Below are positions 1-64,000 of a stretch of 64,000 bases of DNA, in pieces. The stretch spans positions 157,689-221,688 of the forward strand of contig NZ_SLXS01000003.1 of the NCBI RefSeq assembly GCF_004340785.1, given 5' to 3'. The translations under genes were made by a program, and so were the position numbers. The notes under the pieces are model-generated. The model had not been told where the DNA came from. It was given only the letters and a program-made list of their open reading frames with translations, and searched no databases. How positions within the stretch are numbered: position 1 is the stretch's first letter; each line of letters begins with the position of its first letter. This DNA is from Tumebacillus sp. BK434. Lineage in GTDB: Bacteria; Bacillota; Bacilli; Tumebacillales; Tumebacillaceae.

Positions 1-723
1 GATCGAAAGCAGTTCTGACCACGATGCGTATTCTGTGAGCAGGCCGGCCCCGAGGAACAGGCCGGAGACGGCGGTGAGGATGGCGCGCTTGTTGCGCTCC
101 CAGTAGGAAGGCTGTGCGGTGTCGCCATTTGCTTGAACGGGGACGCCCGGGTCTTGCAGGGTCGTGTCGAGCACGGTGGCGCGGTAGCCGACATCGCTGA
201 CCGTTTTTTGGATCGCGTCGAGGGCAGCGGTGTGAACGACTGTCATTTTCGTCGTGTTGAAGCTGACCGCCACTTCGCGGACGCCGTCCAGCTTGTGCAT
301 CACGCGCTGCACCGTGCGCGCGCACTCCCCGCAGTCCATGCCGTCCACCCGAAACACAGAGCGCGCTTCGCCCGGCTGCAAATCGCCGGCAGAAGGCGCT
401 TCCAGCGGAGCATCGGCGAGCATCGTCACCTCTTCAAAGTCAGACCCATGCCCGCAGCAGGCATCCCCTTCTGCCGAGCAGCAGCTCGACGCAGTGTCCG
501 AGAGCATGATAAGTTCATCAGTTCCGTGCGCATGCCCATGTGAGCCAGCGTGATCATGAGGAACTGCATGGCTGTGTCCATTGGCATGGTCTTGACAGCA
601 TGCATGATCGTGCCCGCCTGCATGGTCATGTCCGCTTTCATGGCGGTGTCCATCTGCAGGATCATGGTCACCCGAGTCACCCGAAAAGCCCTTTTTATGA
701 TCTTCCCTGTGTTGGTCCGGCAT
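1..723 (-). CDS. cadA: Cd/Zn/Pb-type P1B ATPase, N-terminal part (runs off the window)
   Basis: The frame is open from the ATG at 723 to the window edge, giving the first 241 residues. The first ~70 residues are a His-rich tail with many HDH, GHSH and GHAH pieces, followed by two Cys pairs (SSCCSAEGDACCGHG, about residues 80-94). A heavy-metal-associated domain follows with the metal-binding motif GMDCGEC, then the first hydrophobic segment (AILTAVSGLFLGAGLL). The domain order is that of soft-metal exporting P-type ATPases of the inner membrane. GAGAGGAGG precedes the ATG. It lies 31 nt downstream of the CadC-type repressor gene, so the two are probably co-transcribed. The catalytic DKTG and CPC motifs lie outside the window, so the metal specificity is inferred. 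Confidence 0.88.
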   Translation of the reverse strand, partial: MPDQHREDHKKGFSGDSGDHDPADGHRHESGHDHAGGHDHACCQDHANGHSHAVPHDHAGSHGHAHGTDELIMLSDTASSCCSAEGDACCGHGSDFEEVTMLADAPLEAPSAGDLQPGEARSVFRVDGMDCGECARTVQRVMHKLDGVREVAVSFNTTKMTVVHTAALDAIQKTVSDVGYRATVLDTTLQDPGVPVQANGDTAQPSYWERNKRAILTAVSGLFLGAGLLTEYASWSELLSI

Positions 724-754
724 ATGTGTGCGGTCCTCCTCTCATTCGGTGCGG

Positions 755-1111
755 CTATCGATGGGAGACATGCTCGAGACCGGTTTTGAAGAGTGTCAGG
801 ATGTGGTGGTCGTCGATGCTGTAGTAGGCCACGCGGCCTTCTTTGCGGCGCTTGATGATGCGCAGATTGCGCAAGGTGCGCAGTTGGTGGGAGATCGCCG
901 ACTGGGTCATGCCGAGCACGGCGGCCAGGTCGCAGACGCACATCTCCGACTGGACCAGCGCATGGATGATCCGCACACGCGTCGTATCCCCCAGCGCCTG
1001 AAAGATCGTCGCCAGCTCCGACACCTGCTCCTCCGGCAGCTCCGCCGCCTTGACTTTGTCCACAGTATCCTCGTGGATCACATTGCAGCACGCTTCCGTC
1101 TTGGCTTCCAC
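755..1111 (-). CDS. cadC: ArsR/SmtB-family metal-responsive repressor, CadC type
   Basis: This 118-residue winged-helix repressor has a typical ArsR core (ELATIFQALGDTTRVRIIHAL, then the helix-turn-helix LGMTQSAISHQLRTLR). Cys58 and Cys60 (EMCVCDL) fall at the positions of the alpha-3N metal site of CadC, and Cys8/Cys9 can supply the N-terminal ligands. DDHH near residues 96-99 resembles the alpha-5 site of SmtB. I chose the GTG at 1111 because AAAGGAGG lies 9 nt upstream; an ATG/TTG start 16 codons earlier would place the operator inside the gene. It should sense Cd/Pb/Zn and release the promoter of this gene and the ATPase downstream. Confidence 0.92.
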   Translation of the reverse strand: MEAKTEACCNVIHEDTVDKVKAAELPEEQVSELATIFQALGDTTRVRIIHALVQSEMCVCDLAAVLGMTQSAISHQLRTLRNLRIIKRRKEGRVAYYSIDDHHILTLFKTGLEHVSHR

Positions 1112-1149
1112 GCGAGAATTCCTCCTTTGTCCAACCACTATATGACGAT

Positions 1150-1169
1150 ATATGAGCAAGTGTTCATGT
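1150..1169. promoter_or_regulatory. CadC/SmtB-type operator
   Basis: The imperfect inverted repeat ATATGAGCAAGTGTTCATGT matches the known ArsR/CadC operator pattern ATATGAACAAATATTCAKAT closely. It lies 39 nt upstream of the GTG start of the repressor gene, where a repressor would block the promoter. This supports autoregulation of the cadC-cadA operon. Confidence 0.75.
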
Positions 1170-1313
1170 ATTTGCCCTAAACATATCGCACCCTTCTCAA
1201 TCTGTCAATGATTTGCCTATTTTTACAAATCTCACTGCAAAATCAGCAGACGCGGAATGCTTGTCAAATGCACTTTTCGTAAAATGTCGTAAAAGCATAA
1301 AGGAGGTACTGCT

Positions 1314-1613
1314 ATGGCAATCACGTATAGTCACGCACGCGGCTATCTCGGCAAAACGGTTGTCGCTCAATGTCGCGACGGCCGTCACGTCGGTGTGGTG
1401 CGCAATGTCACACGCGACGGCATCTGGCTGCAGCGCACGGGTGGACAGGTCTCGGCCGAACCCGGCATGCTGAACGTCGAAACGGCCGACCGCGCTTCGC
1501 AAGTGGACGCCCAAGAGGTGTTCTGGCCGCTGCTGTTCCTGCCGTTCTTCACGCTGCTCGCCCTCGCCCCTTGGTATCGCTATGGCTATGGCTACCCCGG
1601 CTACTACTGGTAA
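1314..1613 (+). CDS. small protein with hydrophobic, Tyr/Gly-rich tail
   Basis: A 99-residue protein behind AAAGGAGG. The first 60 residues look like a small beta-rich fold (GKTVVAQCRDGRHVGVVRNVTRDGIWLQ); residues 66-85 form one hydrophobic segment (VFWPLLFLPFFTLLALAPW) and the end is YRYGYGYPGYYW. Similar small proteins with aromatic tails occur in Bacillales, and some are linked to spores, but I do not recognise a named family. It is a single gene, divergent from cadC and closed by a terminator. Confidence 0.72.
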   Translation: MAITYSHARGYLGKTVVAQCRDGRHVGVVRNVTRDGIWLQRTGGQVSAEPGMLNVETADRASQVDAQEVFWPLLFLPFFTLLALAPWYRYGYGYPGYYW

Positions 1614-1630
1614 TCCCGGTGCCTAGCAAC

Positions 1631-1665
1631 AAAGACCAACGCGCTCTGACGCGTTGGTCTTTTTC
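1631..1665. terminator. bidirectional rho-independent terminator
   Basis: A 13-bp stem (AAAGACCAACGCG and its complement) with a 6-nt loop, flanked by T on the right and A on the left. It separates the convergent small gene (1314) and the multicopper oxidase gene. Confidence 0.88.
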
Positions 1666-1671
1666 TAGGTT

Positions 1672-3279
1672 TTACTCCGACTTGTTCCCCGCCTTCGGGT
1701 CCGGCACAAAGGAAGGCTGGTAGCCCTCATACTTCACCGTGGTCATCATCCCCGCCGCCGCATGGTGCAGGTCGTGGCAGTGGAACATCCAGTTGCCGTC
1801 ATTGTCGGCGACAAACGCCACGACGTACGTCTCGCCCGGCTTCACGTTCAGCGTGTCTTTCAGCAGCGGATTACCTTCCAGCGGACGGCCGTCTTTTTGC
1901 AAGACCTGGAAGAAGTGCCCGTGCAGATGCATCGGGTGGTCGCTTGTGCCTTCGTTTGTCATCGTGACTTTCACCTGCTGCCCTTTTTTCACCTGCAAAG
2001 GCGGAATGTCCGGGTGGATGTTGCCGTTGATCGTGTAGACTTCCTGCGCCGCGCCGTCTTTCTGAATCACTTTGTTGTTGAGCAGCAGGGTCGTCTCCAC
2101 ATCGTAGTTGACGTTTATGTTGACCGGCGCTGCTTTGCCGTACGCTGTGATGTCGAGCGGCGACAGTTCCACGGCCGGCGCTGCATAGTCGTGGCTGTCG
2201 TTGCCATCCACCTCGACGTGCACGGCCATGTCGCCTTTCGCTTGCGAATCGTTGGCACAAAGGATGCCAAAATTCGCCCCGGCGGTCAGCTCCACATCAT
2301 AGCGCTCTCCCGGCGCGATGGCGAGCAGAGAACCGCTGACATCCGGGCTGCTCTGCAAGGCCTGCCCGTCGATGTGGGTGATCTTGAACGTCTGGTTGGT
2401 CAGGTTGAGCTGATGCGTCTGGTACCCGGCATTGATCAGCCGGAGCTTGATCTTCTCGCCCTTTTTCACCTGCAGCGGCTCGACTTCGCTGCCCGCCTTG
2501 CCGTTGACGGTGAAGATGCTGTACATCTGCTTCATCATCTTATCGTGGCTGATCACCGGGGTGGATGCGCCGCCGTTGTCGCCACTATGTGCGCTGTGAT
2601 CCGTTCCGGCATGACTCCCACTGCCTTGCTTGCCAGAATCGTCTCCTTTACTGCCCCCGCCGCCATGCCCGCCGTGATCGGTACCCGCACCACTCGCCGC
2701 GAACATCTCCGGCGACCACTCATCGAGCAGCAGCGTAAACTCGCGGTCGTACTTCACCTTCTGCTCTTTTGGCTCGACGACCAGCGCACCGTAGAGACCG
2801 CGGTCAACTTGGTTCGCGCTGTCCTGATGCGAGTGGTACCAGTAGGTCCCCGGCTCCGACGCTGTGAACTCATACGTGAACGACGCACCGGGCTGCACCG
2901 CGTTTTGCGTCACGCCGGGGATGCCGTCCATCGCGTTTGGCACCGGGTAGCCGTGCCAATGGATGCTCACCGGCTGCTGCAGCTTGTTTTTCAAGACGAC
3001 TTTCACCCGCTTCCCTTCCTGCACGCGGATCTCCGACCCCGGCACCGCCCCGTTAAACGTCCACGCTGTGATCTCCGCGCCCGCTTTCAACTCCCAGTTC
3101 GCTTCCCGCGCCTCGACCACATATTCTTGAAATGCGCCTTTCTCATCTTGCTTCTCCACGCCCTGCAGCACTTCGCTGCTCGGCTGCCCGTTCCACAACC
3201 CATAACCTCCATACGCCGCCGCAATGACAGCAAGCCCGCTGAACAGCGAGAGCATGACCGTTTTTCGCATTTTATTCAT
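1672..3279 (-). CDS. multicopper oxidase with His/Gly-rich insertion
   Basis: A 535-residue secreted or membrane-anchored oxidase. An N-terminal hydrophobic stretch (VMLSLFSGLAVIAAAYGGYGLW) acts as signal or anchor. The four copper-binding motifs are present in order: HWHG (~104), HSHQ (~150), HPMHLHGH (~445) and HCHDLHHAAAGMM (~497), the last carrying the type 1 Cys and an axial Met. Between cupredoxin domains 1 and 2 sits a ~45-residue insertion rich in His, Gly, Ser and Asp (DHGGHGGGG, GTDHSAHSGDNGG). Such oxidases act on Cu(I), Mn(II) or phenols outside the cell. Next to a metal ATPase, a role in metal tolerance is likely but inferred. The ATG has GGAGG 10 nt upstream. Confidence 0.93.
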   Translation of the reverse strand: MNKMRKTVMLSLFSGLAVIAAAYGGYGLWNGQPSSEVLQGVEKQDEKGAFQEYVVEAREANWELKAGAEITAWTFNGAVPGSEIRVQEGKRVKVVLKNKLQQPVSIHWHGYPVPNAMDGIPGVTQNAVQPGASFTYEFTASEPGTYWYHSHQDSANQVDRGLYGALVVEPKEQKVKYDREFTLLLDEWSPEMFAASGAGTDHGGHGGGGSKGDDSGKQGSGSHAGTDHSAHSGDNGGASTPVISHDKMMKQMYSIFTVNGKAGSEVEPLQVKKGEKIKLRLINAGYQTHQLNLTNQTFKITHIDGQALQSSPDVSGSLLAIAPGERYDVELTAGANFGILCANDSQAKGDMAVHVEVDGNDSHDYAAPAVELSPLDITAYGKAAPVNINVNYDVETTLLLNNKVIQKDGAAQEVYTINGNIHPDIPPLQVKKGQQVKVTMTNEGTSDHPMHLHGHFFQVLQKDGRPLEGNPLLKDTLNVKPGETYVVAFVADNDGNWMFHCHDLHHAAAGMMTTVKYEGYQPSFVPDPKAGNKSE

Positions 3280-3418
3280 CCTGAAGCCTCCATTTCCCGT
3301 GATCTTCTGCCTCTAGCATATCCGGCAATTGTGTTGAAATCGTGTACATTTCGGTCATGCAGCACGAAAAGATACCGTATACATAAAGCACTTCTCACGG
3401 TGAAGGGGGACACAACGT

Positions 3419-3577
3419 ATGGTCATTCCCAAGATCATCATCCAACTCTGCCTGATGCTCGTGATCGCCCGCTGCGGCTATGTCGGTTTCCAACTGATCA
3501 ATCACGCCAAGAAAAAATGGCTGGAGATCCTGTTCCACTTCGCCGTCGCCATCATCGCGCTCGACATTCTCTTATAA
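3419..3577 (+). CDS. 52-residue membrane protein
   Basis: ATG behind GGTGAAGGGGGA and closed by TAA at 3577. The product begins MVIPKIIIQLCLMLVIARCG and has two hydrophobic stretches (about residues 4-17 and 38-52) with a Lys-rich centre (HAKKKWLEI), so it is probably a two-helix membrane protein. Function unknown. It sits alone between the oxidase and the histidine kinase and ends just before a strong terminator, which supports it being a real transcription unit. Confidence 0.6.
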   Translation: MVIPKIIIQLCLMLVIARCGYVGFQLINHAKKKWLEILFHFAVAIIALDILL

Positions 3578-3585
3578 ACACAGAA

Positions 3586-3623
3586 AATGCCGAATCCAAC
3601 TGCGCGGATTCGGCATTATTTCC
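3586..3623. terminator. bidirectional terminator
   Basis: The 12-bp stem AATGCCGAATCC / GGATTCGGCATT separates the small membrane protein gene from the convergent histidine kinase gene. Confidence 0.85.
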
Positions 3624-3636
3624 CCGGAAATCTTCT

Positions 3637-5046
3637 TCATTCGACAGACGAACGACTCGAAGCCAAGGGCACAGTGAAGAAAAACGACGTGCCCTTGCCC
3701 GCTTCGCTCCCCACCCAGATCTGGCCGCCATGGCGGTCGATGATCCCTTTCACGATTGACAAACCCAAGCCCATCCCGCCATTCGCCCGGTTGCGGGATT
3801 TGTCGACCCGGTAAAAGCGGTCAAACACATGCGGCAGATCCCGGGCCGGAATGCCGATGCCCGTATCCTGTACCCGCACTCGCAGATCGTCCCCGTCCGC
3901 CTCATACTGCACCCGGACAAGCCCGCCCTGCGGCGTGTACTGGATGGCGTTGGTCAGCAGATTGAACAGCACCTGCTCCAGCCGGTCCGGATCACCGATC
4001 ACAAAAAGCGCTCCTTGCTGCCCCCGTTCGATCCGCAACTCAATCCCTTTTTCCTGGGCGGCCGGCACGAGCTTGGCATACGCCTCCCGGACCACTTTTT
4101 GAAAATCTGTGCGGATCAGCACCACCTTCATCCCTTCCCCTTGCGCTCCGGACAGGTCGGTCAACTCACTGACCAGCCGCTGCAGGCGCTGCGATTCGCG
4201 GACGATCAGGGCGAGGTATTTCTGGCGCTCCGCTTCGTCCTGCACCCAATTCTCCGCCAAGACCTGACTGTAGCCTTGGATATAGGACAGCGGCGTGCGC
4301 AGCTCATGCGTCACGTCGGCCAGAAATTCCTGCTGCTGCTCCTCATGATGCTGCAGACGGCTGGCCAACTCGTTGATCGACTGGGCCAGTTGCCCGACTT
4401 CATCCTCCCCGCTGGCCACCACCCGCGCTTCGTAGTTGCGGTTGGCGAGCGAGCGAGTGACGTCTTTCATCTTCAAGAGCGGCGCGACCATCTGCCCGGC
4501 CATCGTATAGAGCAGCCAGCCGGCCAGCACCAACGCACCCGCCGACAGCGTGGTGATCATCACGCGAAACTTGTCCACCGCCGCATGGACCGGCTCCATC
4601 GAAGCGAACAGCAGCAAGGCGCCGTGAATCTCTCCTGCCGTCCCATGAATCGGCCGGGCGGTGAAATAAAACAGCTCCTCTTGCCCGGACGGAGCCTGCC
4701 TGCTGTTGCCCACGGCGCCGCGCAGCACGTTTTGCACCATCTCCCGTCCGAGCAGGTCCTGCGTCGTCAAGGAGGACAGCGTGGAGATCACCACCTGCCC
4801 GTCTGCGTCGAGCAGCAGGTAGTCGCGAATCGACACTTCACTCAGCGACTGGATGATGCTTTGCAGATGGTGCTGCCGATCATCATCGGGCAGTTGGCTG
4901 AGCTTGTCGCTCTCCTCGTTCAGTTCATCGATCAAATGTTCCATATACAGGTCGCGCACCTGCTGATCGACCAGCAGCGTCAGCGGGATCAGCACGGCCA
5001 AAAAGATGGCGAACTGCATCAGCATCACTTTGTAGCGGATGTTCAT
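3637..5046 (-). CDS. sensor histidine kinase
   Basis: A 469-residue membrane kinase. TM1 is about residues 10-27, an extracytoplasmic sensor region runs ~28-165, TM2 is ~168-190, and a HAMP linker follows. The HisKA box is DVTHELRTPLSYIQGY (phospho-His in HELRTP), and the ATPase domain shows the N box (NLLTNAIQYTP), DTGIGIP and GLGLSIVKGI. Its ATG overlaps the stop of the response regulator by 4 nt (ATGA), so the two are translationally coupled. The periplasmic sensor resembles no family I recognise. Nearby cadCA and oxidase genes suggest a metal or envelope signal, but nothing proves it. Confidence 0.95.
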   Translation of the reverse strand: MNIRYKVMLMQFAIFLAVLIPLTLLVDQQVRDLYMEHLIDELNEESDKLSQLPDDDRQHHLQSIIQSLSEVSIRDYLLLDADGQVVISTLSSLTTQDLLGREMVQNVLRGAVGNSRQAPSGQEELFYFTARPIHGTAGEIHGALLLFASMEPVHAAVDKFRVMITTLSAGALVLAGWLLYTMAGQMVAPLLKMKDVTRSLANRNYEARVVASGEDEVGQLAQSINELASRLQHHEEQQQEFLADVTHELRTPLSYIQGYSQVLAENWVQDEAERQKYLALIVRESQRLQRLVSELTDLSGAQGEGMKVVLIRTDFQKVVREAYAKLVPAAQEKGIELRIERGQQGALFVIGDPDRLEQVLFNLLTNAIQYTPQGGLVRVQYEADGDDLRVRVQDTGIGIPARDLPHVFDRFYRVDKSRNRANGGMGLGLSIVKGIIDRHGGQIWVGSEAGKGTSFFFTVPLASSRSSVE

Positions 5047-5714
5047 GTGGCTGCACCTTCAAATTTGTAGCCGAAGCCCCACACCGTCGCGACCCAGTTG
5101 CCGTCGCCGCCCGCCTCGCGCAGCTTGAGGCGCACCTTTTTGATGTGCGTGTCGACCGCCCGCAGCTCGCCCGTGTAATCGTAGCCCCAGAGCCGGTCGA
5201 CCAACTGCTCGCGGGAAAACACCTGGCCGGGATGCAGCGCCAGGAATTCCAGCAGCTCATACTCTTTTGGCGTCAACTCCAGCAACTGCTCTTCCACCCG
5301 CACTTCTTTCGAGGTGCGGTCGAGCACGAGGCTGCCGCGGCGGAGCAGTTCTTTGCTCTCCTGGCGGCGCAACAGCGCCTGCACGCGGGCGATCAGCTCG
5401 CGCATGTCGAACGGCTTGAGCAGGTAGTCGCTCGCGCCGAGGTTCAGCCCTTTCACGCGGTCTTCCACCGCGCCGCGCGCCGACAAGATCAGCGTCGGCG
5501 TCTTGCCGCGCACTTCCTGCAGCACCTGCCAGCCGTCGACCTCCGGCATCATCAAGTCCAAGATCAGCACATCGACCGCTTCCCGCCGCAGCAGGTCGAT
5601 CACCCGCGCGCCGTTTTCCGCTGCCAGCACCTCATAGCCCTGACTCTTCAGCGCAATCGTCAGCAGCGTCCGCATGTCCGCTTCATCATCGGCGATCAAG
5701 ATTCGCTCCGCCAC
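5043..5714 (-). CDS. OmpR/PhoB-family response regulator
   Basis: A 223-residue two-domain regulator. The receiver domain has the acidic pocket IADDE (~9-11), the phosphorylation site Asp53 in ILDLMMP, and Lys in LLKPF (~102). The C-terminal winged helix has LTPKEYELLEFL and VDTHIKKVRLKL. The start is GTG at 5714 with AGGAGG 7 nt upstream. It is first in a two-gene operon with the kinase. The ribosome-binding site overlaps the T-tract of the terminator of the neighbouring operon. Confidence 0.96.
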   Translation of the reverse strand: MAERILIADDEADMRTLLTIALKSQGYEVLAAENGARVIDLLRREAVDVLILDLMMPEVDGWQVLQEVRGKTPTLILSARGAVEDRVKGLNLGASDYLLKPFDMRELIARVQALLRRQESKELLRRGSLVLDRTSKEVRVEEQLLELTPKEYELLEFLALHPGQVFSREQLVDRLWGYDYTGELRAVDTHIKKVRLKLREAGGDGNWVATVWGFGYKFEGAAT

Positions 5715-5725
5715 ACGTCTTCCTC

Positions 5726-5752
5726 CTAAAAAAGGCTGCCTCAGGCAGCCTT
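5726..5752 (-). terminator. terminator of the ccdA-thioredoxin-lgt-like operon
   Basis: Stem AAGGCTGCC / GGCAGCCTT with a three-base loop, followed on the minus strand by TTTTTT. The TGA stop codon of the Lgt-like gene (5741-5743) is itself the hairpin loop, an unusually tight packing of gene end and terminator. Confidence 0.85.
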
Positions 5753-6424
5753 CTCCGATTTATTCAAAAGACCAACCGCCGTCAGCAAGAGCCAGAGCCA
5801 CTGCACAGACGCCAAACCGAACTGCGTGTGGGGATGCACTTGCAAGAGCGACAGCAAGAGCAGCCCGCCGCCAAGCAGCCCCAGCGACAGATAACCGCTT
5901 CGGCGCAGGGCGAGGATGAGCAGCGCCAGCAGCGCCTGATACAGATTGAGCGGGTGATACGTGCTCTCGCCGAGCGTGACCGCCCAAGGAAGCGAAGTCT
6001 GCATGCCTGCTTCCGCGTAACACAAGGCATACACGACGAATCCGCAGACAAAAGCCTTGGCGACCGCCTCCCCTGCTGCCCACAGCGGAAACCGGTGCTT
6101 GCGCTGCCACCACACGCCGGCCAGCAGCGCAGCCGTCGCGCCGAGCCAGCCGCCGTATGGCACTTCGCCGTTCACCAGCGTCAGGATCGGATGCGCAAAC
6201 GACTCGGCCGGCGCATAGAGAAACGACAGCAGGCGCGGTGTGAACACCCACGCCGCCCCCATCCAGCACAAGGCGTCGGTCAGCTTGTCGCCGTCGCCGC
6301 CCCGCTTGGCGAACTCCCGCTTCCCCACATAAAGAAACACAACAAAAGCCAGCAGAATGCCGAGCGGGCCCGAATCATCGAGCGCGATCGGTCCGATGTG
6401 CCAGCCAACCGGCAAGATCGACAT
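5741..6424 (-). CDS. Lgt-fold membrane protein (diverged prolipoprotein diacylglyceryl transferase relative)
   Basis: A 227-residue polytopic membrane protein. Several landmarks of Lgt are recognisable: GPIALDDSGPLGILLAF near the N-terminus, VPYGGWLGA where Lgt has its HGG-G motif, and TYHPLNLYQALLALL where Lgt has the HP-LYE motif. The His of HGG is Tyr here and the usual catalytic Arg region is not clear, so a standard Lgt reaction is doubtful. It is the last gene after ccdA and a TlpA/ResA-type thioredoxin, 9 nt after the latter's stop, and ends inside a terminator. A role in envelope redox or lipoprotein chemistry is inferred from the context. Confidence 0.72.
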   Translation of the reverse strand: MSILPVGWHIGPIALDDSGPLGILLAFVVFLYVGKREFAKRGGDGDKLTDALCWMGAAWVFTPRLLSFLYAPAESFAHPILTLVNGEVPYGGWLGATAALLAGVWWQRKHRFPLWAAGEAVAKAFVCGFVVYALCYAEAGMQTSLPWAVTLGESTYHPLNLYQALLALLILALRRSGYLSLGLLGGGLLLLSLLQVHPHTQFGLASVQWLWLLLTAVGLLNKSEKAA

Positions 6425-6433
6425 CGGCCGCCC

Positions 6434-7012
6434 CTACTGCTTGGCGCCAGCGACGAGGCGCTGCAGCATACCGTCCATGACCACTTTGTTGATCTGGCCT
6501 TTGTGAATCTCGCTGATGATGCCGTTCTGGTCGACCGCGTAGGTCATCGGGATCGAGAACGTGCGGTAGTTCTGTGCCGTCTTCTCGTCGCTGTCCATCA
6601 GGCTCGGGAAAGTCACGCCCATCTCGCCCATGAACTTTTTCGCGTTCTCCAGATTGTCCTGCGAGGTCAGGTTCACGCCGTAAAAATGCACCTGGTCGCC
6701 GTACTTCTTGTGCATCTCCTCCAGGTCGGGCATCTCATTGCGGCACGGACCGCACCACGACGCCCAGAAGTTCAGCACGACAGGCTTGCCCTGCAGGTCG
6801 GCGAGCTTGACCGTCTTGCCGTCAAACGTCTGCAGTTCAAACGACGGCGCGCGGTGCCCGACGGCCGCCATCTCGGCGATGTCTTGCTGGCCGGCCTTGC
6901 CGCCTTGGTTCGCTTCGTCGACCGGGGTGCCGCCCATGTTGCTCAAGTATGCCGCTCCGGCGAGCACGCCGATCACGGCGACGCCAAGCAGCAGTTTCGA
7001 AGTGCGATTCAA
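6434..7012 (-). CDS. membrane-anchored TlpA/ResA-type thiol-disulfide oxidoreductase
   Basis: 192 residues starting at TTG 7012, with AAGGAGG 9 nt upstream; the open frame runs further but has no ribosome site. An N-terminal anchor ([17 protein letters not shown]) is followed by an AhpC/TSA-type thioredoxin fold with the active site [13 protein letters not shown] and the cis-Pro loop IPMTY. Its substrates are likely extracytoplasmic thiols such as apocytochrome c, with electrons delivered by the CcdA encoded just upstream (14 nt gap). ResA, StoA or a generic TlpA role cannot be separated from sequence alone. Confidence 0.93.
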
Positions 7013-7026
7013 TGGTCTCTGCCTCC

Positions 7027-7749
7027 TTAGAAGCCGGTGAAGCCGCCGAACAGCGGAATCAGCCAGGTGGTGATCTTGGTCAGCGAGTCGGTCAGCAGCA
7101 GCACGCCCATCAGGATCATGCCGATGCCGCCGATCTTCGAGATCGTGTTCGCATATTTCATCAGCCAGCGCACCGAGCCGAGCGTATAGGCCATGATCAA
7201 GAACGGAATGGCGAACCCGATCGAGTAGAACAGCATCAGGCTCATCCCGCTCACCGGGTTGGAAGCGGCGATCAGCAGCACGGAAGCGAGGATCGGCCCG
7301 ATGCACGGGGTCCAGCCCGCCGCAAAGGAAATGCCGACGATCACCGCGCCGAGGTAGCCGGCCGGCCGCCATTTCAGCTGCAACTGCTTCGTCGAAAGCA
7401 GGGCGCCAATCTTGAGGAACCCGGCCAAAAACAGACCCATGACGATGATCAGAATCCCGCCGATCTGGCGGATCAGATCCCCATAGTTGGAAAACAAAGC
7501 GCCGATCGTGCTCGCCGACATGCCGAGCACCACAAAGATCAGCGAAAAGCCCAGCACGAAAAACAGCGAATAGGTCAGCGCCCGGCGGCGCACGGCGCGC
7601 TGGTCACGGTGCTCGTACATCTCCTGATACGATACGCCTGTGATGTAAGTTAAGTAAGACGGATACAGCGGCAGACAGCACGGGGATACGAACGACAACA
7701 GCCCCGCGAAAAAGGCCACGATAAACGTCGGATTGGCCGCATCTAACAC
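7027..7749 (-). CDS. ccdA: CcdA-type thiol-disulfide electron transporter
   Basis: A 240-residue membrane protein of the DsbD/CcdA family. The two redox cysteines sit in [11 protein letters not shown] (~residue 24) and GWTPCIGP (~153), each starting a three-helix repeat. It passes reducing power from cytoplasmic thioredoxin across the membrane to the TlpA-like protein encoded next. The start is GTG at 7749, 8 nt behind AAAGGAGG; the longer frame starting at 7773 would put the Shine-Dalgarno sequence inside the gene. Confidence 0.95.
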
Positions 7750-7897
7750 TCGCGTCTCCTCCTTTATGTTCACCTTCTATCATACAACACCTGTCCCTGA
7801 GAACGCACGTCAGCCACCTTACAAAATCGACACTCTTGTGTCAGACCCGCATGTACGCTTTCCGCTTGTGGCAAGGTAAGGAGGAGGTGATCCCACC

Positions 7898-9151
7898 ATG
7901 GCAATCCTGCCAAAGCTCGGACGCGCCATCTATGTACTGCTGGGCGGCATTTTGTTCACCCATCTCGGGTCGTACATGCTGCTGCCGTTTTTCGCGATCA
8001 TCCTGTCCACCGAAAAAGGGCTGTCGCTCGGCGCGACAGGGCTCGTGCTCGGCGCCGGCTCGATCGCATTTTTGACCGGAAGTCTGCTCGGCGGCTTTCT
8101 GTCCGACCGCTTCGGGCGGCGGATGACGATGGTCAGCGGCCTGTTGATCCGCGGGGCCGGGCTGCTTGGCTTCATCTGGGGAGCGTCTTTTTCCTCGCTG
8201 TTTCTGACCAACCTCGTGGCCGGGGTCGGCGGCGGCATTTACGCGCCGGGCGCGAAAGCGGGCATCGCGGCGCTGGCCTCGCAAGGCACGAAGACGACCG
8301 CCTTCTCCTACCGCGGGGTGGCGGCGAACATCGGGGTAACGATGGGCCCGCTGCTCGGGACGTATCTGCACACGAAGAGCTCCACGCTGCTCTTTGGCGG
8401 CTCGGCGGTCGTCTATTTTGTCTTGGCCCTGTCACACCTGCTGCTCTTGGAGCGCGACTGCCGCGGGGAAGATTGCCCGAAAGTCGACCGCCAAGGCATC
8501 AAGCAGATCTTGACCGACCGGCCGTTCTTGTATTTTTCGGTGGTGACGATCTTTGTCTGGGCGCTGTTCACGCAGTTCGCCTTGTCGCTGCCTCTGCGCG
8601 CCGCCCAGATCGATAGCGCACGCAACATCGGCCTGCTCTTCACCGCGTCGGCGGTGCTGGTCATCTTGCTGCAGGGCACGGTGACGCGCTTTTTCACGAA
8701 ACACCTCCACCCGTTGGGGACGATGGCGATCGGCATCTTGTTGATCGGCACCGGGCTTGGCTCGGTGGCGCTGTCCACCTCGTTCTGGCATCTGGTCGCG
8801 AGCGCAGTCGTCGTCACATTCGGCCAGATGTTTGTGATGCCGACGTCTGACGCCATCGTCGCCGACCTGGCCAAGCCGGAGCAGATCGGGAGCTATTTTG
8901 GCGTGGCGGCGTTCGTCTTTGGCGCAGGGGAGGCGCTCGGCAACATCGCAGGCGGCCAACTGATGGAACTGGCGGTAGCGATCGATTATCTGGCCCTGCC
9001 CTGGCTGCTCTACGGTGCGGTCGGGCTGCTGCTCGGCGGGACGTATTACCTGCTCCGGTTGTGGCAGCCGCTGGCCCGGCCGCTCGCACCCGTGACGGAA
9101 GAGCGGACGGAACACAACACGGGCCGCTGGCGACCGAAACAAAAAACGTAG
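7898..9151 (+). CDS. MFS transporter (drug efflux type)
   Basis: A 417-residue permease with about 12 hydrophobic segments. The cytoplasmic loop 2-3 motif is GGFLSDRFGRRMTM, the family signature of drug:H+ antiporters, and GVAANIGVTMGPLLG matches the motif C region of exporters. AAGGAGGAGGTG precedes the ATG. It is monocistronic with a terminator 7 nt after its stop. The substrate is unknown. Confidence 0.92.
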   Translation: MAILPKLGRAIYVLLGGILFTHLGSYMLLPFFAIILSTEKGLSLGATGLVLGAGSIAFLTGSLLGGFLSDRFGRRMTMVSGLLIRGAGLLGFIWGASFSSLFLTNLVAGVGGGIYAPGAKAGIAALASQGTKTTAFSYRGVAANIGVTMGPLLGTYLHTKSSTLLFGGSAVVYFVLALSHLLLLERDCRGEDCPKVDRQGIKQILTDRPFLYFSVVTIFVWALFTQFALSLPLRAAQIDSARNIGLLFTASAVLVILLQGTVTRFFTKHLHPLGTMAIGILLIGTGLGSVALSTSFWHLVASAVVVTFGQMFVMPTSDAIVADLAKPEQIGSYFGVAAFVFGAGEALGNIAGGQLMELAVAIDYLALPWLLYGAVGLLLGGTYYLLRLWQPLARPLAPVTEERTEHNTGRWRPKQKT

Positions 9152-9157
9152 CATGCA

Positions 9158-9197
9158 CTGGCACAGTCGACGCAAACGAGACTGTGCCACTTTTTTC
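9158..9197 (+). terminator. terminator
   Basis: Stem TGGCACAGTC / GACTGTGCCA with an 11-nt loop, followed by a T-run. It ends the MFS gene at 7898. Confidence 0.85.
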
Positions 9198-9239
9198 AAA
9201 ACATGATATGCTGATGGTAAAGATAGAAAGGAGTGACTT

Positions 9240-10424
9240 ATGAAACCGAATCGTTTGCTTATTTTGTTCTTATCAATCAACATCATCAACTATGTCGACC
9301 GCCAGATCTTGTCCGGCGTGTTCCCGCTCTTGAAGGATCATTTTCTGCTGTCTGACGCAGCGCTCGGCCTGCTCGGTTCGGCGTTTATGATCACCTACTC
9401 CCTCACCTCGATCCCGTTTGGCAAATGGGCCGACCGCTGGCTGCCGCACAAGGTCGCGGCGATCGGCGTCGCCGTTTGGAGCTTGGCGACCGTGTCGTCG
9501 GCGCTGGCCTGGTCGTTTGCCTCCCTGTTCGTGTTCCGCGCGCTGGTCGGCATCGGCGAAGCGGCGTACGTCTCGACGGCCGGCACGATCCTGTCGAACG
9601 CCTACCCGGAGCGCAAGCGTTCGGCGATCCTCGGGCTGTTCAACCTCGGCATGCCGATCGGCGGCGCGCTGGGCGTGGTGCTCGGCGGCTGGCTGGGCGC
9701 AAAATTCGGCTGGCAGTGGGCGTTTTTCATCGTCGGGGTGCCAGGCTTGCTGCTCGCCTACCGGGCATGGAAACTGCCGCTGCGCAAGCAGGCGGTGACA
9801 GAGCAGCAGCCGAGGTTCGGCATGGATGACCTGATCCGTCTGTTTTCGAAAAACCGGCCGTTCCTGTACACCTGCCTCGGCTACGCAGGCATCTCCTTTG
9901 CTTTTGGCGCGATCGTGCTGTTCGTGCCGACGTTCTTCGAGCGCTCGTTCGGCTACTCGCTGGAAAAAGCGACGCTGCTCGCCGGCGGCCTGCAAGTCGG
10001 CGCGGGCCTGCTCGGAGCGCCGCTCGGCGGTTGGATCGCCGACCTCTGGCTGAAGCGCACGGGGCGAGGACGAGCCTACACGCTGGTCATCTCGATGCTG
10101 CTCTCCGCCGTCTTCTTGTGGGTCGGGCTGTTTATGGAAAGCTTCCTCGCGTTCTTCCTCTCCGCGTTCTTCATGCTCTGGCATGTCGGCGTGGCGACGG
10201 CGCTGGTGTTCGACGTGACCGACAAAGCGATCTGGAACACGGCCGCTGCGGCGGCGATGTTCGTGATGCACTTCCTCGGCGACATCCCAAGCCCGTATCT
10301 GGTCGGCCTGATCTCCGACCACACGTCGCTCCTGTTCGCCTTCTCGCTGCTGCCGATCCCGATGCTGCTCGCCTCGTTCTGCTTCTGGAAAGCGGGCACG
10401 TACCTGCAGCGGAGACCTGCCTGA
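9240..10424 (+). CDS. MFS transporter, spinster-like group
   Basis: A 394-residue permease starting at ATG with GAAAGGAG upstream. NYVDRQILSGVFPLL at the start is the hallmark of the spinster (Spns)/hexuronate-like MFS group, followed by SIPFGKWADRW and the R-rich motif YPERKRSAILGLFNLGMPIGGALG. The substrate is unknown; some eukaryotic spinsters move lysolipids or sphingoid bases. It is a single gene ended by a terminator that overlaps its stop codon. Confidence 0.9.
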   Translation: MKPNRLLILFLSINIINYVDRQILSGVFPLLKDHFLLSDAALGLLGSAFMITYSLTSIPFGKWADRWLPHKVAAIGVAVWSLATVSSALAWSFASLFVFRALVGIGEAAYVSTAGTILSNAYPERKRSAILGLFNLGMPIGGALGVVLGGWLGAKFGWQWAFFIVGVPGLLLAYRAWKLPLRKQAVTEQQPRFGMDDLIRLFSKNRPFLYTCLGYAGISFAFGAIVLFVPTFFERSFGYSLEKATLLAGGLQVGAGLLGAPLGGWIADLWLKRTGRGRAYTLVISMLLSAVFLWVGLFMESFLAFFLSAFFMLWHVGVATALVFDVTDKAIWNTAAAAAMFVMHFLGDIPSPYLVGLISDHTSLLFAFSLLPIPMLLASFCFWKAGTYLQRRPA

Positions 10425-10454
10425 AAAGCCAACTCCTCATGAGTTGGCTTTTTT
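10424..10454 (+). terminator. terminator
   Basis: Stem AAAAGCCAACTC / GAGTTGGCTTTT with a 5-nt loop and a T-run, starting at the last base of the transporter stop codon. Confidence 0.9.
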
Positions 10455-10531
10455 GTGCGATCTTGTAACTTTTGCTCCAATCATTTCGACTACTTGGCAG
10501 AAACGAAAACGAAAAGGAAGGAGGGGCTCGG

Positions 10532-11056
10532 TTGGAAGAAGAGATTCAGGAGATCTACCGACTGCATTTTGAAGATGTTTATCACTTTCTGCTCTATTTC
10601 ACAGGGGATGTCAACGATGCGGAAGATTTGACGCAAGAGGTGTTTTTGCGGCTGCTCAAGTCGCTGCAGACGTTCGACCACCGCTCGACGCTGAAAACGT
10701 GGATCTTGTCGGTCGCCAAGCATGTCGCCCTCGATCACTACCGCAAGAAACGGCTCACCTCGTGGTTCCCCGATCTGTTGCTGCACCGGCTGCAAGCACA
10801 AGACGGACTGCCGGAGGAACTGCTGTCCACGAAAGAGGAGCGCCGCGAGTTGATGCAGGCGATCACCCGGCTCAAGCCTGCCTACCGCTCGGTGATCATT
10901 TTGCGGGCGATCAAGGAACTGAGCATCAAAGAGACGGCCGAGATCCTCGGCTGCAAAGAATCGAAAGTCAAAGTCGATTACCACCGCGCGCTGAAGCTCC
11001 TGCAGCAAACTCTCAGCACGACGCCTGAAGGAGGGCTGCACTGTGTACCGGAATGA
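10532..11056 (+). CDS. ECF-type RNA polymerase sigma factor
   Basis: A 174-residue sigma-70 family protein. Region 2 is EIYRLHFEDVYHFLLYFTGDVNDAEDLTQEVFLRLLKSL, with the usual DAEDLTQEVF, and region 4 is LKPAYRSVIILRAIKELSIKETAEILGCKESKVKVDYHRALK. The TTG at 10532 is preferred because AAGGAGG lies 8 nt upstream; a longer frame from 10472 would overlap the preceding terminator region. The anti-sigma gene overlaps its end by 14 nt, so the pair is coupled. Confidence 0.93.
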   Translation: MEEEIQEIYRLHFEDVYHFLLYFTGDVNDAEDLTQEVFLRLLKSLQTFDHRSTLKTWILSVAKHVALDHYRKKRLTSWFPDLLLHRLQAQDGLPEELLSTKEERRELMQAITRLKPAYRSVIILRAIKELSIKETAEILGCKESKVKVDYHRALKLLQQTLSTTPEGGLHCVPE

Positions 11057-12206
11057 AGAAGAGCTTGTCCAAGAGCTGCAGCAACTCGCCCATGCCAAGC
11101 CCCGCGCCGAGTTCGCCCGCGCGTTGGAAGCTCGTTTGCGCAAGGAGGCACCGGCGCGGAAACGGCCTCGCTATCGTCTGATCGGCGGCGTCGCGGTCGC
11201 GATGCTGGCTCTCACGCTCACCGCCACAATGAGCAGCATGTTTGAAGTGCGCGGTACGCCGGCACCCGACGCCCACACCGGGCTGATCGCGTATACCGTC
11301 TCGCAAAATCAGCAGAATGTGCTTCATTTGGCCGACCCCCAGACCCTGCAAACGAAGAAGACGATCGACCTCGGCAAGATCGCCAGCACCAAAATTTTTG
11401 AAGCTCCCGACGGCCGGCTGTGGATTCCGCTGAACCGATTTGGGTCGCACACCGAAAGAACGGTTGTGGTGGTCGATCCAACGAACGGCAGCAAACAAAC
11501 GCTGTCCTTCGATCAAGCGCCTGACTCCGTCTTTTTCCAAGGGGATACCGCCTACATCGTCTCCTTGACCAAGCCGAGGACGATCTTAATCTATCAAGTG
11601 AAAAAAGATATGGAGCCGAAACTGGTGAAATCAGTCCCGATAAACGGCACCATCGTCGAACCTGCTTACTACAACGCACAGTTTCGATTTACCGTCCTAA
11701 ATTCGGAGATTCAAACGCTGATCGTTCCGCTGGCCGGCGAGCCGATCTATCTGTCGCTCGACGCCAAAGAGGTACCGATTCCACATGTGCTGACGACCGA
11801 TCAGAATGTGCTGATGCTCCTGCAAGACGGCACCCAATCCAAACTGGCCGAATACGCAATCCCGTCGATGGAGCGGCTCGGACTGATCGATCTGCATGCT
11901 GTCGACAAGCCCTTGGAGATCTCCCACTATGAACAGAAAGCATCGGTGCCCGATCAGCAAAAAATGGCGTTCATCGGCATCCCCAAAGGCCAGGACCGCA
12001 CGTACGTGATGATCTACGACACGGTCACCGGCGACCTCGTGCGCAGTTTCCCGACCCAACACTCTGCCACGAGCCTGAAATACGACAAAGACAGCAACCG
12101 CTGGTATGTGATGTCCAAAGACACGGTGGAAGTCTTTACGTTCGAAGGACAGCCTGTCGCGACATTGCAGACAGACGGACTCCTCTCCAACTTTGTGCTC
12201 AACTAA
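11043..12206 (+). CDS. membrane anti-sigma factor with extracellular beta-propeller-like domain
   Basis: 387 residues starting at GTG 11043, inside the end of the sigma gene, with GAAGGAGG upstream. The N-terminal ~40 residues (ELVQELQQLAHAKPRAEFARALEARLRKEA) are the short helical sigma-binding type seen in anti-sigma factors without a zinc motif. One TM helix follows (~45-63). The remaining ~310 residues repeat short beta motifs with names-and-values style (HLADPQTLQTKKTIDL, VVVDPTNGSKQTL, MIYDTVTGDLVRSF), consistent with a YncE-like propeller facing outside. This domain is the likely sensor. The anti-sigma role rests on genome context and topology. Confidence 0.8.
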   Translation: MYRNEEELVQELQQLAHAKPRAEFARALEARLRKEAPARKRPRYRLIGGVAVAMLALTLTATMSSMFEVRGTPAPDAHTGLIAYTVSQNQQNVLHLADPQTLQTKKTIDLGKIASTKIFEAPDGRLWIPLNRFGSHTERTVVVVDPTNGSKQTLSFDQAPDSVFFQGDTAYIVSLTKPRTILIYQVKKDMEPKLVKSVPINGTIVEPAYYNAQFRFTVLNSEIQTLIVPLAGEPIYLSLDAKEVPIPHVLTTDQNVLMLLQDGTQSKLAEYAIPSMERLGLIDLHAVDKPLEISHYEQKASVPDQQKMAFIGIPKGQDRTYVMIYDTVTGDLVRSFPTQHSATSLKYDKDSNRWYVMSKDTVEVFTFEGQPVATLQTDGLLSNFVLN

Positions 12207-12220
12207 ACTCAACTAAATAA

Positions 12221-12264
12221 AGCAGAAGACCACCGGCCGCAATGGGACGGGTGGTCTTCTGCTA
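12221..12264. terminator. bidirectional terminator
   Basis: Stem AGCAGAAGACCACC with its complement, separated by 15 nt. It lies between the anti-sigma gene and convergent plsY; the T-rich side is on the minus strand (plsY). Confidence 0.75.
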
Positions 12265-12969
12265 CATTTGCTTCCACACGATAAAGGCGAGGAAGATCAT
12301 GCCCATGGTGATCCAGTAGGAGAGTTTCACCCATTCCTGCTTCTCAAGAGACAGGCGCTCCAGCGTCACCTCATGCACAGGCTGGCCGATCTTGGGCTCG
12401 TTTTTCAGGTAGATGCGCTCCCAGTTCGGCAGGTGGCGGTAGAGAACGCCCGTCACCATCGCAAACAGGGCGATCTGCTCGGACAGCACCTGCGGAGTGA
12501 AGAGGAACACCAGCAAGGCGCCGACGATAACGAGGGTGGTTGCGATGACGATATAACGGATGAGCAAGAGCAATATCACATAGCTCACCACCACGATCAG
12601 CAAAGGCACCGGATGCAGGAACAGCAGCGCCCCGCCGGCCGTCGCCAGCGCTTTGCCGCCGCGAAACTTGGTGTACAGGGAAAACACGTGCCCGAGCACC
12701 GCCCCCGCTGCCGTCCAGAAAGCGAGCGTCTGATCGCCCGTCACCAGACCGGTCAGCATCGTCGGCACGAAGCCTTTCAGCAAGTCGAGCAGAAGCACCA
12801 CTCCGGCCGCACGCTTGCCAAACAGGGTCAACGTGTTGGTCGCGCCAGGATTGCCGCTGCCCTCTGTAAAGATGTTAGCGCCTTTGCGCTTACCCAGCAA
12901 AAATGCAAATGGCGTCGATCCCACAAGATAGCCAAACAAAAGAGCGATCACAACCGATACGATCATCAA
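12262..12969 (-). CDS. plsY: glycerol-3-phosphate acyltransferase PlsY
   Basis: A 235-residue multi-spanning membrane enzyme that transfers acyl groups from acyl-phosphate to glycerol-3-phosphate, the first step of phospholipid synthesis. The family motifs are present: GSTPFAFLLGKRKG, GSGNPGATNTLTLFGKRAG-like, the glycine-rich KFRGGKALATAGG loop, and a late NWERIYLKNEPK. The C-terminus is ~30 residues longer than typical PlsY and ends in an extra hydrophobic segment. It is monocistronic. The 195-nt stretch upstream (12970-13164) holds no gene I can support. Confidence 0.93.
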   Translation of the reverse strand: MMIVSVVIALLFGYLVGSTPFAFLLGKRKGANIFTEGSGNPGATNTLTLFGKRAAGVVLLLDLLKGFVPTMLTGLVTGDQTLAFWTAAGAVLGHVFSLYTKFRGGKALATAGGALLFLHPVPLLIVVVSYVILLLLIRYIVIATTLVIVGALLVFLFTPQVLSEQIALFAMVTGVLYRHLPNWERIYLKNEPKIGQPVHEVTLERLSLEKQEWVKLSYWITMGMIFLAFIVWKQM

Positions 12970-13164
12970 AGGTTATCACCTCAAAACAGACTATGTACAA
13001 GATTGCAAAAAATGAGCGGATGCAAAAGGATACGCGCACAGGCATACGCCCTTCCGCTCGAGCATGACCGTTGTCACCGATCGCGCCCTCGATTCGCCAG
13101 CGTTACGCCTGCAAATGCCCGATACGTTTTGAATCGCGTGGGCAAGCAGACGGGGACTGCGCGT

Positions 13165-13974
13165 TTACCGCAGCCCCATCTCCTGCATCACCTTGACCAC
13201 GCGGTCGGGATAGTCGCTGCAGATGCCGTCGACGCCCCATTCGAGCAGTCGGCGGATGTCCGCCTCCTCATTGATCGTCCAAACGTGGACTTTTACTCCG
13301 TGCTCATGCGCGATCCGCAGCATCTTCGGCGTCACCACGCGCACGCCGAAGCCTTGCTCCGGCACTTGAAAGGCATCGACCGGCGGTTTGTAAAACTTGT
13401 GCAGCCCGCTGCGCCAGTAACAGACGAACTCCACCATCTCCCGCGTGTTCGCCCCCGTCGCGATGCGCTTCGAGGCCAGCTTGCGAAACCGCTTCATCGT
13501 GCTCGTGTGAAACGACGCGATCAGCACGCGGTCCTCCGCTCTGCACTTCTTGATCGTTTCGACCAGCGCCAGTTCCATCGGCGGCGTGGTCTGCTTGATG
13601 TCCATGTTGATGCGCATTCCCGGAAACGCGGTCAGCACTTCTTCCAAGGTCGGGATGGTCACGCCTTTTCCCCGGTACGGAAACGTCTTGCCCCCGTCCG
13701 GCGTGAACTTGTACCCGAAATCGATCTCCTTCAGTTCGGCCAGCGTCTTTTGTTTGATGAACCCGCTGCCGTCGGTCAGCCGGTTCACCGTGTCGTCATG
13801 GCTGACCACCACATGCCCGTCCCGCGTCATGTGCACGTCCGTCTCAAACGCATCGGCGCCCATCTCCACGGCGAGGGCAAACGCCTCCAGCGTGTTCGAC
13901 GGCGCATAGGCGGATGCGCCTTGATGCGCGAGCACCATCGGCCGCGGCAGATCCAAATAAGGTTTGACCCCCAT
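13165..13974 (-). CDS. glycerophosphodiester phosphodiesterase
   Basis: A 269-residue GDPD-family TIM-barrel enzyme that cleaves glycerophosphodiesters to glycerol-3-phosphate plus alcohol. It shows HQGASAYAPSNTLEAF (variant of HRG..PENT), the metal ligands in FETDVHMTRDGHVVVSHDD, and MNMDIK-type and VWTINEEADIRRLLEWGVDGICSDYPD motifs. There is no signal peptide, so it is cytoplasmic. It is the last gene of a three-gene minus-strand run (DedA, DUF1802, GDPD) and follows the DUF1802 gene by 18 nt. Confidence 0.95.
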   Translation of the reverse strand: MGVKPYLDLPRPMVLAHQGASAYAPSNTLEAFALAVEMGADAFETDVHMTRDGHVVVSHDDTVNRLTDGSGFIKQKTLAELKEIDFGYKFTPDGGKTFPYRGKGVTIPTLEEVLTAFPGMRINMDIKQTTPPMELALVETIKKCRAEDRVLIASFHTSTMKRFRKLASKRIATGANTREMVEFVCYWRSGLHKFYKPPVDAFQVPEQGFGVRVVTPKMLRIAHEHGVKVHVWTINEEADIRRLLEWGVDGICSDYPDRVVKVMQEMGLR

Positions 13975-13992
13975 ATCTCTCCCCCAACTCTC

Positions 13993-14628
13993 CTACTTCT
14001 TGTGTTCGGTGATCCCCAGCGCGTCAAAGATCAGCTGGCGGCGCGCCGCAAACGCTGCTTCGGACAGCACCGGCTCGAGGTCGGTATCGACGATCGGCTG
14101 CTGCAGCGTGATCCACGACTTGCACCCGAGATACCCCTCCGCTACCGGGATCGTCTTCGGCACGGTCAGTTTGTAAGCCCGCACCGTCAGGATATGCAGC
14201 GGCTTGTCGTTTCTCCATTGCAAGCGTTCTGCGGCATAATCATGGGTCATGATGTGAAACGGATCCAGCCGTTTCAAGTCTTGTTCGGCCAGCACCGTGA
14301 TATCATCGACCACATGCGCCGCATGGGTGATCACCACCTCTTGGGGCGGCACGGTGACGCCTTGCATCGTCGCCTCCACCCGCGCCTGATACTGCGGTTT
14401 GATCAGTTGCGATCTCTGATGCTCATAGGTCGGGTAGAGATAAAACGAAGTCTCCTCCAGGCGGAACTCCCGCGTCTCCTCCGTGATCCCGCCTTTGCGG
14501 ATCAGCACCAGCTGCTCCCCTTTCGCGATCGCATCGATGCAGACCGCCCATTCCTTCAAGGCTACCTCTTTGATCGGCAAATGCGGGCTGTGCAGCTCCA
14601 GCGAAAACGAACGCAATCCGATACCCAT
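13993..14628 (-). CDS. DUF1802 family protein
   Basis: 211 residues. The N-terminus reads KEVALKEWAVCIDAIAKGEQLVLIRKGGI, the signature of DUF1802, followed by ETREFRLEETSFYLYPTYEHQ. The biochemical function of the family is unknown. Its stop and the GDPD start are 18 nt apart, and it starts 6 nt after the DedA stop, so all three genes are probably one operon. Confidence 0.88.
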   Translation of the reverse strand: MGIGLRSFSLELHSPHLPIKEVALKEWAVCIDAIAKGEQLVLIRKGGITEETREFRLEETSFYLYPTYEHQRSQLIKPQYQARVEATMQGVTVPPQEVVITHAAHVVDDITVLAEQDLKRLDPFHIMTHDYAAERLQWRNDKPLHILTVRAYKLTVPKTIPVAEGYLGCKSWITLQQPIVDTDLEPVLSEAAFAARRQLIFDALGITEHKK

Positions 14629-14634
14629 CGACCA

Positions 14635-15276
14635 TCACTCCTCCTGTTCCCTCGTCTTGTTTTCATCTGCTTTTCCCCGGCGGCGGGAGATCGTCCGCCA
14701 GACCAGCGGCGTCACAAACGAGACGACGACCACGGCCAGAATCCAGAAGCGATACGGATACAGCACCTTTTCCAGATGGTGCAGCTGGTTGCTGAACAGA
14801 TGACCGAGCAACAAGAACGTCACCGTCCAAAACAGCGCACCGAGGTAGGCGAACGGCGCGAAAATGCGAAATTTCATCTGGCCGAACCCGGCAGACAATG
14901 CGGTCAGATGACGCAGCCCCGGCACAAAATAGCCAAAAAACAGGGCAAGCCCCCCGTAGCGTTCCATATAGTGTTCCACACGAAGCAGTCTCTCTTCCGT
15001 CAAATGCAAAAAGCGTCCGAAGCGCGCCACCACTTCTTTGCCTAACAGCCGCCCCAGCAGAAACGACAGCGTGATCCCCACGACGCTCCCCAAAAACGCG
15101 GCCGCAAGCGCCCCGGCGAAATGCATGCGCCCCTGCGAAATCTGATATCCCGCAAACGTCAGCAGCGCCTCATCGGGCAGCGGCAGGCCGACGATGCCCA
15201 GCACCAGCAGACCGAACAACCCCCAGTACCCGTACTGGTCGAGCAAATTCATCATTCCATGATCGATCATCCTCAC
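14635..15276 (-). CDS. DedA-family membrane protein
   Basis: 213 residues with the family features: GIVGLPLPDEALLTFAGYQ near the N-terminus, FLLGRLLGKEV, and FFGYFVPGLRHLTALSAGFGQMKF (the G-x-R-x-P-like region, with the usual Arg). DedA proteins act in membrane lipid and proton homeostasis, and some flip undecaprenyl phosphate or phosphatidylethanolamine. The start is uncertain: GTG at 15276 has a weak ribosome site, and ATG at 15270 overlaps GGTGAGG. It is first in the DedA-DUF1802-GDPD operon. Confidence 0.9.
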   Translation of the reverse strand: MRMIDHGMMNLLDQYGYWGLFGLLVLGIVGLPLPDEALLTFAGYQISQGRMHFAGALAAAFLGSVVGITLSFLLGRLLGKEVVARFGRFLHLTEERLLRVEHYMERYGGLALFFGYFVPGLRHLTALSAGFGQMKFRIFAPFAYLGALFWTVTFLLLGHLFSNQLHHLEKVLYPYRFWILAVVVVSFVTPLVWRTISRRRGKADENKTREQEE

Positions 15277-15364
15277 CCCATCCCAAAAGAACTGCTTTTC
15301 AGCAGATGATTCTGTGTTATAGTGTTACTAAACTTTCGTGACTCGAAGGAGATGAGTCGGTCCT

Positions 15365-16603
15365 ATGAAACTATCGGAGAGTCTCCCTCGCTGGTCAACG
15401 CCGATCTGGGCGTTGCAACTGACCATTTTTTTCTCAAATCTAGGCTTCTTTATGATCGTACCACTGCTGGGCACACATTTCACGGATAATTTGGGATTGA
15501 CCGCCACGGTGGCCGGCACGATGCTCGGTGCCCGGATTCTGGCACAGCAAAGCTCGATGCTGTTCGGCGGGTATCTCGCCGACCGCTTCGGCTACCGCGA
15601 GATGATGCTGCTCGGATCGCTGCTGCGGGCGCTCGGCTTTGCGCTGTTCGGGCTGCTGACAAGCGTGCCGGGCATCCTGCTCGCCTCGCTGTTCGCAGGC
15701 GCGGGCGGCGCTCTGATCTTTCCGGCCAACCAAGCTGCGTTCGTCGCCCTCTCCGCGCCGGAAAAGCGCAAAGAGCTGTTCGACTGGCGCAACATCATCG
15801 GCAATGCCGGGATGACGCTGGGCCCGGTCGTCGGGGTGCTCTTGATCTCGTTCGAATTCCAGATCGTGAGCTATGTATCCGCACTGGTGTTTCTGATCTT
15901 AGGTCTGATCTCGTATATTCTGGTGCCGAAGCTCAAGCCGGAAGCGCAAGCCCGGCAGAGCCTCTTGAAAAATGTGCGCACGATCATGCACAACCGCACC
16001 TTCCTTTGGCTCCTGTTCTGGATGATGGGCCTGAACATGCTGTTCCAGCAGCTCTATATGACGATTCCTTATATCGCCAAAGCCAACGGGCAGAGCAGCC
16101 TCGTCTTCTGGCTGTTCACCCTCGTCTCGCTGCAAGTGATCTTCCTGCAGTTGCCGATTTCGAAGTGGCTGGCCAAGCGCAACTGGTCACAGCTGCAGAT
16201 CATCGCCTTTGGCGTGCTGATCAACGGGCTGGGCTTCGCCCCGCTGATGTTCGATGTCAGCCTCTGGTCGCTCGTCATCGTCACCACCGGCATCGCGCTC
16301 GGACAGTTGATCGTCAACCCGACGTTCCAAGTGTTCACGACGGAGATCGCCGAGAAAGCGCTCGTCGCGTCCTACTTCGGATTCTCCGGCCTGTCGCTGG
16401 CGATCGGCGGTTCGTTTGGCAACACGTTTGGCGGCTTCCTGCTCGATCTCGCCGCCAAGACCGGCCTGCCGTGGCTACCCTGGTTTACGCTGACCATGAT
16501 CGGCGTGGTCTGCGCGCTGGGCATTCGCCAGACGGCAACCCGCCAAACAAAAGTGCCGGTTCACTCAGGAATCAGCGTGTCGAACCAGACACCAGCCAAG
16601 TAG
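15365..16603 (+). CDS. MFS transporter (multidrug type)
   Basis: 412 residues, with AAGGAG upstream of the ATG. The signature GGYLADRFGYREMMLLGSLLRALGFALFG is between TM2 and TM3, and DWRNIIGNAGMTLGPVVG is the exporter motif in TM5. It resembles the MdtH/YfkF-like multidrug group. Substrate unknown. Its end overlaps the convergent 31-residue gene on the minus strand by 43 nt. Confidence 0.92.
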   Translation: MKLSESLPRWSTPIWALQLTIFFSNLGFFMIVPLLGTHFTDNLGLTATVAGTMLGARILAQQSSMLFGGYLADRFGYREMMLLGSLLRALGFALFGLLTSVPGILLASLFAGAGGALIFPANQAAFVALSAPEKRKELFDWRNIIGNAGMTLGPVVGVLLISFEFQIVSYVSALVFLILGLISYILVPKLKPEAQARQSLLKNVRTIMHNRTFLWLLFWMMGLNMLFQQLYMTIPYIAKANGQSSLVFWLFTLVSLQVIFLQLPISKWLAKRNWSQLQIIAFGVLINGLGFAPLMFDVSLWSLVIVTTGIALGQLIVNPTFQVFTTEIAEKALVASYFGFSGLSLAIGGSFGNTFGGFLLDLAAKTGLPWLPWFTLTMIGVVCALGIRQTATRQTKVPVHSGISVSNQTPAK

Positions 16604-16656
16604 ACCAACAGCACAGACACGACGGAGAGAACGATGACCCAGACAAACTGGCGCAT
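16561..16656 (-). CDS. 31-residue single-helix membrane protein
   Basis: ATG at 16656 with AAAGGAGG 7 nt upstream, closed by TGA. The product starts MRQFVWVIVLSVVSVLLVYL and ends VWFDTLIPE: one hydrophobic helix with a short positively charged N-terminus and an acidic end, as in many bacterial membrane microproteins. It overlaps the 3' end of the MFS transporter gene on the other strand. The very good Shine-Dalgarno sequence and the terminator-bounded setting support it; there is no homology evidence. Confidence 0.55.
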   Translation of the reverse strand: MRQFVWVIVLSVVSVLLVYLAGVWFDTLIPE

Positions 16657-16685
16657 TTCGGCTCCTCCTTTCGTAGTAGCAAGAG

Positions 16686-16717
16686 AAAAAGCATGCAGAG
16701 CTTCTGCATGCTTTTTT
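16686..16717. terminator. bidirectional terminator
   Basis: Stem AAAAAGCATGCAG / CTGCATGCTTTTT with A and T flanks. It lies downstream of the MFS gene and of the minus-strand hypothetical gene at 16732. Confidence 0.82.
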
Positions 16718-16731
16718 AGCGTTCCCACTTT

Positions 16732-17121
16732 TTAGTTTGCCACACTCTCCAGAGCCGGACCTGCGATCAGCTTGGACTCGACGCCGTTTTCGCCCCACTC
16801 TTTGATCAAGGTGTCGGCCGTCTCTTGCGCCAGCGGATACACTTGGATCACAGTCAGCATATCGATCATCGCCTTTTGCTCGTTTTTGCGAGCGCGGGAC
16901 AGCACATCGGCAATCAGATCCATCTCATCCGGCAACAGGCCGTTTTCAGCGGCGCGGATGTTGATCACCGTTTCGCCGAATGCGACTTGGTACACGTTGT
17001 CCTGCTCCGACGGCATCGGAAACTCGCGGCCTTTGAAGCGGTTGGACAACGTCATCTTTTGAACCGGATTGAGCTTGGTGCGCTTGAGCGCAGATTTGAA
17101 ATCGAACATTTCCACAGTCAT
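16732..17121 (-). CDS. hypothetical protein (129 residues)
   Basis: I do not recognise a family. The ATG at 17121 has TTGGAGG upstream. The protein is soluble, with helical segments (FKSALKRTKLNPVQKMTLSNRFKG; DEMDLIADVLSRARKNEQKAMIDMLTVIQVY) and a late ETADTLIKEWGENGVESKLIAG that could be a small alpha/beta unit. It is the gene immediately downstream of the GAF-PAS kinase (57 nt), so co-transcription is possible. Confidence 0.75.
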   Translation of the reverse strand: MTVEMFDFKSALKRTKLNPVQKMTLSNRFKGREFPMPSEQDNVYQVAFGETVINIRAAENGLLPDEMDLIADVLSRARKNEQKAMIDMLTVIQVYPLAQETADTLIKEWGENGVESKLIAGPALESVAN

Positions 17122-17178
17122 GAATATAGCCTCCAACAAAGCGTAGTAGAACCAGTATACCGAATATCTTGCAATTTT

Positions 17179-18786
17179 TTAAGAGACTGTTGGCTCAAAA
17201 GGGAGCCAGATCGAAACGATTGTGCCATGGTCGACGGCGCTTTCCACTTCCATGTCGCCGCCGTGCGCTTCGATGATCGATTTGGCGTTAGACAGCCCGA
17301 GCCCGGTGCCGCGGCTTTTCGTCGTGTAAAACGGCTCAAAGACGTCGGCGAGGCGATCTTCCGGAATCCCCTGCCCGGTGTCGGAGATGACGATCTGCAC
17401 GAACTCCGGCTCCGCTTCGTCGCGGCGCACCCGCACGTCGATCGTGCCGCCGCTTGGCGTGGCGTCGATCGCGTTGTTCAGCAGATTTAAAAACACTTGC
17501 TGCAGCTGGTCGCAGTCGGCAATGATCGGACCGATCTCTTCATAGTGTTCGACCAAATGCAGATTTCCTTGCAAAAAGGACGTTTGCATCAGATTGCAGG
17601 TGTCGCGCAGCGTCTCGACGATGTAGCAGGACCCAAAGGAAGGCGTTTGCGGCTTGGAGATATTTAAAAAGTGGTTGACAAGATCTTCAATTCTACGCAA
17701 CTCGGAGAGGATCATTTTCCCTTTTTTCTCCGATTTTTCGGAAAATTCTTCCTGTTTTAGCATGAGCTGCATCGCCAGCTTGATCACCGCCACCGGGTTG
17801 CGAATCTCGTGGGCGATCTGGGCGGCAAACTTGCCCATCGTGGACAGGCGTTCCCCCTGCTTGCTGCTCCGTTCGAGGCGGACGAACTTCGTCATGTCGC
17901 GGCCAACGAGCAGCAAGGTCGACGTGGCGTTCGTGTCATCTTCGATCCAGTGCGCGTCCCAGAAGATGTGATGGATGTCGCCTGTGGAGGATTTGACCTC
18001 TTCGACAAAGTCGGTCAGCTGCTTACGCCCCTGCAACGCGACGAGCGCGGCGCTTTTTTCGCAGAACATCTCCTGCAGGAGCTGCGGCGCATCGTCCTTT
18101 TGGACAAGCAGGCTTTTCGCGGCCTCGTTCAAGTGAATGATCGTGCCGTCCTCAGCGGTGACGAGGATCAGGTTGTTCGAAGTCTCGGCGATCTTCTCCT
18201 GCAGGAGCAGGGTGCGGTAGTGTTCCGACTTTAAGATCATCGCCTTGTCGATGGCATGGCCGATCGACAGGACGGTGCCGAGCATATACGGGCTGTGCTC
18301 TCGTTTATAGGCGGCGATGGCGAGCCCGCCGACGAGGTTGCCCTGCGGATCGTGCAGCGGCGTGGCGGCGCAGGACATGCCGTGAAGTTCCTGGTTGTAA
18401 TGCTGGTCTCCGACCATGTGCACCGGGCGGTCTTCCGCCAGCGCCGTGCCTAACGCATTGGCGCCGTACACGTTTTCATGCCAGCTCATCCCCGGGGTGG
18501 TGTGGTGCTGCAGCAGTTTGTCCGGCAGGCGTTCACCGCGCGTGGCGAGCAGATAGCCGTCCGCATCGCAGATCGCGACGATGCATTCGCTCTCCACGGT
18601 GCTGTACAGCTGATCAACGTAAGGGAGCGCGGACTCGAGCAGCAGCCGGTTGCTGTAGATGCGCGCCGACAGCTCCTGCGCCCCCAGCGGGGTGAGTTCA
18701 GGAAGCTTTTCCGGGTCTACCCCATATGCTCTCGACCGTTTCCATGCTTCGGCATAGACGTTCGATTGGTTGTATGCTCTCCTCAT
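17179..18786 (-). CDS. soluble histidine kinase with AcoR-like GAF and PAS domains
   Basis: A 535-residue kinase with no TM helices. Residues ~55-190 form a GAF domain of the AcoR type (WHENVYGANALGTALAEDRPVHMVGDQHY, then CAATPLHDPQGNLVGGLAI). A PAS domain covers ~205-315 (LVTAEDGTIIHLNEAAKSLL). HisKA has AAQIAHEIRNPVAVIKLAMQ (~345) and the ATPase has NLLNNAIDATPSGG, DTGQGIPEDRL and GTGLGLSNAKSII. The layout resembles NtrB/KinA-like cytoplasmic kinases; the ligand of the GAF domain is unknown. AGGAAGGAG precedes the ATG. No response regulator is adjacent, so it is an orphan and could feed the sporulation phosphorelay (inference). Confidence 0.93.
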   Translation of the reverse strand: MRRAYNQSNVYAEAWKRSRAYGVDPEKLPELTPLGAQELSARIYSNRLLLESALPYVDQLYSTVESECIVAICDADGYLLATRGERLPDKLLQHHTTPGMSWHENVYGANALGTALAEDRPVHMVGDQHYNQELHGMSCAATPLHDPQGNLVGGLAIAAYKREHSPYMLGTVLSIGHAIDKAMILKSEHYRTLLLQEKIAETSNNLILVTAEDGTIIHLNEAAKSLLVQKDDAPQLLQEMFCEKSAALVALQGRKQLTDFVEEVKSSTGDIHHIFWDAHWIEDDTNATSTLLLVGRDMTKFVRLERSSKQGERLSTMGKFAAQIAHEIRNPVAVIKLAMQLMLKQEEFSEKSEKKGKMILSELRRIEDLVNHFLNISKPQTPSFGSCYIVETLRDTCNLMQTSFLQGNLHLVEHYEEIGPIIADCDQLQQVFLNLLNNAIDATPSGGTIDVRVRRDEAEPEFVQIVISDTGQGIPEDRLADVFEPFYTTKSRGTGLGLSNAKSIIEAHGGDMEVESAVDHGTIVSIWLPFEPTVS

Positions 18787-18980
18787 GAATGACTCCTTCC
18801 TGGCCGCGTGACATCCTCACAGACGTTTCGTATTGCCTTATTATAGAGCAACGCACGAAAAGAATCCATGTCTTGAGCGGCAAGCAGAGCGGTGCAGCCC
18901 GGCCGGATCAAGACTGCAAAAAGGTTTTCCGCCCTTAGTGCCGAAGTTGTAAGGAGATGTACAGGTACTGGAGGAAGCGC

Positions 18981-20162
18981 ATGAAGTTAGAAAGACACCG
19001 ACCTGATTTTGTGCTGTTCGTTGTGGTCATTTTGTTGGCGTTGTTTGGTCTGATCTGCATTTACAGCGCCTCGCAGATGGTGGCGCTCGAAGAGACCGGC
19101 ATGCAAAGCACCGACAAGTATTTTTTCAAGCAGCTGCAATGGGTGCTGCTCGGGATGCTGGTGATGCTGTTTACGATGAATGTGCAGTTTCTCAGATGGT
19201 TTAAGCTGTCCAAGCTGATGCTGCTCGGTTCGTACATCTTGCTGGCGCTGGTCTTTATGCCCGGCATCGGCGTTCACGTCGAAGGGGCGAATCGCTGGGT
19301 CAACCTCGGGGTGCAGTTTCAGCCGTCCGACCTGGCGATGCTGGCGATCATCATCCACATCGCGGCACTCTTGTCCAAGAAGCAGGACCGCATCCAAGAT
19401 CCGAAAGCTTCGTATTGGCCGCCGATGATCCTGATCGGCATCGGCTTTTTGCTGATCATTCTCGAGCCGGACATGGACACCGCCGTCACGTTTGCGCTCT
19501 GTCCGTTTGTGATCATGTTTGCGGCGGGCATCCCGTGGAAATATGTGCGCAACACGATCATCGTCGGGCTGGTCGCGCTCGTGCCACTCGCCTTGATGAG
19601 CTACCGCGGCGACCGCGTCGCGACTTACCTCAACCCGTTTGCAGGGGGCGTCAACGATGGCAACCTGCAGATCGTGCAGTCCCTGTTCGCGATCGCGACG
19701 GGCGGCTGGACCGGGCGGGGTCTCGGGCACTCGATCGAAAAATTTTCCTACCTGCCGATGCCGCACACCGACTTTATCTTCGCGATCTTGTCGGAGGAGT
19801 GGGGCTTTATCGGCGGACTGGTACTGGTCGCCTTGTACGCCGTGCTGATCTGGCGCGGGATCTACATCGCGCTGCGCGTGCCGAACCGCTTCGCTTCGCT
19901 GGTCGCGATCGGCTTGACAACGCTGATCGGTTTCGCCGTGTTTTTGAACATCGGCTCCGTGTCGGGGCTCTTGCCTGTCATCGGCGTGCCGCTGCCGTTT
20001 ATCTCGTATGGCGGCACCTCGCTGCTGGTCAAAATGTTCTCGATGGGCATACTGCTGAACATTTCGCGGTATACTGCGCAGGTTCCGCTAAAAGAGGATG
20101 CGCCGCGAACGCGGGCCGACTCGAACGTCGCACCGCTTCGCCCGACGCGTTTTGATGCGTAA
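18981..20162 (+). CDS. FtsW/RodA/SpoVE-family SEDS protein
   Basis: A 393-residue polytopic membrane protein of the SEDS glycan polymerase family. It has the landmarks GANRWVNLGVQFQPSD, HTDFIFAILSEEWGFIG (with the catalytic-loop Asp) and GLLPVIGVPLPFISYGGTS. It polymerises peptidoglycan with a partner class B PBP, which is not in this window, so FtsW, RodA and SpoVE roles cannot be told apart. The ATG at 18981 (MKLERHRPD) has GGAGG 6 nt upstream. The 194 nt between it and the divergent kinase must hold both promoters. Confidence 0.93.
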   Translation: MKLERHRPDFVLFVVVILLALFGLICIYSASQMVALEETGMQSTDKYFFKQLQWVLLGMLVMLFTMNVQFLRWFKLSKLMLLGSYILLALVFMPGIGVHVEGANRWVNLGVQFQPSDLAMLAIIIHIAALLSKKQDRIQDPKASYWPPMILIGIGFLLIILEPDMDTAVTFALCPFVIMFAAGIPWKYVRNTIIVGLVALVPLALMSYRGDRVATYLNPFAGGVNDGNLQIVQSLFAIATGGWTGRGLGHSIEKFSYLPMPHTDFIFAILSEEWGFIGGLVLVALYAVLIWRGIYIALRVPNRFASLVAIGLTTLIGFAVFLNIGSVSGLLPVIGVPLPFISYGGTSLLVKMFSMGILLNISRYTAQVPLKEDAPRTRADSNVAPLRPTRFDA

Positions 20163-20177
20163 AGGAAGGTGTCAACC

Positions 20178-21131
20178 ATGCAAGTGTATGTACAGGATCT
20201 CGGTCACGATGTGTCGCTGATCGACCTGATGGAACAAGGGGAGCGCGGGCGCTCGGCGTGCTATGTAGTGCGCGGCGCGAAGCTCGCGATCATCGAGACG
20301 GGCTCTTCACTGTCCGCCCCGTACATTCTGGCCGGGCTGAAGGAGCTCGGCGTGGCGCCGGAGCAGGTGGAGTATGTGATCGTCACTCACATCCATCTCG
20401 ACCATTCCGGCGGCGTCGGCTACATCCTGCCCCATTTCCCCAATGCGACAGTTGTCGCGCACCCGCGCGCGGGCCGGCACCTGATCGACCCCTCCCGCCT
20501 GATCGAAGGCGCGAAGGCGGTCTACGGCGCCGATGAGTTGGCCCGCCTGTACGGAGAGATTCTGCCCGTTCCGGCCGAGCGGGTGCTGATCCGCGACGAA
20601 GGCGAGCAACTCGACCTCGGCAACGGGCACCTGCTCACCTTTTATGACACGCCGGGTCATGCGAAACACCACTTCTCGATCCACGACCCGGCCGCACGGG
20701 CGATCTTCTCCGGCGACACGGTGGGCGTGCGCTATGTGCAGGCGCTGACCGGGTGGGATTTCGAATGCATCTATCCCTCGACGTCCCCGACCGATTTTGA
20801 CCGCGAGGCGGTGATGAACTCGGTCGCCAAGCTGGAGCGATTGCCCGATGTTGACCGCATCTTCCACACCCACTTCGGCCCGACCGCCCCGGCGTCTGTC
20901 GCCTTCGCGCGCACCCGCCAGACGGTGGCCGACTTCGACCGCCTGTCCCGCGACCTGTTCCGACCGGGGCTGGACTACCAGATCCTCGCCGAAGCGATCC
21001 GCGACTACATCCGCGCCGACCTGGCGAAAGAAGGTCACATCGTGCAGGAGCTTGGCGGGATCGAGTTCGATATCGAGCTGAATGCGAAAGGTATGCTGTA
21101 TGTGTTGGAAAAGGAGCAGGCCGGTAAATAA
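20178..21131 (+). CDS. metallo-beta-lactamase-fold hydrolase
   Basis: 317 residues. The zinc motif is THIHLDHSGG (~70), with further ligands in DTPGHAKHHFS and FSGDTVGV, and a late HTHFGP. It resembles the MBL hydrolases that cleave esters, lactones or thioesters; the substrate is unknown. ATG at 20178 has AAGGAAGGTG 6 nt upstream; a GTG 9 nt earlier is also in frame. It begins 15 nt after the SEDS gene, so the two are likely one transcript. Confidence 0.9.
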   Translation: MQVYVQDLGHDVSLIDLMEQGERGRSACYVVRGAKLAIIETGSSLSAPYILAGLKELGVAPEQVEYVIVTHIHLDHSGGVGYILPHFPNATVVAHPRAGRHLIDPSRLIEGAKAVYGADELARLYGEILPVPAERVLIRDEGEQLDLGNGHLLTFYDTPGHAKHHFSIHDPAARAIFSGDTVGVRYVQALTGWDFECIYPSTSPTDFDREAVMNSVAKLERLPDVDRIFHTHFGPTAPASVAFARTRQTVADFDRLSRDLFRPGLDYQILAEAIRDYIRADLAKEGHIVQELGGIEFDIELNAKGMLYVLEKEQAGK

Positions 21132-21172
21132 CGGAACGTGATATTTTCTGGTCGAATGGAGCTCGAAACAAT

Positions 21173-21211
21173 AAAAAGAGAGTCGGCAGATCAACTGCCG
21201 ACTCTCTTTTT
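21173..21211. terminator. bidirectional terminator
   Basis: A 17-bp stem AAAAAGAGAGTCGGCAG with complement and 5-nt loop. It separates the MBL gene from convergent thpR; the end of thpR lies within the stem. Confidence 0.92.
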
Positions 21212-21760
21212 TGCGAATGGAAACGTATGTCGTACCGGATACTGCGGCCCTTCAGGGCCAGCTGACACCGACTCGTACAAGTGCAGCGCCGTCACGTCCC
21301 ACTCCGCCCCCTGCAGCAGGTCGGCCACGTCCGGCGGCTGCCAGTGCGGGTCGGTGGAGCGCAGGCGGCCGAGAGTGATGTGCGGGCGGAACTGGTCGTG
21401 GGCGAAACGGCCGGCGCCGAGCGTGTTCAAAGGCTCAGCCAGCACAGCGTACAGCGCCTGCAAAGGCGCCACGTCGCCGCTCACGCCGCACCAGACGACC
21501 TTGGCACGCGGGAACCAACCCGCGTGGTCAATGCGCAGCTGAAACGGCTGCTGCGCGGCCATGTGCGGCGTGACCAGCTCGATCACGCGCTGCACCTGCC
21601 CCGCGTCCAAGTCCCCGAGAAAATGTGTCGTGATGTGAAACTGCTCCGAGCGGTACCACTTCTTCACGTCGAGGAGCGGTTCCAGCCGCTCCTCCACCTT
21701 GATCAGCGTCCTCCCACACGGTTCCTGCGGCACTTCGAGGCCAAGAAAATACCGTCCCAT
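21191..21760 (-). CDS. thpR: RNA 2',3'-cyclic phosphodiesterase (ThpR/LigT family)
   Basis: A 189-residue 2H phosphoesterase. Both HxT motifs are present: FHITTHFLG (~44) and RPHITLGR (~130). The family opens 2',3'-cyclic phosphates on RNA ends to 2'-phosphates. It begins with MGRYFLGLEVP as usual. It is the last gene of the minus-strand group that starts with the CDP-alcohol phosphatidyltransferase at 25081, with 28 nt to the nucleotidyltransferase upstream. Confidence 0.93.
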   Translation of the reverse strand: MGRYFLGLEVPQEPCGRTLIKVEERLEPLLDVKKWYRSEQFHITTHFLGDLDAGQVQRVIELVTPHMAAQQPFQLRIDHAGWFPRAKVVWCGVSGDVAPLQALYAVLAEPLNTLGAGRFAHDQFRPHITLGRLRSTDPHWQPPDVADLLQGAEWDVTALHLYESVSAGPEGPQYPVRHTFPFAKKRVGS

Positions 21761-21788
21761 GCACGAGATCCTCCCTGTGGCGAGAGAT

Positions 21789-22511
21789 TTATCCGAAAAT
21801 CTGCTCCGCGCGCGCCAGATCGTTGTTATCGTCCACTTCCACCCAGCGCAAGTCGCCGACGTCGACGACTTTCAGCTTCCAGCCTTCGCGGATCAGCTCT
21901 TGGAAAGCACGTTCATAGTATTCGTTCTCCTCGCCCTGTTCAACCAGCTTCGCGAGATGGTCGACGACGCCTTGCGCGTCCGCCGCGTTGATCTTGCACA
22001 GGCCGATCGATTCGCCCAAGCCCCGCTCGACGGAGATCTCCTTGGACAACTCGGTGACATAGCCGCTCGCATCGAGCACGAATTTCATCGCTTCTTCATC
22101 CAGCTTCATCTGCATGTCGACCGCGAGATGCGAGTCGGCCGCACCGGCCACGCGGCTCAAGATGCCGTCTTCCAGCAGCAGGTCGCCATCGGTCAGCACA
22201 AAGCCGTCCAGCAGGAAGTCTTTCGCGCAGAGGAGCGTGTAGCCGTTGTTCGTCACATCGTAACGCTCATTTTGCACGAGGCGCACCGGCAGCTCGTTCG
22301 TCTGCTGCCATTCGTTGACTGCAGCTTCGATCTGCGGATGACGATAGCCGGTGATCAGCACGACCTCCTGGAAGGCGTTTGTTGCCACCGCTTGCTTCAA
22401 GAAACGGTCGAGGATCGTCTGCCCGCCGACTTCGACGAGGCATTTCGGGCGATCATCGGTCAGCGGGCGCAAACGCGACCCGACACCTGCTACAAGAATT
22501 ACCAATCTCAT
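21789..22511 (-). CDS. sugar-phosphate/alcohol-phosphate nucleotidyltransferase
   Basis: A 240-residue nucleotidyltransferase. The signature is VILVAGVGSRLRPLTDDRPKCLVEVGG, with the catalytic Asp in LTDGDLLLEDG (~103) and a later Glu/Asp in EVDDNNDL. This group (LicC-like) makes CDP-choline or similar CDP-alcohols, or NDP-sugars. It directly follows the nucleotidyltransferase-aminotransferase fusion and a CDP-alcohol phosphatidyltransferase in the same operon, which favours a CDP-activated head group. Substrate inferred only. Confidence 0.88.
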   Translation of the reverse strand: MRLVILVAGVGSRLRPLTDDRPKCLVEVGGQTILDRFLKQAVATNAFQEVVLITGYRHPQIEAAVNEWQQTNELPVRLVQNERYDVTNNGYTLLCAKDFLLDGFVLTDGDLLLEDGILSRVAGAADSHLAVDMQMKLDEEAMKFVLDASGYVTELSKEISVERGLGESIGLCKINAADAQGVVDHLAKLVEQGEENEYYERAFQELIREGWKLKVVDVGDLRWVEVDDNNDLARAEQIFG

Positions 22512-22523
22512 CTTCTACACTCC

Positions 22524-24353
22524 TTATTGAGTTACAGAGGCTGTGGTTGCCGTCATTTTAAAGCCGCGCTCCATCATGTCGAGGAACGACAGCACATGCT
22601 CTTCGCGGACATGGCCGATGTTGGCGATCTGGAACGCCTTGCCAAGGAACGGGCCTTTGCCGCGGTAGATGACATAGTTGTGTTGCTTCACCCAATCGTG
22701 GAACGCTTCCACGTCGATGTCTTCCGGGTAGTAGACGGTGGTCAAAACGCGGGACATCTCCGCTTCGTCGATCACGAAGGACAGGCTTAGCTTCTTCAGG
22801 CGGTTGCGCACGAGGCTGGCCAGATAGCCGTAGTGTTTCATCCGCGCCGCCACCGTATCCTGCAGCAGTTCATCGAGCGCCACTTCTAGCGCATAAAACA
22901 AGGAGACGGCCGGCGTGTTCGGCGTCTGGTAGGAGAGCGCTTCGAACTCGTAATGCTTGTACAGGTCGAGGTAGCGCGTGCGCGCCTTCTGCCCTTTCAG
23001 CGCCTGGAAGGCCGACTTTTTACCGCAGACGAACGCCAGACCCGGCAGCGAGGCCAGCGCTTTGTTCGCCGATGCGGTGCAGAACGTGATGTTCGCCGCT
23101 TCTACAGACAGAGCTTCTGCGCCGATCGAGGAGACCGCGTCGACGAGGAAGTCGACATTGTGCTTCTTCATCAGCGCGCCGATCTCGTTGATCGGGTTGA
23201 GCATCCCGCAGGAAGTCTCGTGGTGCACGACCATCAGCGCGTCATAAGCGCCGGTTGCGACCAGCTCCTCGACTTTTGCGAGGTCGATCTTGTTCGCCCA
23301 GCCAAACTCCAGCGACGTGTAATCGAGCTCATGGCAGCGTGCCAGGTCGATCAGGCGGTTGCCGAACTCGCCGTTGGAGAGGATGAGCAGCTTCTTGCCC
23401 GGACCGTAGGAAGAGAGCAGCGCTTCGTTCGCCGAGGTGCCGGAGCCGGTGATGATCACGTTGGTGTAGTCTTTGCCGGTCACGCCGTACGCTTGGTTCA
23501 GCTTGGCGCGGCAACGGGTGAGGATCTCGATAAACTCCGTCTCGCGGTGGCCGATGTCTGCGTGCAAGAGCGCCGATTTTACTTTTTTCGAGACCATGAC
23601 CGGACCTGGGCAGAGCAGCACCTGCTCGGAGATCAGCGGGGTGACCGCATCACGCTTCTCCGTGAACAGGCGCACCGCCTGCAGATAGTCGGTGACAAAA
23701 TCGATCTCGATCCACGAGCCTTCGACCAGCGTTTCCAGCGCAAACGGGAACTCCGCAGCGATCTCGTTCAGCGCCACTTCGTAGTACACATCCTGCGACA
23801 CCTTGGTCAAGGCAGCAAAAAACGCTGCGCTGGCATCTGCAGACACGCGCGCGAGGCCGGCAAATTCGCCGAGCGCGTGCTCGTCATCGATCGTCTTACT
23901 CAGGAAGACCGCATCGCCTTGGCGGGAGACTTTCATCTCCTCCGGCGAAGAGATCGACTTCTCCTGATAGAGCAGGACGTTGCCGTCGAGCGCCGCCATT
24001 TTTTCAAACACATAGCCGTCTGCCACCACATCGCCGTCGAGCAGGTAGAACGATTCGCCGCTGACGAATTCCGCAGCGAGCAGGGCGGAGTACGCGGTCG
24101 AAGTGGCCTTGAACGCCGGGTTCTCGATCAGGTGGACGGCGCAGGGCGGGTTGGACGCCGCCAGATGTTCGCGGATCGCTTCCCCTTCATAGCCGATGAC
24201 AACATAAACATCCTCCACACCGTGCTCCGCCAGTTGGCGGATCTGCCGGGAGAGGATGGTTTCCGAACCGATGGGCAACAGCGCTTTCGGCAACGTTTGA
24301 GTAATCGGAGCCAGACGTTCCCCGGCTCCTGCAGCTAAGATGACAGCTTTCAT
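22524..24353 (-). CDS. bifunctional nucleotidyltransferase - class V aminotransferase (PntC/PhnW-like fusion)
   Basis: A 609-residue fusion. Residues 1-230 form a nucleotidyltransferase (VILAAGAGERLAPITQTLPKALLPIG; YLLDGDVV). Residues ~245-600 form a class V PLP aminotransferase closest in motifs to 2-aminoethylphosphonate:pyruvate transaminase: LCPGPVMVSKKVKSALLHADIGHRE, GSGTSANEALLSS and the Lys motif TASANKALASLPGLAFV (~430). Fusions of this type make CDP-aminoethylphosphonate for phosphonolipids in Treponema. The CDP-alcohol phosphatidyltransferase upstream fits that pathway, but no PEP mutase or phosphonopyruvate decarboxylase gene is in the window. The ATG at 24353 has GAGGG 8 nt upstream; a TTG at 24368 overlaps the previous stop. 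Confidence 0.88.
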   Translation of the reverse strand: MKAVILAAGAGERLAPITQTLPKALLPIGSETILSRQIRQLAEHGVEDVYVVIGYEGEAIREHLAASNPPCAVHLIENPAFKATSTAYSALLAAEFVSGESFYLLDGDVVADGYVFEKMAALDGNVLLYQEKSISSPEEMKVSRQGDAVFLSKTIDDEHALGEFAGLARVSADASAAFFAALTKVSQDVYYEVALNEIAAEFPFALETLVEGSWIEIDFVTDYLQAVRLFTEKRDAVTPLISEQVLLCPGPVMVSKKVKSALLHADIGHRETEFIEILTRCRAKLNQAYGVTGKDYTNVIITGSGTSANEALLSSYGPGKKLLILSNGEFGNRLIDLARCHELDYTSLEFGWANKIDLAKVEELVATGAYDALMVVHHETSCGMLNPINEIGALMKKHNVDFLVDAVSSIGAEALSVEAANITFCTASANKALASLPGLAFVCGKKSAFQALKGQKARTRYLDLYKHYEFEALSYQTPNTPAVSLFYALEVALDELLQDTVAARMKHYGYLASLVRNRLKKLSLSFVIDEAEMSRVLTTVYYPEDIDVEAFHDWVKQHNYVIYRGKGPFLGKAFQIANIGHVREEHVLSFLDMMERGFKMTATTASVTQ

Positions 24354-24364
24354 GCCAGAATCCC

Positions 24365-25081
24365 TCAATTCGTTCTAAAATAGCGAAGCCAAGCTTTCAG
24401 CGGTTTGTAGACTGCGAACAGCAAGCCGAGCAGCGTGACGCCGATCAGCGTTCCTTTCGCTCCGGCGAGCACGGCGAACAGGCAGACAACAGCATACTGC
24501 TCGTCGATCGAGAAGTCGATGACGAACTTCTTGCGCCCTGCTGTCGGACGGCCCAGCTGCGGCTTGGCCGGAGCTTCGGCAGCAGCCGCTTCCTGCGCCG
24601 CTTTCGAAGCCGGGATCGCGCGGTTCATCTGGCCGTAATATTCGAGCAGGAAGAGCACGAACAACGCGCCCATCGCCCAGTAAAACACGGTCACATCTTC
24701 GGTCAGCCGATACGCGCCGACAGCGAGCGTCGACACGTACAGAAACTCCTTGATCCGGTCGCACATCTGGTCCAGCCAGCCGCCAAACGGGCTCATCTTG
24801 CCCGTGAAGCGCGCGAGCTGGCCGTCACACCAGTCCAGCACGTACGACACATACAAAATCACAGCGCCGATGATCAGAGACGTGCGGTCCCCGACAAGAA
24901 ACAGACTGCATGCCGCAAGCCCCAGTACCAGCGAAATCAACGTCATCGCATTCGGGTGCAGCCCCATGCGCGCCGCGAGTTCCGTAATCGGCGTCGACAG
25001 CCACGTATAGCAGCGGCCGAGATAGTAGTTGCTATACTTCGTGACCGACTCGATCTGCCGGTAACGTTCCGTAAGATTCAT
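24365..25081 (-). CDS. CDP-alcohol phosphatidyltransferase
   Basis: A 238-residue integral membrane enzyme with the complete family motif D-x2-D-G-x2-A-R-x8-G-x3-D-x3-D (DWCDGQLAR ... GGWLDQMCDR, ~85-110). It transfers a phosphoalcohol from a CDP-alcohol to a lipid acceptor, or the reverse. It carries a cytoplasmic insertion rich in Ala and Pro (AAQEAAAAEAPAKPQ, ~155-175). It is first in the operon with the NTP-transferase/aminotransferase fusion, so it probably attaches that pathway's amino-alcohol head group to lipid. Confidence 0.93.
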   Translation of the reverse strand: MNLTERYRQIESVTKYSNYYLGRCYTWLSTPITELAARMGLHPNAMTLISLVLGLAACSLFLVGDRTSLIIGAVILYVSYVLDWCDGQLARFTGKMSPFGGWLDQMCDRIKEFLYVSTLAVGAYRLTEDVTVFYWAMGALFVLFLLEYYGQMNRAIPASKAAQEAAAAEAPAKPQLGRPTAGRKKFVIDFSIDEQYAVVCLFAVLAGAKGTLIGVTLLGLLFAVYKPLKAWLRYFRTN

Positions 25082-25200
25082 CTCTTATTCCTCCATCAAC
25101 TCTTTACAAAATCTATGTCGAAAGATACTAGATCATAGATACCCGTCTACAAGAATACACCCAAACCAGACCCCAGCACAATAAGCAGTCATAAAAAAAC

Positions 25201-25236
25201 AAAACAGGAGCTCCCGCCCAGCGGAACTCCTGTTTT
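25201..25236 (-). terminator. terminator of the fRMsr gene
   Basis: Stem AAAACAGGAG with its complement around a loop that pairs further, followed on the minus strand by a T-rich run. It lies 20 nt after the fRMsr stop. Confidence 0.75.
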
Positions 25237-25255
25237 CAAAGGCATGATGACTCGC

Positions 25256-25735
25256 TTACAGGTGGCGTACAAGTGCCTCTACGAACTGTTCCAGATACTT
25301 TTGATCCAGTTCGTCGAAGCGGTTCTGAATCGGGCTGTCGATGTCGAGCACGCCAAGCAGTTCGCCGTTGACGAGAATCGGCACCACAATCTCCGATTGG
25401 GACGCCGCATCGCAGGCGATATGACCCGGGAACTCGTGCACGTATGCCACGAGTACCGTTTCGCGGCGTTCAGCAGCCGTCCCGCATACTCCTTTGCCGA
25501 TCGGAATACGCACGCAGGCGGGAAGACCTTGGAACGGCCCGAGCACCAATTCCCCATCTTTCATCAAGTAGAACCCCACCCAGTTGATCGTTTCTAAAAA
25601 TTGATTCAGCAGGGCGGATGCATTGGCGAGATTGGCGATCAGGTCGTTTTCACCATCGAATAGAGCTTCTGCTTGGCGAATCACGACTTCATAATTTTCT
25701 TCACGAGTACCGGTATAGCTGCTGGCAGAGAACAA
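25256..25735 (-). CDS. free methionine-(R)-sulfoxide reductase (GAF type)
   Basis: A 159-residue single GAF-domain protein of the fRMsr family. The motif GLPACVRIPIGKGVCGTAAERRETVLVAYVHEFPGHIACDAASQSEIVVPI contains the three conserved cysteines (in PACVR, GVCGTA and IACDA) used in catalysis and resolving disulfide. It reduces free Met-R-sulfoxide using thioredoxin. The gene is monocistronic between two terminator-like regions. Confidence 0.93.
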   Translation of the reverse strand: MFSASSYTGTREENYEVVIRQAEALFDGENDLIANLANASALLNQFLETINWVGFYLMKDGELVLGPFQGLPACVRIPIGKGVCGTAAERRETVLVAYVHEFPGHIACDAASQSEIVVPILVNGELLGVLDIDSPIQNRFDELDQKYLEQFVEALVRHL

Positions 25736-25935
25736 GACTTTCCCTCATTTCCTCATCGTTTGCCTACAGTATACGACATAGACCCCGCGAACGGGAGGCT
25801 CTTAAATTCGTTTCTCGATTTCCCATTTGATTCAAGGCACTTCCCAGAATCGGCAATTGTACCATTTCCGATGGAATTATGTTATTATTTCGGGGGATTC
25901 TATTGGATAAAACAACCTAAAGGAGTTTCTGTGAT

Positions 25936-26697
25936 ATGCTTACTCGGCATTCTCGAACTGAACTAGTCATCGGCCCTGAGGGCGTTGAAAAGCTGCAAGG
26001 CAGCACCGTCGTCGTGCTCGGCATGGGCGGCGTCGGATCGTTCACTGTGGAAGCGCTGGCCCGCGCCGGCGTCGGACGCCTCGTGCTCGTCGACAAAGAC
26101 GATGTGGACATCACCAACATCAACCGCCAGATTCCGGCGCTGACCTCGACGGTCGGCCAGGAAAAAGTCGACGTGATGATGCAGCGCGTGCATGAGATCT
26201 CGCCCGACATCGAAGTGATTCCGCTTCGCATGTTCTATTTAGAAGAAAGCAAAGATGAGATCTTCAAATACAACCCCGACTTCGTCGTTGATGCGATCGA
26301 CACGATCTCGGCAAAAATCCTGCTGATCGTCGAGTGCCACAAGCGCGGCATTCCGATCGTTGCCTCGATGGGCGCCGCGAACAAAGTCGACCCGACGATG
26401 TTCCGCGTGATGGACATCTCCAAGACCAAAGTCGACCCGATCGCCAAGATCATCCGCCGCAAGCTGAAAGACCACGGCATCTACAAAGGCGTCAAAGTCG
26501 TCTGCTCGCTCGAACAGCCGGCCAAGCCGCGCGTCGATGTCACCGAAGCGATCGTCCCCGAACACGTCAAAGAAGGCGAAGCGCCGCGCAAAGCGAAGAA
26601 CCCGCCCGCGTCGATCTCCTTCGTCCCGTCGGTGGCCGGCCTGATTCTGGCCTCGGTCGTCGTGCGCGACCTGGTCGGCATCAAATACAAGATGTAA
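25936..26697 (+). CDS. tcdA: tRNA threonylcarbamoyladenosine dehydratase TcdA
   Basis: 253 residues of the E1/MoeB-like superfamily. The ATP-binding motif is VVVLGMGGVGSFTVEALARAGVG, followed by DKDDVDITNINRQIPA and DAIDTISAK. It lacks the C-terminal rhodanese domain of MoeB, and SKTKVDPIAKIIRRKLKDHGI is typical of TcdA (CsdL). It dehydrates t6A37 in tRNA to cyclic t6A. AAAGGAG is 10 nt upstream of the ATG. Confidence 0.94.
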   Translation: MLTRHSRTELVIGPEGVEKLQGSTVVVLGMGGVGSFTVEALARAGVGRLVLVDKDDVDITNINRQIPALTSTVGQEKVDVMMQRVHEISPDIEVIPLRMFYLEESKDEIFKYNPDFVVDAIDTISAKILLIVECHKRGIPIVASMGAANKVDPTMFRVMDISKTKVDPIAKIIRRKLKDHGIYKGVKVVCSLEQPAKPRVDVTEAIVPEHVKEGEAPRKAKNPPASISFVPSVAGLILASVVVRDLVGIKYKM

Positions 26698-26702
26698 AAC
26701 AG

Positions 26703-26732
26703 AAAGGGAGTGGCTCATCGCCACTCCCTTTT
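26703..26732. terminator. bidirectional terminator
   Basis: Stem AAAGGGAGTGGC / GCCACTCCCTTT with a 5-nt loop, between tcdA and the convergent small membrane protein gene. Confidence 0.88.
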
Positions 26733-26733
26733 A

Positions 26734-27024
26734 TCATTCTGCCGCCATTTCTCCAACCACACTGCGCTTCTTCGCCGCCGTGTACATGGTCCACACGGTC
26801 AACGCAGAGAAGATCAGATTCTGCCAGACGTTCAGCTCCGTCTGGTAAAACAAGTGTGACGTCAGGTCGGACACGACCAGCGAAAGGAACAGGACACCGC
26901 CCCAAAAGTAAACGGAGACGCGGGAATCATCGCTTTTTTTGTAAAAGGCAAAACGAACCATAATCATAAGGGCAAAAAAGATGTAAGCACTGAAGGTCAC
27001 CCACTGAAACACTTCCAACGACAC
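26734..27024 (-). CDS. small membrane protein, three predicted helices
   Basis: About 96 residues with hydrophobic segments at ~8-25, 42-57 and 68-84. I do not recognise a family. The GTG at 27024 is favoured because GAAAGGTG lies ~9 nt upstream; another GTG at 27036 would sit on top of that site. The start remains uncertain by four codons. It is a single gene. Confidence 0.65.
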   Translation of the reverse strand: MSLEVFQWVTFSAYIFFALMIMVRFAFYKKSDDSRVSVYFWGGVLFLSLVVSDLTSHLFYQTELNVWQNLIFSALTVWTMYTAAKKRSVVGEMAAE

Positions 27025-27150
27025 TTGAATCAACACCTTTCTCTGCTCTTCTATCTTTGCATCTGTCTCTCTATGAGTATTAGACGCGGCGCGTCCAAAA
27101 AAGTTACATTGGAAATTGTGACTAAATCATTATAAATATTCGCAATCCGG

Positions 27151-27182
27151 AAAAAAATAAGCCCGTCAAACGACGGACTTTT
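27151..27182 (-). terminator. terminator of the recombinase gene
   Basis: Minus-strand stem AAGTCCGTC / GACGGGCTT (one G-T pair) with a 4-nt loop, followed by ATTTTTTT. It lies 28 nt after the recombinase stop. Confidence 0.8.
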
Positions 27183-27209
27183 GCGTTACATTTTGATGAC
27201 ATCTATCAG

Positions 27210-28079
27210 TTACAGATCCAATGCGCTAATGAATTTCTGATATTCGTTCGACCGCACGCCGCCTGCCGGCACCAGCACGTCGAGCGAGTTGGTGTTTTTC
27301 AGGCCGAGAATCTGCGCCACATGCCCGATGTCGATCCCCTGTTCGATCATGTGGGCAGCCAAAGAGCGGCGCAGCGACTGCAAGGCGATATGTCCTTCGA
27401 TCTTGGCGTCTTTGGCCGTCTCGACAAACAAAACCTGCAGTTTCGCCTGCCGGATCGGGCCTTTTTCGTCGACAAAGACGTTCGGCAGTTTGCTCTTGCT
27501 GGCGCGGATGTATTTTTTCAACAAATCCTTCAGCTTGCGGGAGAAAAAGACCAGCCGGTCGCGCTCCCCAGCCTTGTTTTTGACGACCAAAAACAGGTCA
27601 TCCCAGTTGATGTCGTCCTGCTGCAAGCGGGCGAGTTCGTCCGGACGCAGCCCGGTCTCGTACATCGTCGTGAAGATCGCCCGGCGCTTGATGTCGCCGC
27701 AGGCGATGATAAAGCGCTTCATCTCGTCGATCGTCAACGGACGCGGCAAAGAGAAGATGTACGCTTTGCTCTCCGAGATCGTCTCATCCATATCGCCGGA
27801 CTGTCCTTGGTTTTCGAGGAACTTGTAAAAAGATTTGATCGCCTTGAACTTGCGGTGAATCAGTTTCTCCGACTTGCCGCCGTCCCGCAGTTCGCTGCCG
27901 AAATCATTGGCGTCATCTTCGGTCAGCTCCCCGAATGCTTTTTCGCGTTTGGCCATGAAATCGGCAAACTGTCCCAGATCGAGCAATACCCCTTGCACCG
28001 TTCCTGGCGACTTTTTCTTCTCTTCCAGGTAATTTCCGAACGCCTGGATCTGTGCTTCGTGTTCAGCAGTACCTGCCAT
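27210..28079 (-). CDS. tyrosine recombinase-like protein lacking the catalytic tyrosine
   Basis: 289 residues starting at ATG 28079 behind GTGGAGGGG. The N-terminal SAM-like/core-binding domain (~1-110) and the catalytic fold (~115-285) are recognisable. Of the catalytic residues, Arg145 (ETGLRPDELARL), the beta-hairpin Lys (~169) and Arg237 remain. The His of HxxR is Gln (QSLRR), the second His/Trp is Leu (LGLKN) and the TT-x-Y nucleophile region reads NSLDVLVPAGG with no Tyr. It therefore probably cannot cut DNA, and may bind DNA only. It stands alone, not next to attachment sites or phage genes. A catalytically altered XerC/D relative is the simplest view. Confidence 0.85.
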   Translation of the reverse strand: MAGTAEHEAQIQAFGNYLEEKKKSPGTVQGVLLDLGQFADFMAKREKAFGELTEDDANDFGSELRDGGKSEKLIHRKFKAIKSFYKFLENQGQSGDMDETISESKAYIFSLPRPLTIDEMKRFIIACGDIKRRAIFTTMYETGLRPDELARLQQDDINWDDLFLVVKNKAGERDRLVFFSRKLKDLLKKYIRASKSKLPNVFVDEKGPIRQAKLQVLFVETAKDAKIEGHIALQSLRRSLAAHMIEQGIDIGHVAQILGLKNTNSLDVLVPAGGVRSNEYQKFISALDL

Positions 28080-28316
28080 CGGTTCCCCTCCACTTTCAAT
28101 CTTACCTTCGTTATTGTGAACCAAACTCGCCAGAGAATGCAATCCTCTTGCCGTACTGTTAAGTATAAGAATCAAAACCGCGGGTCAGAACCGCAAGTTT
28201 CAGACACACTACAGATACTGCCGATTTTCCAGTGACGAACCGGCCTGCTTTTTGTTATAGTGGTTGTTGAATCTATTTTTAGGCACCTATTTTAGACTGA
28301 GGAGACGAAGACCACG

Positions 28317-28736
28317 ATGACGAAACAACCTTATCACAACCGGGAAGTGTCTGTGACTAAGATCTTTACGTTCGACTCGGCTCATCGTTTGGATGACTAT
28401 ATCGGCAAGTGCGCAAACTTGCACGGCCACACTTATAAATTGGAAGTCACCATCAAAGGCCGCACCGACCACCGCGGCATCGTCGTCGACTTTGGAGACA
28501 TCAAAAAGATCGTCAACGAGCAGATCATCGGCGTGTACGATCACCGTTTCCTGAACGACCTGATGGCGTTCAACACGACGGCTGAAAACATGGTCTTCCA
28601 CTTTTTCGAGATCATCGACACCTACTTGCGCAAAATCGCCGACGACACCCCCTGCCGCCTGCTGCGCGTCCGTTTGTGGGAAACGCCGACCGCCTATGCG
28701 GAACTGACCCGGGAGGATTACGATGCGGCTGAATGA
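28317..28736 (+). CDS. queD: 6-carboxy-5,6,7,8-tetrahydropterin synthase QueD
   Basis: 139 residues. Zinc-binding histidines are in DSAHRL and LHGHTY, the catalytic Cys is in GKCANLHGH and a late WETPTAYAEL supplies the pterin-binding Glu. It converts dihydroneopterin triphosphate to CPH4 in queuosine/preQ0 synthesis. It is first in the queD-queE-queC operon, with a 14-nt overlap to queE. I looked for a preQ1 riboswitch in the leader and found no match. Confidence 0.96.
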   Translation: MTKQPYHNREVSVTKIFTFDSAHRLDDYIGKCANLHGHTYKLEVTIKGRTDHRGIVVDFGDIKKIVNEQIIGVYDHRFLNDLMAFNTTAENMVFHFFEIIDTYLRKIADDTPCRLLRVRLWETPTAYAELTREDYDAAE

Positions 28737-29379
28737 ACTGTTCCTCTCCATTCAAGGTGAAACGTCGTCGGCCGGCCTGCCGACGATCTTTGTGCGCTTT
28801 ACCGGCTGCAACCTGCGCTGCACGTACTGCGACACGAAATATTCCTACTACGAAGGCGACACGATCACTCCGGACGAAGTGATGGACAAGATCCGCGCCT
28901 TGAAGTGCAAACGCGTCTGTCTGACCGGCGGCGAACCGCTGATCCAGCCCCGCGCGGAGATGCAAGACCTGCTGGACAAGCTGGCCGAAGAAGGGTATGA
29001 AGTCTCGATTGAGACGGACGGTTCGATCGACGTCTCCAAATTCAAGCTGCATCCGAAGCAGCGCTTTATCGTGGACATGAAAGTGCCTTCCTCCGGGATG
29101 AGTGCGAAGATGCACCTGCCGAACCTGCAGCACATCGTAGCCGAGCGCGACGAAGTGAAATTTGTCGTTGGCAGCCGCGCAGACTATGAGTGGTGCACGC
29201 AGCTGATCCGCGAGCAGGGGATTCATCCGAAAGACGGCTATCAGTTGATCTTCTCCCCGGTGTTCCGCGAGATCGAGCTGGAGGATCTCGTCAACTGGAT
29301 TCTGGAAGACGAGCTCGATGCGCGCTTCCAAGTGCAGCTGCACAAGATCGTCTGGGACCCAGACAAGCGAGGAGTGTAA
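28723..29379 (+). CDS. queE: 7-carboxy-7-deazaguanine synthase QueE
   Basis: A 218-residue radical SAM enzyme. The N-terminus is LNELFLSIQGETSSAGLPTIFVRFTGCNLRCTYCDTKYSY, with the CxxxCxxC cluster in CNLRCTYC. It makes CDG from CPH4. GGGAGG lies upstream of the ATG, inside the end of queD, so the genes are coupled. Confidence 0.96.
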   Translation: MRLNELFLSIQGETSSAGLPTIFVRFTGCNLRCTYCDTKYSYYEGDTITPDEVMDKIRALKCKRVCLTGGEPLIQPRAEMQDLLDKLAEEGYEVSIETDGSIDVSKFKLHPKQRFIVDMKVPSSGMSAKMHLPNLQHIVAERDEVKFVVGSRADYEWCTQLIREQGIHPKDGYQLIFSPVFREIELEDLVNWILEDELDARFQVQLHKIVWDPDKRGV

Positions 29380-29383
29380 TCTG

Positions 29384-30082
29384 ATGAGTAAAAAAGCGGT
29401 CATCATCCTCTCCGGCGGCCTCGACTCCACCACCTGCATGGCGGCGGCAAAGGACGCTGGGTATGAGCTGTACCCGCTGTCGTTCCATTATGGGCAGAAG
29501 GCAGCGATTGAGCTGGAGTCGGCGAAGAAAGTTGCCGAGTATTACGGTGTGTCAGATCGCCATTTTATCGCCGATTTGAAAGGCCTGATCCGCGGGTCGG
29601 CGCTGACCGATGCGGATAAAGAGATTCCGAAGCACCGCACGGGCGAGGAGACGGACATCCCGGTGACGTACGTGCCGGCGCGAAACATCATCTTCCTGTC
29701 GATCGCCCTGTCGTACTCGGAAGCGATCGGTGCCGAGGCGATGTACATCGGCGTCAACGCGCTCGACTACTCCGGCTACCCGGACTGCCGCGCCGATTTT
29801 ATCGCGGCGTTCCAAGACGTGATCAACAAAGGCACCGCGGCTGGCGTGTCGGGGCATCCGATCCAGATCGAGACCCCGCTGCAAATGCTGTCCAAGGCGG
29901 GTATCGTGCAGCTCGGGACCGAACTGGGTGCGCCGCTGCACCTGAGCCACTCCTGCTATTTCGGCACCGACCCGTCCTGCGGCGAATGCGAATCCTGCAC
30001 GCTGCGGATTCGCGGGTTTAAGGAAGCGGGCGTGAAAGACCCGATTCCTTATGCGGTGGAGATCGATTGGGAAGCGAAATAG
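29384..30082 (+). CDS. queC: 7-cyano-7-deazaguanine synthase QueC
   Basis: A 232-residue ATP-dependent enzyme that converts CDG to preQ0. The PP-loop is ILSGGLDSTTCMAA at the N-terminus, and the zinc site is CYFGTDPSCGECESC near the end. The ATG at 29384 has GCGAGGAG upstream; the in-frame extension back to 29318 lies inside queE. QueF, needed to reach preQ1, is not in the window. Confidence 0.96.
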   Translation: MSKKAVIILSGGLDSTTCMAAAKDAGYELYPLSFHYGQKAAIELESAKKVAEYYGVSDRHFIADLKGLIRGSALTDADKEIPKHRTGEETDIPVTYVPARNIIFLSIALSYSEAIGAEAMYIGVNALDYSGYPDCRADFIAAFQDVINKGTAAGVSGHPIQIETPLQMLSKAGIVQLGTELGAPLHLSHSCYFGTDPSCGECESCTLRIRGFKEAGVKDPIPYAVEIDWEAK

Positions 30083-30084
30083 GA

Positions 30085-30114
30085 AGAACCCCCATCTGGA
30101 GAGATGGGGGTTCT
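30085..30114 (+). terminator. hairpin after queC, probable terminator
   Basis: A perfect 13-bp stem (AGAACCCCCATCT and complement) with a GGAG loop begins 2 nt after the queC stop. No clear T-run follows, so termination is likely but not certain. Confidence 0.6.
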
Positions 30115-30115
30115 G

Positions 30116-30357
30116 TGCGTCCTAATGCCTACTAGCCAGCGCCTTGAAGTTACGGCTAAGCGAAAATATCCGCTGCCATCCCATCCTGGGCACAAAGTCA
30201 GCACATTGACGACGCACAAATTGAAGAGACGTAGGCGTCCTTACCCGGCTCGACTTGACGGTCGTATGCTCCATATAGACCGAGTACAAGCACACCTAGT
30301 TTTAAAGCCAGTTGGGGTCTGCGACAGACTTCAGCCTATGGGGAACAGGGCTTTCTA
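30116..30357. other. unassigned intergenic stretch, possible mobile-element or RNA relic
   Basis: About 240 nt between queC and the RiPP-locus transporter. It has an open frame of 87 codons on the plus strand starting inside the hairpin, without a ribosome site. It also shows several short complementary segments, for example GGGGTCTGCGACAGACTTC. It marks the left edge of the AT-richer RiPP locus. I cannot assign a gene. Confidence 0.3.
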
Positions 30358-31626
30358 CTATCCTTGAAGACTCGAGGAGTGCGTGGTGTTTGTTTTCGAA
30401 TATTGGTATACCGCAATCATTTGGACAATCGCGGTAACGGCCAGTCCCACCGACGCAATCCAATACGCACCATGAAGGCCGAAGAGATGAAGAAACCCCC
30501 CTGAAATGACAGTTCCAAGAGGAAGGATCCCACCGACTACTGTTGTCAACATGCCGATAACACGCCCGTGCAGTTTGCTCGGAACGATTTTTTGCAAAAT
30601 AGTAAAAAAGAAATTGCCGGCTACTGCACTTCCAAGTCCCATAACAAACAAAAGCAGCATGTTGACATAGAGATTTGTTATCGCCGGGTAGAGCACAATG
30701 ACGATTTGAAGTCCTGAGAAAAGCACAAATCCTTGTTCAAGCGAAATCTTTTTGCTCACCCAACTCGACAGTATGTAACCTGCTACTGCACCGGCACCGA
30801 TCGATAATTCGAGCAAGCTGTATCCTCTGGCTCCTGCATGCAAAACAACATCAGACCAAGCGGCCGCAAGAATCATATACGGGATATACAGCACATTCTC
30901 TAAAATGAAGATGGGAATGAGCAAACGCAGAATTTTTAATTCCCAAGTGAATCGAAATCCTTGTACCAAGCTGTTCCACCAGCTCAACTGTTCATTCGTT
31001 GACCCATCATGCGGATCGGTCGAAGCGGAGGAATCATCGGCAGCTCTATTTCTCAAGATGGCAAACAGCGTCAATAAAGACAGCAAAATGAGAAAACTGT
31101 AGAATCCGAAAATTACAGATACCGGAACAAAACTAAGCAATACGGCGCAAGTGGATGCGGCGATGACACCGGCAAACCGTCTCACGCCCTGAATGAGCCC
31201 ATTCCCTGAAGCCCAATCAGACTCGGGCAAGATCTCAGGCACTAACGCTTGTGAAGCAGGTGAGGAAAGATTCCCAATTACGTTCATCAACAGATAGAGA
31301 CTCGCAATCACCCAAAAATTACCACCCTTTACCCCTACATAAATCGCAAGGATCAACACTAAGAGAAAGCGGATCGACTCAAAACGTATCATCACTTTCA
31401 AACGGTCTCCACGATCCGCGATCACACCGCCAAAAACGCTGATCAGTTGGGGAATCGACATCATGAGCCCTAACCAGAGCAAATACTGTGGATCATTGGT
31501 GCTGTCTTGTACAAACCAATACAAAGCAAATGCAAATAAGTTCATTCCGATTGCGGTTCCCGACTGACCAAGAAATAGAAAACGGAAATTGCGATGAAGC
31601 AGTGCACTTTTAATAACAATCACCAC
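30358..31626 (-). CDS. MFS exporter of the RiPP locus
   Basis: A 422-residue permease of the MFS_3/EntS-like group: FRFLFLGQSGTAIGMNLFAFALYWF, then FGGVIADRGDRLKVMIRFESIRFLLV and LSSPASQALVPEIL. Such transporters often export siderophores, macrolides or peptides. It is last after the precursor, radical SAM and LanB genes and has its own promoter. Base composition is clearly AT-richer than the genes on either side, like the whole locus. The start is uncertain: GTG at 31626 or 31623, both with a weak Shine-Dalgarno. Export of, or immunity to, the RiPP is inferred. Confidence 0.88.
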   Translation of the reverse strand: MVIVIKSALLHRNFRFLFLGQSGTAIGMNLFAFALYWFVQDSTNDPQYLLWLGLMMSIPQLISVFGGVIADRGDRLKVMIRFESIRFLLVLILAIYVGVKGGNFWVIASLYLLMNVIGNLSSPASQALVPEILPESDWASGNGLIQGVRRFAGVIAASTCAVLLSFVPVSVIFGFYSFLILLSLLTLFAILRNRAADDSSASTDPHDGSTNEQLSWWNSLVQGFRFTWELKILRLLIPIFILENVLYIPYMILAAAWSDVVLHAGARGYSLLELSIGAGAVAGYILSSWVSKKISLEQGFVLFSGLQIVIVLYPAITNLYVNMLLLFVMGLGSAVAGNFFFTILQKIVPSKLHGRVIGMLTTVVGGILPLGTVISGGFLHLFGLHGAYWIASVGLAVTAIVQMIAVYQYSKTNTTHSSSLQG

Positions 31627-31684
31627 CGTTCAAAAGGTTATTTTCATGTGTTTCATATTTTTAACACCGTAACCAGATACTCGC

Positions 31685-31714
31685 ATTATACTCATTCTAC
31701 ATCCAGTTTTTCAA
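31685..31714 (-). promoter_or_regulatory. promoter for the RiPP-locus MFS exporter
   Basis: Minus-strand TTGAAA, 18-nt spacer, TATAAT, placed between the end of lanB and the exporter start. It suggests that the exporter is also expressed independently of the biosynthetic genes. Confidence 0.65.
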
Positions 31715-31717
31715 CAT

Positions 31718-34700
31718 TTATCCCTGGCGTAAGGTTAGTTCTCGCAAAACTCTAAGCGCAAGAGCCAACAATTGCGCTTCTTTATCCCCACCGCCAATGA
31801 GCCTATTGATATGCAAATGCAGAAACGTCTCCGCCACGCGCTCAAGAAATGTTTCATTTCCTAGCCGAACAATGACCTTCCGATAATCAAAAATCTTGTT
31901 TCGGCGCTCCTCCATGATCCTCGCGATTTCCCCATGAATCCAATCTTCTTTCTCTTCTGCAAGCCGTATCAGTTGACTTCTTTTTTTGGCATATCCTTCG
32001 CGAGACGGTTTCATGGTAACAATCGATTCTAACCAACTCAATTGATCATTCCTGTCCGGAAAGAAGCACGTCATCATGTCCAAAACGGAGAAGACTCCCA
32101 AAGTCTCAAGATCAGCAGATTTACTATTCTTTGAAGAGAAGTCATGCAGAAAAACAGCAAGTCGGCTATCAGCTGCAAAGATTTTTTCAGCAGATTCAAC
32201 CGCCTCGAGTCCCCCGAAACGTTCAATTTCGCGTTCATAGGTGTCATACGACAGACGAAGCAATATCCCCTTTTGTTGCAGCGTGGATGCCCACTGAGCA
32301 AGGAGGGGGATGAGTTGATGGACCAGCAGTGAAGACTGACCATGGAATCGGAGACGAAGATGAGGTTCGGGTTCATCGAAACGAATGTAGTAAAACTCTT
32401 CGAACAATGCTTTGCTGAGGGCTTGTTCGCAAAATGCTTTTAGGTGTTTCCTCAGAAATTCATTCTGCTGACGATGCGGAATATAGAGCTTTGCGTAAAG
32501 CCACTCACTGCCTGTGAAAAAGGTTCTGTCTTTGATCTCACAGTCCGGCAGATATGTGCCCCACCTCAACTCCCTTGCTTCGGTCACGGCAGCAGCATCT
32601 GCTTTTTTTAGAAATGGAAAAACAAATTCGGTTGCATGACGCCCAACAGGCCCCTGACACCAAGACCCTTGCGGATCATAACAACATTCGGTCAAGGTGA
32701 GATACTGATGTTCTGTAAGTTTGTTGAACGCGTTCTGCAAAAGAGCGAAGTGGAGCTCATTATCCAAATCAAGCATCATCCGCTGATCTTCCTCAACAAG
32801 ATAGAGATAACGAGGTACCTTCCATTCCTCTCTCCAAGTTTGAAGATTCGAGAACTTTGACAGCCTCCATTGGGCCGGGGCGATCACGATCCTTTTGTAT
32901 CGGAGGCGTGGCAGGAATGGCGCCTGTTTCATATTCCCCCAATTCATGGGTTCCCACTGTTTAGATCGTTCGGTTGCTAGTTCCAACAGAAATCGATACA
33001 CATTTGGCACACCCACCAGATTCAACATGTGGTTGGTAACAGGAATTACTTCCCGATTGAGTGATCTTGATTTCAGGTAGAAAAATTCACCTGTACAACC
33101 GACCAGCAAATCTTCTAATGAAATCACGCGTTGATCCTGGTCCGAATGAAAGACACCTAACAGGATCTGGAAATCCCTTGAAGCCTGTGTAATGGTTAAG
33201 TTGGCATCGCGGTCTGTACATGGGAGAAAGATTACCTCGGCAAATATTGCTTCTGGCCGATGTGACTGTTCGGCCTGATGAATTTGCAGAAACTGTTCTT
33301 GCAAATTCAATTGTTCCGTCAGACTGAATCGCCCGAAACTTTTCCCCGCACCAAAAGAGCCGCTGTTTTCATTCAGCCATATCAAATAATCTCCACTGTT
33401 CAACGCTTCGACAGACTGCGCTTCAACAGAAGCATACAATTCCATGGAAAGCGGTGAGTGTGCAAACTTTGGCGGTACAGATTCAAGATTCGCTAATGTA
33501 TCGTCAGTGAGTTCGACTTCCAACTGCCGTTTTGCCACAGCCTGCATCGCCAAAGTCGTTACATACGTCTCCCGCATCCGGGATTGAGTTGCTGGCTTGG
33601 GATCGTATTCGCGATGGCCGGCAGGAAATTTGTAGAGTGCAGGAGAACCTAACCCCACCTCATCGTCCAGCAATTCTAGCAATGGCACTTCACGATCTCG
33701 ACCATATCGCTCCAAAAAATCATTTCGAAACCCTTGGAGATGCGGATTGCCAACCTGTCGGCAGGACAATCTCCAGATGATCTCGGCCGCGGCCTCCAGT
33801 TCTTTTTTGATCGATCCCGGCAGAGCGACCTCACATCCGTTTAACATGACATCCACTTGCAAAGGATGCTTCACATCTGCGAGGTCTTTCATCGATTTGC
33901 TTAGTTCCAAATATGTTGCTGTTCCTGTTCCCATTGGAATGTGATGATAGCTGGCAAGATCTCTGGAGACTGCCGCAAGCTTTTCCGTAATCTCGTCAAT
34001 CCCTTCGAGCGATACCAAAAGGTCCATCAAACGTGTGAACGGATGCTTGTTCGACAGTGAAGAACGCAATTCTGAGATCAAATATTCACGTTGAAGAAGA
34101 TCCTCTAGAAATCTGCGGACTTCCTTAAGATTGGCTTGTGTAAAACGGGCAGCTATTCGTTCCGTTAATGTTTCAAACGCGATCGGCTCTCCAGCTTCTT
34201 GTAGCGCAAATTCAACAGTTTGAGAACGATGCAGAGAACTTCTCATCAATGCGTGATGTTGCTCAGCTCTGCCGTACCTGTTCACATAGGGGAGTCTGAT
34301 CTTATTCCCCGCTAGATAGACGGCCGGGTTTGTTTGCACTCGTAATTGACGAATCAGTTCCGGCCGCGATTCAAGTTCCCTGATCAATCTCAATGTCCAT
34401 TCCATATCCGGCCTGGCATGCTTCTGATAAGAATCGAGCTGGGAGAACTGGAAAGCAGCCTGTTCCCTGTATCCGCCAACAGCGACCCCGGCAAACAGCC
34501 CATAGGGAGTGGGGCGTGTCGTCATCCTGATCAGATATCGAAGCAGGCTGTTTTCAATCTGGCTTCTTTTTCGGGGCTTGATTTCTTGTGATAGGCAGGA
34601 TAGAGAGTCATATAGTGAAGGACTTGCTGCGGCCAGCGCCTCGAGAACCGGTTTCTCTTCGAATGCACGATAAAGGTCCGCTGCCTTAACCGTATTCTCC

Positions 34701-34789
34701 CATACTTCTACTGGGAAAACGTTTGCCCGCACCAAATAAAAATCAGCAAGTCCGTATCGTCCGGCATTCCCCCAAGAAGTCTCGTTCAT
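31718..34789 (-). CDS. class I lantibiotic dehydratase (LanB), full length
   Basis: A 1023-residue enzyme with both parts of LanB. The N-terminal glutamyl-tRNA-dependent glutamylation domain (~1-740) shows RYLIRMTTRPTPYGLFAGVAVGGY. The C-terminal elimination (SpaB_C/thiopeptide-type) domain (~755-1015) shows EFYYIRFDEPEPHLRLRFHG and FLHLHINRLIGG. It should dehydrate Ser/Thr of the precursor to Dha/Dhb. GGAGG 11 nt upstream lies in the end of the radical SAM gene, whose stop is 6 nt away. No LanC cyclase or LanP protease gene follows. The gene is AT-rich relative to its surroundings, consistent with horizontal transfer. Confidence 0.95.
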   Translation of the reverse strand: MNETSWGNAGRYGLADFYLVRANVFPVEVWENTVKAADLYRAFEEKPVLEALAAASPSLYDSLSCLSQEIKPRKRSQIENSLLRYLIRMTTRPTPYGLFAGVAVGGYREQAAFQFSQLDSYQKHARPDMEWTLRLIRELESRPELIRQLRVQTNPAVYLAGNKIRLPYVNRYGRAEQHHALMRSSLHRSQTVEFALQEAGEPIAFETLTERIAARFTQANLKEVRRFLEDLLQREYLISELRSSLSNKHPFTRLMDLLVSLEGIDEITEKLAAVSRDLASYHHIPMGTGTATYLELSKSMKDLADVKHPLQVDVMLNGCEVALPGSIKKELEAAAEIIWRLSCRQVGNPHLQGFRNDFLERYGRDREVPLLELLDDEVGLGSPALYKFPAGHREYDPKPATQSRMRETYVTTLAMQAVAKRQLEVELTDDTLANLESVPPKFAHSPLSMELYASVEAQSVEALNSGDYLIWLNENSGSFGAGKSFGRFSLTEQLNLQEQFLQIHQAEQSHRPEAIFAEVIFLPCTDRDANLTITQASRDFQILLGVFHSDQDQRVISLEDLLVGCTGEFFYLKSRSLNREVIPVTNHMLNLVGVPNVYRFLLELATERSKQWEPMNWGNMKQAPFLPRLRYKRIVIAPAQWRLSKFSNLQTWREEWKVPRYLYLVEEDQRMMLDLDNELHFALLQNAFNKLTEHQYLTLTECCYDPQGSWCQGPVGRHATEFVFPFLKKADAAAVTEARELRWGTYLPDCEIKDRTFFTGSEWLYAKLYIPHRQQNEFLRKHLKAFCEQALSKALFEEFYYIRFDEPEPHLRLRFHGQSSLLVHQLIPLLAQWASTLQQKGILLRLSYDTYEREIERFGGLEAVESAEKIFAADSRLAVFLHDFSSKNSKSADLETLGVFSVLDMMTCFFPDRNDQLSWLESIVTMKPSREGYAKKRSQLIRLAEEKEDWIHGEIARIMEERRNKIFDYRKVIVRLGNETFLERVAETFLHLHINRLIGGGDKEAQLLALALRVLRELTLRQG

Positions 34790-34795
34790 ATGACG

Positions 34796-36160
34796 TTACG
34801 CCTCCGTTTTATGAAAAGTGGCTTGACGGTATCGCAAGCTCACATAATCTTCGAGTTTGCTTTTCAGCGGAGGACAGGGCCGAGCGCTTTCCTGTTCAAT
34901 CCGCACCAGTGGGCAGTATGCGCCATGGCAGATCGGGTGCAATTTGCACGATTGACACACTTTGTCGGAAAGTCCGTCCACCGACACCCACTGACTAAAC
35001 TTCATCTGATCAAGCTCCAACACACCGTCTGCATGCAGTTGCCCGACTTGATTGACCGGATTATTAAAAGCGACTGTACACTTGTAGATCATACCGTCAG
35101 AACCGATGACTAGAGAATTCGGTTTCGCTGCGTAACAGACGTTGTGATTTAGCAATGCATCCGAATACTTCTCTGAGTGAAGTCCCTGTTCGAGCCCGTA
35201 CCATGTTTCTTCCAATGCGATCAGGTTTGCATCTTTTGCTGTGCAAACAGGCAGGACTTCATCATTTTTACCGCCCCATTTCCCAACCGCATGCAAGTCA
35301 AATGTAAAGCGTGCGTCTGTTCCAAACGTCGTGACCAATTCATCCAGAAACACTCTGATATTCGGGGCATTTTCACTGGTAAAATTCATACGAATTTTGA
35401 TTTGTACGTCCAAATCAGAATCTCGGATGGAGATCAGGTTCGTCATGATTTGTTGATACGTGCCTTGCCCTCCCATTAAAATCCTGGTCTGGTCATGATA
35501 TTCTTCCGTACCGTCCACTGTAATTTGATACTTTGATACTCCCAGTTCAAACAATCTGCGAGCGCGATCGACCGTCAGCAAATATCCGTTTGTCGTCATG
35601 GTACCTAGAAAAGCTACACCGTTTGCAGTACAAATGTCATACAGTTTTTGGGATACATTCTCCACGACATCATACGCAACCAACGGCTCTCCCCCAAACC
35701 AACCTACCGTTAGAAAATCCCACTTCTCGATATTTCGTTGCACCCACTGAACCAAACTGCTTTGCAACTCTTCAGACATTTTCCCTTTCAAAAATTCCTC
35801 GTAGCAGTAAACACAGCGAAAGTTGCACTGCTCCGTAGGCATGATGATCAGTTGCTGTGAGGTTCCTTTATTGAACAACTCCTGATACTCGTGGCGGGTA
35901 TAGGCCAGCTCATTCAGATAACTCGGAACCAGAAATCCCAAATCAAATAATTTGGCGTGAGTATCCTGCAACGGGACGGCTGATTCGTAGTGATTTTGCA
36001 AGGCTGTAAAAGAAGCCGGTGACGTGATCATCTTGCCCGATGCGGTATTGTAGAGTAGGAACTTCCCTTTCGTATAATCATTCGGTTGGATTTCCACGTT
36101 ATACATCGACCACTTCACCTGATCCAAAATTGTCGTGCTTACTGCTTGGTTTTTGAGCAT
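34796..36160 (-). CDS. SPASM-domain radical SAM peptide maturase
   Basis: A 454-residue enzyme starting at ATG 36160 (MLKNQAV) behind AGAAGGGGTG; the longer open frame reads back through the precursor region and is not used. Residues 1-100 look like the N-terminal peptide-binding region of such maturases. The radical SAM cluster motif is EQCNFRCVYCYEEF (~115), with GEPLVAY-type GGE motif (WFGGEPLV). The C-terminal SPASM region has KCTVAFNN, VCQSCKLHPICHGAYCPL and a final CPP, enough Cys for auxiliary clusters. Enzymes of this type form thioethers or carbon-carbon crosslinks on RiPP precursors. It is between the precursor gene and lanB. Confidence 0.93.
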   Translation of the reverse strand: MLKNQAVSTTILDQVKWSMYNVEIQPNDYTKGKFLLYNTASGKMITSPASFTALQNHYESAVPLQDTHAKLFDLGFLVPSYLNELAYTRHEYQELFNKGTSQQLIIMPTEQCNFRCVYCYEEFLKGKMSEELQSSLVQWVQRNIEKWDFLTVGWFGGEPLVAYDVVENVSQKLYDICTANGVAFLGTMTTNGYLLTVDRARRLFELGVSKYQITVDGTEEYHDQTRILMGGQGTYQQIMTNLISIRDSDLDVQIKIRMNFTSENAPNIRVFLDELVTTFGTDARFTFDLHAVGKWGGKNDEVLPVCTAKDANLIALEETWYGLEQGLHSEKYSDALLNHNVCYAAKPNSLVIGSDGMIYKCTVAFNNPVNQVGQLHADGVLELDQMKFSQWVSVDGLSDKVCQSCKLHPICHGAYCPLVRIEQESARPCPPLKSKLEDYVSLRYRQATFHKTEA

Positions 36161-36196
36161 AGGTGCACCCCTTCTAATAGTCTTGTAAAGAGGAGA

Positions 36197-36225
36197 GGGG
36201 CCGGAAGTTACACTTCCAAGCCCCC
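36197..36225 (-). terminator. hairpin between precursor and maturase genes
   Basis: Stem with GGAAGT / ACTTCC at the loop and GGGGC / GCCCC at the base, located in the 79-nt gap after the precursor stop. Such attenuators let the short precursor gene be transcribed more than the enzyme genes. No strong T-run follows, so it would be a partial terminator or an mRNA stabiliser. Confidence 0.55.
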
Positions 36226-36239
36226 AAAAATTCATAGAA

Positions 36240-36341
36240 TCAACCGCACCCGCAGTTATTGATCGTGTTGGTTTTGTTTCGATCAGCCGGGATCTCGTTG
36301 ATCTCTTCGACTTCTTCAAATACAACGAATTGCGCCTCCAT
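36240..36341 (-). CDS. RiPP precursor peptide (33 residues) ending NCGCG
   Basis: ATG at 36341 with GAAGGAGGGAG upstream. The leader part MEAQFVVFEEVEEINEIPAD is acidic, and the last 12 residues are NKTNTINNCGCG. Thr24 and Thr26 could be dehydrated by the LanB, and Cys30 and Cys32 could form (methyl)lanthionine, sactionine or other thioether bonds with them or with neighbours. It is the first gene of the operon, directly before the SPASM maturase and LanB, which is the normal place for a RiPP precursor. Its size and the two-Cys tail differ from known lantibiotics. The core boundary is inferred. Confidence 0.85.
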   Translation of the reverse strand: MEAQFVVFEEVEEINEIPADRNKTNTINNCGCG

Positions 36342-36396
36342 TCGTCTCCCTCCTTCTCGTTAGTTTGAAGCAGTTATTGCGATCTGCTGATGCAAG

Positions 36397-36424
36397 TATA
36401 TATCCGATTATTTTTATAAATCAA
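36397..36424 (-). promoter_or_regulatory. promoter of the RiPP operon
   Basis: Minus-strand TTGATT, 16-nt spacer, TATATA, 56 nt upstream of the precursor start, in a very AT-rich stretch. It is the only plausible sigma-A-type promoter ahead of the precursor gene. Confidence 0.5.
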
Positions 36425-36509
36425 TGAAAAATTTCCATTTTTATAATAGAAAGCTATTAATACCCAAATATACCCCTCCTTATCAAGGACGGGGTGTTAT
36501 CGAGAACTT

Positions 36510-36952
36510 TTATTTCACTCCAACGCACTCTTTCGCAAACTCCAACGTAAGCTCGATGATCACGTGCATCTTCTCGTCGTCCGCCAGAATGTCAAAAACA
36601 TACGAGCCGCCTGAGCCGCCCCAGAAGACGCATTGGGCGAAGTCTTTGGCGTCTTTCAGCTTGGCCGTGGATGAAGAGGACGGTGGGACGCAGTTCAATT
36701 TCGCCTTCGTAGTAGATCGGCAAGTTGTACAGGCAGATTTTTTTCTCCTACTTGTCGACGGCCGCTTCTTCGCCGCTGCATCCGGCGAGTGCGCCCAGCC
36801 TCGGCCCCAGCACAAAACCGAAGTTTACCGACCAACTGTAAACTCATCGCCCGCACGATCGTCGTGATGATCGTCCCAAACAGCAGCGTGTAGCGAATCG
36901 GGTGAAATCCGCCAAAATAGCCATTCTTCAAACGTTCCAACATCAGATGCAC
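36510..36952 (-). pseudogene. decayed gene with MFS-transporter remnants
   Basis: On the minus strand from 36952 the first ~36 codons read like the N-terminus of a multidrug MFS protein (MERLKNGYFGGFHPIRYTLL, with RAMSL after). Beyond that, the recognisable text jumps between frames: an exporter motif (VNFGFVLGPRLGALAG), an internal TAG, then KICLYNLPIYYEGEIELRP and, in a third frame, DAKDFAQCVFWGGSGGSYVF to a stop at 36510. No single frame covers the region. The first part is a truncated transporter; the origin of the C-terminal part is unknown. It marks the right boundary of the RiPP locus. Confidence 0.6.
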
Positions 36953-37024
36953 ACATACAACGAATTAATTGAAATTTTTACTAGTTTTGATTCTACCAGT
37001 AGCAATGACATTTTCAACAACAAC

Positions 37025-37059
37025 ATAAAAACGGACTCGGGCACCCGCCCGAATCCGTT
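37025..37059 (-). terminator. terminator of the unit-1 MFS gene
   Basis: Minus-strand stem AAACGGATTCGGGC with its complement (one mismatch) and a GGGT loop, followed by TTTTTA, 27 nt after the MFS stop. Confidence 0.85.
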
Positions 37060-37085
37060 TCCCGCCGCCATTTCTTACCTTCCCC

Positions 37086-38348
37086 TTACACCGCCTGCGT
37101 CTCTTCTGCCAACCGGTTGCTTTCCAACTTCCCTTTCAGCCACAGCATCAGCCCGGCGGCCGACACCACGCAGATCGCGGCCAGCATCCAGCCGCCGATC
37201 GCGCTGGGAATGAAGCCGCCGATCGCCGAGAACAGCGGGAGCGAGATCCCGTAGGCCAAACGCGACATCGACAGCCAGGTCGCGACGACGCGGCCGCGCA
37301 GCTCCGGCTTGGAGTAGGTCATCAGCGAGGTCTCGGTGATCACGTTGACCTTCGACTGGAAAATGTTCGCGAGCAGCATCACCGCGAAGAACAGATACCA
37401 GTTGTGGATGATAAACATACAGCCAAGACCGATCCCGTAGAGCATGTTCGACGGGAAGTAGATCTTGAAATACGAGCTGTCATCAAACTTGCGTTTCTTA
37501 AAGTACTGTTTGAGCAGGAAGGCCCCGATTACATACGCCACCGCCGTCACCGAATAGCCGATCCCGACGCCGGCATCGCCCGCTTTCAACTCATTGAGCA
37601 CATACAGCGGGAAGAGGATGTAGATGAAGCCGAGGCAAAAATCGCGGAAGAACTGCAGCCAGAAAACGCCGACCAGCTGCGGGCATTTTTTCACAAAATC
37701 GATGCCTTCTTTCACCTGCTTCAGGTACGGCGGGCGCACCACCGCTGGCTTAGCGAGCGGCTGATACTTGATCAGCGCAATGAAAACCGCCGACACCACA
37801 TAGGAGAACGCATCGAAATACAGGATGTTCACCGCTCCGATCCACTGTGCCAAAAACCCGCCCAAAGCGCTCGCCAGCACCATCGTGGTCGAGTTGAGCA
37901 GCGCGAACGACGAAGTCGCCGCGATCAGGTTCTGCTCTTTGAGAATCTCCGGGATCATCGACGTTCTCGCCGGCTGAAACGCTGCCGACGCAAACGCGCC
38001 AAACGCGATGCAGACGTAGATCACCCAGATGTTTTCGATCATCACCCCGGCGATGATCCCAAGCGTCGAGAACACGCGCAGGATGTCAATCCAGATCATC
38101 AGGTGCTTCTTGTTCCAGCGGTCGACGAACGGACCCATGACGATGCCGCCGAACAGCACCGGCAGGACGCTGGCGATAAACAGGCCGCCGATCGAAGCCG
38201 CATGGGGCACGATCGCATAGATGACGGAGATCAGCGCGATCGTTTTAAACCAGTCGCCAAACAGCGAAATCATCTGTCCGAAATAAAGCATGGTAAAATT
38301 GCGGTTTTTAAACGGAGACGGCAATTTCTCCGCAGTCGCAGTGGACAT
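37086..38348 (-). CDS. MFS exporter of Trp-peptide unit 1
   Basis: A 420-residue MFS_3/EntS-like permease: FKNRNFTMLYFGQMISLFGDWFKTIALISV, MGPFVDRWNKKHLMIWIDILR, AAFQPARTSMIPEIL and GRVVATWLSMSRLAYGISLPLFS. It is a close paralogue of the unit-3 MFS at 42046 (same motif at nearly every loop). It follows the unit-1 HemN-like gene by ~90 nt, with a hairpin in between. AAAGGGGGG precedes the ATG. The repeated pairing with peptide and radical SAM genes suggests it exports the modified peptide. Confidence 0.9.
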   Translation of the reverse strand: MSTATAEKLPSPFKNRNFTMLYFGQMISLFGDWFKTIALISVIYAIVPHAASIGGLFIASVLPVLFGGIVMGPFVDRWNKKHLMIWIDILRVFSTLGIIAGVMIENIWVIYVCIAFGAFASAAFQPARTSMIPEILKEQNLIAATSSFALLNSTTMVLASALGGFLAQWIGAVNILYFDAFSYVVSAVFIALIKYQPLAKPAVVRPPYLKQVKEGIDFVKKCPQLVGVFWLQFFRDFCLGFIYILFPLYVLNELKAGDAGVGIGYSVTAVAYVIGAFLLKQYFKKRKFDDSSYFKIYFPSNMLYGIGLGCMFIIHNWYLFFAVMLLANIFQSKVNVITETSLMTYSKPELRGRVVATWLSMSRLAYGISLPLFSAIGGFIPSAIGGWMLAAICVVSAAGLMLWLKGKLESNRLAEETQAV

Positions 38349-38397
38349 GTCCAGCCCCCCTTTTCCCCAAGCCTGACGGGATCAGCAACAAGCAAAG

Positions 38398-38431
38398 ACC
38401 AGCATGAAGCATCGGGCATCTTCATGCTGGT
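38398..38431 (-). terminator. hairpin between HemN-like gene and MFS gene (unit 1)
   Basis: An 11-bp perfect stem ACCAGCATGAA / TTCATGCTGGT with a 12-nt loop, followed by CTTTGCTTG, so it is probably a leaky terminator. A hairpin is found at the same place in unit 3. Confidence 0.6.
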
Positions 38432-38437
38432 AAACGC

Positions 38438-39799
38438 TTATTGGATGATCGCAAGCTCGGTGTTTTCGTAGAAGTCTTTGTCCTTTTGCATCACGTCGAC
38501 ATAGGCGTCGTACGTTTTCTTCTGCGCTTCCGGCAGCAGGTCGATCATGACGTGCATGTACCAGATCTTGCCGAGCTCGGTCAGCTTCAGCAAACCGTCT
38601 TCGCGCACGACCAGCCCCATTTTTTCGTGCTTCTCGATCTTCTCCCAGTACTCGGACGGCAGGTCGTGCTGACGCAGGTACTCGAGGCTGACTTTCATAT
38701 GTTTCGGGAAGTAGATCAGGCCTTTTTCTTTCGCCTGGTATTCTTTCGCGCGCATGACCGGCAAGGTGCCGTTTTCAACGGCGCGGATGTACTCGTCGGT
38801 CTTCACGCTGTTCATGTGCGACATGCCGCTCAGGTAGGAAGCGGCCGCCTGGCCGCAGCCGATGTATTCGTCTTCGTAGCGGCCGTAGATCGTCGCGCCG
38901 AATTTGAAGTCTTTGTACGCCGCATCGCCTTTGGCAAAGGTGTAGATGTGCGTCTGCTCATAGCCGTGGTTGAGCAGGTAGGAGTTGACGAATTGATGCT
39001 GGAGCACTTTGTCGTCCGCTTTCGGCGGCTCCGGCACTTTGCCGTCTTTGATCATGTTCAGGAAGCCTTTCGAGGTCACAAGGTACTCTAGCGGATAAAC
39101 GTCAACGGTGGTGGTGGACAGCTGACGCACGTTTTCGAGGTCCTCGTGCAGTTGCTCGATCGTCTGGCCCGGCAGTTGATACAGCAGGTCCATGTTGTAC
39201 GCTTTGAAGTACTTGTCGGCGAGGTCGCGGGTGCGCTTGATCTCGTCGAGCGATGCGGTCAGGTTGAACAGTTTGCGGTAGTACGGGTTAAACGTCTGCA
39301 CACCGAAGGAGATCCGGTTGACACCGTTCGCCGCCATCGCTTTCAGTTTGTCTTCCGTAGCGCTCTTCGCTTCGACCTCGAAGCTCCACTCGATGTCGTC
39401 CTTGAGCGTAAAGTTCTCCTGGATCGTCGTGCAGAGATCTTCGATCATCTTCGGGGACAAGACGGAAGGCGTACCGCCGCCGACATAGACTGCATCAAGC
39501 TTCAGCTGCTTGACGTACGGCGTGCTGGCGATGGCTTTCAACTCTTTCAGCAGCGCATCCACGTAAGGCTGCAGTTTGTCTTGGTAGTTCGTGGAGCGGA
39601 TGAACGGACAGAACGTGCAAATCGTGTCACAGAACGGAATGTGGACATAGAGCGATTTCGTTCCGGGCAGCGGCGTGCGCGCCGAGTTCAAAAATTGACG
39701 AACGGTCTCCACCGGTTCCGGCCCTTCTTGAATGAACGGGTAGAGATAGTTCCACATGTTAGGCAGCTTTTTGTAGGGCAATGCGTTATGCTGCGACAT
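38438..39799 (-). CDS. HemN-like radical SAM protein of Trp-peptide unit 1
   Basis: A 453-residue radical SAM protein with a HemN/HemW-type arrangement: YVHIPFCDTICTFCPFIRS (cluster CxxxCxxC, ~60), VYVGGGTPSVLSP, GVNRISFGVQTFNPYYRKLFN, and YNMDLLYQLPGQT. The C-terminal ~90 residues form a HemN_C-like winged helix (YWEKIEKHEKMGLVVREDGLLKLTELG). It is closer to HutW/ChuW and class C radical SAM methylases than to heme-synthesis HemN. It is paralogous to the unit-2 protein at 40296. Three tiny Trp-peptide ORFs lie directly upstream, so they are likely substrates. RBS AAGGGGG is 10 nt before the ATG. Confidence 0.88.
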   Translation of the reverse strand: MSQHNALPYKKLPNMWNYLYPFIQEGPEPVETVRQFLNSARTPLPGTKSLYVHIPFCDTICTFCPFIRSTNYQDKLQPYVDALLKELKAIASTPYVKQLKLDAVYVGGGTPSVLSPKMIEDLCTTIQENFTLKDDIEWSFEVEAKSATEDKLKAMAANGVNRISFGVQTFNPYYRKLFNLTASLDEIKRTRDLADKYFKAYNMDLLYQLPGQTIEQLHEDLENVRQLSTTTVDVYPLEYLVTSKGFLNMIKDGKVPEPPKADDKVLQHQFVNSYLLNHGYEQTHIYTFAKGDAAYKDFKFGATIYGRYEDEYIGCGQAAASYLSGMSHMNSVKTDEYIRAVENGTLPVMRAKEYQAKEKGLIYFPKHMKVSLEYLRQHDLPSEYWEKIEKHEKMGLVVREDGLLKLTELGKIWYMHVMIDLLPEAQKKTYDAYVDVMQKDKDFYENTELAIIQ

Positions 39800-39885
39800 C
39801 TTTGTAAGTACCCCCTTTTCGTGATCAGGGGCTGACAGGGGTCGCCCCCTGTCAGCCGGTATGTGAACTGCCGGGCCCTGCTATG

Positions 39886-39915
39886 TTAAGCAGCTACGAT
39901 GATCCACTCGCGCAT
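39886..39915 (-). CDS. 9-residue Trp peptide MREWIIVAA (unit 1)
   Basis: ATG with GGAGAGGGGGAG 5 nt upstream, closed by TAA after nine codons: MREWIIVAA. The ending WIIVAA is identical to the ending of the 26-residue unit-2 peptide. It is the last of three tiny ORFs before the HemN-like gene (87 nt from its start). Too short for homology proof; the shared motif plus the ribosome site are the support. A regulatory leader peptide remains possible. Confidence 0.65.
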   Translation of the reverse strand: MREWIIVAA

Positions 39916-39978
39916 GGTTGCTCCCCCTCTCCGTCCTTACGGTTCGACGCAGCAAAACGGGATTTGCAGGAAGCCGGA

Positions 39979-40038
39979 TTACGCTTCCACCACAACGACA
40001 GAAATCCACTCCGCTACCGGAAGCCATTTTTGCATCAT
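39979..40038 (-). CDS. 19-residue Trp peptide with two Trp motifs (unit 1)
   Basis: MMQKWLPVAEWISVVVVEA, starting at 40038 or the next Met, with AGAAGGGGG 4-5 nt upstream. It contains two Trp segments (KWLPVAE and WISVVVVEA) spaced like the repeats of the unit-2 peptide. It lies between the 10- and 9-residue ORFs. Proposed substrate of the HemN-like enzyme. Confidence 0.6.
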   Translation of the reverse strand: MMQKWLPVAEWISVVVVEA

Positions 40039-40090
40039 CGGCACCCCCTTCTGGAATCATTTTCGACGCTTTGATGAAACACAGAAGGAA

Positions 40091-40123
40091 CTACTCAGCC
40101 GCGACGACGATCCATTGTTTCAT
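40091..40123 (-). CDS. 10-residue Trp peptide MKQWIVVAAE (unit 1)
   Basis: ATG with GAGGAGGT 7 nt upstream, ending TAG after ten codons: MKQWIVVAAE. The motif W-I-V-V-A-A repeats that of the other peptides. It is the first ORF after the unit-1 promoter (27 nt from the -10 box), so it is well placed for strong expression. Confidence 0.65.
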   Translation of the reverse strand: MKQWIVVAAE

Positions 40124-40149
40124 TCCGCGCACCTCCTCGTTTCGCTTAC

Positions 40150-40177
40150 GTTATATCTCTATTTAAGGGTAAAGCAA
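40150..40177 (-). promoter_or_regulatory. promoter of Trp-peptide unit 1
   Basis: Minus-strand TTGCTT, 16-nt spacer, TATAAC, just upstream of the first peptide ORF and downstream of the unit-2 terminator. Confidence 0.5.
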
Positions 40178-40252
40178 ATTATTACACGCGTTTTCAATGA
40201 TTAACTGAAAATTATTTTGTTTTGTCCACCTAAATGCTTGATGTAAATAAAC

Positions 40253-40282
40253 ATTAAAAAACCGGACTGCACGCAGTCCGGT
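40253..40282 (-). terminator. terminator of Trp-peptide unit 2
   Basis: Minus-strand stem ACCGGACTGC / GCAGTCCGGT followed by TTTTT. It directly follows the unit-2 HemN-like gene, which therefore has no MFS gene of its own. Confidence 0.88.
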
Positions 40283-40295
40283 GGCTTTCTTCTTA

Positions 40296-41660
40296 TTAAG
40301 CAAAGACGATCAGCTCGTCGTCGAACGTAAATTCTGCCCGTTCGTTCAGCGTGGCGGAGATCGTATCGTGCAGGTGTTTCGTGCGCTCCGGCAGCATTTC
40401 GATCATCATGTTCATGTACCACGGCTGGCCTTCGCGGGTCAGCTTGAGCAGATTGCCGTCGCGGACGATCAGGCCTTTTGCTTCAAACTCATCGAGCTTC
40501 TCGTAGTAGCGGGCATCGAGCGCCAAGCGGTCGATGTCGTCGATGTCGATCGACATCCGCTTCGGGAAGTAGATCAGTCCTTTTTCGATCGCGTGGTACT
40601 CATTGACGATATCCGCGCCGAAGCCCGTCTCTTCGACCGCTCGGATGTAAGGTTCCACCTGATCGAAGTTGCGGTAGACGAGGCCGGCCTGATACGAGAA
40701 CGCCGAGAGCCCGGCACCGATGCACTCATCTTCGTAGTGGCCATACAAGGTCTCGCCAAAGACGAAACGCTTGTGCTCCGCATTCTGGCGGATAAACGTA
40801 TAGATGAACTCCTGGCCGTAGCCGTGCTCGATGAGGAAGTTCGTCACCACTTCCTGCTGGGCGACTTTCTCATAGGCGTTCGGCGGTTTCGGCAGGCGTT
40901 CTTTTTTGATCGACTGCAGGAAGCCTTTGGAGGTGATCGTGTAATCGAGCGGGTAGGCGTCGATCGAGGTCGTGTTCAGATCGACCGCATGCTGCAGGTC
41001 TTCCAGAATCTCATCGATCGACTGGCCCGGCAACTGGTACAGCAGGTCCATGTTAAACCCTTTGAAGTACTTCCCGGCCAGTTCGCGGGTGCGCTTGATC
41101 TCGTCGTGCGAGGCGGTCAGGTTAAACATCTTGCGGTATTTCGGATTGAAGGTCTGCACACCGAACGACATCCGGTTGACGCCGATCTCATGCATCGCTT
41201 TCAGTTTGTCTTCGGTCGCGCTTTTCGCCTCGACTTCGAACGTCCACTCGTAGCCTTCTTTCAGCTTGAAGTTGCTGTGGATCGTCTCGCCGATCTGGTG
41301 AATCTGCTCCGGCGAAAGCACGGAAGGCGTGCCGCCGCCGACAAAGATCGCATCGAGCGCAACGCCTTGCATGCGCGGGGTGCCGGCGATCGACTTCAGC
41401 TCTTTGACCAGCGCGTCGACGTACGGCTGAAGCTTGTCCTGATAGTTGGTGGAGCGGACAAACGGGCAGAACGTGCAGATCGTGTCACAGAACGGCACGT
41501 GCATGTACAGCGTCTTCTTGCCACGGTTCGGCGCCGGCTGCTGCAAAAACTGGCGCACATGTTCGACCGACAGCTCGCCGCGCGAAAGATACGGATACAG
41601 GTAGACCCACATCTTCGGCAGGCTGGAAAAAGGCAATTCTTTCGATCCGGAATGGGACAT
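40296..41660 (-). CDS. HemN-like radical SAM protein of Trp-peptide unit 2
   Basis: A 454-residue paralogue of the unit-1 enzyme. It shows the same YMHVPFCDTICTFCPFVRS cluster motif, FVGGGTPSVLSPEQ, GVNRMSFGVQTFNP and FNMDLLYQLPGQS, plus a HemN_C-type end (RYYEKLDEFEAKGLIVRDGNLLKLTREGQPWYM). ATG at 41660 is preferred, with AGAGGAGG 10 nt upstream; the open frame extends 16 codons further without a ribosome site. The 26-residue triple-repeat peptide gene lies 150 nt upstream in the same transcript. Reaction unknown; a C-methylation or crosslink of the Trp repeats is a hypothesis. Confidence 0.88.
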   Translation of the reverse strand: MSHSGSKELPFSSLPKMWVYLYPYLSRGELSVEHVRQFLQQPAPNRGKKTLYMHVPFCDTICTFCPFVRSTNYQDKLQPYVDALVKELKSIAGTPRMQGVALDAIFVGGGTPSVLSPEQIHQIGETIHSNFKLKEGYEWTFEVEAKSATEDKLKAMHEIGVNRMSFGVQTFNPKYRKMFNLTASHDEIKRTRELAGKYFKGFNMDLLYQLPGQSIDEILEDLQHAVDLNTTSIDAYPLDYTITSKGFLQSIKKERLPKPPNAYEKVAQQEVVTNFLIEHGYGQEFIYTFIRQNAEHKRFVFGETLYGHYEDECIGAGLSAFSYQAGLVYRNFDQVEPYIRAVEETGFGADIVNEYHAIEKGLIYFPKRMSIDIDDIDRLALDARYYEKLDEFEAKGLIVRDGNLLKLTREGQPWYMNMMIEMLPERTKHLHDTISATLNERAEFTFDDELIVFA

Positions 41661-41810
41661 GTGGATAACGCCTCCTCTTTTTGAACTTTCTGAAAGTTGT
41701 GTGTTCATGCGTCATGTATGTGATAACTCAATGAGTTCGAACGCCGTTAAGGAAAGACGGAGCGAGAACCGCGGTTCCCCCTCCGTCGACGAGAGATTCG
41801 ATCCCCGCCA

Positions 41811-41891
41811 TTACGCCGCTACGATGATCCAGTTGCGCTCTTGCACAACGATCCAGTTGCGTTCAACCGCAATGATCCAGTTCTTTTCCAT
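41811..41891 (-). CDS. 26-residue peptide with three tandem Trp repeats (unit 2)
   Basis: ATG with GGGAGGTG 7 nt upstream, ending TAA. After MEK the peptide consists of three units: NWIIAVER, NWIVVQER and NWIIVAA. The DNA repeats with a 24-nt period (AACTGGATC each time). A tandem-repeat substrate peptide with one Trp per repeat is what multi-core RiPP precursors look like. It sits under a near-consensus promoter and before the HemN-like gene. Products of nearly the same sequence are encoded in unit 1. Confidence 0.8.
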   Translation of the reverse strand: MEKNWIIAVERNWIVVQERNWIIVAA

Positions 41892-41936
41892 GACTTACAC
41901 CTCCCGTCGTTGATTAATTATTTAATGCTTGAAGTA

Positions 41937-41965
41937 ATTATATTTCTTAGAAACTATCTTTTCAA
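41937..41965 (-). promoter_or_regulatory. near-consensus promoter of Trp-peptide unit 2
   Basis: Minus-strand TTGAAA, exactly 17 nt, TATAAT, located 46 nt upstream of the 26-residue peptide start. It is one of the best sigma-A-type promoters in the window. Confidence 0.78.
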
Positions 41966-41977
41966 TAGTTAGTTTCT
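41949..41977. promoter_or_regulatory. candidate operator over the unit-2 promoter
   Basis: Perfect 8-bp inverted repeat AGAAACTA / TAGTTTCT with a 13-nt centre, straddling the -35 box. Inside it AACTAT / ATAGTT gives a second partial symmetry. It would suit a dimeric regulator, but none is encoded beside it. Confidence 0.5.
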
Positions 41978-42011
41978 ATTTTAATTTTTATCAACAAAGT
42001 TCGACAAAGCA

Positions 42012-42047
42012 AGAAAAGAAAAGAACCCTGATCGAATCAGGGTTCTT
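42012..42047 (-). terminator. terminator of Trp-peptide unit 3
   Basis: Minus-strand stem AAGAACCCTGAT / ATCAGGGTTCTT with a TCG loop, followed by TTCTTTTC. It closes the unit-3 MFS gene. Confidence 0.85.
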
Positions 42048-43311
42048 ACGCTTGCAATGTCGTTTTTTCTTTCATCTGGCTGGTGAGCCTTGCTTTCAGC
42101 CACGGATAGACGCACAAGGCTGAAATCACGCAGACGGCAGTCAAGAGGTAGCCGCCGACAGCGATCGGGATGTAGCCGCCGATCACCGAAAACAGCGGGA
42201 GCGAGATCGCATAGGCCAGGCGCGACGCAGTCAGCCACGAGGCGACGACGCGGCCGCGATTGTCCGCCCGCGAGTAAGTCATCAGCGAGGTTTCGGCGAT
42301 GATGTTGACGCCTTGCGAGAAAATGTAGGTCACGACCAGCGCGACGAGGAACCAGTACCAGCCCGTCATCGAAAACATGACGCCGAGCCCCACGCCGTAG
42401 ATGATGTGGCAGGGCAGGAAAATTTTGAAAAAGGCGCTTTCCTCAAACGGCTTGCTTTTGAAATACCACCTGATCAGCCACGCCCCGATCAGATAGGCCA
42501 CCGCGGTCATCGAATAGCCGATGCCCATGCCGGTATTGCCCGTCTGCACCACTTCGAGGATGAAGACGGCGAACAGGATGTAGACATAGCCGAGCACAAA
42601 GTCACGGGCAGCGGTGATCCAAAAGACGGCGACCAGCTGCGGCGTGGCTCTGACATAGTCATAGCCTTCCTTCACCTGCTGCCAGTACGGCAGGCGCTGC
42701 TTGACCTCTTTTTGCAGCGGCTGGTAGCGCATCAGCCAGATGCAGAAGGCGGCGAACAGATAGGAGAACGCATCGAACAGCATGATCGGGTACGGTCCGA
42801 CCCAATCGGCGACAAAACCGCCCAAAGCGCTGGCGACGACCATCGTCACCGAGTTCAAGATCGCGAACGACGACGTCGCTTTGACGATCTGGTTCTCTTG
42901 CACGATCTCCGGAATCACCGCCGTGCGCGCCGGCTGGAAGGCGGCAGAAATGATGCTGGAGATCACCATCAGGCCGTAGATCACCCAGATGTCCGCCAGA
43001 TAGACGCCCCAGACGATCCCAAGGGTCAGCACGAAGCGCAGCAGGTTGGTCCAGATCATGATCTTCTTTTTGTTCCAGCGGTCGACCAGCGGGCCGACGA
43101 AGATGCTGCCAAACAGCGAAGGCAGAATCGTGGCGATAAACATGCCGCCGACCGTCGAGGCGGAGGGATGCAGATCGTAGAGCACGACGATCATCACCAC
43201 GCCGCGGAACCAGTCGCCAAACAGCGAGACGAGCTGGCCGAGGTAGAGCATCGTATAATTGCGATTGCGGAACAGGGAAGGCTCTTTGGCTACCGCTTTG
43301 GGACTGCTCAT
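42046..43311 (-). CDS. MFS exporter of Trp-peptide unit 3
   Basis: A 421-residue MFS_3/EntS-like permease, paralogue of the unit-1 exporter: FRNRNYTMLYLGQLVSLFGDWFRGVVMIV, VGPLVDRWNKKKIMIW, AAFQPARTAVIPEI, GRVVASWLTASRLAYAISLPLFS. ATG at 43311 with AAAGGAGG 9 nt upstream; the open frame extends 13 codons further. It follows the fused peptide/HemN_C ORF by 68 nt with a hairpin between. Confidence 0.9.
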   Translation of the reverse strand: MSSPKAVAKEPSLFRNRNYTMLYLGQLVSLFGDWFRGVVMIVVLYDLHPSASTVGGMFIATILPSLFGSIFVGPLVDRWNKKKIMIWTNLLRFVLTLGIVWGVYLADIWVIYGLMVISSIISAAFQPARTAVIPEIVQENQIVKATSSFAILNSVTMVVASALGGFVADWVGPYPIMLFDAFSYLFAAFCIWLMRYQPLQKEVKQRLPYWQQVKEGYDYVRATPQLVAVFWITAARDFVLGYVYILFAVFILEVVQTGNTGMGIGYSMTAVAYLIGAWLIRWYFKSKPFEESAFFKIFLPCHIIYGVGLGVMFSMTGWYWFLVALVVTYIFSQGVNIIAETSLMTYSRADNRGRVVASWLTASRLAYAISLPLFSVIGGYIPIAVGGYLLTAVCVISALCVYPWLKARLTSQMKEKTTLQA

Positions 43312-43335
43312 GAGAATTCCTCCTTTATCAGGTAC

Positions 43336-43372
43336 GCGAAAAGCCAGCACACAGGGGGTTCCCGCGTGCTGG
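43336..43372 (-). terminator. hairpin between HemN_C fragment and MFS gene (unit 3)
   Basis: Minus-strand stem CCAGCACGCGGG / CCTGTGTGCTGG (one G-T pair), followed by CTTTTCG. The position and the CCAGCA motif match the unit-1 hairpin, as expected for duplicated units. Confidence 0.6.
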
Positions 43373-43379
43373 ATGCCGC

Positions 43380-43721
43380 TTATGAAAGCATGATCAATTC
43401 GTCGTCAAACGTGAAACCGGTGCGCTCGTCCAGCTTCTCCGTGCCGAGGTCATGCAAGGCGCGTATCCGCTCCGGAAGCATCTCGATCATCATGTTCATG
43501 TACCACGGCTGGCCTTCGCGGATCAGCTTGACCTTGCCGTCTTTCCGCTTGATCAGGCCTTTCGCTTCGAACTCGACGAGCTTCTCGTAGTAGCGCACGT
43601 CGAGCTCTTGGCGGTCGATGTCGGCGATGTCCATCTCCAGCCGTCTGGCGAATGCAGCGGGACTCGTGTCCCCCGATCCGCCCACTTCCCGCGGCTCGAT
43701 AACCCAGGAGTTGCGTTCCAT
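43380..43721 (-). CDS. Trp-peptide start fused to a HemN_C domain (truncated radical SAM gene, unit 3)
   Basis: A 113-residue ORF with GGAGACGGGAG upstream of the ATG. It begins MERNSWVIEPRE, resembling the Trp peptides (ERN-W-I pattern), then a Gly/Ser linker, and from about residue 27 matches the C-terminus of the unit-2 HemN-like protein almost residue for residue (DRQELDVRYYEKLVEFEAKGL; EGQPWYMNMMIEMLPER; FTFDDELI). The cluster-binding catalytic domain is missing. The simplest origin is a deletion that joined a peptide gene to the end of the following radical SAM gene. The intact frame, ribosome site and promoter mean it may still be made, perhaps as a binding or regulatory protein. Confidence 0.75.
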   Translation of the reverse strand: MERNSWVIEPREVGGSGDTSPAAFARRLEMDIADIDRQELDVRYYEKLVEFEAKGLIKRKDGKVKLIREGQPWYMNMMIEMLPERIRALHDLGTEKLDERTGFTFDDELIMLS

Positions 43722-43765
43722 TACTCCCGTCTCCTGATATTAAATATTTTAGTAGTAATAGTGTT

Positions 43766-43794
43766 AGTATAGTCTGTATACTCCAAATAGGCAA
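43766..43794 (-). promoter_or_regulatory. promoter of Trp-peptide unit 3
   Basis: Minus-strand TTGCCT, 17-nt spacer, TATACT, 45 nt upstream of the fused ORF. Confidence 0.6.
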
Positions 43795-43805
43795 CCATAT
43801 TTTCC

Positions 43806-43845
43806 CATAAAATAAGCGGCCTTGAATTTGCATTCAAGGCCGCTT
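43806..43845 (-). terminator. terminator of the M16 peptidase operon
   Basis: A 14-bp minus-strand stem AAGCGGCCTTGAAT / ATTCAAGGCCGCTT with a short loop, followed by ATTTTATGG. It separates the peptidase genes from Trp-peptide unit 3. Confidence 0.9.
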
Positions 43846-43862
43846 CGATGTTGCATGATCTT

Positions 43863-45146
43863 TTATTTGGGCAAGACGATGGAAACGGTGAGCATCTCCG
43901 GCACGAGATGTTCACGCAGCCGCTGATTGACCTGCTCCAGCGTCAAGTTCTCCATCACGTCGATGATGTCAAAGAAATCGGCGTTGCGGAACGTGTAGGT
44001 CGTGAAATGACGGGCGATGGCGCGCGCCGAATCGAGCGTCGAGACCATCTGGCCGATCATCTTGTTGCGGGCGCGGTTGAAGTCGGCTTCGGAGATGCCG
44101 TTTTGCAGCGCCTCGGCGAACGCTGCTTCGACCACCTGCAGCACGCGGTCCGGGTCCTTGGAGTTGCCGCCAAACAACGAATGGGCAAAACGCGGGGTCG
44201 CGTCGTACGACCAGCCAAAGCGCTTGTCGACGATGCCTTCCTCGTACATTTTGTTGAACAGAGCCGAGCTTTTGCCGATCAGCGCTTCGAGGCCGATCGA
44301 TGTGGCGTACTCGTTGATGATCATGTCCTTGCCGGTCGGGCGGCTCATGTCCTTATAGCCGAATTGCAGCTTCGGCATCGAGATCAGCATGCGCTCTTCG
44401 TGGCGGGCCCGGCGCACCGGGGTCGGTTCATCCGGGAAGATGCGCTCGATCTCCGGCTGGCGCTGGAACTTCTTGCCGGCCTGGTTCTCACGGATCAGGG
44501 CATGCACGTGCGCCGGGTCGCAGTCGCCGACCACGACGACCGACATGTTGCTCGGATGATAGAAGGTGTTGTAGCACTTGTACAGCGTATCTTTGTCGAT
44601 CTGCTGAATCGTCTCCACGGTGCCTGCGATGTCGATCGCGATCGGATGCACCTGATACATGCCTTCGATCAGGTTGAAGTAGACGCGCCAGTTCGGGTCG
44701 TCATCGTACATGCGGATCTCCTGCTCGATGATCCCTTTTTCTTTTTCGACGTTTTCGTCGGTAAAAAACGGCTCCTGCACGTAGTTGAGCAGCGTGGTCA
44801 GGTTCTCATCCAGGAAGTCGGTCGACGAGAACAGGTAGGCGGTGGTGTCAAACGACGTGAACGCGTTCGACATCGCTCCGTAACGGGCAAACGTCTTGAA
44901 CACGTCTTCCCCATTCTCCTGCTCGAACATCTTGTGCTCGAGGAAATGCGCGATGCCGTCCGGCACGATCGTCGGCTCCGACTCGCCGGGCACGACAAAC
45001 TCGCGGTCGATCGAGCCGTATTTGGTGGAGAACATCGCGTACGTCTGCTTGAATCCTTCCCGTGGAATCACGTATACGTCGAGTCCGTTGTCAAGTTGAT
45101 CGTGAAACGCGGATAATTTCAGCTGCTCATTGCGAATTTCACGCAC
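43863..45146 (-). CDS. ymfH: M16-family zinc peptidase, active subunit (YmfH/AlbF-like)
   Basis: A 427-residue protein with the inverted zinc motif GIAHFLEHKMFE (HxxEH, ~75) and the distal Glu in EKGIIEQEIRMYDDDPNW. It is therefore the catalytic partner of the preceding M16 protein. Length equals that of YmfH of Bacillus subtilis. GTG at 45146 has GAGGAGGGG 7 nt upstream and overlaps the end of the partner gene by 8 nt. In Bacillus this pair is linked to EF-P modification; related pairs (AlbE/F, PqqF/G) trim RiPP peptides. Here it lies directly upstream of the Trp-peptide units, separated by a terminator. Confidence 0.9.
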   Translation of the reverse strand: MREIRNEQLKLSAFHDQLDNGLDVYVIPREGFKQTYAMFSTKYGSIDREFVVPGESEPTIVPDGIAHFLEHKMFEQENGEDVFKTFARYGAMSNAFTSFDTTAYLFSSTDFLDENLTTLLNYVQEPFFTDENVEKEKGIIEQEIRMYDDDPNWRVYFNLIEGMYQVHPIAIDIAGTVETIQQIDKDTLYKCYNTFYHPSNMSVVVVGDCDPAHVHALIRENQAGKKFQRQPEIERIFPDEPTPVRRARHEERMLISMPKLQFGYKDMSRPTGKDMIINEYATSIGLEALIGKSSALFNKMYEEGIVDKRFGWSYDATPRFAHSLFGGNSKDPDRVLQVVEAAFAEALQNGISEADFNRARNKMIGQMVSTLDSARAIARHFTTYTFRNADFFDIIDVMENLTLEQVNQRLREHLVPEMLTVSIVLPK

Positions 45147-46422
45147 CGTGGTTCCCCTCCTCATTGCGAAGCGTATAGATCGTGTCAAACTGCAGGCCTT
45201 GGGCGACGCGGACGACATCTTCGACCGTCACGCTTTGGAACGCATCGATCATTTCTTCGCGCGTGCGGATGCGGCCGGCGAGCAGACCGTTCAGATGGAA
45301 ATCGGCGATCGAAGTCGGATTGTCCATCGCCGTCTTGTACGCGTTGACAAGTCCGGCCTTGGTGAACTCCATCTCCTCTTCGCTGATCTCGCCGTTTTTG
45401 AGCACGTCAAACTGCTCGCGGATGATCTCCAGCGCCTGGTCGATCTTGTCGAATTCCACGCCGGAGAACACGCTGATGATCCCTTTGTGACCGTCGAGAC
45501 GGGACATGCAATAATAAGCCAGCGAGTGCTTCTCGCGGACGTTGACGAACAGTTTGGAATGCGGGAATGCGCCGAGCACGCCGTTGCAGACCTGCATCGC
45601 CGCATAGTCATCAGACGCCCAGGCCACGTTCGACCAGACGCCGACGTTCAGTTTGCCTTGGTTGACGTCCATGTGGTCGACGACCTCTTTGACGGAGCTG
45701 GTCTCGTGCCGGATCTGCACCGGTGCGAATTCACCCTGCGGCTCGCGCTCCATGTTGAAGACGCGGAAGATCTCCGCCGCCACCGCATCGGTGTCCACGT
45801 CGCCGACGACGTAGATGTTGATCGGCGCCGTCTTCAGGAGACGCTGGTAGACGTCATAAAGCGACTGCGGATTGATCTCGTCGATCTTGTTTTCGAAGCC
45901 GAGGCGCGGGATGGCGTAGGGCTCGCCTTTCGTCATCTCTTCGTTGCAGCGCTCGAGCGAGTAGTTCATCTTGTCGTCGATCACCGCCGCGATGCGCTTC
46001 TTGTGCTGCTCTTTCTCCGCTTCCACATATTCGGGCAGAAACGCGCCGTCCTGCAAGAGCGGGCGGAGCATCACATCGGAGAGGATGCCGAGCGCCTTTT
46101 GGAACAGGCCTTCGCCTTGTTTGAGGAACTTCTCATTGGGCACGTTCATCGAGAAATCGACGACCTGACGCTCCCCTTTTTTGTCGACCGTCGCCGACAT
46201 CGAGGCGCCGTACAGCTCGTCGAGCGCAAGTTGCAGCTGCTCCGGGGTCGGGTATTGCTCCGAGCCGCGGTTCATCAGATAGGGAAGCAAGGCCAATGGC
46301 GTCGCCGTGTCTTCGCGCAGCTCCTGCGTAAAGGTGGCGACGATCGTGTTCATCCGGAACTTATCGGTGGGCAATACGTGAACGTAGATGCCGCGTTCCT
46401 CACGGGTTTGAAACTGATTCAT
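45139..46422 (-). CDS. ymfF: M16-family peptidase-like protein, non-catalytic subunit (YmfF/AlbE-like)
   Basis: 427 residues with the M16 fold (LPYLMNRGSEQYPTPEQLQLALDELYGASMSATVDKKG) but no HxxEH motif, so it should be the inactive half of a heterodimer with the next gene product. INIYVVGDVDTDAV and AFPHSKLFVNVREKHSLAYYCMSRLD are typical of the second M16 half (R/Y pair). ATG at 46422 (MNQFQT) fits the family start; GAAAGGA is 11 nt upstream. Confidence 0.88.
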   Translation of the reverse strand: MNQFQTREERGIYVHVLPTDKFRMNTIVATFTQELREDTATPLALLPYLMNRGSEQYPTPEQLQLALDELYGASMSATVDKKGERQVVDFSMNVPNEKFLKQGEGLFQKALGILSDVMLRPLLQDGAFLPEYVEAEKEQHKKRIAAVIDDKMNYSLERCNEEMTKGEPYAIPRLGFENKIDEINPQSLYDVYQRLLKTAPINIYVVGDVDTDAVAAEIFRVFNMEREPQGEFAPVQIRHETSSVKEVVDHMDVNQGKLNVGVWSNVAWASDDYAAMQVCNGVLGAFPHSKLFVNVREKHSLAYYCMSRLDGHKGIISVFSGVEFDKIDQALEIIREQFDVLKNGEISEEEMEFTKAGLVNAYKTAMDNPTSIADFHLNGLLAGRIRTREEMIDAFQSVTVEDVVRVAQGLQFDTIYTLRNEEGNHGA

Positions 46423-46527
46423 CGGTCTATTCATCCTTTCGTATTCCGAGCCTTTGGGCATACTATATTTGCTAGTATGTTCTTATAGTACTCGGAAAAG
46501 TATTCCAAAGCAAAAGTTCCCGGAATG

Positions 46528-46575
46528 CAAAAATCCCCTGCACAGACGTTCTCTCAAAGGGGTGCAAGGGGGATC
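46528..46575 (-). terminator. probable terminator of the small zinc-finger gene
   Basis: Minus-strand stem ATCCCC...TTGCA / TGCA..GGGGAT with a 20-nt loop, followed by TTTTTGC, 20 nt after the gene at 46595. Confidence 0.55.
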
Positions 46576-46594
46576 TTATGTAAGCGGATGCGCT

Positions 46595-46828
46595 CTAGGA
46601 GCGCCGGACCATGTTCCGCGCCGCCGCCTGTGCTACATCGAAATCTACTTTTGAGATGATGGTGGACTCTTTAATCCAGTTTTGTACTTCCCGACTCATC
46701 GTGGGGGTCACGTATTTCGGGGCCCCGAAGTTGTCAATCAGTTCCTTCTTTGTCATGCCGTGAGCTCTTACACAATGGTTATTGGTTAAGATCTCCATCA
46801 ATTCTCCACACGCAGGACACTGAAACAT
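46595..46828 (-). CDS. small zinc-finger-like protein (77 residues)
   Basis: Starts MFQCPACGELMEILTNNHCV; the two Cys of CPAC and the His/Cys of NNHCVRAHGMTKKELIDNFG form a plausible zinc site. The latter resembles the C2H2-like motif of MucR-type proteins (H..xxHGMT..E). AGGAGGTT lies 6 nt before the ATG at 46828. A TATAAT box on the minus strand at 46951-46956 may be its promoter. The 239-nt stretch upstream holds no other gene. Possibly a DNA-binding regulator; function unknown. Confidence 0.7.
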   Translation of the reverse strand: MFQCPACGELMEILTNNHCVRAHGMTKKELIDNFGAPKYVTPTMSREVQNWIKESTIISKVDFDVAQAAARNMVRRS

Positions 46829-47026
46829 AGACACAACCTCCTAGTTCGAGCACGCACAGAAACGATCCGGCGAGGCACTCGTAGTCAGGGTTCGGTCACA
46901 CGATGACCGGACAAGCAGTCAGTCATTTGTCAGAAAAGATTTTCTATTTTATTATACTTTCCAGTCTACACCGCTTGACCATCTTTCTCATGGGACTAAA
47001 GTCTTATTTTACAGTTTTTCCTATGT

Positions 47027-47060
47027 AAAAAGCACCTTGCCCAATCGAGCAAAGTGCTTA
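47027..47060 (-). terminator. terminator of the 98-residue membrane protein gene
   Basis: Minus-strand stem AAGCACTTTGC / GCAAGGTGCTT (one G-T pair) followed by TTTTTAC, 8 nt after the gene's stop. Confidence 0.85.
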
Positions 47061-47067
47061 TGGCCAT

Positions 47068-47364
47068 TTACAATTTGCTCTTGATGCCCAGCAAGAGCTT
47101 CCAGATCACGCCGATCCCAGTCAGATAGAACAGCACGAGCAAGATCCAGCCACCCGTGGGATCGATGTCCGTTTTGTTCAGGCTCGCGAGAATCAAGAGC
47201 GGAAAGACATAGGTCATGACGCCGCCGAGGAAGTCGGACAGTTGACCAAGGGAGCAAGAATTGCTCTTCATGCTCTTGTAGACGCCCATCAACAGGTCGA
47301 GCGTCATCAGCCCGAGCACCGCCCACATGGTGTACATCATCCAGCCGGTCAGTACGAAAGACAT
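47068..47364 (-). CDS. 98-residue membrane protein, holin-like topology
   Basis: Four hydrophobic segments (~8-28, 45-62, 70-90) and a small charged loop KSMKSNSC. The sequence WMMYTMWAVLGLMTLDLLMGVYKSMKSN resembles small holin-like or DUF proteins of Bacillales, but I cannot name a family. AAGGGGTG precedes the ATG. It is monocistronic. Confidence 0.7.
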   Translation of the reverse strand: MSFVLTGWMMYTMWAVLGLMTLDLLMGVYKSMKSNSCSLGQLSDFLGGVMTYVFPLLILASLNKTDIDPTGGWILLVLFYLTGIGVIWKLLLGIKSKL

Positions 47365-47457
47365 TTGGATTCACCCCTTCACTACAGGTTCAATCATCCT
47401 TGTACTTACAGCGTATGAACCGGGTGTGAGCAGAGCGCTGGGCTTGTGCGGATTTAT

Positions 47458-47483
47458 GAAAAAAGCCCCTCGCGAGAGGGGCT
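47458..47483 (-). terminator. terminator
   Basis: Stem AGCCCCTC / GAGGGGCT followed on the minus strand by TTTTTTC, 8 nt after the 81-residue gene that follows ndh. Confidence 0.85.
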
Positions 47484-47490
47484 GAATCGA

Positions 47491-47736
47491 TTATACTCGT
47501 TTGAACTTGGCGAGGATTTCCGCGCGTTCTTCTTCCGTGCCGCTGAAGTTCGCCGGAGAGAAGCGCTGTTCCGCCCAGCGTTGCATCTCTTGGCGGGAGG
47601 TAAAGTCGTAGGTCAGTTCACCTTCGACCGAAGAGATCTCGGAGACCACATAACGGCGTCCGTGCTGGTGGATGTTCATCTGGTTCCAGTTGTCATCTTT
47701 ATAGACGTTCAATTTCTTGCCGCCTTGTTGGCTCAT
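47491..47736 (-). CDS. hypothetical protein (81 residues)
   Basis: A soluble protein beginning MSQQGGKKLNVYKDDNWNQM, with short beta-strand-like pieces (RRYVVSEISSVEGELTYDFTS) and a final helix (EEERAEILAKFKRV). No family recognised. GGAGG is 11 nt upstream of the ATG. It follows ndh by 21 nt and shares its terminator, so it belongs to the ndh operon. Confidence 0.78.
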   Translation of the reverse strand: MSQQGGKKLNVYKDDNWNQMNIHQHGRRYVVSEISSVEGELTYDFTSRQEMQRWAEQRFSPANFSGTEEERAEILAKFKRV

Positions 47737-47757
47737 TGCAGGGACCGCCTCCGTAAA

Positions 47758-48927
47758 CTAGGACTTGAGCAGGGCGCCGATCTTCGCCAGGTAGCGGTAC
47801 TTGGACGCGTCTTTCACGCGATACGCAAGCCACCCCTTCGCTTTCATCTTGCTGCCGAGCGAGCCGATCGCTTCTTTGCGGCCGAGGGACGCCACTGCAC
47901 CGAGCAGCACCGGATCGAACTTTTCTTTCTTGATGTGCTTCATCGAGGAGTAGATGTTCACCGCAGCGTTTTCCCCCATCTGGGTGGAGATCTGCGCAGT
48001 CGGCGGGTACGGACGGCCGTTCGGCGCCAGCACGAAGCAGGAGTCACCGATGATCCACGTATCTTCGTTGCCGACAGCACGCAGGTACTCGTCCACTTTC
48101 GCACGGCCGCGCGGCTCGGTTTCGAAGCCCGCTTCCGCCACGACCGGAACGCCGCGCACGCCGCCCGTCCAGATCATCGTCTCGGTCGGGATGGTGTCGC
48201 CCGACTTGAGGTGCACCACGCCCGGCTCGACTTGGACGACCGGAGTGCCAATGATGAACTGCACGCCGCGCCCTTCCAAGGACTTCTTGGCGATCGAGAC
48301 CAGCTCTTCATCAAAGCCCGGCAGGATCATCGGCGCTGCCTCGACGTTGATCAGCTTGATCTTGTCTTTCGGCACGTTGTGCTTCGCCGCCAGCACCGGC
48401 AGCATGTCGGCCAGTTCACCAACCAGCTCGATGCCGGTGAAGCCTGCACCGCCGACGACGAACGTCAGCTTGCTGTCTTTTTTGTCCTGATTGTATGTTT
48501 TCAAGCAGTTCTCGATGTGTTCGCGAATGCGGTTCGCCTGGTTGACAGACTTCAAGGTGAAGCTGTACTCTTTCAGGCCCGGAATGCCGAAGTACTCTGT
48601 CTCGGAACCCAGTGCAACGACCAGGTAATCGTAGGACAGCTTGCTGTTCTCCAGCGTGACTTCTTTCGCCTCTTTGTCGATCGACACGACCATGTCCTTG
48701 ACGAACTTGATCTTCTTCCCGCCAAGGATCGAGTTGATCGAAAGCGTGACATCTTTTTCTGCTTTGGCGCCGACTGCCGGTTCGTGCAGCTGGGTCACCA
48801 ATTGATGATATTCATGTTTATTGACAAGGATAATCTCTACTTCTTGTGCCGTCGTCAACTTGTTCAGTTCAAGTGCACAGACGAGACCAGCGTAGCCGGC
48901 TCCTAGAATTACGACTTTTTTCGCCAT
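47758..48927 (-). CDS. ndh: type II NADH dehydrogenase (NDH-2)
   Basis: A 389-residue flavoprotein with two Rossmann motifs: KKVVILGAGYAGLVCALEL (FAD) and LTFVVGGAGFTGIELVGELAD (NADH). The quinone-site motif ISTQMGENAAVNIYS and the GDSCFVL flavin motif are present. It oxidises NADH with menaquinone at the membrane without pumping protons. The promoter and a Rex-like site directly upstream suggest control by the NADH/NAD+ ratio, as for ndh genes in Bacillus. Confidence 0.95.
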   Translation of the reverse strand: MAKKVVILGAGYAGLVCALELNKLTTAQEVEIILVNKHEYHQLVTQLHEPAVGAKAEKDVTLSINSILGGKKIKFVKDMVVSIDKEAKEVTLENSKLSYDYLVVALGSETEYFGIPGLKEYSFTLKSVNQANRIREHIENCLKTYNQDKKDSKLTFVVGGAGFTGIELVGELADMLPVLAAKHNVPKDKIKLINVEAAPMILPGFDEELVSIAKKSLEGRGVQFIIGTPVVQVEPGVVHLKSGDTIPTETMIWTGGVRGVPVVAEAGFETEPRGRAKVDEYLRAVGNEDTWIIGDSCFVLAPNGRPYPPTAQISTQMGENAAVNIYSSMKHIKKEKFDPVLLGAVASLGRKEAIGSLGSKMKAKGWLAYRVKDASKYRYLAKIGALLKS

Positions 48928-48942
48928 GATTCCCCACCCTAA

Positions 48943-48960
48943 TTGTGTCGAATTTCACAT
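48943..48960. promoter_or_regulatory. Rex-type redox operator upstream of ndh
   Basis: TTGTGTCGAATTTCACAT matches the Rex consensus TTGTG(A)-N-(T)CACAA except for its last base. It lies just downstream of the -10 box, so bound Rex would block transcription until NADH rises. Confidence 0.7.
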
Positions 48961-48971
48961 ACTTGATTCTC

Positions 48972-48999
48972 ATTCTAGCAAATCTGTGACATTCGTCAA
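48972..48999 (-). promoter_or_regulatory. promoter of ndh
   Basis: Minus-strand TTGACG, 16-nt spacer, TAGAAT; the start point would fall near 48965, next to the Rex site. The rest of the 313-nt gap to tenA shows no gene, only the tenA-side terminator. Confidence 0.7.
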
Positions 49000-49191
49000 T
49001 GAAATTTGTTACTTTTTTATGAATTTCATTGTCTGACAATTGCAAAAGCTTCTGGATATGTGGTATCATATAGCGGGTTTGCCACGTGCGACGCGCATCG
49101 TGTCGAGACTTGTCGAACCACTGACTCTACAGCAGGTTGCAGCAGGTTGTATCAAAATTGTTCCCGCTTTTGACATCGCTCACACTGGAAA

Positions 49192-49226
49192 AATAAAGCG
49201 TCCCTGCCGCGGCGGGGACGCTTTTT
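49192..49226 (-). terminator. terminator of tenA
   Basis: Minus-strand stem AAAGCGTCCCCGCC with a G-C rich complement, followed by ATTTTT, 15 nt after the TenA stop. Confidence 0.88.
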
Positions 49227-49240
49227 GGTTCTATCAGGTC

Positions 49241-49912
49241 TTAGACCGGCCACTCTTCCATCCGGTACGCCATCTCCCAGAACATCCATTCATAGCGGCT
49301 GCCGGTCAGATACAGCTCGGTCAGGCGGCGGCGCTCTGCGTCTGAAAAATCGACGGCGATGTCGTCGAGCCAGCCGCGCAGCCAGTCGGACAGCGACTTG
49401 AACTCATCGGACGCGTACATCGCGATCCATTCGGTATAGAGCGATCCGCTCTCCAGTCCGCCCTGTTCCTTCAGGCGCACGGCGATCTCGTGATAGCCCC
49501 ATTGGCAGGGCAGGATCGCGGTGACCATCTCGGCGATCGTGCCCGTTTGCACGGTATGCAGCAGATGGCGCGAATAGGCGTGAGTGGTCGGTGCGATGCG
49601 CGCCGTCTCCAGATCGCGCGGCGTCAGGCCGAATTTGGCGGCGTACTGGCGGTGCAGGTCCATCTCCACATGGAGCGTGGCGTGCAGCAGTTCCGCAAAT
49701 TTGCCCATCGTCTGCAGATCTTCGCTTTTCGACGCCGCGAGCGCAAACAGCCGGCTAAATTCGATCAGGTACAGGTAATCCTGCACCATGTAATAGGCGA
49801 AACGCTCGCTCTCAAGCGTTCCGTCCCCCATTCCGACGACAAACGGGTGCGCATGGATCTGCTCCCAGATCCCCGCCCCCGTCGCGCGGAGCTGTTCGGA
49901 AAACGTGTTCAT
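49241..49912 (-). CDS. tenA: TenA-family thiaminase II
   Basis: A 223-residue all-helical protein: HPFVVGMGDGTLESERFAYYMVQDYLYLIEFSRLFA contains the substrate-binding Asp/Tyr, AILPCQWGYHEIA carries the catalytic Cys, and RYEWMFWEMAY supplies the late Glu. It hydrolyses aminopyrimidines in thiamine salvage. ATG at 49912 has AGAGGAGAGG upstream; the longer frame overlaps the CYTH gene region and lacks a ribosome site. No TPP riboswitch was seen. Confidence 0.93.
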   Translation of the reverse strand: MNTFSEQLRATGAGIWEQIHAHPFVVGMGDGTLESERFAYYMVQDYLYLIEFSRLFALAASKSEDLQTMGKFAELLHATLHVEMDLHRQYAAKFGLTPRDLETARIAPTTHAYSRHLLHTVQTGTIAEMVTAILPCQWGYHEIAVRLKEQGGLESGSLYTEWIAMYASDEFKSLSDWLRGWLDDIAVDFSDAERRRLTELYLTGSRYEWMFWEMAYRMEEWPV

Positions 49913-49973
49913 AAAATCCTCTCCTCTGCCCGCAAGTGTGGGCTGCTCTAGTCTGCACAAGGATGTTACGAAC

Positions 49974-50573
49974 TTAATTTTGCACGAGATGCAGCGCGTA
50001 GGCAAGCTTGGAAACGGCGCTTTGCTCCACCTGGCTGCTATGCTTAGCACGAAACGCGGCGGTCAGCTCCAGCAGGCGCGCTTCGTCTCCCGATACGAGC
50101 TCGAACTCGATCTCGTACAGCGGGTAGTCGCGCCCGTTGCCGGTGATCACAACGTCGTCGAAGCACACTTCGATCTGCACCGTCGGCTCCTCGATCAGGT
50201 ACACATAGCGCTTGGTCGTCATCGCCACATGTGGCACGATGTCTTCATAGCGACAGCCGATCTCGGCGAGCAGATTCTGCAGAATGAGGCTGTCTTGCGG
50301 CAAGGAATCCAGCGTGCCTTCGTACGCCTCCTCGATCTCCTCGCGCTTGTGCGACTCTTTCGTGTCGCGCTTGATGTTGACGATCGAGCGCCCTTTGACC
50401 AGGCGCAGACGCAGACCGATCTTGCGGCGGTCGAGCTCGCCGTCGCGAGTGTTGAAATACTGGTTGGTCTGCTCCTCGATGTGGTCGAGCTTGTATGTAC
50501 CCTCAAAATCTTCCCGGATCTTCTGCCAGGAATCTGCGTCGGTGCGAAATTTGACTTCCGTTTCGATTGCCAT
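49974..50573 (-). CDS. CYTH-domain protein (class IV adenylate cyclase/thiamine triphosphatase superfamily)
   Basis: 199 residues opening with MAIETEVKFR, the ExExK motif that binds triphosphate through two metal ions. Further strands carry paired charged residues (IGLRLRLVKGRSIVNIKRD, VQIEVCFDDV, YEIEFELVSGDE). Length suits class IV cyclase-like CYTH proteins (CyaB group). Activity could be cyclase or inorganic tripolyphosphatase; sequence does not decide. Confidence 0.92.
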   Translation of the reverse strand: MAIETEVKFRTDADSWQKIREDFEGTYKLDHIEEQTNQYFNTRDGELDRRKIGLRLRLVKGRSIVNIKRDTKESHKREEIEEAYEGTLDSLPQDSLILQNLLAEIGCRYEDIVPHVAMTTKRYVYLIEEPTVQIEVCFDDVVITGNGRDYPLYEIEFELVSGDEARLLELTAAFRAKHSSQVEQSAVSKLAYALHLVQN

Positions 50574-50629
50574 GTTGGGGCTCCTCTCGTCTGGCCTTTC
50601 TTCCTTCTCGTAGCCTTATAGTAGCATAG

Positions 50630-50660
50630 AAAAGCCAGTCGGGCAGTGCCCGGCTGGCTT
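50630..50660 (-). terminator. terminator of the LysM-CAP gene
   Basis: Minus-strand stem AAGCCAGCCGGGC / GCCCGACTGGCTT (one G-T pair) with a three-base loop, followed by TTTC. Confidence 0.85.
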
Positions 50661-50679
50661 AGGTCATCGATCCGGTAGC

Positions 50680-51315
50680 CTAACGCTTGATGAACTGCTG
50701 CGTCCAGTACACTTTGTACGAACCGCCAAACGCCACGCCGCAGCCGATCTCCGCGTATTCGGCCTTGAGGATGTTTTCGCGGTGGCCCGGGCTCTTCATC
50801 CACGAAGCGACGACCGCTTCCGGCGTCTGCTGTCCGGCGGCGATGTTCTCACCCGCCGTGGAATAGGTGATGCCGAAGCTTTTCATCATCGTAAACGGCG
50901 AACCGTAGGACGGTGAGTTGTGCGAAAAATAGTTGCGGTTGCGCATGTCTTCCGATTTCACGCGGGCGCAGCGCTGCAGCTCCCAGTTCATTTTCAAGGG
51001 GCGCAGGCCGAGTTTGGCGCGCTCGGCGTTGGTCAGTTGCACGACGCGGTTCTGGAACTGCACGACTTTCGGGTCGAGTTGCGGGATGATCAGCTTCTGG
51101 CCCGGATAGATCAGACTCGGATTCTTCAGATTGTTGGCGCCGACGATGTCCGACACCCCGATCTGATATTTCACCGCGATCTTCCAGACGCTGTCGCCCG
51201 GCTGCACGGTGTAGGAAACGGCCGCTTCCGCTTCCGCTGTCTGGGTGAAGGACGGCAGGACGATCGTCGAAGCCAGCATCAGAGCAGCCACTGTGGTCTT
51301 GATCCATTTTTTCAC
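50680..51315 (-). CDS. secreted LysM-CAP domain protein (SafA/YkwD-like)
   Basis: 211 residues starting at GTG 51315 (VKKWIKTTVAALMLASTIVL), behind GAAGGAGGAG; a longer frame has no support. A signal peptide ends near AEAEA. A LysM domain (~32-76: YTVQPGDSVWKIAVKYQIGVSDIVG ... LIYPGQKLIIP) binds peptidoglycan. The CAP/SCP domain (~88-210) has the typical HNSP and GENIAAG and HRENIL motifs. Proteins of this build are spore-coat or cell-wall associated in Bacillales (YkwD). Confidence 0.93.
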   Translation of the reverse strand: MKKWIKTTVAALMLASTIVLPSFTQTAEAEAAVSYTVQPGDSVWKIAVKYQIGVSDIVGANNLKNPSLIYPGQKLIIPQLDPKVVQFQNRVVQLTNAERAKLGLRPLKMNWELQRCARVKSEDMRNRNYFSHNSPSYGSPFTMMKSFGITYSTAGENIAAGQQTPEAVVASWMKSPGHRENILKAEYAEIGCGVAFGGSYKVYWTQQFIKR

Positions 51316-51430
51316 GTTCTCGACTCCTCCTTCTCCTGTAACTTGCACAGGTAGTGTGCGCAGAGGAAGGCTCATTGCGCCACGTAAACTCTGGTACAAT
51401 AGGAGGAGAGGACCAGAAGGGGGCCTTTTA

Positions 51431-52324
51431 GTGATCAACACGCATTTGCAAGTGTTTGCGATGGTCGCGGAGAAGAAGAGCTTCTCCCGGGCGGCCGAAG
51501 CGCTGCGCCTGACCCAGCCGGCGATCTCGCAGCAGATTCATACATTGGAAGAGTATTATGGCACCAAACTGTTTGAACGCACCAGCAAGCGGGTCGAGCT
51601 GACCGCCGCCGGCGAAACCCTGCTTCCCTATGCCAAGCAGATTCTCGACCTCTCCGCGAAAAGCAAAGGGGCGCTCGATGACCTGATGGGGCGGGTGACC
51701 GGGAAGCTGACGATCGGCGCGACCTTTACGATCGGAGAATACATCCTGCCGCAAGTGCTCGCCGAATACACGCAGCGCTTTCCGGAAGTTGAACTCAACA
51801 TGCTGATCCACAACACGGAAGAGATCGGCGAGATGATGCTCGATTACAGCATCGATGCCGGGGTGGTCGAAGGACGGCTGCAGCATCGCCATCTGACCTT
51901 GACCCCTTTTCTGGATGACGAAGTGGTGCTGTTTGCGCCGCCTTCCCATCCGCTGGCCCGTTCTGCAGCTGTGCGCGCCGAACAGTTGGAAGAGCACGCG
52001 TTCATCCTGCGCGAAGCAGGTTCCGGCACGCGGGCGACCGCAGAAGATTATTTGCAAAAAATCGGGGTCGAGCCCCGCAAAGTGATCTCGATCGGCAGCA
52101 CGCAAGGCATCAAAGAAGCGGTCGAAGCGGGGATGGGTCTGGCCATCCTCTCCCAATGGTGCGTCCGCCGCGAGCTGCAGACGGGCAGCCTGAAGCGCCT
52201 GACCGTGGACGCCTTTCGCTACTCCCGTCCGCTGTCTGTGCTGGAGCGGGCCGGCCGGTTTCAGTCGCGGGCGGCTTCTGAATTTGTCAGCCTGGTGCAG
52301 CACTATGCATATCCGAAAGCCTAG
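51431..52324 (+). CDS. LysR-family transcriptional regulator
   Basis: 297 residues: winged [43 protein letters not shown], then a linker helix and a periplasmic-binding-like effector domain (~90-290: [32 protein letters not shown]). It resembles CysL/YwfK. GTG at 51431 has AGAAGGGG 8 nt upstream. It is divergent from the LysM-CAP gene and may regulate it, itself or a distant target. Confidence 0.92.
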
Positions 52325-52365
52325 CGGAACACCCTAAGCGGAAACGATGGCTGGAGGTGAGCGGG

Positions 52366-52533
52366 ATGCTTGCCAACATCGGCGTGCCGGGCATGATCTT
52401 GATCCTCGTGCTCGCCCTGATCGTGTTTGGTCCGAGCAAACTGCCAGAGGCAGGGCGCGCGCTCGGCAAAGGGCTGCGCGAGTTTAAAGAAGGAATGCGG
52501 GATGTTGTGAAGGAGCAGGAAGACGACAGGTAA
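52366..52533 (+). CDS. tatA: twin-arginine translocase subunit TatA/E
   Basis: A 55-residue protein with the TatA hallmark: short N-terminus, one TM helix ([21 protein letters not shown], ending at the [10 protein letters not shown] hinge), then the amphipathic helix [13 protein letters not shown] and an acidic tail. GGAGGTG is 9 nt before the ATG. No tatC is adjacent. It follows the LysR gene by 41 nt. Confidence 0.9.
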
Positions 52534-52537
52534 GACG

Positions 52538-52570
52538 AAACCACTGTCCGATCGCGGGCGGTGGTTTTTT
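52538..52570 (+). terminator. terminator after tatA
   Basis: Stem AAACCACTGTCC / GGGCGGTGGTTT (with a G-T pair) followed by T-run, 4 nt after the TatA stop. Confidence 0.82.
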
Positions 52571-52661
52571 GCTGGACCTGCTTCTGTGATGTGTCGAGTA
52601 AGTCCTTTCCCCGCCGGGTACGCTACAAGGGAACTCTACGCCTGAGGGGAGGTCCGGCCAG

Positions 52662-52856
52662 ATGGATCAACGCGAACTGCAGCTCAACATCGAGACTTAT
52701 GTCCTGCAGCAACTGCAAGCAGGAAACAGCATCGAGTCGGTGGTCGATGTCGCCAACCAGCTCGACGTGCCGGTGACGATGGTCGACCGCGCGATGCGCA
52801 ACCTGACCGCGCAAGGCTATCCCGGTCTGCCGTACAGCAACGCGACCGAATACTAA
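52662..52856 (+). CDS. small HTH-like protein (64 residues)
   Basis: AGGGGAGGT precedes the ATG. The product is a helical protein (ELQLNIETYVLQQLQAGNSIESVVDVANQLDVPVTMVDRAMRNLTAQG), with spacing like a helix-turn-helix (ANQLDVPVTMVDRAM). No family name. Monocistronic with a perfect terminator. Possibly a small DNA-binding regulator. Confidence 0.75.
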   Translation: MDQRELQLNIETYVLQQLQAGNSIESVVDVANQLDVPVTMVDRAMRNLTAQGYPGLPYSNATEY

Positions 52857-52861
52857 GCGAA

Positions 52862-52897
52862 AGAGGTCGTGTCCCAGGAGACACGACCTCTTTTTAT
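52862..52897. terminator. bidirectional terminator
   Basis: Perfect 11-bp stem GAGGTCGTGTC / GACACGACCTC, T-run on the right. Convergent genes on both sides. Confidence 0.9.
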
Positions 52898-53712
52898 TTC
52901 CAAATGTCGGTGATGTGGTCGGCTGCCGCATGCGCCGTCTCATCAAGATCGCCTTTGACCGCTTGTCCGGCATAGCGTTGAAATTTCTTCACATGGTCGG
53001 CGCTGTTCGTAATATGCACCGTCCCGATGTTCTTATCCATCGCACGGATCTTCGCGGCGATCCGCTCCTGAATCGGCTGCGGGATGTCGCCTTCCGTTTT
53101 GACATCGATCCGCTCGTTGGCTTCACGGGGCGCTTTGACCATTTTGGCTTTGACTTTCCGGTCTTCGTTCAGCGCGACAAACGCATGGCCCTTCTCATCG
53201 ACCAGCACGATCGCTTCGACGACGCCTTCCAGCTTGGACACTTCGGCCGACATGTTGCCGCTGTGGCGCAGTTGCACCGCTTTGGCCGGCTTCTCGGCCT
53301 CCGCCTCGCCTTTGACCTTCGCCCGCTCTGCCTCCTTCTTCACGCCGGGCCGGAGCCCTTCCAGACGATCTTTGGCGCCAGGGAGGACATAGAGCAGCCC
53401 TTGGCCCTTTAAGCGCTCTTTACGCTGACCCAGGCTCTCCGACTCGCCCGCTTTCTTCTCACCCTCTTTTTTCTCCTTGGCGATCTGCGGGTCTTCCTTC
53501 TTCTTGCCGGCCGTTTTGGCGCCTCCACCACCGCCTTCTCCACCGCCGCCGCCGGCATCGGCCGCCTGCTCCTTGTTCGGCTTCTTGGCCGTGCCGCCGT
53601 TCTCCTGAATCTTTTGCCGCTCATACGGTGTCCGCAAGATCCCGCAGGCGGTCGTTGCGGTGGACGCGAGCGCCATCGCCAGCGTCAATGCCACCCATTT
53701 GCTCGCACGCAT
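52894..53712 (-). CDS. YhcN/YlaJ-family sporulation lipoprotein
   Basis: 272 residues starting at ATG 53712 behind AGAGGTG. A lipoprotein signal ends at STATTAC, with the lipid-carrying Cys ~24. A low-complexity linker follows (Gly-, Glu- and Lys-rich, about residues 45-110). The C-terminal domain has KLEGVVEAIVLVDEKGHAFVALN and IAAKIRAMDKNIGTVHITNSADHVKKFQRYA, typical of the family. Members are found in forespore or spore membranes. Confidence 0.88.
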   Translation of the reverse strand: MRASKWVALTLAMALASTATTACGILRTPYERQKIQENGGTAKKPNKEQAADAGGGGGEGGGGGAKTAGKKKEDPQIAKEKKEGEKKAGESESLGQRKERLKGQGLLYVLPGAKDRLEGLRPGVKKEAERAKVKGEAEAEKPAKAVQLRHSGNMSAEVSKLEGVVEAIVLVDEKGHAFVALNEDRKVKAKMVKAPREANERIDVKTEGDIPQPIQERIAAKIRAMDKNIGTVHITNSADHVKKFQRYAGQAVKGDLDETAHAAADHITDIWK

Positions 53713-53726
53713 CGTAACACCTCTTT

Positions 53727-55121
53727 CTAGTTGTCGTTCAACACCGAGTGATGGCGGGAATAGAGAAAATACACGATCAGCCCGATCGAAAGCCAGATCA
53801 CAAATGCGATCCACGTCAGCGCTTTCAACTGTGTCATCAAGGTCAGGCAAAAGAGGATCGACAACATCGGCACGACCGGAACGCCCGGCACTTTAAACAC
53901 GCGCGGCAGGTCCGGCTGCGTTTGGCGCAAGACGAGGATCGCCACCGAGACGAGCGTAAAGGCGGCCAGCGTCCCGATGTTGGTCAACTCCGCCAACTGC
54001 CCGAGCGGCACGAACCCGCCGACCAGCGACGAAACGATGCCGACCATCCACGTCGACCCGAGCGGCGTCTGAAACTTCGGATGGACGGTGGAAAACATCC
54101 GCGGGAGCAGCCCGTCGCGCGACATCGCGAAAAAGATCCGCGTCTGCCCGTACGTCATCACGATCAGCACGGTGGTCATGCCGAGGATCGCCCCCAAGTC
54201 GATAAAGCCGGCCACCCAGTTCTGTCCCGCCACTTGCAGAGCCAGCGACACCGGATGCGCGATCCCTTCAAAGCGCGGATACTCCACGATCCCGGTCATC
54301 ACCGCCGAGACGACCACATAGAACAGGGTGCAGACCACAAGAGAGTAGATGATGCCGCGCGGCAGGTCGCGCCTCGGGTCGCGCGCCTCTTCCGCTGCCG
54401 ACGCCACCGCGTCAAAGCCGATGTAAGCGAAAAACACCAGCGCCGATGCCTCGAGCACCCCTTTGAATCCGAAAGGCAGAAACGGCGTCCAGTTCGCCGG
54501 TTTCACATAGCCGACCCCGACGACGATAAACAAGAGCACCACCGCCACCTTGATCAAGACCATGATGTTGTTCACCCGCGTCGACTCTTTGATGCCTACC
54601 GACAGCAACGTGGTGACAAGCAGGATGATCACAAAGGCGGGCAGGTTGAAATAGGTGGTGACGCCTTTCACCGCGCCCGGCGCTGCGCTCAGCACCGTCG
54701 GCAAATGCAGACCGAAGCCTGCCGCCAGCGACTGCGCATAGCCGGACCAGCCTGCCGAGACGGCCGAAGTGGCCAACGCGTACTCCAAGATCAGATCCCA
54801 GCCGATCAGCCAGGCGATAAACTCGCCGAGCGTGGCATAGCTGTAGGTGTAGACCGACCCGGACACCGGGACCAGCGACGCGAATTCGGCGTAGCAGAGC
54901 GCCGCAAACGCACAGACGATGCCGGAGATGATAAACGACAAGATCAGACCGGGACCGGCGGTCAGCGCCCCTTCCCCGGTCAGCACGAAGATGCCCGTCC
55001 CGATGATCGCTCCGACCCCCAGCATCGTCAGGTCCCACGTGCCCAGCGTTTTTTTCAGCGTTTTGCCCTCTTGAGAGGTGCGGATCAGTTCTTGGATGCT
55101 TTTCGTTCGAAACAACGACAT
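53727..55121 (-). CDS. APC-superfamily amino acid permease (CAT-like)
   Basis: 464 residues with ~12-14 TM helices. The hallmark GVGAIIGTGIFVLTGEGALTAGPGLILSFIISG is at the N-terminus, and FFAYIGFDAVASAAEEARDPRRDLPRGI in the middle. It resembles cationic amino acid transporters (YfnA/YhdG). ATG at 55121 with AAGGGAG upstream. It lies downstream of the stressosome operon and before the YhcN lipoprotein (14 nt to its start), so the permease and lipoprotein may share a transcript. Confidence 0.92.
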   Translation of the reverse strand: MSLFRTKSIQELIRTSQEGKTLKKTLGTWDLTMLGVGAIIGTGIFVLTGEGALTAGPGLILSFIISGIVCAFAALCYAEFASLVPVSGSVYTYSYATLGEFIAWLIGWDLILEYALATSAVSAGWSGYAQSLAAGFGLHLPTVLSAAPGAVKGVTTYFNLPAFVIILLVTTLLSVGIKESTRVNNIMVLIKVAVVLLFIVVGVGYVKPANWTPFLPFGFKGVLEASALVFFAYIGFDAVASAAEEARDPRRDLPRGIIYSLVVCTLFYVVVSAVMTGIVEYPRFEGIAHPVSLALQVAGQNWVAGFIDLGAILGMTTVLIVMTYGQTRIFFAMSRDGLLPRMFSTVHPKFQTPLGSTWMVGIVSSLVGGFVPLGQLAELTNIGTLAAFTLVSVAILVLRQTQPDLPRVFKVPGVPVVPMLSILFCLTLMTQLKALTWIAFVIWLSIGLIVYFLYSRHHSVLNDN

Positions 55122-55148
55122 GGCTGTATCTCCCTTAGGCTGCACGGA

Positions 55149-55186
55149 ATAAAAAAACGGCGGTTTCCGAAATGGAATCCACCGTT
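55149..55186 (-). terminator. terminator of the stressosome operon
   Basis: Minus-strand stem AACGGTGGATTCC / GGAAACCGCCGTT followed by TTTTTTA, overlapping the end of rsbX. Confidence 0.85.
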
Positions 55187-55829
55187 AGGTTTTGTTGCTG
55201 TCCGCTTTCTCATTCAGTTGGTTTGCCGTGCAGACCTGTTCCAGCACCTGCGGGTCGCTGCGCCCCAGCCGCACGACCAGCGCCAACGCGTCGTCCTGTC
55301 CTGTGGAGAACAGTTCGATCACGTCAAGTGCTGTCCGCTCCGGCGGGCGATGCCAGATCTCCAGGTGCGCGCGCAGATTGCCCTGCACCCCGTCGGTGTG
55401 CAGCAGCAGCCGGTCACCTTCCAGATAGGGAAAGGAGAACTGCAGCGGCGCAATTTCACGATACCCGAGAATGCCGCTGACCATCCGCTTCGATGAGATC
55501 GCTCCGATGCGGGCGTTAATGTGCCAAAAAGCGATGTTGCCGATCCCGCTGTAGGTGACGATCTTGGCGGCCCGGTCGAGCAAAAGCGCCGCCACCGCCG
55601 CGCCGCGCGTCTGGCGCATCTGCTTGTGACTCCACAACAGCAGGTCGGGCAAAGGCATTAGCGGCGCTGCTTGAATCAGACTGCACAAAGTATCCACCGC
55701 TTCAAAGGCGCGCAGCCCATGACCCAGCCCGTCGGCGACGACGATCAGCGTCTTGCCGCCGTAGTCGCGCACCATATACCCGTCTCCGCTGTTCGGCTCG
55801 AGTGGGGAGATCGCTACTCCGATTCTGAT
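55185..55829 (-). CDS. rsbX: RsbX-like PP2C-family serine phosphatase, apparent ATC start
   Basis: About 214 residues of the short PP2C/SpoIIE phosphatase group: NSGDGYMVRDYGGKTLIVVADGLGHGLRAFEAVD (metal-binding Asp in GDGY and ADGLGHG), QTRGAAVAALLLD, YSGIGNIAFW and LLLHTDGVQGN. RsbX dephosphorylates stressosome proteins RsbR/RsbS. A good Shine-Dalgarno (AGAGAGGAG) is 9 nt before the ATC at 55829, and no ATG, GTG or TTG is in frame near it. The nearest canonical start, GTG at 55898, lies 53 nt inside rsbT and adds residues of no RsbX likeness. Confidence 0.82.
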   Translation of the reverse strand: MRIGVAISPLEPNSGDGYMVRDYGGKTLIVVADGLGHGLRAFEAVDTLCSLIQAAPLMPLPDLLLWSHKQMRQTRGAAVAALLLDRAAKIVTYSGIGNIAFWHINARIGAISSKRMVSGILGYREIAPLQFSFPYLEGDRLLLHTDGVQGNLRAHLEIWHRPPERTALDVIELFSTGQDDALALVVRLGRSDPQVLEQVCTANQLNEKADSNKT

Positions 55830-55845
55830 CGTCGCCCACTCCTCT

Positions 55846-56256
55846 CTAATAGCTGCGGTTGTGCAACCATTTACGAATGGTGATCCGCGTGCCCGCACCC
55901 GGTGCGGTATCGATTCGAAACTCGTCCATCAAACGCTTGGTCCCAGGCAGCCCCATGCCCAGACCGTTCGACGTGGAGAATCCGTCCAGCAGCGCAAGGT
56001 TGAGATCTGCAATCCCAGGCCCTTTATCGGCCGCCAACACCTCGATTCCCACATCCCCGTGTTCGCCATGCATCGCCGTCACTTCCACGACGCCAGAGCC
56101 CGCATACAGGATGATGTTCCGTGCGAGCTCCGATATGCTGATCGCGATTCGCGTCTGATCCACCACTGAGAACCCCAACTGCCGCGCGATTTCACGGCCT
56201 CTCTGGCGGGCGACAATCGCATCCGTTTCGCTGAGAATCTGTATTGTGTCCTGCAT
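55846..56256 (-). CDS. rsbT: RsbT-type serine kinase / anti-sigma regulatory protein
   Basis: 136 residues of the GHKL kinase fold: ISISELARNIILYAGSGVV (N box), VLAADKGPGIADL and NGLGMGLPGTKRLMDEF (G2 box). In the stressosome RsbT phosphorylates RsbS and RsbR and then leaves to activate RsbU or another PP2C. It begins 4 nt after the RsbS stop. Confidence 0.93.
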   Translation of the reverse strand: MQDTIQILSETDAIVARQRGREIARQLGFSVVDQTRIAISISELARNIILYAGSGVVEVTAMHGEHGDVGIEVLAADKGPGIADLNLALLDGFSTSNGLGMGLPGTKRLMDEFRIDTAPGAGTRITIRKWLHNRSY

Positions 56257-56259
56257 CTG

Positions 56260-56619
56260 CTACGCTCCCGTGTTCGGATTTCTGAGCCATTCGAATCCTT
56301 TTTCGACCGTTAGTGCCGTATATACACCTTGGAACTTCAAGCCGAGTTCGATCATCGTGATGGCGACTTGCGGACTCATCCCCGTAATGGCGGTGCGGGA
56401 GCCCATCAGCTTTGCCATCTCTGCGATCTCGTTGAGGATTCTGCCCATAAAACTGTCGATGAGATCGACGACCGAGATGTCGATGAGCAGACCCTGGCAT
56501 TCTGTTTCCTTGATCTTCACGAGTATGTTGTGCTTGATGGCGATCGCTTCATCATCGGTGATGCCATTGCCGAGCGTGACGATGAGTACATCGTTCATTT
56601 TCAAGATCGGTACCTGCAT
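56260..56619 (-). CDS. rsbS: RsbS-type STAS protein
   Basis: 119 residues, one STAS domain. The phosphorylatable Ser lies in DLIDSFMGRIL, the exact RsbS context. It forms the stressosome core with RsbR and holds RsbT. The gene shares one base with the rsbR stop. Confidence 0.94.
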   Translation of the reverse strand: MQVPILKMNDVLIVTLGNGITDDEAIAIKHNILVKIKETECQGLLIDISVVDLIDSFMGRILNEIAEMAKLMGSRTAITGMSPQVAITMIELGLKFQGVYTALTVEKGFEWLRNPNTGA

Positions 56620-57479
56620 CAGATAACACTCTCTTCCACTTGAAGTCTGTCCGGTTCACGCGTCTTCAAAATGTGAGCGAGACCTGCCTGCAGCGTTGCT
56701 TTGGTGACGATGTCGCCAAGCGATACGCCAAGCATGACCAGCGTCTGCGCCACCTCCGGACGAATCCCGGTCAGGATGCACTCCGCACCGACCAGACGTC
56801 CCGCTTCGACCGTTTTGATCAGGCGCTCGGCGACACCGGTGTCGACGATCGGCACGCCCGTGATGTCGATGATCACATGCGGGCACTTGGTGCACACGAT
56901 CTCTTCGAGCAGGTTCTCCATGATACCTTTCGCGCGCTGAGTGTCGATCGTCCCGATCAGCGGCAGGGCGAGGACGCCTTCCCAGACCTGGATCACCGGC
57001 GCAGACAGCTCCTGGATCGCCAGCGCCTGGGCTTTGATCACCTGTTCGCGGCGGTTGATATATTCTTCATAGTAAAAATGCGACATTTTGCTAAACATGC
57101 GGTCCAGTTGGCCGATCACGGCGTAGATCACGCTGAGTTCCGCGCCTTGCATCGCCTGCAGCCGGTGGAAGATCACTTCTTTGAGCGTCAAAGCGTATGG
57201 CATGAAGGATTTCGGGCTCGACCCGGCCTGCGTGCCGAGCAGCGACAGTTCCTGCAGCAAACGGTTAGCACCTTCCCGCTCATCCACGCGGTTGTTATCG
57301 GACTGCTCATCAAGCAATTTGATCAGACTGCCGAGAAAGCGTTCACTTTGCTGTGTCAGATATTCTCTGCCAAACCGATCCAGCATGTCCGAGCCTTGTT
57401 CGGCCAGCAGATGCATCCATTCTTCTAAGACTCCTTGTTGATCCGCTATGAGTATGCGGAGAGTTTCGATCGAGCGCAT
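56619..57479 (-). CDS. rsbR: RsbR-type stressosome sensor protein
   Basis: 286 residues: a helical N-terminal sensor region (~1-155, LAEQGSDMLDRFGREYLTQQSERF ... GQLDRMFSKMSHFYYEEYINRREQ) linked to a C-terminal STAS domain (~160-275) with DITGVPIVDTGVAERLIKTV, which includes the two Thr phospho-sites of RsbR. ATG at 57479 (MRSIETLR) has ACGGAGG 6 nt upstream. First gene of rsbR-rsbS-rsbT-rsbX. The downstream genes of the classical sigma-B switch (rsbU, rsbV, rsbW, sigB) are absent. Confidence 0.93.
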   Translation of the reverse strand: MRSIETLRILIADQQGVLEEWMHLLAEQGSDMLDRFGREYLTQQSERFLGSLIKLLDEQSDNNRVDEREGANRLLQELSLLGTQAGSSPKSFMPYALTLKEVIFHRLQAMQGAELSVIYAVIGQLDRMFSKMSHFYYEEYINRREQVIKAQALAIQELSAPVIQVWEGVLALPLIGTIDTQRAKGIMENLLEEIVCTKCPHVIIDITGVPIVDTGVAERLIKTVEAGRLVGAECILTGIRPEVAQTLVMLGVSLGDIVTKATLQAGLAHILKTREPDRLQVEESVI

Positions 57480-57510
57480 CTCCATCCTCCGTTTCCAATC
57501 CAACCCTCTT

Positions 57511-57543
57511 GAAATAAAAAGCTCCGTTACACACGGAGCTTTC
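57511..57543 (-). terminator. terminator of the pgi/pmi gene
   Basis: Minus-strand stem AAAGCTCCGT / ACGGAGCTTT followed by TTATTTC, 35 nt after the isomerase stop and just before rsbR. Confidence 0.85.
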
Positions 57544-57577
57544 ATTTTTAAAGCGTAAACTACGATCTATCACTTCG

Positions 57578-58654
57578 TCAAGGTACGTCTGTTAATCGTT
57601 GCTTGAGAAGTTCGATTTTTTCGACAGGTGTCGGATCGAGGCCGTACAGCACCGCCAGATAGGAGGACGCATAATCGCCGACATAGAGCAGCGAAAACAT
57701 CTGCGCCAGGTCGCTTTCGCCCAGCGCCTTCAGTTCGGTCTGCCCGCAGGCAGCGTCGGCCAGCACTTCGCCGCCGGTAATCTCGATCCGCTTCTGGACG
57801 CGCGAATGATGACGGCTGCAGGTCAGCGTGATGATCTCCAGCTTTTCGATCAGTTCCTGCGGCACATCAAAGCCGACGATCTCATTGTGATTGAGCTCCG
57901 GATAGCAGTGCGCAAACGCAGGGGTCTGCGCATTCTCATTGAGCTGCGTCTTCCATCTGTATGCGATCGCTTCGGTCAATCCGGCCGCGCCGTGGATCAG
58001 CGGTATCTTGCCGTAGAGCTTGCGGGCGATCTGCTTGGCGAGGTTCTGCTCGGTCTGCGCTTGCGGCGCCAGCAGTTTGCGCATCTCGCGGAGCAGGCGC
58101 AGGGTCTCCTCGATCTCCGCCGTCGCGTTCGGCAACAGACCGGCCTGCTGCAGCAAGATCAGCTGCGGGATGAACAGGTAGCCGGCCGCCGCCCGCGGCT
58201 GCAAGCCCCCCGGCACGGTGATCACAGGATGGCCGTCCCGCCAAGCCTGCTTTTTCAAATGTCCCCCTGCGGTGATGGCGACGATCTGCGCCCCGCGCGC
58301 TTTGGCGTCCGCGTAGGCGGACAGCGTCTCTTCCGTGTTGCCCGAATAGGAGACGGCGATGACCAGCGTGTCTTTTCCCACATAGGAAGGCAAGGTATAG
58401 CTGCGATTGACGAGAATCGGCACCGGGCACTTGTCGCCGGCATAGGTGCGCAGCATATCGCCGCCGACCGCCGAGCCGCCGAGTCCCGTGATGACGATCG
58501 TCTGCACGAGAGACGCATCAAATATAGCACCCGTGTGTTTCATCAGGCGCACCGCTTCCTCCAGCTGTTCCGGCAGCCCGTAGAGTGCTCCGAACATCTC
58601 GGACGGGTCGTGTGCGGCCAGCAGCGTATCATCATCCAGGTCGAAAGGTTCCAC
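57578..58654 (-). CDS. bifunctional phosphoglucose/phosphomannose isomerase
   Basis: 358 residues with the SIS sugar-isomerase fold: VITGLGGSAVGGDMLRTYAG and VIAVSYSGNTEETLSAYADAKARGAQIVAI are the phosphate-binding loops, and LNENAQTPAFAHCYPELNHNEIVGF supplies the catalytic Glu/His. This matches the archaeal/Bacillales pgi/pmi bifunctional type rather than normal Pgi. GTG at 58654 with AAAGGGGG upstream. Single gene. Confidence 0.93.
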   Translation of the reverse strand: MEPFDLDDDTLLAAHDPSEMFGALYGLPEQLEEAVRLMKHTGAIFDASLVQTIVITGLGGSAVGGDMLRTYAGDKCPVPILVNRSYTLPSYVGKDTLVIAVSYSGNTEETLSAYADAKARGAQIVAITAGGHLKKQAWRDGHPVITVPGGLQPRAAAGYLFIPQLILLQQAGLLPNATAEIEETLRLLREMRKLLAPQAQTEQNLAKQIARKLYGKIPLIHGAAGLTEAIAYRWKTQLNENAQTPAFAHCYPELNHNEIVGFDVPQELIEKLEIITLTCSRHHSRVQKRIEITGGEVLADAACGQTELKALGESDLAQMFSLLYVGDYASSYLAVLYGLDPTPVEKIELLKQRLTDVP

Positions 58655-58728
58655 AGTCGCTTCCCCCTTTACGGCGTTTCTCCAGCTCCCTTACCTAAAC
58701 AGTAGTCCTGCGGTCCGTCGATTATGAC

Positions 58729-58762
58729 AGAAAACCCCCTTTGGGAATCATCCCAAAGGGGG
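58729..58762 (-). terminator. terminator of the second CDP-alcohol phosphatidyltransferase gene
   Basis: Perfect 12-bp stem CCCCCTTTGGGA / TCCCAAAGGGGG with a 4-nt loop, then TTTTC on the minus strand. Confidence 0.82.
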
Positions 58763-58774
58763 CAGCCATACAGG

Positions 58775-59542
58775 TTAACGCCAGCCGGCGCGCTTCCAAT
58801 AGCGGTATACGTCGAACAGCAGATGCCAGAGCACGGTGATGACCAGCGTCAGCAGCAGCCCGAAGATCGGCAGCTGCACGATCGGCATCAGGCAGAAGAT
58901 GATCGCCTGGCTCTCGATGACCGAAAACGGCGTGACGATCGTGAATTTGCGGTACAGGCGGGCTTGGAACGGCGTCATCGACATCCCGTTGATCACGATC
59001 GGCTCCGGAGCGGCGCTGCTGTCTGCCGCTGTGGTGTCCGCTTTGGCGGCGGCGCTGTTTTCGATCGTCTCTTTGATCAGCAGGTCGCCTTTGGAGAAGG
59101 CGCGGGTATAGATGTAGAGACCGGCCAGCACCCAGGATGCGGTGAGCATCCAGCCGTCGAGCTCCCCGACGCGCTGCTGGCCGTAGACGAGGGCGAGCAC
59201 GAGCAGGGCGAGTTTCAGCTCATCCAAAATATGATCGAGCCAAAAGCCGAAATTGGAAGACTGCTTCGTCTTGCGGGCCACATAGCCGTCGCAGCAGTCC
59301 AAAATGTAGGACAGTTGATAGAGCAGGCCGCCGAGCACCAGCATCCACGGCGTGCCGAGCGCAAAACACCACACGGCAAACAGGGCGATGACAAAAGAGA
59401 TCACGGTGATCTGATTCGGCGTGATCTTCGTTTTGCAAAACGCTTCGGAGATCGGCACCGACAGAGGCAATGTCGCATACGCATCCCACGGGGACGGATA
59501 GCGCACATACGGGTTGTCGCGCAGTTTGAACAAAGGAAGCAT
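58775..59542 (-). CDS. CDP-alcohol phosphatidyltransferase (second)
   Basis: About 255 residues with the full catalytic motif D-x2-D-G-x2-A-R-x8-G-x3-D-x3-D (DCCDGYVARKTKQSSNFGFWLDHILDE). It has a charged cytoplasmic insertion (IKETIENSAAAKADTTAADSS) as in the copy at 24365. The start is uncertain: ATG at 59542 or TTG at 59533 (AGAGAAAGG upstream suits the TTG); the frame upstream to 59626 lacks a ribosome site. No partner nucleotidyltransferase is next to it. Head group unknown. Confidence 0.9.
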   Translation of the reverse strand: MLPLFKLRDNPYVRYPSPWDAYATLPLSVPISEAFCKTKITPNQITVISFVIALFAVWCFALGTPWMLVLGGLLYQLSYILDCCDGYVARKTKQSSNFGFWLDHILDELKLALLVLALVYGQQRVGELDGWMLTASWVLAGLYIYTRAFSKGDLLIKETIENSAAAKADTTAADSSAAPEPIVINGMSMTPFQARLYRKFTIVTPFSVIESQAIIFCLMPIVQLPIFGLLLTLVITVLWHLLFDVYRYWKRAGWR

Positions 59543-59698
59543 CCTTTCTCTAAAACAAATCTGGTCTCGAAGACACATCTGGAAAAGCGAATCCGGAAAG
59601 CAAATTCTAACCTCTAACTTACCCATATCCCGGGTGTTTGTAAAGATCGTGCCCTTCTATGGTAGACTACCTGTATTGGCTGGAAAGGACTGATCGTT

Positions 59699-60163
59699 AT
59701 CGCTACTCTGTTTCATGACCTTGCGGAAATCTTCCGCGGGCAGGTCGGCGCGCCGTTCGTGCTCGATTACAGCGAAGAGAGCCTGAAGGACGCCGACCGC
59801 CTGCTCTCCCTGATCACCGAGCCTGGCCAGACGCCTGAGGAGACGCTGGTGCTGTCGGTCGGCGCCTATCTGGGCGAGACGACGCTGCAGCTGCTCGGCG
59901 GCGAATGGCGCCTCGATGAGGAGGTGCTGACCGACTCGTCTGTGCTGATCGGCGGCTGTGAGCTGTGGCCGTTCCGCCGCGTGCGCCAGCGCATCTACTA
60001 CGGTACCGCCAACCCGCTGTACGCGTGGTTCGAAATGGCGCGCGCCGGTGCGCAGCAGGAAGTAAAAAAGCTCCTGCACGGGCAGGAGCAGGCGACGCTG
60101 ATCCGCCCGACCGGGCAAGATCCACTGGTGATCAAGATCACAAAATCTCCTCGCAATCGGTGA
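59699..60163 (+). CDS. hypothetical protein (154 residues), apparent ATC start
   Basis: A soluble acidic protein, no family recognised: LDYSEESLKDADRLLSLITEPGQTPEETLVLSVGAYLGETTLQLLGGEWRL, then EMARAGAQQEVKKLLHGQEQ. Reading starts best at ATC 59699, 9 nt behind AAAGGA, giving IATLFHDLAEIFRGQVGAPFV before the first canonical start (GTG 59759), which has no ribosome site. An in-frame TAG lies just upstream of the ATC and no ATG, GTG or TTG falls between. The end overlaps the convergent HD-GYP gene by 26 nt. Confidence 0.7.
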   Translation: MATLFHDLAEIFRGQVGAPFVLDYSEESLKDADRLLSLITEPGQTPEETLVLSVGAYLGETTLQLLGGEWRLDEEVLTDSSVLIGGCELWPFRRVRQRIYYGTANPLYAWFEMARAGAQQEVKKLLHGQEQATLIRPTGQDPLVIKITKSPRNR

Positions 60164-61226
60164 TCATCAAGGTCAGATCCTGCGAGAGATCCACTTCGTG
60201 CGGATGCTGCAGGTCACGGCCTTCAGCATCTTTCAGCACGCGCAGGATCGGCCGGTGCGGGTACTTGGTGTTGATGTCGACGACCACCGCCGTCTCGCCC
60301 GAGTTGAGCGTCACCGTCAGCCCCAGCGGGTACAGCGCCACGTTGTCGCGGAACTTGCGGATCAGGTCGCCGTCGAACTGACCGGTCGAAGCAAACAGAA
60401 TCTCCAGCGCTTCGTGCGGCAGGTACGCTTTGCGATAGACGCGGTTGGATGTCAAGGCGTCGTACACATCGGCGATGCCGACGATCTGTCCGTAGAGATG
60501 GATCCCATCGCCTTGCAAGGAACGCGGATAGCCGGAGCCGTCCAGCCGCTCATGGTGCTGCAGGGCGCAGTGTGCAGAGATCAGCGGGATGTCGTCATGC
60601 TCTTTCAAAATCTCATAGCCCCAAAAGGCATGCTGCTTCATCAGCGCGTACTCTTCGTCGGTCAGCTTGCCCGGCTTCATCAGGATCTCCATCGGCACCA
60701 TCGTCTTGCCGATGTCGTGCAGCAACGCCCCGATGCCGAGGTCGATCAGCGCATCGCGCTTCAGCCCGAGCGCCATGCCAAGCGCCGCCGAGTAGATGCC
60801 GACGTTGACCGAGTGGCTGTACAGGTAGTTGTCGGTCGTATAGATGCCGGTCAATTGCAGCATGACCTGCTTTTTCGATTGCAGATCATACAAGATGTCT
60901 TCAAAGACGCCGCGAAACTCCCGCCCCAGGCGCGGGTTGGCGATCGAGCGCATCCATTTGCGCGACTCGATCATCTGCGAGAAGGTCTCGTACACCACTT
61001 TCACCGCGCGGCTGCGCGTCGGTTCGGAGATCGCGTCCTCGATGATCAGATCGCTCGTTCTGGGATCGTCTATGTAAACCTGTGTCACGTTCAGGTCGAG
61101 CAGCCGTTGAATCATACTCTGGCTCAGCTCTTTCCCTGCTGCTAAAAGCACGCTGCCGTTGCTGCTGTAGATTGGTTTGGCCAGCTTCGCTCCCGGCTGT
61201 AACGCGTCGGTCGAAGTCATATGCAT
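60138..61226 (-). CDS. HD-GYP domain cyclic-di-GMP phosphodiesterase
   Basis: 362 residues with an N-terminal ~130-residue region of the DUF3391-like kind (LQPGAKLAKPIYSSNGSVLLAAGKELSQSMIQRLLDLNVTQVYI) and an HD-GYP domain (~150-330): SHSVNVGIYS, ALLHDIGKTMVP (HD), HHERLDGSGYPRSLQGDGI (GYP motif) and IVGIADVYDALTSNRVYRKA. It hydrolyses c-di-GMP. The ATG at 61226 has AAGGGGTG upstream; another at 61220 is in frame. Confidence 0.94.
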   Translation of the reverse strand: MHMTSTDALQPGAKLAKPIYSSNGSVLLAAGKELSQSMIQRLLDLNVTQVYIDDPRTSDLIIEDAISEPTRSRAVKVVYETFSQMIESRKWMRSIANPRLGREFRGVFEDILYDLQSKKQVMLQLTGIYTTDNYLYSHSVNVGIYSAALGMALGLKRDALIDLGIGALLHDIGKTMVPMEILMKPGKLTDEEYALMKQHAFWGYEILKEHDDIPLISAHCALQHHERLDGSGYPRSLQGDGIHLYGQIVGIADVYDALTSNRVYRKAYLPHEALEILFASTGQFDGDLIRKFRDNVALYPLGLTVTLNSGETAVVVDINTKYPHRPILRVLKDAEGRDLQHPHEVDLSQDLTLMITDCEEIL

Positions 61227-61387
61227 GGCGATATCACCCCTTAGTACATCTGAGGATATTCGACAAGTTTCGCGTTTTACCTGCTTTCCTTCCGAATCGC
61301 AAAAATTCAATATGTAAATGCTATCAATTGATGTAGGAAAATTGTATACTTAAAAAAAGCATAATTCCCAGGGAGGGTTCATTCCAC

Positions 61388-62575
61388 ATGTACATACAGG
61401 AAGTCTTTGAGTTGCATGCACATACACCGACGCTGGTCGATTTAGAAGATCTCGCAGCCCGCGAAGACGCCCATCTGGAACTGCACGGCACCAAGCCGAT
61501 GCGCTTCTCGATCTACGTGTCCCCGGAGCGTTTGGAGCACGTCTCGGCACTGTTTATCGAACAAGGCTGCAAGCGTATCCATTCCACCGAGCTCAAAATG
61601 GAACCGGCGCCGAAAGACGGCGTGGTGCCGGACGATTTTCATGCCACTTCCAATAAACCGACCTTTATCTTCCGCGACGGCAACTGGATTCCGGTCACCC
61701 GTTTGCGCATGGACGGCGTGATCACGTTTGACGAAAACAACACACCGTTTTGCAACCTGATGCGCGACGTCATCGCAGGCGAAGACATCGTCGTCGGCCA
61801 CGGCGGCATCCGCATCGCCTTCCTCGACCTGCCGACGAAAAATGAAGAGGAGTTCGGCTTCATGCAAGGGGACGTTTCTTCGGAGCGCCAGAATCCGGTG
61901 ATCATCCGCAAGATCGCCCGCGATATGAAAGCGATCCGCGACCGCGGCGGCCGCATCGTCTTCGTGGCAGGCCCCGGCGTGATTCACACCGGCGGCATGG
62001 CTCCGTTCTGCGGCCTGATCGAAAAAGGCTATGTACAGGCAGTCCTGTCGGGCAACGCGCTGGCGACGCATGACATCGAAAACGCGCTGTACTCGACCTC
62101 GCTTGGCATCAGCACGAAGACGGCCGACGTCGTCTCCGGCGGCCACCGCCACCACTTGTCGGCGATCAACCGCATGCGCTTCCACGGCTCGATCGAAAAC
62201 GCCGTGCGGGCGGGCGAGCTGCGCTCCGGCATCATGTACACGCTGGTCCAGCACAACGTGCCGTTCTCTCTGGCCGGCTCGATCCGCGATGACGGACCGC
62301 TGCCGGACACCGAGATGGACCTGTGCAAGGCACAGGCGCGCTACTCCGAGCTGGTGCAAGGCACCGATATGGTGATCATCATCTCGACGATGCTCCATGC
62401 GATCGGCACGGCGAACATGATTCCGGCGACCTGCAAGACGATCTGCGTCGACATCAACCCGGCGGTCGTCTCTAAGCTTGCCGACCGCGGTTCCACGCAG
62501 ACGATCGGGATCGTCACCGACGCCGGCCTGTTCGTCGAACAGCTCAACCGCGAACTCGATCTGTTTGAAGTCTAA
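61388..62575 (+). CDS. TIGR00300 / LOR-SDH-type protein
   Basis: 395 residues of the family found as the C-terminal half of LOR/SDH (lysine-ketoglutarate reductase/saccharopine dehydrogenase-like) and of ArgZ/AgrE, and as the archaeal-type ornithine cyclodeaminase. It has GRIVFVAGPGVIHTGGMAPFCGLIEKGYVQAVLSGNALATHDIE and a late ATCKTICVDINPAVVSKLADRGSTQTIGIVTDAG dinucleotide-binding end. Role: probably ornithine to proline (inference). Starts with GGGAGGG upstream of ATG. Monocistronic. Confidence 0.88.
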   Translation: MYIQEVFELHAHTPTLVDLEDLAAREDAHLELHGTKPMRFSIYVSPERLEHVSALFIEQGCKRIHSTELKMEPAPKDGVVPDDFHATSNKPTFIFRDGNWIPVTRLRMDGVITFDENNTPFCNLMRDVIAGEDIVVGHGGIRIAFLDLPTKNEEEFGFMQGDVSSERQNPVIIRKIARDMKAIRDRGGRIVFVAGPGVIHTGGMAPFCGLIEKGYVQAVLSGNALATHDIENALYSTSLGISTKTADVVSGGHRHHLSAINRMRFHGSIENAVRAGELRSGIMYTLVQHNVPFSLAGSIRDDGPLPDTEMDLCKAQARYSELVQGTDMVIIISTMLHAIGTANMIPATCKTICVDINPAVVSKLADRGSTQTIGIVTDAGLFVEQLNRELDLFEV

Positions 62576-62591
62576 GAATCGCTGCCAACCG

Positions 62592-62622
62592 ACCCGGCAT
62601 TAGATGCCGGGTTTTCTTTTTT
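62592..62622 (+). terminator. terminator
   Basis: Stem ACCCGGCAT / ATGCCGGGT with a three-base loop and TTTCTTTTTT tail. Confidence 0.9.
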
Positions 62623-62666
62623 ACGTTATACTAACGGAAGAGAGATGCAGATAGGAGGAACTATTC

Positions 62667-63278
62667 TTGTTGTCACTGCTTGGACGATTGATGTTCCGCT
62701 CACAGGAGTCAATCCAACTGCTGTTGCAAAAGCCCAATGCGAATCTGACAAGCCGCCTGGCCAACGTCGTCATTGTGCTGCTGATGATCAACATGGCGTT
62801 TTACTTCGCCATCGACCCCTTTTTCGAATCGCAATTTGGCAATTACAAATGGATTTTCGTGCTGCTGTTGCCGCCGGTGCAATTTATCGTGCAGCGCTTT
62901 TTGTTTGTGCTGACCTCGCGTCTTGGCCTGTTGATGTTTGCGTCCGACCGTCTGCCGGTCGACAAGATCGAACGCCAGTCGAAATGGAACCTGTTGAAAA
63001 AATACTATCCGTACACCTTTTATCCGACCGCCGTGCTAAGCGTGCTCGCCGCACCGCTGAGCGCCTCCTTTTTCCTGATCTTCCTCGTCTTCCTGGGGCT
63101 GATCTACATGTACCTGCTGCGCGTACAGCTGCTCAAAGAAGTGTTTGGCGTCTCCGGCGCGGTCGCCTTCTGGGGTCCGCTGCTCGTCGAACTGCTGATC
63201 TCCTTTGTGATCACCATGATCGTGTTTCTGCTCACCTTCATCGCGATCTCTGTGTTCAACATCCCGCTGGCTCCTTAA
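62667..63278 (+). CDS. Yip1-like multi-spanning membrane protein
   Basis: 203 residues starting at TTG 62667, with AGGAGG 8 nt upstream. Five hydrophobic segments; charged middle LTSRLGLLMFASDRLPVDKIERQSKWNLLKK. Length and layout resemble Yip1/DUF1282-like membrane proteins, but I see no decisive motif. Monocistronic. Confidence 0.78.
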   Translation: MLSLLGRLMFRSQESIQLLLQKPNANLTSRLANVVIVLLMINMAFYFAIDPFFESQFGNYKWIFVLLLPPVQFIVQRFLFVLTSRLGLLMFASDRLPVDKIERQSKWNLLKKYYPYTFYPTAVLSVLAAPLSASFFLIFLVFLGLIYMYLLRVQLLKEVFGVSGAVAFWGPLLVELLISFVITMIVFLLTFIAISVFNIPLAP

Positions 63279-63293
63279 TTGATTCGAAAGACA

Positions 63294-63332
63294 GCAAAAA
63301 GCGACTCTCCTTGCGAAGGGTCGCTTTTTTGT
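63294..63332. terminator. bidirectional terminator
   Basis: Stem AAAAAGCGAC / GTCGCTTTTT, with CCTT/GAAGG pairing further in, and T-run on the right. Convergent genes on both sides. Confidence 0.88.
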
Positions 63333-63337
63333 GTGTC

Positions 63338-64000
63338 TTACATGTTGCGGCGGTATTGTCCGCCCACTTCGTACAGAGCTTGGGTGATCTGGCCGAGGGA
63401 GCAGGTCTTGACCGTCTCCATCAGCTCGGCGAAGATGTTGCCACCGTTCATCGCCGTCGCTTTCAGCGACTTCAATGCTGCGGCCGACTCCGCTGCGTTT
63501 TCCGTCTGGAAGGCGCGCAGGTTGGCGATCTGCAGCTCTTTTTCTTCTTTCGTCGCGCGGGCCAGTTCGATCTCCGGCGCTTCATAGTCGTCGCCTTGGG
63601 TCTTCGGGTTGAGGTAGGTGTTCACTCCGATGATCGGCAGGGAGCCGTCATGTTTCTTGTGCTCATAGTACATCGATTCCTCTTGGATCTTGCCGCGCTG
63701 GTACTGCGTCTCCATCGCGCCGAGCACGCCGCCGCGGTCGGAGATGCGCTGGAACTCCTGAAGTACCGCTTCTTCGACAAGGTCGGTCAGCTCTTCGACG
63801 ATGAACGCGCCTTGCACCGGGTTTTCGTTCTTCAAGAGGCCAAACTCTTTGGTCAGGATCATCTGGATCGCCATCGCGCGGCGCACCGATTCTTCGGTCG
63901 GCGTGGTGATCGCTTCGTCGTAGGCGTTGGTGTGCAGGGAATTGCAGTTGTCCTGCAGCGCCAGCAGCGCTTGCAGCGTGGTGCGGATGTCGTTGAAGTC
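63338..64000 (-). CDS. icmF: fused isobutyryl-CoA mutase IcmF, C-terminal part (runs off the window)
   Basis: The frame is open from the edge (64000) to the TAA-side end near 63338, giving the last ~220 residues. It reads [56 protein letters not shown] and ends [20 protein letters not shown], which is the end of IcmF rather than of plain methylmalonyl-CoA mutase. IcmF is a coenzyme-B12 mutase with a fused G-protein chaperone; its B12 and G domains should lie outside the window. Confidence 0.9.

Follow-up and report, generated by a model that had tools for sequence, protein, structure and literature searches.

The 64,000-nt stretch of DNA that was analysed (the window) carries two genes for HemN-like radical-SAM enzymes, rSAM1 and rSAM2, and two for MFS proteins, MFS1 and MFS2, together with very short ORFs for Trp-containing peptides (Table 1). 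The order on the minus strand is a collapsed cassette, MFS1, a terminator, a promoter, the 26-aa precursor, a stem-loop and rSAM1, followed by a terminator, three mini precursors, a stem-loop, rSAM2 and MFS2. As rSAM1 and rSAM2 are 55% identical, and MFS1 and MFS2 likewise, a duplication of the entire cassette is probable. The remnant of the third cassette is an in-frame fusion, apparently formed via deletion, and is absent from both congeners. M16 proteases adjoin the cassette and were rejected as processing enzymes: they are single-copy and sited elsewhere in three relatives, so that their adjacency is incidental and their role that of housekeeping. A separate RiPP-like cluster occupies positions 31718-36341 of the window.

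Table 1. Features of the window and Trp-ending ORFs at other loci. Positions refer to the window unless a locus (L) is named.
Feature	Position	Strand	Remarks
Collapsed third cassette	43380..43721	-	MERNSWVIE start and last 90 aa of HemN-like enzyme, 66% to rSAM1
MFS1, exporter-type MFS protein	42046..43350	-	
Terminator 3' of MFS1	42021..42047	-	Sets MFS1 apart from 26-aa precursor unit
Sigma-A promoter, near-consensus	41965-41937	-	TTGAAA-17-TATAAT
26-aa precursor MEKNWIIAVERNWIVVQERNWIIVAA, three W units	41811..41891	-	Cognate to rSAM1; orthologs with 4 and 2 units in congeners
Stem-loop between 26-aa precursor and rSAM1	41750..41790	-	Leaky-terminator-like; limits approximate
rSAM1, HemN-like radical-SAM enzyme	40296..41708	-	CX3CX2C, 470 aa
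Terminator-like hairpin 3' of rSAM1	40261..40282	-	
Mini precursor MKQWIVVAAE	40091..40123	-	GTG-start ortholog MKQWIIIAAE in G006
Mini precursor MQKWLPVAEWISVVVVEA, two W units	39979..40035	-	Versus G006: 8 synonymous, 1 non-synonymous difference
Mini precursor MREWIIVAA, 9 aa	39886..39915	-	Identical peptide in G005
Stem-loop GGCTGACAGGGGGCGACCCCTGTCAGCC between mini array and rSAM2	39830..39860	-	Limits approximate
rSAM2, HemN-like radical-SAM enzyme	38438..39799	-	
MFS2, exporter-type MFS protein	37086..38348	-	
Lantibiotic dehydratase-type protein	31718-34789		Separate RiPP-like cluster
Radical-SAM/SPASM maturase	34796-36325		Same cluster; near TIGR04463
Candidate precursor MEAQFVVFEEVEEINEIPADRNKTNTINNCGCG	36240-36341		Same cluster
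23-24 aa Trp-ending ORFs	L119 4378-4449; L120 1204-1278; L022 3823-3894		
23-24 aa Trp-ending ORFs, further loci	L021 3886-3957; L018 4378-4449		
Conserved 50-54 aa ORF ending ...SEW	L128 3462-3626; L131 4314-4475; L132 4413-4565; L134 8284-8436		

The earlier note had described the 26-residue peptide as a set of tandem Trp repeats behind a Shine-Dalgarno sequence and a near-consensus promoter, and our reading agrees with it. The Shine-Dalgarno sequence, CGGGAGGTG, ends 6-7 nt upstream of the ATG, the promoter matches the consensus at 11 of 12 positions, and the three 24-nt units share 18/24, 14/24 and 14/24 nucleotides in pairwise comparison. When positions 31-47.5 kb of the window were scanned for ATG ORFs preceded by a Shine-Dalgarno sequence, the 26-aa ORF was found and, between the two HemN-like genes, three further W peptides, all upstream of rSAM2 and each with a Shine-Dalgarno sequence of its own. 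This mini array is probably a separate transcription unit, since a terminator-like hairpin follows rSAM1. In all genomes examined, stem-loops of unrelated sequence come after the arrays of precursors, an arrangement that would fit with a precursor produced in excess over the enzyme.

To judge whether such ORFs occur by chance, we compared the loci of the family with 75 generic HemN/HemW loci (653 kb) obtained by a scan of genome contigs. Across 137 kb of the family's loci the W-ORF pattern appeared 31 times; it never did in the control, nor in the remaining 57 kb of the window. Dinucleotide shuffles of the two intergenic regions gave an expectation of 0.004 W ORFs, against 4 observed. These results indicate that the W ORFs are not chance occurrences. 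Over 56 codons, the peptides of the congeners G000 and G006 differ by 16 synonymous and 5 non-synonymous changes (Sd 16/35.3, Nd 5/132.7; Fisher p 5e-9), 16 of the 21 falling in third positions. The resulting dN/dS of 0.056 reveals purifying selection and is below that of rSAM1 (0.126); the I/V positions of the unit are constrained as well. The copies within the G005 mini array, a tiny sample, show no synonymous excess among themselves (2 against 8). A codon comparison within an ORF of G002 was out of register and was left out of account. Frameshifts or a lack of constraint in relatives, which the earlier note had named as grounds for abandoning its reading, were looked for and did not emerge.

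The distribution of the HemN-like enzyme is patchy. It is present in all seven family genomes examined and, at the level of the class, in 11 of 398, whereas a stricter cut-off in a phylum sample retained it in 1 of 398 genomes, the window's own. It is also encoded on a Cytobacillus kochii plasmid, and a scan of viral contigs returned nothing. Clade I has 14 members (13 in the tree, and G240), all from Bacilli and including the plasmid copy. Every one has 1-7 W-unit ORFs in its locus, and an MFS homolog (30-94% identical) adjoins every clade I cassette. In three genomes (G001, G002 and G004) the precursor ORFs lie on the opposite strand and are convergent with the MFS gene, and those of G003 follow it. 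The PIIW ORFs described below come after the enzyme gene. The G363 cassette (locus L127) is bracketed by ORFs at 1942-3255 and 8321-9631 whose N-terminal 50 aa are identical (MSTLVQAKQLELELWHDCYLSERKKTGFVATLEMPGG...), possibly copies of a mobile element.

Altogether the clade I loci hold 31 ORFs, 9-35 aa long, in which there are 54 W-[I/L/V]-x-V units and 54 Trp residues. The peptides have no Cys, no Tyr and no internal Met, and Trp is their sole invariant residue. Position +1 of Trp is I/L/V/F in all 54 units, position +3 is V/I/L in 50, and E or N occupies position -1 in 33; successive Trp residues are 5-9 positions apart, mostly 7. Tails vary (GVTIE, GTSDVEF, GDTKGF). The number of units changes among relatives while the unit itself is kept, which supports the multi-unit precursor suggested in the earlier note: the 26-aa ORF and its orthologs have three, four and two units in three congeners, the four-unit precursor MEKNSWIINVEKNSWIINERNWIVVQERNWIIVAV being that of G006 and the two-unit MSWIIHERNWIIIEN that of G005, where seven separate mini-ORFs extend over ~700 nt. 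Units are either fused in one ORF or split into separate nine-codon ORFs. In a sister genus there are 3-4 units per ORF, with separate mini-ORFs instead in one member. Further precursors are MNKWIAVEWIAVEPQWISVEPLWLPVVPVEA in G001, MSNEWISVKNEWIAV in two copies in G363, MKKEWVALKNEWVAL on the C. kochii plasmid, and MREWIVVVEN, MREWIIVVEN, MREWIVIVEN and MRKDWLVVV in G003. Single-unit ORFs such as MREWIIVAA bear out the suggestion that one unit can be a complete precursor, and it is plausible that the units of a longer precursor release equal products. The proposal that the ER between repeats is a processing site is not supported: ER occurs as the spacer in no genus but that of the window, the spacers elsewhere being EPQ, EPL, VE or KN, and the cassette encodes no protease.

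Next, we considered the identity of the enzymes. The best NCBIfam model for both rSAM1 and rSAM2 is HutW, but their scores of 203 and 220 bits fall well short of its cut-off of 400. As the scores for the HemN equivalog (144 and 157 of 325 bits) and the HemW equivalog (152 and 163 of 205 bits) are also below the cut-offs, the two proteins are not HutW, HemN or HemW. Pfam HemN_C matches rSAM1 marginally (24.9 against a cut-off of 24) and does not match rSAM2, and no RRE/PqqD model matched either enzyme. The cluster motif CX3CX2C (CDTICTFC) is invariant. By sequence, the profile matches HemN and the class C methyltransferase NocN, and the predicted structure (mean pLDDT 82) aligns with E. coli HemN 1OLT over 436 columns (TM 0.73/0.79). 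The model combines CX3CX2C with the full HemN fold including the C-terminal region, as in class C enzymes. According to a review, the latter share this didomain fold, TbtI has little need of a leader and an indole is methylated by NosN (PMC11285071). On account of these two precedents, leader-free chemistry directed at Trp is our first guess, and still a guess. By analogy, class C-type one-carbon chemistry has a little less than an even chance of being correct, and HemN homology by itself does not establish methylation.

The enzymes of a sister clade (clade II, ~30-36% identical) have partner peptides with a C-terminal Trp, and the radical-SAM phylogeny tracks the peptide type. The ends are PIIW (four), DIVW (two), ...SEW and ...CMW/VAW; MENQPIIWKNVEPIIWKNAAEPIIWNNEVAPIIW and MERNILIIW are examples, and an Alicyclobacillus plasmid encodes MRDIVWDIVW. 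Clade II peptides of 23-24 aa, e.g. MKSAIDLFKTDVTGVTTKGVCLW, are located 5' of SpeD-like genes in proteobacteria. Others of 50-54 aa with ends like TPKRLTRVVTSRVVSEW adjoin two B12-binding radical-SAM genes. No Trp-ending peptide was found at the Klebsiella plasmid cluster (L117), L019 or L020. As Trp is common to the peptides linked with the whole enzyme group, these observations support it as the target. The HemN-like radical-SAM clusters with 23-24 aa ORFs listed in Table 1 mostly carry a SpeD-like and an MFS gene, some also a P450 or an Orn/Lys/Arg decarboxylase, and two are on plasmids; they may represent a second, putative Trp-peptide pathway. In those with 50-54 aa ORFs, a HemN-like enzyme and two B12-binding radical-SAM proteins are accompanied by a peptide-binding and an MFS protein (domains checked in L128).

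The peptide genes are small, constrained at the protein level and linked to a modifying enzyme, and their core is conserved across relatives, as is expected of RiPPs. A separate leader or recognition segment, usual but not universal in RiPPs, was not found; entire ORFs can be 9-15 aa long and consist of the unit only. Judging from gene content and conservation, the W-unit ORFs are very probably precursors, and the 26-aa ORF is likely to be the leaderless multi-unit precursor of a minimal RiPP-like pathway whose product would be enzyme-modified, trimmed and exported. The pathway would have three parts: one or more W-unit peptides, an MFS exporter and a radical-SAM enzyme with the HemN fold, which would recognise the short unit [E/N]-W-[I/L/V]-x-V itself rather than a leader and modify each tryptophan or its immediate surroundings; Trp is probably the site. 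The likeliest chemistry would be of the class C radical-SAM type on the indole, e.g. C-methylation or one-carbon transfer. No protease gene lies within the cassette, and housekeeping peptidases may shorten the peptide until a small product with Trp is left. On balance, we favour a short fragment or a single modified residue as the product exported by the MFS protein. Copy number would be raised in two interchangeable ways, by fusing 2-4 units or by repeating ORFs of nine to fifteen codons up to 7 times, each with its own Shine-Dalgarno sequence.

The peptide might instead serve as a carrier: excision would release the modified Trp, or a W-I pair, and the remainder would be degraded, in the manner of pearlin, PQQ or mycofactocin. 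This variant is a serious possibility, somewhat short of probable. It is consistent with the conservation of only W and two aliphatic positions beside variable tails, with an MFS exporter of the small-molecule type, with the lack of a protease or maturation gene in the cassette and with the C-terminal Trp of the sister-clade peptides; it also has a precedent in BhaC1, which modifies a C-terminal Trp on a scaffold peptide (PMC9850906). Against it, the unit W-[I/L/V]-x-V exceeds what a carrier of a single residue needs.

Three other explanations are less likely. Leaderless quorum-sensing peptides of the LCP type, possibly modified and sensed by a cytosolic receptor, would account for small exported products, and leaderless ORFs of ~8 aa are known as signals in Firmicutes (PMC10518010). 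However, neither RRNPPA/RopB nor any other receptor gene recurs by the cassettes in ORF lists and annotation, the peptides are multi-unit and their constant partner is a modifying enzyme, and we consider this explanation improbable. That same partnership, together with a radical-SAM phylogeny that follows the peptide type, makes it very improbable that the ORFs encode leaderless bacteriocins or toxic micropeptides that the MFS protein exports in unmodified form and with which the radical-SAM enzyme has nothing to do; the ORFs are indeed small, hydrophobic and tandemly duplicated, but peptides of nine residues show no known bacteriocin features. The window's order of Trp ORF, stem-loop and enzyme gene also resembles a trpL-like attenuator, in which ribosome stalling at Trp codons would control whether transcripts extend through the hairpin into the enzyme gene. 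The Trp codons, however, are never adjacent, being 5-9 codons apart, the I/V positions are constrained too, and G005 has seven ORFs over ~700 nt. Because five loci of relatives have the precursors downstream or on the opposite strand, we regard a trp-type attenuator as ruled out, the least probable explanation of all.

The system proposed here, a modified leaderless precursor, resembles several known ones in part. The class C thiopeptide enzymes (TbtI, PbtM2/3, NosN/NocN) belong to RiPP pathways and are similar in sequence and HemN-like didomain fold, but they act late on a large thiopeptide or indolic acid, whereas the putative substrate here is a leaderless peptide of 9-35 aa and the cassette has no further maturation gene. 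HutW/ChuW, anaerobic heme-degrading methyltransferases, provide the best NCBIfam model, but at about half of its cut-off, and heme-uptake genes are absent from the recurring neighbours. In pearlins (AmmA/BhaA), Trp is likewise modified on a peptide carrier to give a small product; here, however, no PEARL ligase is apparent in the cassette, Trp is encoded inside the unit and the enzyme is of another type. Streptide (KxxxW) and tryglysin (WGK, a 7-mer) are short Trp RaS-RiPPs made by radical-SAM enzymes of the SPASM type from leader-bearing precursors; their cores do not occur here, where the core is W-[I/L/V]-x-V. W[IL]xV is not among the 16 listed RaS-RiPP motif families (PMC13361665). Tandem identical cores in one precursor are also found in the TVG pathway (TvgA/TvgB), cyanobactins and dikaritins (PMC9062424), but the TVG pathway includes genes for a peptidase and a transporter, and neither its enzyme nor its motif is that of the W-unit system. 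LCPs are likewise translated from leaderless micro-ORFs of ~8 codons, but are not described as modified and are paired with RopB receptors (PMC10518010).

NCBIfam and Pfam contain no model for any of the peptides, and the one Rfam match was sub-threshold and due to chance. We found no description of the W-unit system in the searchable literature, which leaves subscription papers and some preprints outside its coverage. RiPP genome mining assumes a leader and usually an ORF minimum of 20-30 codons or more. We incline, by a modest degree, to the reading that the system is a new class of RiPPs whose precursor consists of the core alone and is one in which a HemN-fold enzyme acts at Trp without leader, recognition domain or dedicated protease, and that it represents a branch of the HemN-like superfamily acting on peptide Trp, internal or C-terminal by clade.

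The complete precursors, at 9-15 codons, would be too short for ordinary gene callers and would rank among the smallest precursors of a modified-peptide natural product, without a leader segment. If confirmed, the pathway would provide leader-free modification of Trp in very short peptides by one enzyme, and a natural experiment in two routes to higher core copy number. Together with the sister clade and its C-terminal Trp, it would define a large HemN-like group that shares one substrate residue.

Follow-up and report, generated by a model that had tools for sequence, protein, structure and literature searches.

An open reading frame (ORF) of 113 codons on the minus strand at 43380..43721 of the window, the whole 64,000-nt stretch of Tumebacillus sp. 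BK434 DNA analysed here, joins a Trp-peptide-like start and a linker to the tail of a HemN-like radical SAM (rSAM) paralogue that we call HemN3. We are rather confident that this fusion is the remnant of an in-frame deletion inside a peptide 3-HemN3-exporter unit, and that its DNA probably still matters as a leader.

Organization of the locus

The fusion ORF lies beside two units with the order peptide-enzyme-hairpin-exporter, all on the minus strand. Unit 2 comprises peptide 2 (MEKNWIIAVERNWIVVQERNWIIVAA, 41811..41891), a hairpin that is conserved in T. avium (41756..41787) and the HemN/HutW-like rSAM enzyme HemN2 (40296..41708, likely start ATG 41660 after GAGGAGG). It is followed by peptides 1a (MKQWIVVAAE, 40091..40123), 1b (MQKWLPVAEWISVVVVEA, 39979..40035) and 1c (MREWIIVAA, 39886..39915), a second HemN/HutW-like rSAM enzyme, HemN1 (38438..39799), and the MFS exporter MFS1 (37086..38348).

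The fusion ORF has an ATG start, begins MERNSWVIEPREVGGSGDTSPAAFARRLEMDIADID and continues to its end without an internal stop. Codons 1-23 (43653..43721) open with MERNSWVIE, like the start of peptide 2, and go on with PREVGGSGDTSPAA (codons 10-23), whose origin is untraceable. Codons 24-113 (43383..43652) are the last 90 residues of HemN3, in which the winged helix is without its helix 1. Upstream of the ORF there is a Shine-Dalgarno-like AGGAGACGGGAG. The promoter-like site nearest to the ORF, TTGCCT-17-TATACT (43766..43794, minus strand), is a weak match (9/12), and promoter-like sites are no commoner in this upstream region than in shuffled sequence. A terminator-like hairpin 3' of an M16 peptidase gene (43814..43845, minus strand) forms the upstream boundary of the unit. 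On the other side, a hairpin (43344..43372) precedes the gene for the MFS exporter MFS3 (42046..43311; likely start ATG 43311, ORF opening at 43350), which has the same direction and begins after a gap of 68 bp. Since no promoter-like site was found between the fusion and the exporter gene, we infer that a transcript runs from the one into the other. A preliminary description of this DNA had considered promoter, ribosome site, frame and downstream exporter all to be kept; the last three are present, and the promoter match is weak.

Peptide-like start and linker

Codons 1-9 of the fusion match the start of peptide 2 of T. avium, MEKNSWII, which stands beside the orthologous enzyme. T. avium is the nearest named relative, and G006, a genome of the same genus, was taken as T. 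avium. The peptide ahead of the HemN2 orthologue is MEKNSWIINVEKNSWIINERNWIVVQERNWIIVAV in T. avium and MSWIIHERNWIIIEN in a further genome of the genus, G005, compared with peptide 2 in this window. At the DNA level, the pattern of ATG followed by E-basic-N-S/T-like-W occurs a single time in this genome, at the fusion; among six relatives it was found once in T. avium, in peptide 2, and once in G001 at an unrelated place. Because the pattern is so rare in this genome and the six relatives, chance is a poor explanation of the peptide-like start. The ORF is real and begins like a Trp peptide, as had been proposed. Compared with a Trp-peptide type of RiPP precursor, which is short, lies beside the enzyme and has an E/N-W-I/V-x-V-like core, the fusion contains NSWVI once, like NSWII in T. 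avium, and 104 further residues. One Trp repeat of the peptide is kept, and the 14 residues of untraceable origin follow it.

The 42-nt linker (codons 10-23) gave no match above shuffled sequence on either strand to units 1 and 2, HemN2, the exporter or the M16 gene. An origin from the old peptide-enzyme spacer hairpin was rejected, the linker folding at z = -1.3 versus z = -3.9 and -2.8 for true spacers.

Paralogue identity of the HemN-like tail

The tail aligns with residues 380-469 of HemN2 over 90 ungapped codons (E=9e-32, 66% identity), and nothing of HemN2 residues 1-380 was found in the fusion. Identity of the tail to HemN2 of this genome, G006 and G005 is 66%, 66% and 63%, respectively, compared with 81-82% among the three orthologues themselves over the same stretch. 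The dS between the tail and HemN2 of its own genome is 0.84, compared with 0.44 between this genome and G006. In a tree the tail stands next to the HemN2 group, although support for this position is weak (57-64). The equal distance to all HemN2 orthologues, together with the larger dS, argues for an older third paralogue rather than the unit-2 copy, so that the tail derives from the diverged HemN3. We also considered a recent copy of unit 2 and rejected it; with 73 differences in 270 nt, the DNA of the tail is only about 73% identical to that of HemN2, and the tail is equally far from all orthologues. No other copy of HemN3 was found in this genome or in G005 and G006.

In the model of HemN2, a HemN-type enzyme, the last helical domain starts at residue 373, and the fusion begins at about residue 381. 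The fusion therefore has no barrel and no CxxxCxxC motif, and its C-terminal domain is without the earlier part and without the first helix of the winged helix. Pfam HemN_C (PF06969) scores 16.9 bits on the fusion, below the cut-off of 24, and matches positions 24-66 of the 67 in the profile; HemN2 itself is barely over the gathering score, at 24.9 bits. With neither a CxxxCxxC motif nor a SAM barrel, the fusion falls outside the HemN-like radical SAM enzymes, and lacking both, its product cannot be an enzyme. What had been described as the HemN_C end of the unit-2 enzyme is therefore a HemN-like tail, but one that comes from a diverged paralogue (63-66% identity) and does not contain an intact domain.

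Distribution in related genomes

Both same-genus genomes, G005 and G006, have the gene order found here: M16 peptidases, exporter, peptide 2, HemN2, peptides 1, HemN1, exporter. The locus is syntenic, the fusion ORF is absent from it, and the M16 gene is separated from the exporter by ~100 bp. MFS3 is 86-89% identical across all three genomes. The fusion was not found in 6 other genomes of the family, 14 of the order and 398 of the class Bacilli, and in these 398 genomes all other matches to the tail sit in full-length frames of 453-506 codons. Neither the fusion nor its tail was found on viral contigs and plasmids, the single plasmid match being a full enzyme. The fusion is thus unique among the genomes examined and does not recur in relatives, where the preliminary description had proposed to look for it. 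The preliminary description would have taken uniqueness combined with a broken frame in close relatives as a sign of decay only; in the relatives the gene is absent, not broken.

The hairpin in the M16-exporter gap of the relatives resembles the fusion-exporter hairpin, the match being reached by 1 of 500 shuffles for G006 and 16 of 500 for G005. The G005 gap hairpin also resembles the HemN1-MFS1 hairpin (2 of 500 shuffles), to which the fusion-exporter hairpin is less closely similar. These likenesses are modest, and the two arms of a hairpin are not independent. They are supportive, although not conclusive, of an ancestral peptide 3-HemN3-hairpin-exporter unit from which the enzyme was lost fully in the relatives and partly here.

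Origin of the fusion

The fusion has exactly both ends of a peptide-enzyme-hairpin-exporter unit and is absent in relatives, which supports an in-frame deletion. A deletion between peptide and enzyme genes had been suggested before, and the unit order is in agreement with it; the enzyme was the third paralogue and not that of unit 2. We propose that an ancestral Tumebacillus would have possessed, upstream of the two units seen today, a third one consisting of Trp peptide 3, a spacer, HemN3, a hairpin and an MFS exporter. A deletion of ~1.3 kb, a size estimated from HemN2, would in this lineage have fused the beginning of the peptide gene, in frame, to HemN3 codon ~381. The relatives would have lost peptide 3 and HemN3 wholly, with the exporter alone left. 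Transcription from the old peptide promoter would be accompanied by translation of the remnant and so continue into the exporter gene without polarity, and the exporter could thereby serve the adjacent unit 2. Such a role for MFS3 is probable, as unit 2 has no exporter downstream of its own. The promoter, the ribosome site and the translated open frame leading to the exporter probably still matter as DNA, while the fusion protein itself probably does nothing.

Some observations count against a deletion remnant. This genome and G006 are closest relatives, so that two separate complete losses (or a regain) would be needed. The hairpin similarity is modest and the promoter match weak. The frame is intact and the dN/dS of the fusion branch is 0.29 (95% bootstrap 0.12-0.60), compared with 0.22-0.25 for the HemN2 branches, which could mean either a recent deletion or retained function. 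This value rules out free drift along the whole fusion branch, which has been constrained for most of its length. As the deletion may be younger than most of that branch, the value does not distinguish between the two.

Alternative explanations

It is possible, though somewhat doubtful, that the fusion is pure junk, a recent deletion scar without effect that is due to decay and whose open frame reflects chance (1 in 3) and recency. Its absence in relatives agrees with this. Under simulated neutral decay, the chance of no stop was 60% at 5% divergence, 37% at 10% and 14% at 20%, so that a recent scar would still look open. However, the fusion has a promoter-like site on one side and a conserved exporter gene on the other, and for this reason its DNA at least probably acts as a leader.

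A functional fusion, in which the HemN tail is a carrier that holds the single Trp repeat, or offers this tethered substrate to HemN1/HemN2, or else serves as a decoy titrating both, is improbable. The intact frame and the dN/dS of 0.29 would be consistent with it. With AlphaFold, residues 21-113 were predicted fairly confidently to form a winged-helix-like fold and the peptide end to be disordered, but this was so in one of five models and from an alignment of 5 sequences, and a fold search with this model gave weak winged-helix matches only, with E above 0.2. In NocN, the C-terminal domain provides most of the active-site substrate contacts, and a second substrate lies in its helical cavity (PMC12871812); the premise that a HemN C-terminal domain can touch a peptide is therefore reasonable. 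That much of the earlier idea of HemN_C as the place of peptide binding stands, but with helix 1 and all of the earlier C-terminal domain missing, a NocN-like substrate surface is mostly absent from the fusion. In addition, 4 of 13 family-invariant residues are altered, the fusion is restricted to one genome, and its single Trp repeat is followed by the untraceable linker. We consequently do not adopt the reading as a natural peptide-carrier fusion, or that as a tethered substrate or a decoy, which the preliminary description had put forward. It is quite improbable as well that the product works in trans as a catalytically dead HemN tail with its own Trp substrate, either holding HemN1/HemN2 or being modified while tethered, to yield a regulated or chimeric product.

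An assembly or sequencing artefact joining two repeats would fit the single assembly and the repetitive units, but it is very unlikely, since with 73 differences in 270 nt the tail is too diverged from HemN2 to be collapsed, and the site is deep inside the 742 kb contig C3 of the Tumebacillus genome.

Comparison with known systems

NosN/NocN and TbtI are radical SAM methylases of class C (HemN-like) that belong to RiPP pathways. HemN2 resembles NosN/NocN in its HemN-type CxxxCxxC motif, and its only sequence matches in the PDB are HemN (1OLT) and NocN (9P2U); the HemN2 model has HemN (1OLT) as its best PDB match, which extends along nearly the whole length. The fusion, unlike class C methylases, has no catalytic part. 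The system also differs from NosN/NocN/TbtI in that the precursors here are apparently leaderless, with 9-35 residues, and stand beside an MFS exporter, in that there are no thiopeptide genes in the unit, and in that methylation is putative. The target of NocN/NosN is an indole derived from Trp within a peptide, and a leader is not required (PMC12871812). By analogy, our guess would be that the enzymes here modify the Trp indole of the peptides.

HemN1 and HemN2 belong to the HemN-like radical SAM superfamily, with PF04055 matches at E=2e-18 and 6e-19, a HFCDTICTFCPF-type CxxxCxxC motif and, for the HemN2 model, a TM of 0.71 to 1OLT. Their best NCBIfam match is HutW/ChuW (TIGR04107), at 203 and 220 bits over nearly the whole length, without reaching the curated cut-off of 400. 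HutW/ChuW is a heme-degrading radical SAM methyltransferase. HemN1 and HemN2 differ from it in scoring far below 400 bits and in having peptides and an exporter as neighbours, not heme uptake genes. HemN2 gave only weak general HemN-like matches against phages. A related HutW-like radical SAM gene is also found on the Glaesserella parasuis plasmid pD74 (L075 1204-3139), where its companions are genes for a P450 and an MFS protein and a speD-like gene, and upstream lies a 24-aa ORF ending ...NNVAW; a Klebsiella plasmid (L074) has a similar rSAM-P450-MFS set that a transposase gene interrupts.

Biarylitides have what PMC12951456 describes as the smallest precursor peptide reported. They share with the units here extremely short precursors (5 residues in their case) beside one tailoring enzyme, but this enzyme is a P450 and not a radical SAM protein, and the sequences are unrelated. 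Chimeric pseudogenes formed by deletion between neighbouring genes likewise have the front of one gene and the tail of the next in one frame with the middle missing; the fusion differs from them in that its frame has stayed open and runs on towards a conserved gene.

A recurring peptide-enzyme-exporter module

Apparently leaderless Trp peptides of 9-35 aa, a HemN/HutW-like rSAM enzyme and an MFS exporter recur together at 36900-43800 of the window and at loci L027, L028, L031, L064-L066, L072 and L073. These cover three genomes of the Tumebacillus type, one other genus in the same family, three genomes from two different families of Bacilli, and Cytobacillus and Alicyclobacillus plasmids. We found no NCBIfam family for the module and no account of it in the literature searched. 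Trp peptides with a ribosome site stand just upstream of related enzymes in G363 (MSNEWISVKNEWIAV, twice), G240 (MRQSTEWFTV) and G204 (MRQVNEWVAL), and those on the plasmids are MKKEWVALKNEWVAL (Cytobacillus kochii) and MRDIVWDIVW (Alicyclobacillus sp. TC). Four Trp peptides lie 3' of the exporter in G003. In a set of 36 Trp residues, the Trp is commonly preceded by E/N and followed by I/L/V, with V at position +3. Peptide and enzyme are separated by a hairpin. No Trp peptide was found near the HemN1-like enzyme and exporter of G001, G002 and G004.

Several further features were observed. Upstream of HemN1 in G005 (L028) there is a series of six or more tiny ORFs, one after the other, namely MIKEWLTVVEA twice, MIKEWLSVGTSDVEF, MIKEWIPVVEL, MKNWLPIGDTKGF, MREWILVGVTIE and MREWIIVAA, which is a strong amplification of peptide genes. 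The promoter region directly 5' of the enzyme, TTGACAAACATAAAAA, is conserved at L029, L030 and L032, the loci of G001, G002 and G004. Among remoter HemN-like homologues (33-36%) at L067-L071, four of five (L068-L071) have MFS genes and another large set of conserved genes as neighbours. At 31718-36341 of the window, a second RiPP-like cluster of a different kind lies next door, with a LanB-like lantibiotic dehydratase that has a thiopeptide-type C domain, a radical SAM/SPASM protein similar to TIGR04463 and an ORF of 33 aa, MEAQFVVFEEVEEINEIPADRNKTNTINNCGCG.

With a peptide start at one end and an enzyme tail at the other, the remnant shows that tiny ORFs and HemN-like enzymes belong together in a single unit. 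The fusion alone would be an ordinary deletion remnant, mostly a record of the loss of a unit in which the paralogous enzyme was removed and the exporter kept. We believe that the module deserves more attention than the fusion. If free peptides of 9-15 residues are what the HemN-like enzymes modify, these would be RiPP enzymes of unusual simplicity that could easily be reconstituted.
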